Shown piece by piece: positions 1 through 24,281 of a stretch of 24,281 nucleotides of DNA (the stretch's first letter is position 1; each line of letters opens with the position of its first letter). A program made the position numbers and the translations under genes. Where the stretch lies: positions 1-24,281 of the IMG/VR virus record IMGVR_UViG_3300025000_000412, one strand, 5' to 3'. The notes beneath the pieces were generated by a model, which did no database searches, was not told where the DNA came from, and worked only from the letters and a program-made list of their open reading frames with translations. Source of the stretch: a virus.

Positions 1-386
1 AGCTGATGCTTTACTGCAGTATCGTCAAACACCGGCATATTATCTGCTCTGGTAGCTGTAACGCTCGGCCACACATCGTTAATTTTTTCTTTAATAACGC
101 TCAGAAACTGCAACGGTACCACAAAATAAAATTCAATTTTCTGTTTTTCGATGTAGATAAAATAAGATATCTTAGAGCTTAGCGCCACGGAGTAATTAGA
201 AATTAGTATAAATTCCTTACCTAAGAAATTTGTAAATTTCTCGTCTGTTCGCTTAATGTTCTGAGCTATGTTTTTATATATGGAATTGATTGATTTTGCT
301 AGTTTGTGGGTGTTATTATTTTTTACCGAGTTATTAGGGGTTAATTTTAAATAAATATATTCCGGCCTAACAACACTAATCTTTAT
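1..386 (-). CDS. N-terminal part of a conjugation-associated ATPase-like protein (partial)
   Basis: The frame is open from about 395 to the left edge, about 128 residues, and is cut by the window end. The visible part begins KISVVRPEYIYLKLTPNNSV and continues with a segment rich in aromatic and beta-type residues (YFIYIEKQKIEFYFVVPLQF). This resembles the N-terminal region of large ATP-binding proteins encoded in conjugation clusters of Bacillota plasmids and integrative elements; no Walker motif is reached inside the window. No ATG is available. The strong ribosome site AGGGGGTG is 6 nt before an ATA at 384-386, while the in-frame GTG (393-395) lies inside that ribosome site. It starts just after the 399-620 gene, so the two are probably cotranslated. 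Family assignment is from remembered sequence style and is tentative. Confidence 0.6.
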   Translation of the reverse strand, partial: MKISVVRPEYIYLKLTPNNSVKNNNTHKLAKSINSIYKNIAQNIKRTDEKFTNFLGKEFILISNYSVALSSKISYFIYIEKQKIEFYFVVPLQFLSVIKEKINDVWPSVTATRADNMPVFDDTAVKHQ

Positions 387-398
387 TGCTGCCACCCC

Positions 399-620
399 CT
401 AACTCAAAATAGTTCTAATTATCGTATAACCAACAACCAGGATCCCAGTGCAGCGCATCCCCTTAGACCAGCCGGCAACATACAACAGCACTGAAATAGT
501 CCCACCGACCAAGGCTAGATTAAAACTAGTCGCTATTAACCAGTGTTGGAACCAAACCCAAGCTGAACTGAGCATAGATTTGAAAGCTTCGATAATAGCC
601 TCTTTAAGAGCTTCCTTCAA
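399..620 (-). CDS. Small two-helix membrane protein of the conjugation-like cluster
   Basis: A 73-residue protein with an amphipathic N-terminus (KEALKEAIIEAFKSML) and two predicted membrane helices (about residues 30-50 and 57-73). The start is a TTG whose first bases overlap the TGA stop of the upstream pilin-like gene (TTGA), with a GGGGGTG ribosome site about 9 nt before it, so translation is likely coupled. It sits between a pilin-like gene and an ATPase-like gene, a position usual for small integral membrane subunits of type IV secretion systems. No specific family is recognised; the role is inferred from context. Confidence 0.65.
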   Translation of the reverse strand: MKEALKEAIIEAFKSMLSSAWVWFQHWLIATSFNLALVGGTISVLLYVAGWSKGMRCTGILVVGYTIIRTILS

Positions 621-964
621 GAGTTAAACACCCCCTCAACCTGATCCAATACCCAGGGTAATCCAAGTAGCACAGCAAAACACATTAAATATGACCAAAA
701 ATGCTGTTTAGCTGCCGCAAAATCACCATTTAGGATAGATTGGATTGTGTCTATGCTACCTTTGACAACGATAACCCATTTGCCGATAGCACATAATTTT
801 GCATGTATCTTGTGACCACTGGCATTGATATCAGCAAAGGCCGTACCTGGATCAAGTAATATGGATGCTGCTACCGCATAGCCAACAGCAACATAGATTT
901 TTTTATTCCTCTCCAGGTGTTTAATAAGCCGACCAGTCTTACTTAGTCTAAAAACTATTACCAT
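617..964 (-). CDS. Pilin-like small secreted/membrane protein (VirB2/TrbC-type candidate)
   Basis: A 115-residue protein. The ATG at 962-964 is chosen over an upstream in-frame start because a GGAGGGAGGAA ribosome site lies about 7 nt before it. The N-terminus is basic, followed by a hydrophobic stretch ending in GTAFAD, which looks like a signal peptide with an AxA cleavage site near residue 44. A second amphipathic/hydrophobic segment follows (GKWVIVVKGSIDTIQSIL) and a C-terminal membrane helix (SYLMCFAVLLGLPWVL). A cleaved leader plus two hydrophobic helices in a short protein is the pattern of VirB2/TrbC pilins and of the small pilin-like proteins of Gram-positive conjugation systems. Its stop overlaps the start of the next gene. 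Function is inferred from architecture and neighbours. Confidence 0.6.
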   Translation of the reverse strand: MVIVFRLSKTGRLIKHLERNKKIYVAVGYAVAASILLDPGTAFADINASGHKIHAKLCAIGKWVIVVKGSIDTIQSILNGDFAAAKQHFWSYLMCFAVLLGLPWVLDQVEGVFNS

Positions 965-1049
965 AAAATAAATTCCTCCCTCCGATATAAAACAGGAATC
1001 TTTTTGACTTCCCGCGCATAAAGTGTTGTAACGCAACACAGTAGGCCAG

Positions 1050-1331
1050 CTATAACCTCCAGACCAGCTTATCCGGCTGGTTTTTTTGCTGTTCTGGAGC
1101 CGGTTTTTCCGGTTGTATTACACTGCATGACAGTATATTTTTCTCGGGCTCGGGCATTGTATTGCTTTGTATTACATTGTCTTTCGAGCTGGATAGGGAG
1201 TCGTTGCGGATGAGCCACCGAACAAATTTACTCATATCCATGTCGTATTGCAAAGACAGTTCTTTGATTCTTCTCTGACAATGCTCAATTAAGTTATCTG
1301 GAAGTCTGATAGTAACTATTTTGGTCTGTAT
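1050..1331 (-). CDS. Ribbon-helix-helix-like DNA-binding protein (likely AUA start)
   Basis: The frame is open from 1442, but the stretch before 1331 looks non-conserved and its ATG has no good ribosome site. A strong site, AAAGGGGGTG, lies 7 nt before an ATA at 1329-1331, giving a 93-residue protein. Its N-terminus reads TKIVTIRLPDNLIEHCQRR, a beta strand followed by helix as in ribbon-helix-helix (CopG/Arc-like) proteins, then a second helix (MSKFVRWLIRND). The C-terminal third is rich in Q, P, K and E and probably flexible. Such proteins often act as relaxosome accessory factors or plasmid repressors, which would suit the conjugation-like neighbours. Fold assignment is tentative; the start codon is unusual. 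Confidence 0.55.
   Translation of the reverse strand: MQTKIVTIRLPDNLIEHCQRRIKELSLQYDMDMSKFVRWLIRNDSLSSSKDNVIQSNTMPEPEKNILSCSVIQPEKPAPEQQKNQPDKLVWRL
1063..1088 (+). terminator. Plus-strand intrinsic terminator-like hairpin inside the 3' end of the RHH-like gene
   Basis: ACCAGC (1063-1068) pairs with GCTGGT (1076-1081) across a 7-nt loop and is followed by seven T on the plus strand. It overlaps the coding end of the minus-strand gene at 1050. No plus-strand gene is visible upstream, so it would only act on antisense transcription from the left; it may also be a coding coincidence. Confidence 0.45.
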
Positions 1332-1464
1332 GACGTTACACCCCCTTTGTAATACACGATGGTTAAAAAAATAATGCAGCTTTACTGCGCCCAACTTTCT
1401 GCCAGTCGAACGTTTTTGTTCTATACGCCTAACATATGACATGCAACTTGTCCAATATTCGCAT

Positions 1465-1497
1465 AAAAATAAAAAAGCCGAAGGAAATTATTCCCCG
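1465..1497 (-). terminator. Intrinsic terminator after the XRE regulator
   Basis: On the minus strand GCCGGGGAA pairs imperfectly with TTTCCTTCGGC and is followed by TTTTTTATTTTT. It overlaps the stop codon of the XRE gene at 1488. Confidence 0.7.
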
Positions 1498-1868
1498 GCA
1501 ATGTAAAATAACTCGTCTAATGTGCAATGCGTGGCCCTGGCCATTAACATAGCTGTGGTTATTGTTGTGTCATAGTGTCCGTTGAGTAATTGGTTTAGGT
1601 ATGAGCGACTAACACCGGTTTCTTTTGCCACCTGCTCTTGTGTTTTTCCTGATAGCTTAACAGCTTCCTTAATACGGTTCTTGACTACAATATTGCTCTT
1701 TGTAATCGGTCTGTGGTTTCTGGTTCTTCTAAGTGGCTTTAACCAGTCATCAATAATTTGATGTAAAAACAGCTCTTCCGTTAACTCAGGATTTAAGGCT
1801 TTTGCTTTTTTATGTATGGCCGTTAATACCTCTATAATGTCTGGCGGCAAATTCAATTTATTCAGCAC
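1488..1868 (-). CDS. XRE-family helix-turn-helix regulator
   Basis: A 126-residue protein. The C-terminal half is a clear lambda-repressor-type HTH (KLSGKTQEQVAKETGVSRS, then YLNQLLNGH, about residues 73-100), ending with TLDELFYIAGE, a common ending of HTH_3 domains. The N-terminal 60 residues are helical and charged and may mediate oligomerisation. The start is GTG, with GGGGGTG five bases before it. It is divergent from the small plus-strand gene at 1936, sharing a 67-bp intergenic region, and is separated from the RHH-like gene by a terminator. It probably regulates the adjacent promoter region and perhaps the conjugation-like genes. It lacks a protease-type C-terminal domain, so it is not a LexA/CI-like self-cleaving repressor. 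Confidence 0.85.
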   Translation of the reverse strand: MLNKLNLPPDIIEVLTAIHKKAKALNPELTEELFLHQIIDDWLKPLRRTRNHRPITKSNIVVKNRIKEAVKLSGKTQEQVAKETGVSRSYLNQLLNGHYDTTITTAMLMARATHCTLDELFYIAGE

Positions 1869-1935
1869 AACAACACCCCCATGTTAGGTATATGCAACAA
1901 GCTTTTAGTAAATACTATGGCCGGAGGTGTTTATT

Positions 1936-2067
1936 ATGCTTTCATTGTTAGATACGCACAAACTTAAAGGCAAGGTTTACGATCGGGATGAATACGACAT
2001 CAACCGGGCCGCCAAGGACATAGCTGATAAGACTAAAAAAGCCGCTGAAAACACCAAGAAGCAGTAA
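1936..2067 (+). CDS. Small 43-residue hypothetical protein
   Basis: ATG at 1936 is preceded by GGAGGTG with a 6-nt gap and the frame ends in TAA at 2065. The 43-residue product is basic and helical (HKLKGKVYDRDEYDINRAAK, then a K/A/D-rich tail), with no membrane segment. An intrinsic terminator overlaps its stop, so this is a complete one-gene transcription unit. It is divergent from the XRE gene. I do not recognise the family. The evidence that it is real is the ribosome site, the terminator and the protein-like composition. Confidence 0.7.
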   Translation: MLSLLDTHKLKGKVYDRDEYDINRAAKDIADKTKKAAENTKKQ

Positions 2068-2093
2068 GGCCACAACTGCCCTACTGCTTTTTT
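2059..2093 (+). terminator. Intrinsic terminator of the 43-residue gene
   Basis: AGCAGTAAGGC pairs with GCCCTACTGCT, with short bulges, and is followed by six or more T on the plus strand. Confidence 0.8.
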
Positions 2094-2145
2094 GCGTTAC
2101 TCTTAACTTCGTTAATGCGTTACTCAAAAGCTATTCGGTAACTCT

Positions 2146-2167
2146 GTGGAATATTCCACGTGAAATA
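2146..2167. promoter_or_regulatory. Overlapping palindromes including a parS-like 16-mer
   Basis: GTGGAATATTCCAC (2146-2159) is a perfect 14-bp palindrome. It overlaps TATTCCACGTGAAATA (2152-2167), a near-perfect palindrome with a CACGTG core. The same 16-mer occurs, inverted, at 6001-6016. It resembles the bacterial parS consensus TGTTTCACGTGAAACA at 12-13 of 16 positions. The rest of 2068-2203 shows no gene. Confidence 0.5.
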
Positions 2168-2180
2168 ATTTTGGGCAAAA

Positions 2181-2204
2181 TAAAAAACCCTCCAACAAGA
2201 GGGC
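2181..2204 (-). terminator. Intrinsic terminator of the small membrane protein/HTH operon
   Basis: On the minus strand CCCTC-TTGTTG-GAGGG is followed by TTTTTTATTTT. It begins right after the stop codon of the HTH gene at 2204. Confidence 0.8.
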
Positions 2205-2443
2205 TAATCATACGGCCTATACTTCTTCTTCAGTTCCGCTGCTTCCTTTTTCCTTGCTTCAACCTCAGAACGCAAAAACAATTTAACAGCTTTAAACTCC
2301 TTGATCGGTTTTAGTTTGCCGTTCTGAGCCAATGTATTGAGCGCCTGCCGGGTAATCCCCAGAAGCTCTAAGGCTTCCGAGGTAATCAAAACTTCTCTAG
2401 CAAGGAACTGGCGTAATTCTTCATCTGTCTTAAAAGGGTTCAT
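2204..2443 (-). CDS. Small HTH (excisionase/MerR-like) DNA-binding protein
   Basis: A 79-residue protein with a winged-helix-type HTH: VLITSEALELLGITRQALN, then LAQNGKLKPIKEFKAVKLFL where the wing would be, and a charged helical C-terminus (RSEVEARKKEAAELKKKYRP). The layout resembles small phage DNA-binding proteins related to excisionases. The ATG overlaps the stop of the upstream membrane-protein gene by one base (TAATG) and has an AGGAGG site, so translation is coupled. It is the last gene of an operon that starts at the 2882-2910 promoter. It could be an excisionase or a local repressor; the sequence does not decide. Confidence 0.75.
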   Translation of the reverse strand: MNPFKTDEELRQFLAREVLITSEALELLGITRQALNTLAQNGKLKPIKEFKAVKLFLRSEVEARKKEAAELKKKYRPYD

Positions 2444-2682
2444 TATGATTGCCTCCTACTTACAAAATACTTAATAACCAATACGATCCCCAGCACAACC
2501 AATAGGCCGTCCCAAATACTCTGTAGAACGCCTCCGAAAGGCCACTGGCGGAACGGCAAGTAACAAAGAATTGACAATGCTAATAAGTAGTCTGAATTTA
2601 ACTTCCTAAACCATTTCATTTTAAGCAGGGAGTGTGTTATAATTTTTTTTGGGAGGGGTGGTTTCCCACCCCAGTGGCTCAC
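2443..2682 (-). CDS. Small membrane protein, unknown function
   Basis: Open from a GTG at 2680-2682 that overlaps the stop of the previous small gene (GTGA), giving 79 residues; an internal ATG at 2619 would give 58. The C-terminal half has two hydrophobic segments (LLALSILCYLPF and LLVVLGIVLVIKYFV) and a basic end. A perfect hairpin, GGGGTGG-GAAA-CCACCCC, lies a few bases after the GTG and could affect translation. Small tandem membrane proteins next to phage regulators are sometimes accessory holins or exclusion proteins, but nothing here proves either. The start choice is uncertain. Confidence 0.6.
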   Translation of the reverse strand: MSHWGGKPPLPKKIITHSLLKMKWFRKLNSDYLLALSILCYLPFRQWPFGGVLQSIWDGLLVVLGIVLVIKYFVSRRQS

Positions 2683-2855
2683 TTCCGCTTGCGCTTACCA
2701 GGCTTTTTGCGGTTGTGGGCTTTTCCTTTTTCCCGCTCAGCTCGTCTCTTCTCAATTTTCTCCATTAGTACGACTGTTTTTTCGATTATTGTTAGTGTTG
2801 TTGCTAAGATTCCTAGTAGGATTAGTAGCATCCTTAGCTTTATCTCGTCTAACAC
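2679..2855 (-). CDS. 58-residue membrane protein with strongly basic tail
   Basis: Starts at GTG 2853-2855, with AAAGGGGGTG eight bases upstream, and ends in TGA at 2679. One N-terminal membrane helix (MLLILLGILATTLTIIEKTV) is followed by a short charged helix and a tail made almost only of K, R, N, H and P. It is the first gene after a strong promoter at 2882-2910 and overlaps the next gene by four bases. The single-helix, positive-inside design suggests an inner-membrane peptide with a cytoplasmic basic tail. No family recognised. Confidence 0.65.
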   Translation of the reverse strand: MLDEIKLRMLLILLGILATTLTIIEKTVVLMEKIEKRRAEREKGKAHNRKKPGKRKRK

Positions 2856-2881
2856 TCCCCGTTCACCCCCTTTCTGTATTT

Positions 2882-2910
2882 ATTATACCATACCCATTTA
2901 CTATAGTCAA
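2882..2910 (-). promoter_or_regulatory. Strong sigma-A type promoter
   Basis: On the minus strand TTGACT (2905-2910), a 17-bp spacer and TATAAT (2882-2887) match the consensus at 11 of 12 positions. It drives the operon 2855 to 2204. Confidence 0.85.
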
Positions 2911-2913
2911 CAG

Positions 2914-2940
2914 ATATTTAACTAATATTTAACTAATATT
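2914..2940. repeat. Tandem 11-bp repeat upstream of the promoter
   Basis: ATATTTAACTA occurs twice head to tail (2914-2924, 2925-2935), followed by a partial ATATT. The period is about one helical turn and the repeat abuts the -35 box at 2905, so it could be an UP-element or a cooperative operator. Confidence 0.7.
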
Positions 2941-2953
2941 CATTAAGAAATAA

Positions 2954-2984
2954 TAAAAAAGCCAGTATTTTACCTGGCTTTTTC
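2954..2984 (-). terminator. Bidirectional intrinsic terminator after the zinc-finger gene
   Basis: AGCCAG (2960-2965) and CTGGCT (2974-2979) form the stem, with a T-run on either strand. It separates the two leftward operons. Confidence 0.8.
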
Positions 2985-3224
2985 TGTGGCGTGCCGATTC
3001 CTAAAATATTCCCGGCACCTGCTGCAGTATGTGATTTTGTCTTTCGTGTGGTGAGTGGATACGGGGTAATCCATCTCGCCACCGCATTGGGGACACAAGC
3101 CGGCAAGTGCCCTATCAAGCCTGAGTTTCCTTTGGCGCATCCGGTACCTGCATTGGGTGCAGCAGTACAGGTGTCTTTTACTTCTGGGTGCAAAGCTTTT
3201 GCCGCAGGAAGGGCAATTCCTCAC
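2970..3224 (-). CDS. Small multi-zinc-finger protein
   Basis: An 84-residue protein with three cysteine pairs: CPSC (residues 4-7), CCTQC (about 21-25) and CPQC (about 44-47), plus CSRC (about 67-70). This would form two zinc ribbons. The spacing between pairs is rich in R and K (RSKRHLYCC, RYRMRQRKLRLDR), consistent with nucleic-acid binding. The GTG start (3222-3224) overlaps the TGA of the frameshift-encoded HTH domain upstream, and an AGAGGGGTG site lies just before it, so its translation may partly depend on ribosomes that have frameshifted. A terminator overlaps its stop. Function is unknown; similar small zinc-ribbon proteins are common in phage accessory operons. Confidence 0.8.
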   Translation of the reverse strand: MRNCPSCGKSFAPRSKRHLYCCTQCRYRMRQRKLRLDRALAGLCPQCGGEMDYPVSTHHTKDKITYCSRCREYFRNRHATEKAR

Positions 3225-3397
3225 TCAGCTTCACCCCTCTGTCCGTAAACTCTTTCCATCCCTGCTAGTGTGACCAACCATGTGCCGCCTGATTTGCGTG
3301 CTTCGTGTGGGAGAAATCTACCACCGTTTAGACAGGCAACCTTCACTGTGCTTGAACCGAGCCCCCAAAGCTCTGCGGCTTCGGAGGCAGTGACTAC
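3221..3397 (-). CDS. Helix-turn-helix domain in the -1 frame, no start codon of its own
   Basis: This 58-codon open stretch encodes a clear DNA-binding domain: VVTASEAAELWGLGSSTVKV (HTH), then a wing-like segment with ARKSGGTWLVTLAGMERVYG. The pattern is that of small phage and Bacillota HTH proteins. The frame has no ATG, GTG or TTG before the domain back to an in-frame stop. It is exactly the frame reached by a -1 shift at the heptamer G GGA AAG (3397-3403), the last two codons before the stop of the upstream gene. The natural product is therefore probably the 166-residue fusion 3221..3720. A lost base in the G3A3 run is the alternative. Confidence 0.75.
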   Translation of the reverse strand, partial: VVTASEAAELWGLGSSTVKVACLNGGRFLPHEARKSGGTWLVTLAGMERVYGQRGEAE

Positions 3398-3418
3398 TTT
3401 CCCAGCGCGTATTCCTCT
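3361..3418 (-). promoter_or_regulatory. Programmed -1 frameshift signal: internal SD, slippery heptamer, hairpin
   Basis: On the minus strand, in order: AGAGGA (3413-3418), a 9-nt spacer, the heptamer G GGA AAG (3397-3403) in the X XXY YYZ phase of the zero frame, the TAG stop directly after, an 8-nt spacer, then GCCTCCGAAGC (3378-3388), a 6-nt loop and GCTTTGGGGGC (3361-3371). The stem has 11 pairs including two G-U. The heptamer is that of the lambda G/T shift; the three-part layout is that of dnaX. Confidence 0.75.
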
Positions 3419-3720
3419 TGTGCGGACTTATATTTAAGGCGCTTTTCTTCTGCTAGTTTGCGCTGCCCCTCATCCCAGGTTAAAGTATTTTCGCTAAGAG
3501 GTTCTTTTGCTGATTCGGCCAACTCGGCTAACTCAGTATTGTATTCCTTTTCCAGTACAAGCATTGCTTCAAAAGAAATCTCTTCTGTAAGACCTGCAAA
3601 TGCGCTAAAATCTTCTCTCACTGAGGCTTCGCCACAATCTAGACTACCTTTAAATCCATCCTCTAGCATTTCCTCGCTCACCTTGCGCCAATTTTTATAC
3701 TGCTCTATTAAGTTTTTCAT
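3394..3720 (-). CDS. 108-residue hypothetical protein, frame-0 product of a frameshifted regulator
   Basis: ATG at 3718-3720 with GGAGGG seven bases upstream. The product is acidic and largely helical (IEQYKNWRKVSEEML, then an acidic middle FAGLTEEISFEAMLVLEKEY, then a K/E-rich helix), with no membrane segment or metal site. I do not recognise a family for this part alone. It ends ...YALGK with the slippery heptamer G GGA AAG immediately before TAG; a -1 shift would append the 58-residue HTH domain, giving 166 residues. Unshifted product would lack DNA binding and could be a partner or competitor of the longer form. It is the first gene after a near-perfect promoter with two operators, so it may be autoregulated. 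Confidence 0.75.
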   Translation of the reverse strand: MKNLIEQYKNWRKVSEEMLEDGFKGSLDCGEASVREDFSAFAGLTEEISFEAMLVLEKEYNTELAELAESAKEPLSENTLTWDEGQRKLAEEKRLKYKSAQEEYALGK

Positions 3721-3747
3721 TCAATCGCCCTCCTGGCTGTTTTTTCT

Positions 3748-3802
3748 TGACGTTTTCGTCATCTCTTGTACTTATTATATCATGACGAATTCGTTATGTC
3801 AA
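3748..3802 (-). promoter_or_regulatory. Consensus promoter with two palindromic operators
   Basis: On the minus strand TTGACA (3797-3802), a 17-bp spacer and TATAAT (3774-3779) are a perfect sigma-A match. Two 14-bp sites of the form TGACGAANNCGTCA follow: TGACGAATTCGTTA (3783-3796, inside the spacer) and TGACGTTTTCGTCA (3748-3761, just past the start point). Centres are 35 bp apart. A dimeric repressor bound to both would block the promoter. Confidence 0.8.
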
Positions 3803-3929
3803 CGCATTTTAAAAGGTTTACAAAATTAAATAACCTAGCAAATACGTGGCTTGAGTGGTTTTAATGTAAAAAGTCTTTTAAAAAATAAAATATTTCTGAT
3901 ATAGTTAAGGAAAAGGGAGGCTGATAACG

Positions 3930-4388
3930 TTGGCCAAAAGATACACACCAGAATGGTCAGAAAAGATAGTAGCAACCAGGCGCAAGAATAACAGCTATGG
4001 ACATACGGAAGAGAGTAAGGACAAAATAAGACTTGCCAAGTTAGGAAAGAAGAGAGATAAACCTTCTCCGATTGCGGGTAGAAAATATTCTATATTACAT
4101 AAGGAACGCATAGCAGAAGGTCATAAGGGATTAGTGTTGTCGGAAGAGACTAGGGTAAAAATAGCCCATAGACCAAACCCAGTGAAAGGATCGGAGCATC
4201 CACACGCTGCACTAAGCGAGCAGCAAGTAAGAGAGATATTTGGTCTTTATGCTAGGGGAGAAGCAACCCAAAAGGATTTAGCTGGTAAGTATAAGGTTAG
4301 CCGTGGCGCAATCACAGGAATAGTTCACGGCTATACGTGGAACCATGTTACTGGCTTGCCTATCCGGGGTAGGAAATATAAGACCTAG
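3930..4388 (+). CDS. NUMOD3-repeat/HTH protein, homing-endonuclease-like but without a nuclease domain
   Basis: A 152-residue, very basic protein on the plus strand, against the direction of nearly all other genes. It starts at TTG with AAGGGAGG nine bases upstream. It contains NUMOD3-like modules: HTEESKDKIRLAKLGKK (residues 25-41), a degenerate copy near 49-67 and LSEETRVKIAHRPNP (70-84). The C-terminus (95-140) is an HTH (LYARGEATQKDLAGKYKVSR, then GYTWNHV) of the type at the end of phage HNH and GIY-YIG homing endonucleases. No HNH or GIY-YIG catalytic motif is present. It is likely a DNA-binding remnant of a free-standing homing endonuclease or a moron regulator. It converges on the amidase gene. 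Confidence 0.8.
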   Translation: MAKRYTPEWSEKIVATRRKNNSYGHTEESKDKIRLAKLGKKRDKPSPIAGRKYSILHKERIAEGHKGLVLSEETRVKIAHRPNPVKGSEHPHAALSEQQVREIFGLYARGEATQKDLAGKYKVSRGAITGIVHGYTWNHVTGLPIRGRKYKT

Positions 4389-4400
4389 TCTGGACAAAAT

Positions 4401-4427
4401 AAAAAAGCCCCACCACAAGGGCAGGGC
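4401..4427 (-). terminator. Intrinsic terminator of the lysis genes
   Basis: On the minus strand GCCC-loop-GGGGC is followed by TTTTTTATTTT. It lies between the convergent amidase and NUMOD3 genes. Confidence 0.65.
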
Positions 4428-4471
4428 ATGAAGGTAATTCGCGTATGTTATTTTTACAGGCTTAGCCTGGG

Positions 4472-5188
4472 TTATTCGACTACAACAGTCCTGGTTGCCG
4501 CATCCCATGTAACCTTGTGTCCCAAAGCCTCCAGGACTGCCCGTAGTGGAATCCAAGTCTGTCCATCAATCAGTTTGCCGGAAAACACCTGACCACCGGC
4601 AATAATACTGTTAGCATCCGGCGACTGAACAGGCGTTGCAATCCCCAAGAAATCACATATCCCATGAGCTATAGCCAGGGCAGCCCGGTTTTGAAAATCT
4701 TCCGACTGCAGCAATTTTTCCTCCACTAAATTGCTAATAAAAGCCAGCTCCACCAGGGCAGCAGGCATTTTGCTTTGCCGCAAAACAGCAAAATTTGATT
4801 GTTTTGTTCCCCGGTCAGTTAGGCCCAATGCAGGAACTAAGCGATCTTGTAGGCATTGAGCAAGCACGGCACCTTTTATGCTACCTGGATAACAGTGTGT
4901 TTCGGTGCCGTGGGCTGCCGGGCCTATCGCAGCGTTAACATGTATTGATACGAACACGTCTGACAAAGAGGAATTTGCTAACTCTGCCCGTTTCGTGAGG
5001 TCTACCGACAAGTTTTCACTCAGGCGAATATCGGCATACCTGGTAAGTGTAACAGACATAACCGGCTGTAAAATAGCCGCTACTTTTTTAGCTACTGCCA
5101 GCGTAATCACTTTCTCCTGCACTCCAGTCGGGCCAACTGCGCCAGGGTCTTTACCGCCATGTCCAGGATCTATGGTTAGTTTAAACAT
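4472..5188 (-). CDS. N-acetylmuramoyl-L-alanine amidase (endolysin), Amidase_3 type
   Basis: A 238-residue phage lysin that should cut the bond between muramic acid and L-alanine in peptidoglycan. The catalytic domain (1-180) has the Amidase_3 zinc ligands in order: H10 (DPGHGGKDPGA), E25 and H83 (SIHVNA), and the catalytic E147 (ALVELAFISN). The C-terminal 45 residues (LIDGQTWIPLRAVLEALGHK, ending WDAATRTVVVE) look like the copper-amine-oxidase N-terminal (stalk) repeat found in surface proteins of Clostridia and Negativicutes, probably for wall binding. There is no signal peptide, so export needs the holin. It overlaps the holin gene end by eight bases. Identification is secure; the tail domain is less so. 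Confidence 0.95.
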   Translation of the reverse strand: MFKLTIDPGHGGKDPGAVGPTGVQEKVITLAVAKKVAAILQPVMSVTLTRYADIRLSENLSVDLTKRAELANSSLSDVFVSIHVNAAIGPAAHGTETHCYPGSIKGAVLAQCLQDRLVPALGLTDRGTKQSNFAVLRQSKMPAALVELAFISNLVEEKLLQSEDFQNRAALAIAHGICDFLGIATPVQSPDANSIIAGGQVFSGKLIDGQTWIPLRAVLEALGHKVTWDAATRTVVVE

Positions 5189-5594
5189 TTTTCTTTTCCT
5201 CCTTGCCGCCTGACTTACCTTTCAAAATCTCAACCGCCTGCTTAATTAAATCAGGCACTGGCAGCCCAATGCGGCCGGAATTTTCAACAATACTCAAAAG
5301 CTCATTTGCCAAATAAAAAAATATCGTCGCATCTCGAAAAACATGTCCATCTGCAATAGCCGTATCGACAAGGTGGGCCACTGCTACCATGCCGAAAATG
5401 AATACTTTTCTGGCTATGCCTTTCAGCCCCACGGAGCTGGATAGCTGTCCTTCGATACCTGCAGCTACCATACCCGACAGGTAATCCATGACCACGAAAG
5501 CCAGTAATACCCCCAGCAGCGTTGACCAACCACCGAAGAGATACGATACTGCCGTACCTCCGATCGCTACTACCGTCTTAAAAGAATTCTCCAT
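5181..5594 (-). CDS. Phage holin (phage_holin_4 / toxin-secretion holin family)
   Basis: A 137-residue membrane protein directly before the amidase. Hydrophobic segments lie at about residues 7-20, 24-46 (LGVLLAFVVMDYLSGMVAAG) and 63-82; a conserved-looking region FRDATIFFYLANELLSIVEN follows, and the tail is K/E-rich (KGKSGGKEEKKNV). Length, the xxMDYLSG motif and the NELLSIVEN motif match the family that includes TcdE and many Bacillota prophage holins. It would open the membrane so that the amidase can reach the wall. ATG is preceded by AGGGGGTG. Its end overlaps the amidase start by eight bases. Confidence 0.93.
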   Translation of the reverse strand: MENSFKTVVAIGGTAVSYLFGGWSTLLGVLLAFVVMDYLSGMVAAGIEGQLSSSVGLKGIARKVFIFGMVAVAHLVDTAIADGHVFRDATIFFYLANELLSIVENSGRIGLPVPDLIKQAVEILKGKSGGKEEKKNV

Positions 5595-5616
5595 CTCGCA
5601 CCCCCTACTTAAATTA

Positions 5617-5641
5617 AAACAACCTCCAAGTGGAGGTATAC
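5617..5641 (-). terminator. Intergenic hairpin before the holin gene
   Basis: On the minus strand ACCTCC-ACTT-GGAGGT is followed by TGTTTTAATTT; it may be a weak terminator or attenuator. It is flanked by AAAGTATACC, as is the hairpin at 5911-5935. Confidence 0.5.
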
Positions 5642-5643
5642 TT

Positions 5644-5880
5644 TTACTTCACATAAACAATAAATACAGTCTCACATACACAGCATACCCAATGGTTTTC
5701 CTCGTCTGCAGGGACACATCTTTTCTTGCCGCATTCAGGACAATATTTTTCAGCTACTTTTACATTTTCCCCGCGGAGTTTTCTTTCCTCTCGCAGTCTT
5801 CTTTCACGATCTCCCATAATTCCGTGCTCACAGCAGGCATAAGTAGCGTCTCCTAGAAGTATGCGCTCTCTGTCGGTCAT
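5644..5880 (-). CDS. Small zinc-ribbon protein
   Basis: A 78-residue protein. The C-terminal half holds a zinc ribbon with CPECGKKRC (residues 47-55) and CCVC (about 66-69); the N-terminus is charged (RERRLREERKLRGENVK) and has a CCEH motif near residue 16. ATG follows AAAGGATGTGAACAAAA. It lies upstream of the holin, separated from it by a hairpin. I know no specific function; small zinc ribbons like this are common in Bacillota phages near lysis genes. Confidence 0.75.
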   Translation of the reverse strand: MTDRERILLGDATYACCEHGIMGDRERRLREERKLRGENVKVAEKYCPECGKKRCVPADEENHWVCCVCETVFIVYVK

Positions 5881-5910
5881 TTTTGTTCACATCCTTTTCT
5901 ATTTTCAATA

Positions 5911-5935
5911 AAATAACCGCTCGATGGCGGTATAC
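5911..5935 (-). terminator. Second hairpin with shared flanks
   Basis: On the minus strand ACCGC-CATCGA-GCGGT is followed by TATTTTATT. It is 30 bases before the zinc-ribbon gene start, so it could attenuate that gene. Confidence 0.45.
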
Positions 5936-5997
5936 TTTCGAGCCTTGATTTTATTGAGGTATACATAGGTATACTTGTATACTTTTTGTATACCTAT
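5930..5997. repeat. Cluster of five GTATAC sites with a 10-bp inverted repeat
   Basis: GTATAC occurs at 5930, 5959, 5969, 5977 and 5988, the last four spaced 8-11 bp. ATAGGTATAC (5965-5974) and GTATACCTAT (5988-5997) form an inverted repeat. A sixth GTATAC is at 5636. The array suggests cooperative binding by a dimeric regulator, or iteron-like sites. The 5881-6079 region holds no gene. Confidence 0.7.
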
Positions 5998-6000
5998 TGA

Positions 6001-6016
6001 TATTTCACGTGGAATA
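6001..6016. promoter_or_regulatory. parS-like 16-bp palindrome
   Basis: TATTTCACGTGGAATA is the exact inverse of the site at 2152-2167. The CACGTG core and flanks match the parS consensus TGTTTCACGTGAAACA at 13 of 16 positions. It lies beside the GTATAC cluster. Function inferred from resemblance only. Confidence 0.5.
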
Positions 6017-6020
6017 ATCT

Positions 6021-6058
6021 ACGCCGGGCATAAAAATAACGCCCACCCGGCGTTTTAC
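6021..6058. terminator. Strong hairpin between tail and lysis regions
   Basis: ACGCCGGG (6021-6028) pairs with CCCGGCGT (6046-6053). TTTT follows on the plus strand; the minus strand has no clean T-run, so it may be an end structure for the tail transcript rather than a classic terminator. Confidence 0.5.
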
Positions 6059-6079
6059 TTACTGCACATTATTAGTCTG

Positions 6080-6349
6080 TTATATATCAACTACACCTAC
6101 GAACTCCGGCAGAGATTTTAAATACTCATAAGCCTGTTTAATGAAATTAGGCGCATTTTCTGCGACTGATGGTACGAAATTAAAATATTCTTTTTCAATA
6201 AAATTATTATTATCAGAATAAGATTTATCTTTAAATACAGCCAATTCAATAACTGCGTTTTCCTTACCGCCACCTACGCTTAGTATCTTAATATAGGCAT
6301 TATCGCAAACTAACCCATTAGTAAAAACTATATTTTTTTGTAAAGCCAT
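6080..6349 (-). CDS. Small tail-fibre-associated protein
   Basis: An 89-residue protein directly after the tail fibre gene, with AAGGGGGCG before the ATG. The first half is beta-rich (KNIVFTNGLVCDNAYIKILS) and the second has PNFIKQAYEYLKSLPEF near the end. Small proteins with this NAPNFIKQAYEYLK-type ending are common after tail fibres in Bacillota phages and prophages. It may be a fibre-associated or chaperone-like protein; no function is proved. It probably ends the tail transcript. Confidence 0.75.
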   Translation of the reverse strand: MALQKNIVFTNGLVCDNAYIKILSVGGGKENAVIELAVFKDKSYSDNNNFIEKEYFNFVPSVAENAPNFIKQAYEYLKSLPEFVGVVDI

Positions 6350-6361
6350 AATTACGCCCCC

Positions 6362-7702
6362 TTATGCTTGTGTTCCTACTATCGTTCCATCGATATCAGA
6401 CGTTGGAACACCGTTTTTTATTCTCAGCAAACCGCCCGAGTCAACCCATAGGTGATAATCACCCAATTTTAAAGGTTGACGGTCATACTGACTTGTCCCT
6501 ACAATAACACCGCCCCATGAATTTACTCCAAACAATTCCGTTCCGTCTACGGAGTAAACCCCCTTCACTAGGCGAGATACCGTATCCCTTTTTCTAACTT
6601 TCAACCCTAGGACGTTGGAGTACGTCCCGTTTCCAATGTCTCCAATGACATGAACAAATTTGTCTATGTCGTTGTTTGAATGGATTACATTCCTAATGTA
6701 TTTAGCAGTTGCTGTTAGCGATGCCCTGTCGTTATTTCTAACCAACCCTTGACTTGGGTTGTAGTAAATAGTTCCGGCTCCCAAGTCGCTAACTCCTGCT
6801 GTTTCATACGACTCAAATATAATATTCCCCCTGCAGTTTGCGCCAATCACATAGGGGGTGGACGCATAACCCTCCGTGCGACACCACTCGAAAACATTAT
6901 AGTCACAGCCCAGACCACCATCAATCAATACCGCCTGGGTTTTGGTTGCAGCCCCCTGCTCCATGGATATACCAATCCATTTATTGTTGTTGGTAGGACT
7001 GGACGCTAACCATACATCTGTATCTGTGTTTTCCCCGCCATGATACCTACCACCAATAAATAAATTTTCATTGACATATCCAGGACTAACAGGATTGACT
7101 TTGACATTGTATTTATTGTTGATGCTGTCGCAATTAAAAAATTGTGAATATGCTACCATTTGCGATGTATCTGGATCAAATAAATATCCGTACTTATTGT
7201 TCCTTGCTAAACAATCTTCCATCGTAAAATTGGTTGTATTACATACCCTGAAACCTACATTTTCTGTAGTTCCATCAAAAAGGGTTCTTTCAATAGACAA
7301 CCCTTTTACTGATCCAGATATCATACTATCATCGCCAATTTGATAGGCTATCAAGATACTTGGATCTGGGACAAGGGTCACGCCGTAAGCTAAAACATGT
7401 ACTTTGGATTTGTGGTTGATTGTATCACTTATCCTATATATTCCTGGAGGTATAAAAACAATACCTCCACCTTTTGAATATACATCGTCTACAGAATTTT
7501 GAATTGCAGTTATATCATCAGTTATACCATCACCCTTAGCACCATAGGTGGTTTTGACGTTTATTATTTCCGTTACAGTTTCGGCTAAATGTGCAGTATG
7601 GGCATTATCAATCTTTTCCCAGTTTTCGTTTAAGTGTATTTCGTGATCAAAATACTCATCATCACCAGCTTTTTTAAGTGCTAGGGTTTCTGTAGTTGCC
7701 AT
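6362..7702 (-). CDS. Tail fibre/spike with pectate-lyase-type beta-helix
   Basis: A 446-residue receptor-binding or polysaccharide-degrading protein. The N-terminus (TLALKKAGDDEYFDHEIHLN, then WEKID) is the usual phage tail-attachment part. Residues 47-75 (VKTTYGAKGDGITDDITAIQ) are the start signature of the Pectate_lyase_3 beta-helix, followed by GGGIVFIPPGIY, and many N/G-rich coils with YNVKVN-type turns to about residue 320. The C-terminal 100 residues (WGGVIVGTSQYDRQPLKLGD, then YHLWVDSGGLLRIKNGVPT) form a beta-rich tip. Host range is probably set here. Catalytic residues cannot be assigned by eye. Confidence 0.88.
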   Translation of the reverse strand: MATTETLALKKAGDDEYFDHEIHLNENWEKIDNAHTAHLAETVTEIINVKTTYGAKGDGITDDITAIQNSVDDVYSKGGGIVFIPPGIYRISDTINHKSKVHVLAYGVTLVPDPSILIAYQIGDDSMISGSVKGLSIERTLFDGTTENVGFRVCNTTNFTMEDCLARNNKYGYLFDPDTSQMVAYSQFFNCDSINNKYNVKVNPVSPGYVNENLFIGGRYHGGENTDTDVWLASSPTNNNKWIGISMEQGAATKTQAVLIDGGLGCDYNVFEWCRTEGYASTPYVIGANCRGNIIFESYETAGVSDLGAGTIYYNPSQGLVRNNDRASLTATAKYIRNVIHSNNDIDKFVHVIGDIGNGTYSNVLGLKVRKRDTVSRLVKGVYSVDGTELFGVNSWGGVIVGTSQYDRQPLKLGDYHLWVDSGGLLRIKNGVPTSDIDGTIVGTQA

Positions 7703-7712
7703 ATCTTACCCC

Positions 7713-8387
7713 CTACGTCAAACTACCGCTTAGTTGCCTAAAAGTTCTATTTTTTAGGATTCTAAAAGTTACTGCATCCGCTTTAAGTTCCTCGTTCTTA
7801 ACTGGCCAATAAAAAACGCGGCCTTTCAACATCCCGAATTTTGTACTTGATTTTAGCTCCCCAAAAGTCACTTGACTGGTTTTAATTTCCCCAAAGGTAA
7901 GAGGAATATATCTTCGCTGCTGCAACATATCTGTATTGGCCGGAATAATGACTCTAACCGACCGCCTCAGCTCGGTTATGTTTGGCAAAGCCTCCCACGG
8001 ATATATGCCTAACTTAAAAAGCTTAGTGACCTGACACGCCGCAAAATCCTCTATTACCAATGCGTCCAAATCGTATGTTTCGACAATGCTTTTTATGCTC
8101 GGCACTTTAACCGTCCCGTAACCGCGCAGTCTGGAAATAATTCTATTGCGTCGTTCTTCTGTTGTTAATTCTGGCTCTACGGGCAAACTAAGTTCCGACT
8201 CCCACTTATTCAGTCCCCAAGTAGCTGTTTGGACAAAAAATTGATTCAACACGTCGCTTGGAGCAGCACGTATAGTATCAATTTCAGCGCCTTTTGCTTG
8301 TAACAATGCCGCTATTATTGTAGACGATTCGTAATAACGCGGCATATATGACAGCATCAGGCGGCCTTTTTCGGAAGTTATCGTCAT
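7713..8387 (-). CDS. Baseplate/tail protein, DUF2313 (YmfQ/XkdU-like)
   Basis: A 224-residue baseplate protein. The N-terminus (LSYMPRYYESSTIIAALLQA, then KGAEIDTIRAAPSDVLNQFF) and the WGLNKWESELSLP motif are typical of DUF2313 proteins, which follow baseplate J in PBSX-like and Mu-like phages. The C-terminus contains two similar beta segments (TFGEIKTSQVTFGELKSSTK) forming a short repeat. It overlaps the baseplate J gene by four bases and precedes the tail fibre gene, as expected for the protein linking wedge and fibre. Confidence 0.9.
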   Translation of the reverse strand: MTITSEKGRLMLSYMPRYYESSTIIAALLQAKGAEIDTIRAAPSDVLNQFFVQTATWGLNKWESELSLPVEPELTTEERRNRIISRLRGYGTVKVPSIKSIVETYDLDALVIEDFAACQVTKLFKLGIYPWEALPNITELRRSVRVIIPANTDMLQQRRYIPLTFGEIKTSQVTFGELKSSTKFGMLKGRVFYWPVKNEELKADAVTFRILKNRTFRQLSGSLT

Positions 8388-9889
8388 GTCAGCGTCACCG
8401 TCCCCAAAACAGCTACCTCCTGCACTCCTACCGGTATATTAGCCGTGCCGGAGTTAACTAACAAGTTGGAGTAGTCGGTAACGCCAGCAGTATCTAAAAT
8501 AGCATTACCTACCCGGACATACCTAACATCATTGTCAGCAGTAAAAACAAGTGATTTGATATACGCTTTAATATTTTCCGTTACCGCCGCCTTAACCGTG
8601 CTTGAAACATAGCCCGCCGTAATAACAAGAGTTGCTGAAATATTTATAGCTATTGACGTTACTGGCTCAACTGTAACCCTATGGTTTATGGGTGCCTGTC
8701 CCTCTCCGGTATCCTTAGAAAAGGTTGATTTATACGTTACCTTATCAACCCAAGTGATTGTTGCTGTGTCGGCGGTCAGTCTGATTATCCTAAGCTCAAT
8801 TTCGTCTATACCGTTCCAGAAGAATTCTATTGTCTTACTGCTATATGATGTTTGCAGGTCACTGGCCTTTATTGTGGTTAGTGCATCCACGCCGCCACTG
8901 GGTGTTGTTTTTACCCAGGCTCCGACAGTTGCATCATAGACTCCAATTTGCAGCAGGCTATCTGTTCCAGCGATCGAATCTACTTTCACAGAGGCTATCA
9001 ATTTCCATATGCCTGCCTGCCCCAGTTCTGAGGTGTGTGTAAGTAATCCATTTCCGGATGCACTGTAGAGCATTTTTATAGCCGTCCCATCAACTGAAAC
9101 GCCATAACCACCGATAGTCATTGATTCTGCTTCAATTTGAGTTATCCAGAGAGGTGCTATATACTCTTGAGCTGCTCCTATAAGTTCCTCGCCTGCTGGT
9201 TCCTTATCAGTGTCCAAAATAGCTACACTAACAGTACCAGGGCCGTATTTGACCGGCAGTACGACCACTGCACCGACACCAGGAACCTCCAATGCCCAGC
9301 GTTCGTAATCGGCTATATTGCCACCAGCAGCGGGGGATCTTACTCGCTGCAAGTACCGGGCAAGCAAGGATGTATCGCTTTCAGCATCCAGACCTCCCTC
9401 AAGTTCTGCTGCGTTGGTAACGCTTGTCACTCCCGGGATAGATACGGGTATTTGCGTTATAGTGCCTGCTGGTACATTTCCAGATATTCCAGCAACTACA
9501 GCCTCAATACTTGCCGCTACAGTGCCGGACACCCCAATAGTTGCCGCTACAGTAGTCTTAAACTGTATGCCTGTAGTTGTGGAAAAAATAGAGTCAAGAG
9601 GCACCGTCGCGCCTACCGTGCCAGCAGTAGTAATCTCACCTGTTGCTTTTACTGCTTCATTGGGAATTATGCCGTGTTCTGCAGCCCTCATTTTTAAATA
9701 TTCACCACGTGTCGTTTCAGCAAAACCAAGGGTTAAAACTTTATCCAATTCGATATAGTTCAAAGCCAATTCAATAGCTGCCGGCGAAAGAGTGTCCTGC
9801 ACGAAGGACCCTTCTCGCCTATCAATATCAGACGGAACAGCATCAAGCATCCTTTGTTTTATTGCCGCCTCCGTTTGCGCTTCATACAC
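8384..9889 (-). CDS. Baseplate J protein with a 150-residue inserted domain
   Basis: A 501-residue baseplate wedge protein; relatives such as XkdT are about 350. Residues 1-246 are typical: REGSFVQDTLSPAAIELALN, then SIPGVTSVTNAAELEGGLDA, SLLARYLQRVRSPAAGGN and YERWALEVPGVG. The family's GEGQAPINHRVTV motif follows only at about residue 395. Between them, residues about 249-394 form a beta-rich domain (IEAESMTIGGYGVSVDGTA and IWKLIASVKVDS) that looks like a carbohydrate-binding jelly roll (CBM6-like). The C-terminal NDVRYVRVGNAILDTAGVTD matches baseplate J again. The main assignment is secure; the nature of the insert is inferred. Confidence 0.92.
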   Translation of the reverse strand: MYEAQTEAAIKQRMLDAVPSDIDRREGSFVQDTLSPAAIELALNYIELDKVLTLGFAETTRGEYLKMRAAEHGIIPNEAVKATGEITTAGTVGATVPLDSIFSTTTGIQFKTTVAATIGVSGTVAASIEAVVAGISGNVPAGTITQIPVSIPGVTSVTNAAELEGGLDAESDTSLLARYLQRVRSPAAGGNIADYERWALEVPGVGAVVVLPVKYGPGTVSVAILDTDKEPAGEELIGAAQEYIAPLWITQIEAESMTIGGYGVSVDGTAIKMLYSASGNGLLTHTSELGQAGIWKLIASVKVDSIAGTDSLLQIGVYDATVGAWVKTTPSGGVDALTTIKASDLQTSYSSKTIEFFWNGIDEIELRIIRLTADTATITWVDKVTYKSTFSKDTGEGQAPINHRVTVEPVTSIAINISATLVITAGYVSSTVKAAVTENIKAYIKSLVFTADNDVRYVRVGNAILDTAGVTDYSNLLVNSGTANIPVGVQEVAVLGTVTLT

Positions 9890-10317
9890 TAAAAAGTCAC
9901 CTCCTGGCTATAGATAGTCCCATCAAATGTTACGACTGTAAACGTAACCTTTAACCAGTCGCCGCCACGCTCAACAACAAAGTCCCTCACATCAGAAATG
10001 CGATCATCGTAAATCAATGCTTCTCTAATTGCTCGCGGTACCTCGCTTTCTAGCACCACGCGCGGCAAATCGTAACCTACAATATCATCCAATTCACAAC
10101 CATACGAAAAACTATATACCGGGAACCTAAAGCGAACAGTTCTGATTGTTTTCTCAATCCACATTTTCAGGGCATCAATGCCGGTTAAGACTCTAGGCGC
10201 CCCGTCCTGCATGATAAATTCACCGGTGACAAAATCAAAAGCCAGTTCTTTTCCGTATGTCACGGTAGAACTGACTTGCCTTTCTGGTATAACGATGTCC
10301 GGGAAAATATTAGCCAT
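9889..10317 (-). CDS. Baseplate protein, DUF2634 (XkdS-like, gp25-like wedge)
   Basis: A 142-residue protein. It contains GKELAFDFVTGEFIMQDGAP, then ALKMWIEKTIRTVRFRFPVY and YGCELDDIVG, all typical of DUF2634 in PBSX-like clusters. It is related in role to the T4 gp25 wedge. It shares a base with the baseplate J gene and overlaps the DUF2577 gene by eight bases. Confidence 0.9.
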   Translation of the reverse strand: MANIFPDIVIPERQVSSTVTYGKELAFDFVTGEFIMQDGAPRVLTGIDALKMWIEKTIRTVRFRFPVYSFSYGCELDDIVGYDLPRVVLESEVPRAIREALIYDDRISDVRDFVVERGGDWLKVTFTVVTFDGTIYSQEVTF

Positions 10318-10744
10318 CAGCTATCACCACCCTGTCTAGAATTAAATATTGTTGTTCTCCAGGCAGGGCCATAACTGCAACGCGATCACCAGACTTTAAC
10401 ACGTCCTCAAACTGCACACGAATATACTCATACCTAAAAGTCGATATGGTATTATGTGGAGGATTTATCTCGTCATTTACCGTAAATCCTCCACTGCCGC
10501 TGACCAAATCAACCCCTGTCCCATCGCCAAGGATGCGTTCAGTCGCCTCTATGTGTTCCAGAGTTACGATTCGCTCATGCCTGGTTAAGTGTTCGCAAAC
10601 TATTAGGTCATCGCCAGAGAGGCTTATTTCCATATTATCAACGCGGATAGCCAGGGGGGAGGATTGAATAACAGTAGCAAGTTCAATTCCGCGCGTATGC
10701 GTGTTTTGCTGTCTAATAAATTCAATTAGCTTACTAGCTGACAT
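10310..10744 (-). CDS. DUF2577 protein (XkdR-like)
   Basis: A 144-residue protein. IELATVIQSSPLAIRVDNME is the typical N-terminal beta motif of DUF2577, followed by the region with DDLIVCEHLTRHERIV. The C-terminal VLKSGDRVAVMALPGEQQYL is the conserved end. It is a small baseplate hub component between the XkdQ-like protein and DUF2634. Starts and stops overlap the neighbours (TAATG-type junction with the upstream gene). Confidence 0.9.
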   Translation of the reverse strand: MSASKLIEFIRQQNTHTRGIELATVIQSSPLAIRVDNMEISLSGDDLIVCEHLTRHERIVTLEHIEATERILGDGTGVDLVSGSGGFTVNDEINPPHNTISTFRYEYIRVQFEDVLKSGDRVAVMALPGEQQYLILDRVVIADG

Positions 10745-11739
10745 TATTCTTCTACCTCCCCGGCATCCTGCTCGGCAACAGTTACATCCCAGGCCAATTT
10801 CAGACTCATAGTGTGGTTGTCGTTTTGGACGGTGTGATCGTCAGTGTCAACATAGAATTTTCCTGTCAGACCGGTTAATGATTCGACAACCTCAATACTC
10901 GATCCATGCTCCACATCATCCAACCCCAAGCACTCTATGGAAGCCTCCCGGCTTATCCTGCCTAAATCCTTTAGCATGTTAGCGGCCATTGTTTGGGCCT
11001 CACCGGTCTTGATGTTGCCCTCTTTTTTTAGTTCCTGGAGTAGTCCATATTGCTGTATTAGTGCTTCGTCGCTGACGGTAGTCAATATCTGATCTTTATC
11101 TCCGACTATGATAATCCTATTTCTCATGTCGCTGATATTCTCAGAGTAGCTTGCTGAGATTAAATTTTGTCCCTCTGTGATAACCCATCTTTGTGTTTGC
11201 CAACCACGTTCCACGACATTTAATTTGCCCTGCTTCATGCGTATTTGATATTTCTTGCCATTGCGTTTTGTCGTTTCAGTTAGAGCTATAATCATCATGT
11301 CATAGATTGTTTTTTCCCGGAGGATTAGTTTACCCAGGGTAATACCAGTTTCAACTATGTCACCGGCAGTTATACCAAACTCACTACATAACCGCTTAAT
11401 AATAGCTGTTGCGGTCATGCCAGTAAACTTATATGTGTACTTGGATTTTAGGAGATAGACCGCATGGTCATAAACAGTGATCCCGTAGTTACTACCCGTA
11501 TCTTTTGACTTACCAAAGACAACTCCCCTAAACATTTCCCAAACACCGTTATCTAAGGTTATTGCAGAACCTTGCGGAACCTGATATTTCGGCAGATAGT
11601 AGTCTCTGCCTGATACTAGATCGAGTTCAAGCTTACGGGATGCCTCCCGGACGTTACCGCCCCACTTGATACTTTTTTCAAGTTGTGATATGTCATAAAT
11701 CTCACCAGTGCGCCAGTGGTTTAAGAGTCGGTAGGTCAT
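10744..11739 (-). CDS. Baseplate hub protein, XkdQ/YqbQ-like
   Basis: A 331-residue hub protein, related to gp27/gpD-like hubs. Features: GGNVREASRKLELDLVSGRD near the start, then YGITVYDHAVYLLKSKYTYK, and IIKRLCSEFGITAGDI in the middle, a conserved order in XkdQ proteins; GDKDQILTTVSDEALIQQYG follows. It sits between the LysM protein and DUF2577, as in PBSX. No peptidoglycan-hydrolase motif is visible. Start at ATG; it overlaps the upstream LysM gene by four bases. Confidence 0.92.
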   Translation of the reverse strand: MTYRLLNHWRTGEIYDISQLEKSIKWGGNVREASRKLELDLVSGRDYYLPKYQVPQGSAITLDNGVWEMFRGVVFGKSKDTGSNYGITVYDHAVYLLKSKYTYKFTGMTATAIIKRLCSEFGITAGDIVETGITLGKLILREKTIYDMMIIALTETTKRNGKKYQIRMKQGKLNVVERGWQTQRWVITEGQNLISASYSENISDMRNRIIIVGDKDQILTTVSDEALIQQYGLLQELKKEGNIKTGEAQTMAANMLKDLGRISREASIECLGLDDVEHGSSIEVVESLTGLTGKFYVDTDDHTVQNDNHTMSLKLAWDVTVAEQDAGEVEE

Positions 11740-12350
11740 GGTATTATCAAATCCTTGCCAGTAACATTTAGCAGGGTATCCGGATTAGAGCCAATAGCTG
11801 CAGCATTGGCAGTATAAATTTGCTGCCACTTAGAACCATCGTCGTACACTTTCTTAGCAATCATATAAAGAGTATCGCCATATTTGACGGTGTAGGTTTT
11901 CAGTGTTGCGCTGGTGCTGGGTCTGACTGATTCGTCTATCTGCTTAACCTCGATAAAGCGGTATTCACGGAGGGTTAGGGTGTAATTAATATCCCTGGTG
12001 CCGCCGCGCTCACCATATTCAAAATTTTCGATGGAGCAGGCCATATTGACCGGTGTACCGGTGATAATTAACCGAATGGGCCGCTTTGTTTTACGCCACT
12101 TTTCAATAATCTCAACAGCATCATAAGGTTTGGGTATACTCTGATATGCACAATACGGCGCATAGTTGGCCGGGAAAAAACTTGACAGTGATATTTCTGC
12201 AAGCTTAAAGCCGCCCATTAGACTTAGTTCACCAAGTCCTAATATACCCACTACATCGTTTTTATTGCCGGTACTGACTGTAAATTCACTGGGGTTAACT
12301 GGTAATTGGAATTTTTCTTGAAAATTGTTGTATGAAAGCCAAAACTCCAA
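11736..12350 (-). CDS. LysM-containing tail/baseplate protein, XkdP-like
   Basis: A 204-residue protein with an N-terminal half of the XkdP type (NFQEKFQLPVNPSEFTVSTG, and GDLGELS-like LGLGELSLMGGFKLAEISLS) and a C-terminal LysM domain (YTVKYGDTLYMIAKKVYDDG, then WQQIYTANAA, from about residue 150). It probably links tail tube and baseplate hub and may touch peptidoglycan. TTG start next to the tape measure stop, with GGGGGTG upstream. Confidence 0.92.
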   Translation of the reverse strand: MEFWLSYNNFQEKFQLPVNPSEFTVSTGNKNDVVGILGLGELSLMGGFKLAEISLSSFFPANYAPYCAYQSIPKPYDAVEIIEKWRKTKRPIRLIITGTPVNMACSIENFEYGERGGTRDINYTLTLREYRFIEVKQIDESVRPSTSATLKTYTVKYGDTLYMIAKKVYDDGSKWQQIYTANAAAIGSNPDTLLNVTGKDLIIP

Positions 12351-13907
12351 CTACGCCACCCCCATGTTACCAGAAGCTTCTTTAATTTCAGCCACCATTT
12401 CAGATATAATTTCTTTTGTGGATTTATTTACGCCGTTTATATTGATATTGAATATGTTGCCGCCCTGAGATTTGCCGTTATTTCTGTACTGGTCGGCCTG
12501 TGCGCGGGTTAAAACTTGCTCTCCCTTGTGTAGTAGAGATGGATAGTTGTCGTATGGGACGTAAGACATGCCCATTGCTTTTCCGGGAGGTTTAGATCCA
12601 GACACACCAACTTTACCAGCAACCCACTTGAACCTATCGGATATCCAACCAAGTCCCTTAGCAATACCGTCAAATATGGGTTTAAGTATGCTCCACGCCG
12701 CCTGTACGGTTGATACGATGCCGGGCCACGCCGCTCTAAACCCTGCCCATACTATTTGCAATGTTGACCAAACTATGTCGAGTGAGGGCTTTATGATAGT
12801 CCAAGCCGTTTGGATGACACTAGATATTAGTGGCCAAGCAGTAGACCACATTGTCTGTAAACTACTTAATACCTGACCTGTGTATGTAATTTTCGGTGCC
12901 AGCCATTCAAAAACTGAGGCCATAGCTGATTTTACTGGCGGCATAATCGTATTTATTTTGGCTGACCATGTATCGAAATTGCTACCTATCCAGGTTATTG
13001 CTGCACCAATTCCCTGCCCCATCTTGGTGGAGATAGTTGTTATTTTTTCGCCATTCGTACCCATAAAATCAACTACTGCCTGCAGTTGTGGCTTTAGGCC
13101 ATCAAGAATGCCAGTGCCTATGTTAGTAACTGCAGTTCCCATGCCACCTGTAATAGTTGACCAAAGACCCGCACTAGATTTACTTAATTTTTCCGCTCCG
13201 CCCGAAAAGAAAGGTGCCAGTTTAGTGTTAACTAGCGTAGAATACGCCTTGTCTGTTTCTACGCTAGTTAAATCATCATTCTTGCCCTTACCAACGTAAC
13301 CTTTGAATTCATCGGCGGAGATTTTAAATCCAAATTCTTTTAGTCGCTCAAACTCTCCAACTTTAGCATCTGCCAAGGCTTCCATTGCATCGCCAAATGT
13401 TTTTGTCGGATTTAATGCCGCCATATCCCCAGTTAAAGAGACTAATTCCTTTGCCTTAGCTATATCTCCCCCAGCTACATTAATGGCTCTCGCGCCACCG
13501 GTAATAACTTCATCCGTGCCAAATGGGGTATAATCTGCGTATTTTCTCATCCAACCAATATATTCGTCGGCCTGTTTTTTTACGTCTGCCTCAGACATGC
13601 CTTTATTTTGGATTCCGATAAAATGACTCATTGAAATTTGCTGCTGCTCCAGCATCATCCCTGCGCCGATAGCATTGCCCACACCAAAGCCAGCCAGGGC
13701 AGTGGCGGCTAGTCCTTGTATAGAAAACAGGGTATTCTTTATCCCGCCCAAAACCTTTGTTGCCCTATCGGTTATGGCAATCACAGGCCTAGCTACCATA
13801 TTTCCTAACAGCCTAATGCGCGTAGTTAATCTGTTAGTTTCTCTATGAGCCCTTGAAAAAGTTGCAGTGAATTGATCTCTCAGGCGGATCGCGGCATCCA
13901 ATATCAT
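12351..13907 (-). CDS. Tail tape measure protein
   Basis: A 518-residue protein. The N-terminus (RDQFTATFSRAHRETNRLTT, then RPVIAITDRATKVLGGIKNT) is typical of phage tape measures in this family; a helical G/A-rich hydrophobic stretch follows (GLAATALAGFGVGNAIGAG). The middle repeats tryptophan-containing segments (VIQTAWTIIKPSLD, IVWAGFRAAWPGIV) in an amphipathic pattern. The C-terminus has the recurring NYPSLLHKGEQVLTRAQADQ motif. By the usual 1.5 angstrom per residue rule the length suggests a short tail of about 75-80 nm. GGGGAGGTG lies before the ATG. Confidence 0.93.
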   Translation of the reverse strand: MILDAAIRLRDQFTATFSRAHRETNRLTTRIRLLGNMVARPVIAITDRATKVLGGIKNTLFSIQGLAATALAGFGVGNAIGAGMMLEQQQISMSHFIGIQNKGMSEADVKKQADEYIGWMRKYADYTPFGTDEVITGGARAINVAGGDIAKAKELVSLTGDMAALNPTKTFGDAMEALADAKVGEFERLKEFGFKISADEFKGYVGKGKNDDLTSVETDKAYSTLVNTKLAPFFSGGAEKLSKSSAGLWSTITGGMGTAVTNIGTGILDGLKPQLQAVVDFMGTNGEKITTISTKMGQGIGAAITWIGSNFDTWSAKINTIMPPVKSAMASVFEWLAPKITYTGQVLSSLQTMWSTAWPLISSVIQTAWTIIKPSLDIVWSTLQIVWAGFRAAWPGIVSTVQAAWSILKPIFDGIAKGLGWISDRFKWVAGKVGVSGSKPPGKAMGMSYVPYDNYPSLLHKGEQVLTRAQADQYRNNGKSQGGNIFNININGVNKSTKEIISEMVAEIKEASGNMGVA

Positions 13908-13952
13908 AGCTTCACCTCCCCGCGAGAAAAATAATAACGCATCTTAGATGCG

Positions 13953-14173
13953 CTACTGTTCGATATCGTGTGATTTTGTTAAATCTTTCGCTGCCTTATC
14001 GACGCTAAGTAGTTTTTTGGTACCGCATACTGGGCAAAATTTCTTACTCGAAAAAAATATGTAGTAAATTGGGTACCATACAATACTAGCTAACCATGCT
14101 AATAAAAAAATATTGCCCATGACCATTTCTTTACTGGCTCAACTGTTCTCTGACATAACGGACAGTATTTCAT
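13953..14173 (-). pseudogene. Zinc-ribbon membrane protein split by a 1-nt shift at a T7 run
   Basis: ATG at 14171-14173 with AAAAGGAGG nearby begins a protein with CPLC (residues 4-7), then SWAIFFY and a stop at 14099. The -1 frame continues without a stop as a membrane helix (LLAWLASIVWYPIYYIFF) and a second CPVC pair, ending at 13953. One extra base in the T run 14104-14110 would give an intact 73-residue protein: zinc-ribbon half, helix, zinc-ribbon half. It sits between the chaperone and the tape measure. The run A-T7-A is not a canonical -1 heptamer, so a base loss, transcriptional slippage or assembly error are all possible. Confidence 0.7.
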
Positions 14174-14203
14174 ATAATCGCCCTCCTTTTTTCCTATATT
14201 ATA

Positions 14204-14377
14204 CTACTTAAGCAGGAGAGGGCATATACCTTTATTCTTATTATCTTCCAATTCTTTTATCATAGAGGCATAAAGAAAAATCTTCTCACCTTCAGAAGCA
14301 TTATATATTTCGGACGGCATACGGCCTTTCTGCACGTAATAATGAATCATAGCCGCTAAGCCGTCCTCTTCAATTAG
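14204..14377 (-). CDS. Frameshift extension of the tail assembly chaperone
   Basis: An open stretch of 57 codons with no upstream start codon close to its beginning; it encodes IEEDGLAAMIHYYVQKGRMP, then EIYNASEGEKIFLYASM. This is the usual content of the C-terminal extension of tail chaperones in PBSX- and Mu-like phages (the gpGT role). It is reached by -1 shifting at A AAA AAC (14377-14383), directly before the stop of the upstream gene. The fused product 14204..14763 would be about 187 residues and would probably bind the tape measure. Confidence 0.85.
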   Translation of the reverse strand, partial: LIEEDGLAAMIHYYVQKGRMPSEIYNASEGEKIFLYASMIKELEDNKNKGICPLLLK

Positions 14378-14383
14378 TTTTTT
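14312..14383 (-). promoter_or_regulatory. Programmed -1 frameshift signal in the tail chaperone
   Basis: A AAA AAC (14377-14383) is in zero-frame phase X XXY YYZ and is followed directly by TAA. A 7-bp stem GGACGGC (14360-14366)/GCCGTCC (14312-14318) begins 10 nt downstream, with a long loop. Confidence 0.8.
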
Positions 14384-14763
14384 GTGTCTTCAATGTCCAC
14401 ATTGCCTTTATCGAATCCGGACAACTTCATGATGGCGTTATAGACCATCAATATTTCTCCGCCCAGCAGGATGATGGATACAATATCCACCGGCCTCGTG
14501 GTGCCGTACTTCTCGCGCAACTCCTTGGTCTTAAACGTCGGGTCGGTAGTCAATTCATAGATAGCCCATTTCATTTCTTCGGTATCATTTCCATTGGCAT
14601 TTTCGCTGATATTTTTCATTTCATCAAGTGTTGCAGCCCGGTAAGAAATAAAAAAAGGCTGTCCTAGTTGCTTAGACAGTCTTTTAATTTCAATCTTCCC
14701 GGTAGGAATATTTTTTACTTTCGTAACATCTGCGGCCAGCAACATATCCAAGGTCTGTCCCAT
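14374..14763 (-). CDS. Tail assembly chaperone, frame-0 product (gpG-like, XkdN-like)
   Basis: A 129-residue protein when started at ATG 14761-14763, which has GGAGG nine bases upstream; an upstream in-frame start at 14829 lacks this. The sequence includes GKIEIKRLSKQLGQPFFISY and RAATLDEMKNISENANGN, then WAIYELTTDPTFKTKELREK. This and the location between tail tube and tape measure match the tail assembly chaperone (XkdN-like) of contractile phages. The stop is immediately after A AAA AAC, and part of the ribosomes should shift to produce the longer form. The chaperone keeps tape measure and tube protein apart before assembly. Confidence 0.9.
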   Translation of the reverse strand: MGQTLDMLLAADVTKVKNIPTGKIEIKRLSKQLGQPFFISYRAATLDEMKNISENANGNDTEEMKWAIYELTTDPTFKTKELREKYGTTRPVDIVSIILLGGEILMVYNAIMKLSGFDKGNVDIEDTKN

Positions 14764-14833
14764 CTTAACAATCCTCCATTGATTAATTATCCAGTAAATG
14801 AAAAATATCGTCATAGATGTGTCGGTCATTTTT

Positions 14834-15268
14834 TTATCTCGGTTCTACGGTATCAAGATCATCCCAGTCCGTAAACGTAAACGGGCACTCCACAGCACCC
14901 TTTTGTTTCGCTTCCCAGCCGGCCAATGTCAAATCGTCAAAAGCAACGTCCTTAATCAACACTCTCTCGGATCCAAAGGCAGCAGGATCTTTTAATGCCG
15001 ATAAAAGCTGAAATCTAGGGTTAATACCCCTCTTGATGTCGGCAGAAATCTTAATCATCATGCGACTGTTAACCTTATGGAGCTTTACAGAACCGGTACC
15101 TTTATAGCCCATCATTTTGGTGTCTGTGCCAAGTTTTCCGCATACGTCAATCTCTTCTTTCGTGATTTCTACCTTAGCGTCAAGACCGTAGCACTCGGAA
15201 ACTTTGTCCCCGTCAAGCCATAGTTCGCCGTGGGTGCCGTTCATAATTCTTTCAGCTTGCAATACCAA
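14834..15268 (-). CDS. Tail tube protein (XkdM-like, DUF2001)
   Basis: A 144-residue protein: NGTHGELWLDGDKVSECYGL, then KVEITKEEIDVCGKLGTDTK and GYKGTGSVKLHKVNSRM, the typical N-terminal pattern of XkdM-like tail tube proteins. TTG start with GGTGG upstream. It directly follows the sheath gene, as in PBSX. Secure by sequence style and context. Confidence 0.93.
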   Translation of the reverse strand: MVLQAERIMNGTHGELWLDGDKVSECYGLDAKVEITKEEIDVCGKLGTDTKMMGYKGTGSVKLHKVNSRMMIKISADIKRGINPRFQLLSALKDPAAFGSERVLIKDVAFDDLTLAGWEAKQKGAVECPFTFTDWDDLDTVEPR

Positions 15269-15281
15269 TTGTTACACCACC

Positions 15282-16379
15282 TTATAGATTGATTTCCAAG
15301 GATACATCTTCAATAGCATCAAGCGGCCTCAACGTCGATACCAAAAACACCTTGTCCCTGGTGTTGGCCTCTTTTATTTCCTGGTCAGTCATATTATCGA
15401 CGTCCTCGCCAATACTCCTGAGATATGTCTTTTGTGCAGGCAGATTTATTTCACATTTATTCTTGCCAGGGTCCAACACTCGCTCCTGCTCCAGGACTTC
15501 ATAGTAGGCGTTAATAGCTGCAATCAGGAGCAGCTTGTTTTCATAGCTGTTTTGATACGCCCCGATATAAACGTCCTCGATGGTACCTTTAACGTCTACA
15601 TAAACCATGTCCAAGATACGAACCAACTTGATTTTCTTCCAGTCTGCGCCTTTCGTGTCGGTTGTGGTTGTCAAACTGGTAACACCACGAGCAATTTTAA
15701 CCTTTTCACCATCGTGATATAGGATTAACTTGCCAGCATCAACCTTAGTGTCGGCTTGGGTCTTGGTAATATGCGGAACGTCTGTAACCTCAGTAAGCAC
15801 CCTATATGTCGGTGCTACGGTAAGCGGCAACCCTGCAATAATACCTGCTATTCTGGCAGTATATTCACTTGCAGTATAGGTATCCTCGCCAACTGTCACA
15901 TCACCGGCCGCCGGCGTAGATGACGCATCCTCAACTACGAAGTTAATAACGGCTTCATGGTCAGCGGCATTGCCGGGAAGAACAAACATAATCTTGCGTT
16001 CTTTTGTGTCCCTCATGCCTTTTGCCCAAGTAGCGATAGCACCAACGTCAAGAGCATCAATTCCGGGAATGCATCCTATGTTCCATTTGATAGTTTCTAA
16101 ATAGTTTAGCGCATCGTTATAATTTTCTGCATCGGAAGCCAGAATAATAACCTTTACTTCTTTAGGTGTACCCGCAAAGGCGTCCTCCAGATACTTTATA
16201 TTTGTGGCACTCAAAGTATCCGGTATGTCGGCTATATCGGTTAGCGTGAGTGCCGTTAAAGCATCTACAGAGGCATCTTTTAGCACTACGGCTAATGTCC
16301 CGACTGTACCGCGACTAATAGCGGCAATTGCCTTACTCTGAAATATAATTGTAACGCTCGGTAAGCCCAAGTTCATCAC
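15282..16379 (-). CDS. Tail sheath protein (XkdK-like)
   Basis: A 365-residue contractile sheath protein; XkdK is about 466, so outer domains are shorter. It starts GLPSVTIIFQSKAIAAISRG, the usual sheath N-terminus, with an adhesion-like middle part (VGAIATWAKGMRDTKERKI) and the conserved C-terminal LVSTLRPLDAIEDVSLEINL strand that interlocks neighbouring subunits. It shows that the tail is contractile. The start overlaps the tail terminator gene by four bases. Confidence 0.95.
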   Translation of the reverse strand: MMNLGLPSVTIIFQSKAIAAISRGTVGTLAVVLKDASVDALTALTLTDIADIPDTLSATNIKYLEDAFAGTPKEVKVIILASDAENYNDALNYLETIKWNIGCIPGIDALDVGAIATWAKGMRDTKERKIMFVLPGNAADHEAVINFVVEDASSTPAAGDVTVGEDTYTASEYTARIAGIIAGLPLTVAPTYRVLTEVTDVPHITKTQADTKVDAGKLILYHDGEKVKIARGVTSLTTTTDTKGADWKKIKLVRILDMVYVDVKGTIEDVYIGAYQNSYENKLLLIAAINAYYEVLEQERVLDPGKNKCEINLPAQKTYLRSIGEDVDNMTDQEIKEANTRDKVFLVSTLRPLDAIEDVSLEINL

Positions 16380-16822
16380 TCCCTAAAGTTCTGTATATGC
16401 TGGATATCTTGCATTAAATCATAAGTTTCTTCTTCGCGCGTCCATTCAGCTTCCAGTCGAACGGTAATATAAACCTCGTTGTCTCTCGGGCCACCTTCAC
16501 AGCTGATTACATGGTAAATAACCCCGTCACCAATACTCATAGCGTCCATTAGCGCAGCCTTAAGCGTGTCGGCAACGGAAAACTGGTCAATCGGATCCGG
16601 GGCGGTGCCGGAGCTTTCATCCTGAGCAAAATAAACAATCTGCCAAGTGGTCTTAGACAGGTACATTTTCTTACACAGGTGTTCTTCTGTAGCCGTCACG
16701 AACTGCACAAAAAAACTGGGCCGCTTGAACCCAGCAGGTACGGTGTTTATATATGTCCTGGTTATAGCTGGGAATTCAGTTTTTAATAAGCCACGAATTG
16801 CATTGAGGCTACTACCTAACAT
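16376..16822 (-). CDS. Tail terminator/completion protein (DUF6838-like)
   Basis: A 148-residue protein: IRGLLKTEFPAITRTYINTV, then GFKRPSFFVQFVT and KTTWQIVYFAQ, ending with VYITVRLEAEWTREEETYDL. The content and position (between the gp10-like gene and the sheath) match the phage tail terminator family. It caps the tail tube at the head side. It overlaps the gp10-like gene by eleven bases. Confidence 0.82.
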   Translation of the reverse strand: MLGSSLNAIRGLLKTEFPAITRTYINTVPAGFKRPSFFVQFVTATEEHLCKKMYLSKTTWQIVYFAQDESSGTAPDPIDQFSVADTLKAALMDAMSIGDGVIYHVISCEGGPRDNEVYITVRLEAEWTREEETYDLMQDIQHIQNFRE

Positions 16823-17186
16823 TCATCCCCAACTCCCTTCCTACGCGGTGAACAAATTCTTTTAGTAGATCAGGTAATTCTTCTTCTGTTTGTTCTAGGG
16901 CTTTTCTGAGGTAGTGTTTACCGGGAACGAAACCGTTTCCATCAGGGCCAACGTGACCTTCTTCTACCATCTTGGCGTAAAATTTATTAGTGTACACAAT
17001 AACGGTGTCTTTGCCTCGCATTTTTACTCGGTATGATTTTCTGAGTTCACCGCTAATCCTTGGGGTTAATCTTCTAACGTTTTTCCTGAGGAGATTACCG
17101 GCTTTTCGGACTGTTTTGCGGTACTCCCTGGGCGCAACGTCACGAATAACCCGGAGTAGTTCCCTTTCCCACATATTCAGATCCAT
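16812..17186 (-). CDS. HK97 gp10-like neck/tail-completion protein
   Basis: A 124-residue basic protein: RVIRDVAPREYRKTVRKAGN, then LRKNVRRLTPRISGELRKSY, which is the typical HK97-gp10 motif, and NKFYAKMVEEGHVGPDGNGF, ending in HYLRKALEQTEEELPDLLKE. It sits in the usual place between head closure and tail terminator. The start shares a base with the upstream stop (TAATG). Confidence 0.92.
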   Translation of the reverse strand: MDLNMWERELLRVIRDVAPREYRKTVRKAGNLLRKNVRRLTPRISGELRKSYRVKMRGKDTVIVYTNKFYAKMVEEGHVGPDGNGFVPGKHYLRKALEQTEEELPDLLKEFVHRVGRELGMNVR

Positions 17187-17503
17187 TAACTGAACACCTC
17201 AACGCACATTAAGTGCATTTCTTTATGCTGTTCCTTTACGTCAATCACTGACTGAATATTAAATATCCTGGTACCGTAAATTACCCTCATTGCGTTAGTT
17301 ATCCCAGGATAATACCATATTTTTATTCTTACGCTAAGTTCTGAGTTAGTATTTTGCAGTAATACAAACTCCCTGCCACTGATTGGTTCAACTGAGGCAA
17401 AAATGGTTGCAAAGTTCTGCCATTCGATACTTGGAGTGTTATTTTCTCCTTCGGCCTCGACTGATTTCTGAATTGTTATTACGTGCGGTAGTCTTTTAAG
17501 CAT
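17186..17503 (-). CDS. Head closure / head-tail adaptor protein
   Basis: A 105-residue beta-barrel-like protein: PHVITIQKSVEAEGENNTPS, then WQNFATIFASVEPISGREF and VRIKIWYYPGITNAMRVIYG. These are the standard motifs of the SPP1 gp16-type head closure family. It overlaps both neighbours slightly. Confidence 0.92.
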   Translation of the reverse strand: MLKRLPHVITIQKSVEAEGENNTPSIEWQNFATIFASVEPISGREFVLLQNTNSELSVRIKIWYYPGITNAMRVIYGTRIFNIQSVIDVKEQHKEMHLMCVEVFS

Positions 17504-17771
17504 CTGGCATACTCACCGCCTTCAACTGGCACATTATAATATCAAAAGCGGGGCTGAATTTTACTTCCCCGCTGCCCAAATTCCATAAGTCATTTACGCC
17601 TACTGTCAGGCAGGCTATACCTAAATCGGTTTCAACCTGCTCAACAGTGACACCGGCGTTAACCATATATCCCTTTACCGCTATCACCTTTACTGAGATA
17701 GTCGGATTCATATATTCACCAGACAAGCCCAGTCCTGCTTTAACCTTTTCAAGCATTTCAGTATCTGTCAT
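17496..17771 (-). CDS. Head-tail connector protein (gp6-like position)
   Basis: A 91-residue protein. EKVKAGLGLSGEYMNPTISV, then KVIAVKGYMVNAGVTVEQVE, and AFDIIMCQLKAVS near the end. Position directly after the capsid module and before the head closure gene is that of the gp6/YqbG-type connector. The fold is not certain by eye, so family is less sure than position. Confidence 0.75.
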   Translation of the reverse strand: MTDTEMLEKVKAGLGLSGEYMNPTISVKVIAVKGYMVNAGVTVEQVETDLGIACLTVGVNDLWNLGSGEVKFSPAFDIIMCQLKAVSMPDA

Positions 17772-19064
17772 TTAGACCACCAAATAGACATCAACCACTG
17801 TACCATCAAGAGCACTGTGTAAGTCAATAGTATTGCTTTCCAGGGCAGTTGTGCTGGTTGTTACTGTGGGTTCTGTGGACTCTCTAACGTTATTCAAAAA
17901 AGTCATTCCTGGAATAACGGTATTGCGTTCCAACTGGTACGGCAGACCCAGTTTATCGTTCCATCCTACACTCACAATGTCGTAGGGTACGCCTGCTGTC
18001 GTGTTGGCCGATGATGCAGCAGTGGTTACGCCAACGCTGGTGTCATCAGCAATAGCAATGTTCAAAGTTGCATCATTAGCTAAAGGTGTTTTAGCTGTTA
18101 GGATAACTTTGTCGGTAGCTCCGGATACAGTAAATTTTGCTGCTACTGCAGCGTCAGCGGCCAGGGCGGTACGAATTTTACCTGCTATAGCTGAGGCATC
18201 GTCACCTACTACTCCAGCTGTGGTATTTACGGACGTAGGCGCTGCCGTCAGTCCAGTACAGGTGCCGTTGTCAATAGATACGTTCATAGTAGCATCGTTT
18301 GCGGTAGCCGCTTTTCTGGTCAGCGTAATTGCAGCGTCGGATCCGCCAATAGTGAAAAATGCGGCTATACCTGCATCAAGGCCCATGGCGGTCTTTATTT
18401 TACCGGCCACCTGTGCGGCAGTGTCGTTATTGGCCACTGCAACAGCCAGAGTGACAGGACTTCCGGTCATCCCCGCAGCAGTGACTACAACGGCGGCGTC
18501 GCCAGCTCCAGCAGCTCCTATAGTACCTACAACTGTAGCAGTTTCAACCTGACAAGTCCCCACAACCGGAACGGATATGGTTTTTGGGCTACCAGTCATT
18601 CCAGCTGCAGTGACTACAACGGCGGCGTTACCTGCTACCGTAATCGTGCCTGCTGCTGTGGCCGTTTCCACCTGAGCCACCGGCGTATGCACCTGCACTG
18701 GCAAGGCAACACTGGTTACGGTTTTAAACGCTTTAGTACCATGCACGGTTGTAGATCCGTTCAGGGCAAACGTCTCTGTTATGACCTCCTTGGCGTAGTT
18801 GGTACCCGTTACCACCACATTGCCGGTTATTCCAGACACATTGCCCACCACCGATAACGCGCGTGGCGCTGCCGGGCTAGTTATGCCGGTTGTTATTGTC
18901 TGTACTGCTGCGCCAAGGTTGGTCGCGGCCATAACGCCTGCTGCGCTTGCCGCCACTGCTTTAGCTGCAGGTACGTTAAAAATAACCGGGTAACATCTTT
19001 CACAAGTTTTATTTCTAGCGTCTGTTCTTACATAATTAGCAGTCCCGGGATTAAATTTACTCAT
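17772..19064 (-). CDS. Capsid-surface/decoration protein with inserted repeat domains
   Basis: A 430-residue protein directly after the major capsid protein, with GGAGG before its ATG. The N-terminus (residues 1-125) has a CERC motif and a beta module (ALSVVGNVSGITGNVVVTGT, then AFKTVTSVALPVQ). The C-terminus (360-430) has SVGWNDKLGLPYQLERNTVI and ends LDGTVVDVYLVV. Shorter phage relatives seem to join these parts directly. Between them, residues about 131-359 are repeats: two VETAT...VVVTAAGMTGSP units and two longer units with AGKIxTA and ANDATxNxxI, ending NTTAGV. It is very rich in A, T, V and G. Probably it is on the head surface; the repeats may bind host or environmental glycans. Confidence 0.8.
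   Translation of the reverse strand: MSKFNPGTANYVRTDARNKTCERCYPVIFNVPAAKAVAASAAGVMAATNLGAAVQTITTGITSPAAPRALSVVGNVSGITGNVVVTGTNYAKEVITETFALNGSTTVHGTKAFKTVTSVALPVQVHTPVAQVETATAAGTITVAGNAAVVVTAAGMTGSPKTISVPVVGTCQVETATVVGTIGAAGAGDAAVVVTAAGMTGSPVTLAVAVANNDTAAQVAGKIKTAMGLDAGIAAFFTIGGSDAAITLTRKAATANDATMNVSIDNGTCTGLTAAPTSVNTTAGVVGDDASAIAGKIRTALAADAAVAAKFTVSGATDKVILTAKTPLANDATLNIAIADDTSVGVTTAASSANTTAGVPYDIVSVGWNDKLGLPYQLERNTVIPGMTFLNNVRESTEPTVTTSTTALESNTIDLHSALDGTVVDVYLVV
17988..18674 (-). repeat. Internal repeat block of the capsid-surface gene
   Basis: Encodes residues 131-359 of the capsid-surface protein. The unit AAVVVTAAGMTGSP occurs near residues 147-160 and 190-203; the DNA behind it is nearly identical (shared GCAGTGACTACAACGGCGGC on the plus strand at about 18477 and 18606). 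A second unit type runs at about 211-285 and 286-359. Confidence 0.8.
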
Positions 19065-19095
19065 ATTTTACCTCCGTTTCTGAGACTGCTTTTAA

Positions 19096-20322
19096 TTATG
19101 CAGTCTCGTCATATGACCAGTAGGTGAATGTTGTCTTAGCAAACAACGGCTTGCCACCGGAATATACCTTGCCACGCCAAACCGTCTTATCTTCGCTGAA
19201 TTTTTCAGAGGCGTTGGATTCAATTACAAAAGCCTCGGATTCATTGACAATATAGGTACCGAGGTCACCGTACAGCACGCTGTCAGTGTCAGGCATCTGA
19301 CTCGTGAAAATAACAGGCTGTCCGGCAATTAAATAGTTGGACTGCCCAGGGCCACCGGCGACGGGAATAGTAGTTGTTAGCGGCTTACCTGCAGCATCAG
19401 TCATAGCAAAGAATTTTCTGAAAAACGTGCTACGTTTCATAACCCAGGTAGCATTGTCGCCATAAGGGCTTTCAACCTCGGCGCAAATGTCGGCAATTTG
19501 CTGCCAGTCCATGATCGAATAAGTGTTGGCAGCAGACGGAGCCACCTTGATGGCTGCAATAATGCCCAGGAATGTAGATGTAGACAGCGATCCGCTCAAC
19601 ACATAGTTTTCAAGCAGTAAACCGATATATTTACCGATTTCCATAGCCAGGTATTGCTCAAAGGCCGGGATGCTGTTTCTAAGCAGTAGGTTTTTAACAG
19701 TAATAGTGGCAACTACTGCCTGTTGACTTATTTTAACCTCAGTGAAAGAGAAGTTTAGTTCCGCAGTCCCATCAGCATTTATGGTAGGCGCTTCGGTTGT
19801 ACCAATCGGCAGCGATACATCACCGGTAAAACCAAACTTAGTAATACCAGAATACAATCTACCATATTGCGTAATAATGGCATACACGCGGTCAAGTGTG
19901 GTCTGCGGTACAAGGTAATCAGCACCACTGGCAACGCTGTCCCCATTCATATCGGTAATAGCCCGCTTACCAAAGGCCATAATCTCAGCGTCAGCTTCAG
20001 AGACTTTGTTATTCAAAAATGAACGATAAAAGGCATCCCTGTATTTTGCGCTAGAACGATAGTTTTCCTCTGTAATATCGCTGTGTTTACCACCGTTAAA
20101 CGGCAGTCTGCCGCGCTGCTCATCAGGAGCACCTTTTAATTTTTCGTTAATCTCATCCATGTGATCGGACAGTGACCTGAGGTTCTCGGCTGTTTCGTTC
20201 AGCTCATCGGTAGACATACCTCTGTGGTTCTTAACCTGCTCTTTTAAAGCAAGCCGTTTTTCTTCAATCATTGTTTTTTCCCGCTTAAGTTCTGCGGCCT
20301 CTTTTGCGCTAATTTTAAACAA
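19096..20322 (-). CDS. Major capsid protein (HK97 fold)
   Basis: About 408 residues. The N-terminal 110 residues are a coiled-coil delta domain (AAELKREKTMIEEKRLALKE, then TAENLRSLSDHMDEINEKLK), expected to be removed by the protease. The HK97 core follows: GDSVASGADYLVPQTTLDRV, then YGRLYSGITKFGFTGDVSLP, and the typical WVMKRSTFFRKF and QPVIFTSQMP segments, ending in VYSGGKPLFAKTTFTYWS. The TTG at 20320-20322 is preferred because GGAGGT is seven bases upstream; a TTG at 20337 is possible. Confidence 0.95.
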   Translation of the reverse strand: MFKISAKEAAELKREKTMIEEKRLALKEQVKNHRGMSTDELNETAENLRSLSDHMDEINEKLKGAPDEQRGRLPFNGGKHSDITEENYRSSAKYRDAFYRSFLNNKVSEADAEIMAFGKRAITDMNGDSVASGADYLVPQTTLDRVYAIITQYGRLYSGITKFGFTGDVSLPIGTTEAPTINADGTAELNFSFTEVKISQQAVVATITVKNLLLRNSIPAFEQYLAMEIGKYIGLLLENYVLSGSLSTSTFLGIIAAIKVAPSAANTYSIMDWQQIADICAEVESPYGDNATWVMKRSTFFRKFFAMTDAAGKPLTTTIPVAGGPGQSNYLIAGQPVIFTSQMPDTDSVLYGDLGTYIVNESEAFVIESNASEKFSEDKTVWRGKVYSGGKPLFAKTTFTYWSYDETA

Positions 20323-20349
20323 ATCTTTTACCTCCAACTGTTAAATTTT

Positions 20350-20973
20350 TTATAACTGGCTAATCAGGCTAATTAAAGCCATCTTCTTAGCCTCGATTTC
20401 GGCTGCATCATCGGGAGCCGGGTCAGGTGCTGGATCTTCTTCGGCAATCATAACCGTATCCTCATAAGCTGGCCAAACCAGCACAGACACCTCATAGACC
20501 TCGTTAATTTTCAATATTATGTCTGTTTTAGTCTCCCAGTTGGTTGCAATAGTTGCCTTATTATCAAACCAAAACGACATCCCATCTACAATCTCACGGT
20601 TTACCCGATCAAATACAAAGTCATCAATCCAAGTATTTCCCAGTGTTACCTCTACAAACAGCCCGATATCATCAACCTCAGCACGCATCCCCTTACCGAC
20701 CTTACCTAGTACCCAATTTGCGTCATGGTTATACAGCATAACTAGTTTAGAAAGGTCAACGCCTTCCAGAGCGTTTTTATCAACCTTCTCAATCCACACA
20801 CTTCCGCGCCAGGGTCTGCCTGGTGTATCGAAAAGAATAGCATAACCTCTTAGCCGCCTAACATTCTGGCCGTCAACTTCCTCGGTGATCGCCCTAAACC
20901 TTGACTTGCTATCCTCAAACTGCATCCGCTTCTTACTAAGTAACGTCAGCGGGGACTTCTTTTCCTTTTCCAC
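20350..20973 (-). CDS. HK97-type prohead protease
   Basis: About 207 residues with the GTG start at 20971-20973, which has GGGAGGTG six bases before it; an earlier GTG at 21009 lacks this. It is a serine protease of the U35 type that cleaves the capsid scaffold domain. Seen are LRGYAILFDTPGRPWRGSVW, the histidine in LYNHD, and the serine in GMSFWF, then VYEVSVLVWPAYEDTVM. The C-terminal tail is D/P/A-rich. It overlaps the end of the portal gene, which suggests coupling. Confidence 0.93.
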   Translation of the reverse strand: MEKEKKSPLTLLSKKRMQFEDSKSRFRAITEEVDGQNVRRLRGYAILFDTPGRPWRGSVWIEKVDKNALEGVDLSKLVMLYNHDANWVLGKVGKGMRAEVDDIGLFVEVTLGNTWIDDFVFDRVNREIVDGMSFWFDNKATIATNWETKTDIILKINEVYEVSVLVWPAYEDTVMIAEEDPAPDPAPDDAAEIEAKKMALISLISQL

Positions 20974-22153
20974 CCGTATCACCTCCCTCAACAATATAGT
21001 TTCCGGCACCTAGCACCTGGAAGTTTTTATTCTCAAGAAACTTATCCAGCTCAGGCGGTCCCTTAGGCAAGCCCAAACGCTTCCTGATTTCATTACGATT
21101 CATAATGGTACCGTACACCATTTCCTTGTAAAACGCTGTCTTTGCTGACAGGGTGCTTATTTCAAGGTCAACCAGTTCAGCCAGAACCTTATTGCTGTGG
21201 TAGATTTCCGTATCGCTAAATAGCTTGTACGTTAACTCTTCCTCTATTTGCCAAACCGGAGGTTTAATTGTGTTATCTATAAACTGCTCATACTGCAGTT
21301 CAGTGGCGTTGTGAGTGATAATATCCTTACTCACACCAAAGTAAGTATACAGATAGCCGATAATAGCTTCCATCAGGTCCTTGTTAAGCGGGCTTAGTTT
21401 CAAGTCTAATTTATGAACTTCGTATTCAGCACCAATCATCCCGAAGCCAGTTGTGTTCTCAGCAGTCAAGAATAGGTCCTTAAATTCATCCAGCTTTTTC
21501 TTCATGTCAGAGCCTTTTAACTGCGTCTTAACCTGCAGTAATGCGGCTATCCTCTGACTGTTTTTACTATCGCTCACAGCCTGGGTCTGCATCGTGTTTA
21601 CTATCTCTTCGTAGTTACCTATGGCCTGCCTAGCCGCCCCGCCTTTTTGTGTCGGAAACCGTTGTAGGTGGATGATGTCATCATAGTAAAACGCGTATGA
21701 GCCAGAGGACGGGAAAATTATTATCAATCTACCGTTTTCGTCCTGGGTAAAATCAAACTGTGTAAATGGCAAGGGATACAATGCCCTTAGGTTACCGTTT
21801 GCGTCCCAGTCAGGCATGATAAAACTATTGTTTGTTAACAGCAGCGTAGTAATAACCTGAGTCCAGAACACTGTTGGGCAGTGATAAGGGTTTGTTCTTA
21901 CTTGTAGGACATAGTTAAGCCTGTCGTTTATTAATTCGCTATTCCCCTCCGTGTCTGCGCGCGCATGATAAAACGGTATACTGCCAACCTTCTCAGCCAC
22001 AAAATTTATGGCCGTTCTGACCTCCGGTATGTCATACAAACGCCGGTTTATCTGCATCAACGAATAGCCCTGATTTAGCAGGTTAATAATTTTAGATGCG
22101 GTTAGTTCGTTGTCTTTCTTAAAATAGCTAGCTATATGACCGAAAAATCCCAA
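20936..22153 (-). CDS. Phage portal protein
   Basis: A 405-residue portal of the HK97 type (Phage_portal). The N-terminus has PEVRTAINFVAEKVGSIPFY, then LLTNNSFIMPDWDANG and PLPFTQFDFTQDENG, with IHLQRFPTQKGG. The C-terminal half shows KDLMEAIIGYLYTYFGVSKD and YKEMVYGTIMNRNEIRKRLG. It forms the DNA-entry ring at one head vertex. TTG start, with GCAGGTG upstream. The end overlaps the protease gene. Confidence 0.95.
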   Translation of the reverse strand: MGFFGHIASYFKKDNELTASKIINLLNQGYSLMQINRRLYDIPEVRTAINFVAEKVGSIPFYHARADTEGNSELINDRLNYVLQVRTNPYHCPTVFWTQVITTLLLTNNSFIMPDWDANGNLRALYPLPFTQFDFTQDENGRLIIIFPSSGSYAFYYDDIIHLQRFPTQKGGAARQAIGNYEEIVNTMQTQAVSDSKNSQRIAALLQVKTQLKGSDMKKKLDEFKDLFLTAENTTGFGMIGAEYEVHKLDLKLSPLNKDLMEAIIGYLYTYFGVSKDIITHNATELQYEQFIDNTIKPPVWQIEEELTYKLFSDTEIYHSNKVLAELVDLEISTLSAKTAFYKEMVYGTIMNRNEIRKRLGLPKGPPELDKFLENKNFQVLGAGNYIVEGGDTGGKGKEVPADVT

Positions 22154-22183
22154 GTTATCACCTGCCTTTCTGTGTTGGCAGTA

Positions 22184-22372
22184 TTAAAATTTACTCTTAC
22201 CAGGCATTTTCATAGCTGTACCGCAAAGATGTTCTATTGTGCTTGCAATTAAGCAAACTTCTTCAGTAGATACTCCATTTCTAGCCTCTAACATTTTCCT
22301 GTTGCTTTCCTGCACTGCCTGGAGTGTTCTAATTTGCTCTTCAATTACGGCTTTATAATCCATACTGTTCAC
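22184..22372 (-). CDS. Small helical protein between terminase and portal genes
   Basis: A 62-residue helical protein (VIEEQIRTLQAVQESNRKML, then EEVCLIASTIEHLC). The start is GTG at 22370-22372 or the in-frame ATG three codons later, with AAAGGAA upstream. No family recognised. Coding is supported by its amphipathic helical pattern and by the gap it fills between conserved genes. Confidence 0.65.
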   Translation of the reverse strand: MNSMDYKAVIEEQIRTLQAVQESNRKMLEARNGVSTEEVCLIASTIEHLCGTAMKMPGKSKF

Positions 22373-22393
22373 ATTCCTTTCTGTTATTAAGTT

Positions 22394-22697
22394 TTATCTA
22401 TACGGTATTTCGCTTATCGGTATCGTTGATCTTGCATTTTTTAAACAAACCTGAAAAGCACTATTACGGTTTAATCTGTTTGCGTACCACTGACCACATA
22501 ATAAAATAATGGCATTTGCTGGATTTAGACCATTTATCATTTCGCTTGACGGGTATGTGGGTTTTTTTATATTCAATCTGACTACTAATAATTTTCCAGC
22601 ACACTGTGGCCTGCAGTTTTGTCCGGGCCACAACCCAAACCTCAGTATCTGGGAATTCTTTTAAAAATGACTGCAGTTTTTCAACTTCACGCTGCAC
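22394..22697 (-). pseudogene. Small gene apparently split by a 1-nt shift at an A7 run
   Basis: Two overlapping minus-strand frames. The first starts at GTG 22695-22697 with AGGGGGTG five bases upstream and looks protein-like up to the A7 run at 22562-22568 (EKLQSFLKEFPDTEVWVVAR). Past the run the second frame looks better (NGLNPANAIILLCGQWYANR, then ISEIPYR) and resembles the end of gp6-like connectors (xxQWYENR...EIPxxVD). One base less in the A run would join them to about 100 residues. Canonical gp6 position is elsewhere in this phage, so this may be a remnant. It lies right after the terminase gene. Low certainty. Confidence 0.45.
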
Positions 22698-22708
22698 TCA
22701 CACACCCC

Positions 22709-24281
22709 CTATGGCTGATACTCTTTGAACATGTCCTCGCATTTTTTGTATGCTACATACGAGGTTAAAAATCCAACGTACCCGTCAATCCTGCCCTTGC
22801 TCTTAGCTTTGTTAGGCTGTATGTTTCCGTTTATGTCAACTGTCGCCGCCGTGTTGGTTGTGCACCATCTAAACAGGCCATTGTGCCGGGAAAACTGCAC
22901 TACCTCGTCATCCAGCAGGGACCTAGTTTCCTTCATTGGCTTACTCAGCGACTTAGCACCCATTGCCACTTCAAACAAAACGCCCTTTTCGTTCTTGTCC
23001 TCTATTGAAAAACCTGCCATTTCCATGTCCTCAGAAAAATCCTTAAAATGCCAACGGTCAGAGCCTATCTTCCAGAACGTCACTTGATATTTTTCTGCTA
23101 GGTCAACGAACCACTGTACAACGTCCTTACGACTTACCATGCTACCCTTGCATATGTGCAGGAGTTCGCGGTTTAACGGGTCCTCAGCGTTAGTGTTGCA
23201 AAAACTTTCATATGCCATTTTGTCATTTTTACTGTTTTGTTCAATTCGAGATTCAGCAATAAAATATTTTTGAAATAAATACAGTTTACCGTTTAGCGGT
23301 ATCAGTGCCGTTGTATTACACAAGTCTGTAGTCTCGGATAAATCAACCCCGCCGACTGCGTACTTATCGGTGATCATCTCAATATCCATATCAATAGCGC
23401 ACTTATCAACCATAGCCAAGTCAAAATAAACCACGGCCAAACTGCTGGCCCGGTTCAAATGCTTTGCCTGGAAACTGGGCATTTGTGCAGGGTCTTTTAA
23501 GGCCTTCTGATATTCACCGTCCAGGTAACTTAGCGTTGGCCTCGCCTCGGCCATGCCTGGATTGGCTTTTATCCAGCAACTGCTATCCTCTATCTTGTCG
23601 CCGTCGTCAATCCTAAAAATCATCGGGAAAATTCGTTCCTTAGATTTCCCGGCCAAAACCTGTTGACAGCGCTCTAGGATGCTGTCAAAAATACCTTCCC
23701 GCACGAAACCGAACGTCGAAATAATAACCCCTAACGGTTGCGTCCTTGCCCCACAGGCCGACGAAAACACGTCGTAGGTGTTACGGTTCTTGATCGCGTG
23801 GCATTCGTCAATTATGTACCCGTGAGGATTTAGCCCGTCCTGAGATTCATTATTCTTCGAGCCAGCCTTCATAAAACTATTGCCAGCAGGAAATAATAGC
23901 ATTTCAGCGTTATCTTTATCCCGCTTTGTCCGGCAGTATTTACTCAGTATCTCAGAGCTGATTGCAAACGATTTAGCCGCCTCATACACGATAGCGGCCT
24001 GGGTCTTGATTGTTGCCAAGCACCAGACCTGTGCAGCCGGCTCCCTATCGGCCATAAATAAAAACAAGGCTATGGCGGAAATGAAAGTTGACTTACCCCA
24101 CTTACGAGCAACAAAAAGAACTAGCTCACGGAAATAGCGTACCTCCATGCCTAGTTCTTCATCGAACATTTTAAAACCAAAAACACAAGCGACTATGTAA
24201 CGCTGTTCTTGGTTTAGTTCAAACGGCTGCCCTGCCCAACGTCCTTCTTTGTGCTTAAGGAGCTTGCAAAAATCTATAAAG
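22709..24281 (-). CDS. terL: Terminase large subunit (partial, 5' end beyond the window)
   Basis: The packaging ATPase-nuclease. The frame is open to the right edge, and the codons before the internal ATG at 24169 also look coding (EGRWAGQPFELNQEQRYIVA), so the true start lies beyond the window. The ATPase half has a Walker A-like FVARKWGKSTFISAIALFLF and Walker B GYIIDECHAIKN. The nuclease half has KYAVGGVDLSETTDLCNTTA with the first acidic residue, and later KIGSDRWHF and ending FLTSYVAYKKCEDMFKEYQP. This is the Terminase_1 type found in HK97- and SPP1-like phages. The small subunit is presumably outside. Confidence 0.96.
   Translation of the reverse strand, partial: FIDFCKLLKHKEGRWAGQPFELNQEQRYIVACVFGFKMFDEELGMEVRYFRELVLFVARKWGKSTFISAIALFLFMADREPAAQVWCLATIKTQAAIVYEAAKSFAISSEILSKYCRTKRDKDNAEMLLFPAGNSFMKAGSKNNESQDGLNPHGYIIDECHAIKNRNTYDVFSSACGARTQPLGVIISTFGFVREGIFDSILERCQQVLAGKSKERIFPMIFRIDDGDKIEDSSCWIKANPGMAEARPTLSYLDGEYQKALKDPAQMPSFQAKHLNRASSLAVVYFDLAMVDKCAIDMDIEMITDKYAVGGVDLSETTDLCNTTALIPLNGKLYLFQKYFIAESRIEQNSKNDKMAYESFCNTNAEDPLNRELLHICKGSMVSRKDVVQWFVDLAEKYQVTFWKIGSDRWHFKDFSEDMEMAGFSIEDKNEKGVLFEVAMGAKSLSKPMKETRSLLDDEVVQFSRHNGLFRWCTTNTAATVDINGNIQPNKAKSKGRIDGYVGFLTSYVAYKKCEDMFKEYQP

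Follow-up and report, generated by a model that had tools for sequence, protein, structure and literature searches.

Frameshifting has long been familiar from the genes of structural proteins and transposases. Phage lambda uses the heptamer G_GGA_AAG for its G/GT proteins, and in this and other tail-chaperone systems the ribosome slips by -1 shortly before the upstream gene ends, which serves a ratio of products in structural assembly. The Ig-like domains of phages, likewise, are promiscuous C-terminal domains that are frameshifted onto different phage proteins, in their case structural ones (reviewed in PMC5009743). IS3-family elements also produce a short OrfA and a fused OrfAB by a -1 slip, with one part binding DNA; there, it is the upstream ORF that encodes the DNA-binding part, and catalysis is what the shift adds (PMC5009743). 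From a different direction, Acr-Aca operons and bifunctional Acr-Aca proteins combine a strong consensus promoter, diverse payload genes and an HTH protein, and the Aca-repressed promoters are described as having a palindrome within their core and, in some cases, a second palindrome (PMC9410906). Finally, HTH_59 (PF20038) proteins such as gp66 of Parageobacillus phage NIIg3.2 place a C-terminal HTH_59 behind a variable N-terminal domain in one ORF, without heptamer or frameshift (PMC10530707).

Here, we analysed a 24,281-nt stretch of viral DNA, called the window throughout, in which a -1 frameshift is predicted to add a DNA-binding HTH to a small non-structural protein of a self-promoted operon. 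The locus resembles the Ig-like case in its promiscuous C-terminal domain and the IS3 case in its short and fused products, but what the shift adds is an HTH rather than a structural or catalytic part, and the operon is unlike the assembly genes of the tail chaperones. With the Acr-Aca operons it shares the strong promoter, the palindrome inside the core, a second palindrome beside it, the HTH protein and the diversity of payloads; it differs in the predicted frameshift. Its HTH matches HTH_59 and phrog_2655. Our search of the literature on frameshifting together with HTH proteins or regulators, from which most subscription papers fell outside, returned IS elements and unrelated papers only. 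Frameshifted C-terminal domains and payload-operon HTH autorepressors are thus each known, and we found no description that combines both.

Results

Organization of the predicted frameshift locus

All parts of the operon, i.e. payload ORF, heptamer, HTH and second gene, lie on the minus strand. The payload ORF (3394..3720), preceded by the sequence-predicted ribosome-binding site AGGAGG (3729..3734), encodes a zero-frame product of 108 aa that ends in L-G-K-stop (CTG GGA AAG TAG). The slippery heptamer G_GGA_AAG (3397..3403) stands directly before the zero-frame TAG (3396..3394) in the right phase for a -1 slip. Past the slip, the -1 frame (3221..3397, ending with a TGA at 3223..3221) encodes 58 residues, which would give a fusion of 166 aa with the trans-frame peptide ..EEYALGKVVTASEAAELWGL.. 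These residues match the Pfam profile PF20038 (HTH_59) with 76.3 bits (E 1.8e-21), the curated cut-off being 27 bits. Before GGG, the HTH frame is open over just 8 codons, in which ATG, GTG and TTG are all absent and a single ATA is the sole near-cognate codon. An 11-bp hairpin (3361..3388), a putative stimulator, starts 8 nt after the heptamer, and an SD-like AGAGGA (3413..3418), possibly a local stimulator, lies 9 nt before it. The stop directly after the heptamer, the startless HTH domain and the hairpin had all been named in an initial annotation of this DNA, with which our analysis agrees. In E. coli, G_GGA_AAG belongs to the three most shift-prone heptamers when accompanied by stimulators (PMC4066793; PMC5009743).

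The second gene of the operon (2970..3224) encodes an 84-aa Cys-rich, zinc-ribbon-like protein, whose matches stay under the family cut-offs, and a terminator-like stem-loop (2955..2984, minus strand) closes the operon. The GTG start of the second gene (3224) overlaps the HTH stop, from which it had been proposed that its translation may depend on shifting as well. This proposal lost weight, since such an overlap is not a general trait and the gene has an SD-like AGAGGGG of its own. Just past the terminator, we observed a second near-consensus promoter (TTGACT-17-TATAAT, 11/12; 2882-2910, minus strand). On the other side, the operon is adjoined by a divergent ORF of 152 aa (3930-4388, plus strand) with a weak MarR/HTH_28 match only, whose N-terminal half we take to be reminiscent of homing-endonuclease repeats.

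The same block behind unrelated payloads

Is this arrangement confined to the window? We found it in six contigs of uncultivated phages, few and related, namely the window and the loci L002, L003, L004, L005 and L018. All six read L-G-K-stop in the zero frame and HTH_59 in the -1 frame, and the heptamer is invariant among them, while an all-against-all BLASTP sorted their upstream ORFs into five unrelated families. In pairwise comparisons, DNA homology extends from a point 1-11 nt upstream of the heptamer to the vicinity of the HTH stop, so that the heptamer marks the border of the common block; the exception is the pair L003/L005, which has its payload in common. At the DNA level, the block can be recognized by the signature GGGAAAGTAGT followed by HTH_59.

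Two further contigs are second copies, L023 of L018 and L025 of L005. The latter (DQHR01000100.1), a short contig with a match to the L005 phage, comes from a MAG that bears the label Bacteroidales, where it is probably mis-binned; a single scan of genome contigs returned only this L005-type contig and one false match. Several candidates were rejected: the payload likeness of L016 was spurious (it is limited to a short stretch, the context differs and no HTH follows), the heptamer match of L019 was due to chance and had no HTH, and L026 (Sulfitobacter), L052 and L058 carried no HTH_59.

Operon promoter and HTH_59 domain

Upstream of the payload ORF, the window carries a promoter of full consensus (TTGACA-17-TATAAT, 12/12, with a TG before the -10; 3774..3802, minus strand). 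Two palindromes, both proposed operators, accompany it: TGACG-AATT-CGTTA (3783..3796) inside the promoter spacer, the layout trait of Aca-repressed promoters, and TGACG-N4-CGTCA (3748..3761) just after the -10. The common pattern TRACGN4CGTYA has two matches in the 24-kb window, both at the operon promoter, where shuffling gives an expectation of 0.09. The five other loci and L050 have the same promoter before the operon (11-12/12 consensus); in the five, promoter and a similar RBS leader, GCC(A/G)GGAGGGCGA, stand before an additional leader gene. Their spacers hold CCCG-type palindromes (CATCCCGAATAAGGGATG, or CATCCCGTATTCGGGATG in L018), and after the -10, L002-L004 have CCCGAAAACGGG and L005 a shifted form of it, with no clear second palindrome at this place in L018. 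The window differs from the other loci both in the half-site (TGACG vs CCCG) and in the recognition-helix region of the HTH (STVKVACLN vs STVKRACQQ), which is a correlated change with n = 1.

Promoter and palindromes suggest autorepression by the fusion rather than the ratio-sensing switch that had been considered earlier. Given the frameshift, autorepression is the best-supported role of the fusion and, as far as the sequence can tell, a rather probable one. Alternatively, a genuinely frameshifted fusion could serve as an excisionase or directionality factor, or regulate other phage or host promoters. The best PHROG match of the window HTH, phrog_2655, is indeed labelled excisionase, ORF59 of Geobacillus phage E2 is annotated as such, and the excisionase RdfS is among the Foldseek matches of the predicted HTH model (pLDDT 86), which shows a weak likeness to MerR-like and excisionase DNA-binding domains (best E 0.15). 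We nevertheless regard this role as unlikely, given that no integrase was seen beside the operon in the window, itself a fragment, and that the operon promoter is the only place in the window with palindromes of this form, the AT-centred palindromes of the relatives likewise lying at the operon promoter.

HTH_59 domains also occur outside such operons. The L003 contig carries another HTH_59-like domain in a single ORF (G003; 27204-27329, minus strand). In L007, an HTH_59 gene has its own start and a promoter (10/12) about 358 nt upstream of the HTH, whose spacer holds the palindrome ATAACC-N6-GGTTAT; this palindrome suggests that operators within the spacer may be a general feature of HTH_59 proteins.

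Evidence of selection on heptamer, frames and hairpin

The central claim of the initial annotation, a -1 frameshift that gates a DNA-binding domain, held up in the comparison of relatives, in which heptamer and hairpin are kept wherever the two frames are. In a small sample of related sequences, the codons GGG AAA GTA show 0/45 synonymous pairwise differences, compared to 205/459 in codons 16-54. The HTH evolves with a dN/dS of 0.04-0.22 among the loci, several pairs lying beyond a dS of 1, and the payload common to L003 and L005 (family C) with a dN/dS of 0.13. Folding energies of the hairpin range from -17.5 to -22.0 kcal/mol in the six loci, and the hairpin exceeds codon-preserving shuffles in five of them (p <= 0.007; window p = 0.006; L018 p = 0.083), whereas 13 HTH_59 homologues without the heptamer reach -2.5 to -14.9 kcal/mol with shuffle p >= 0.13. 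A chance origin is countered by the shuffle result of the window together with the recurrence of the arrangement behind unrelated ORFs in five other loci. Three synonymous third positions of the hairpin vary jointly, being C/A/T in the window and L003-L005 and G/G/C in L002 and L018; of the eight possible sets, the native one is the stablest in the window, L003 and L018 and the second stablest in L002. Since the pairing register is shifted by one between the two groups, it is the strength of the hairpin that is conserved here, and not a strict column-by-column covariation. The SD-like element behaves differently: it is found 6-17 nt upstream in the window and L002, is weak in L018 and is absent in L003-L005. 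Hence, of the three stimulatory elements first proposed, heptamer and hairpin persist in the relatives, while the third, AGAGGA, is not conserved.

Could the HTH instead be a gene in its own right, whose translation begins by re-initiation or at a start codon that is weak or non-standard, with LGK-stop as a mere by-product of its GKVVTA codons? L018 has an ATG three codons before the heptamer with a plausible Shine-Dalgarno sequence (GGAGG, 10 nt upstream of that ATG), TTG codons lie 5-9 codons upstream in L002, L003 and L005, and E2 ORF59 and gp59 of Geobacillus phage A403 use their own starts. Against this stands an open HTH frame without ATG, GTG or TTG not only in the window but also in L004. 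Moreover, separate translation leaves unexplained the synonymous constraint on GGG AAA GTA, the jointly varying hairpin 8 nt downstream and the slipping phase in five unrelated ORFs, each of which would be in phase by chance in about one third of cases. We therefore consider separate translation improbable as a general account, although L018, with its own plausible ATG and a hairpin that is not significant, may be an exception. A recent single-base indel that split a one-ORF regulator, as a pseudogene or an assembly error, for which the existence of one-ORF payload-HTH_59 fusions (L050, NIIg3.2 gp66) could be cited, is contradicted by the comparison and hardly credible: six loci from several metagenomes keep the two frames in the same relation at dS values up to >1, both frames are under purifying selection, and the upstream ORFs differ. 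Furthermore, the fusion of the window itself was not found as a single ORF, which does not favour an indel either. Taken at the sequence level, a -1 frameshift at this site has very likely been selected.

Payloads and single-ORF fusions

For residues 1-60 of the window payload, matches were found to free-standing proteins of 64-74 aa encoded by Fusobacterium phages and by plasmids of F. varium and Paraclostridium, and in Eubacterium callanderi the payload domain occurs in fusion with another kind of HTH (HTH_3). Fusions to HTH_59 itself exist in one ORF: L050 joins the payload domain of L018 (48% identity over 67 aa) to HTH_59, and NIIg3.2 gp66 carries an N-domain followed by HTH_59 in a neighbourhood similar to that of the present loci. 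Payload families B, C, D and E had no match in the phage collection, and PADLOC returned nothing for the payloads. A model of the window payload, built from a single sequence, is helical with a pLDDT of 67.6, too weak for a fold search.

In L002-L005 and L018, the payload is preceded by a leader gene, whose N-terminus (MKINRKEIMKRAHEIAKKMVGDWYARLALALRQAWMEAK) is conserved while its C-terminus varies. Leader genes were located in L002 (2246-2662), L003 (2299-2694), L018 (5568-6080), L021 (2914-3252) and L022 (4664-4296, minus strand). They occur also in thermophilic Bacillus-group phages and match Phage_Gp111 weakly; the gene beside NIIg3.2 gp66 has the same kind of N-terminal leader domain.

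Discussion

We propose the following circuit. A short phage operon would be driven by its own strong promoter, with an exchangeable payload that ends at a -1 site as its first gene. Most ribosomes would stop at the TAG and release the 108-aa payload alone, while some would slip at G_GGA_AAG, aided by the hairpin, and add HTH_59 to give the 166-aa form. This form would most likely bind as a dimer to the palindromes that lie within the -35/-10 spacer and next to it, and would thereby repress the operon, so that the output of repressor would track the number of ribosomes that finish the payload. We consider it likely that this account as a whole, i.e. an exchangeable payload with an autorepressor made by frameshifting on it, is correct. 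Heptamer, hairpin and HTH would then form one portable block, with the heptamer as the point at which unrelated payload genes have been attached to it. Whether this block is a module that captures arbitrary payloads, each of which would come to encode its own autorepressor by frameshifting and tie the repressor level to its own translation, we judge to be an even call.

Frameshifting appears to act here as a general connector, by which unrelated accessory genes of phages acquire a DNA-binding form. If confirmed, the locus would offer a testable feedback circuit that is set by the rate of recoding. It would also explain HTH fragments that are missed by gene callers, as they have no start codon, and the signature of heptamer, stop, hairpin and HTH_59 would help to find accessory, possibly anti-defence, genes.

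The operon may not be the only site of recoding in this phage. The gene before the tape measure (14374-14829, minus strand) ends in A_AAA_AAC-TAA (14383..14374; heptamer 14383..14377) and has an open -1 continuation, ..KKLIEEDGLAAMIHYYVQKGRM.., which makes it a likely case of a G/GT-type tail-chaperone frameshift.
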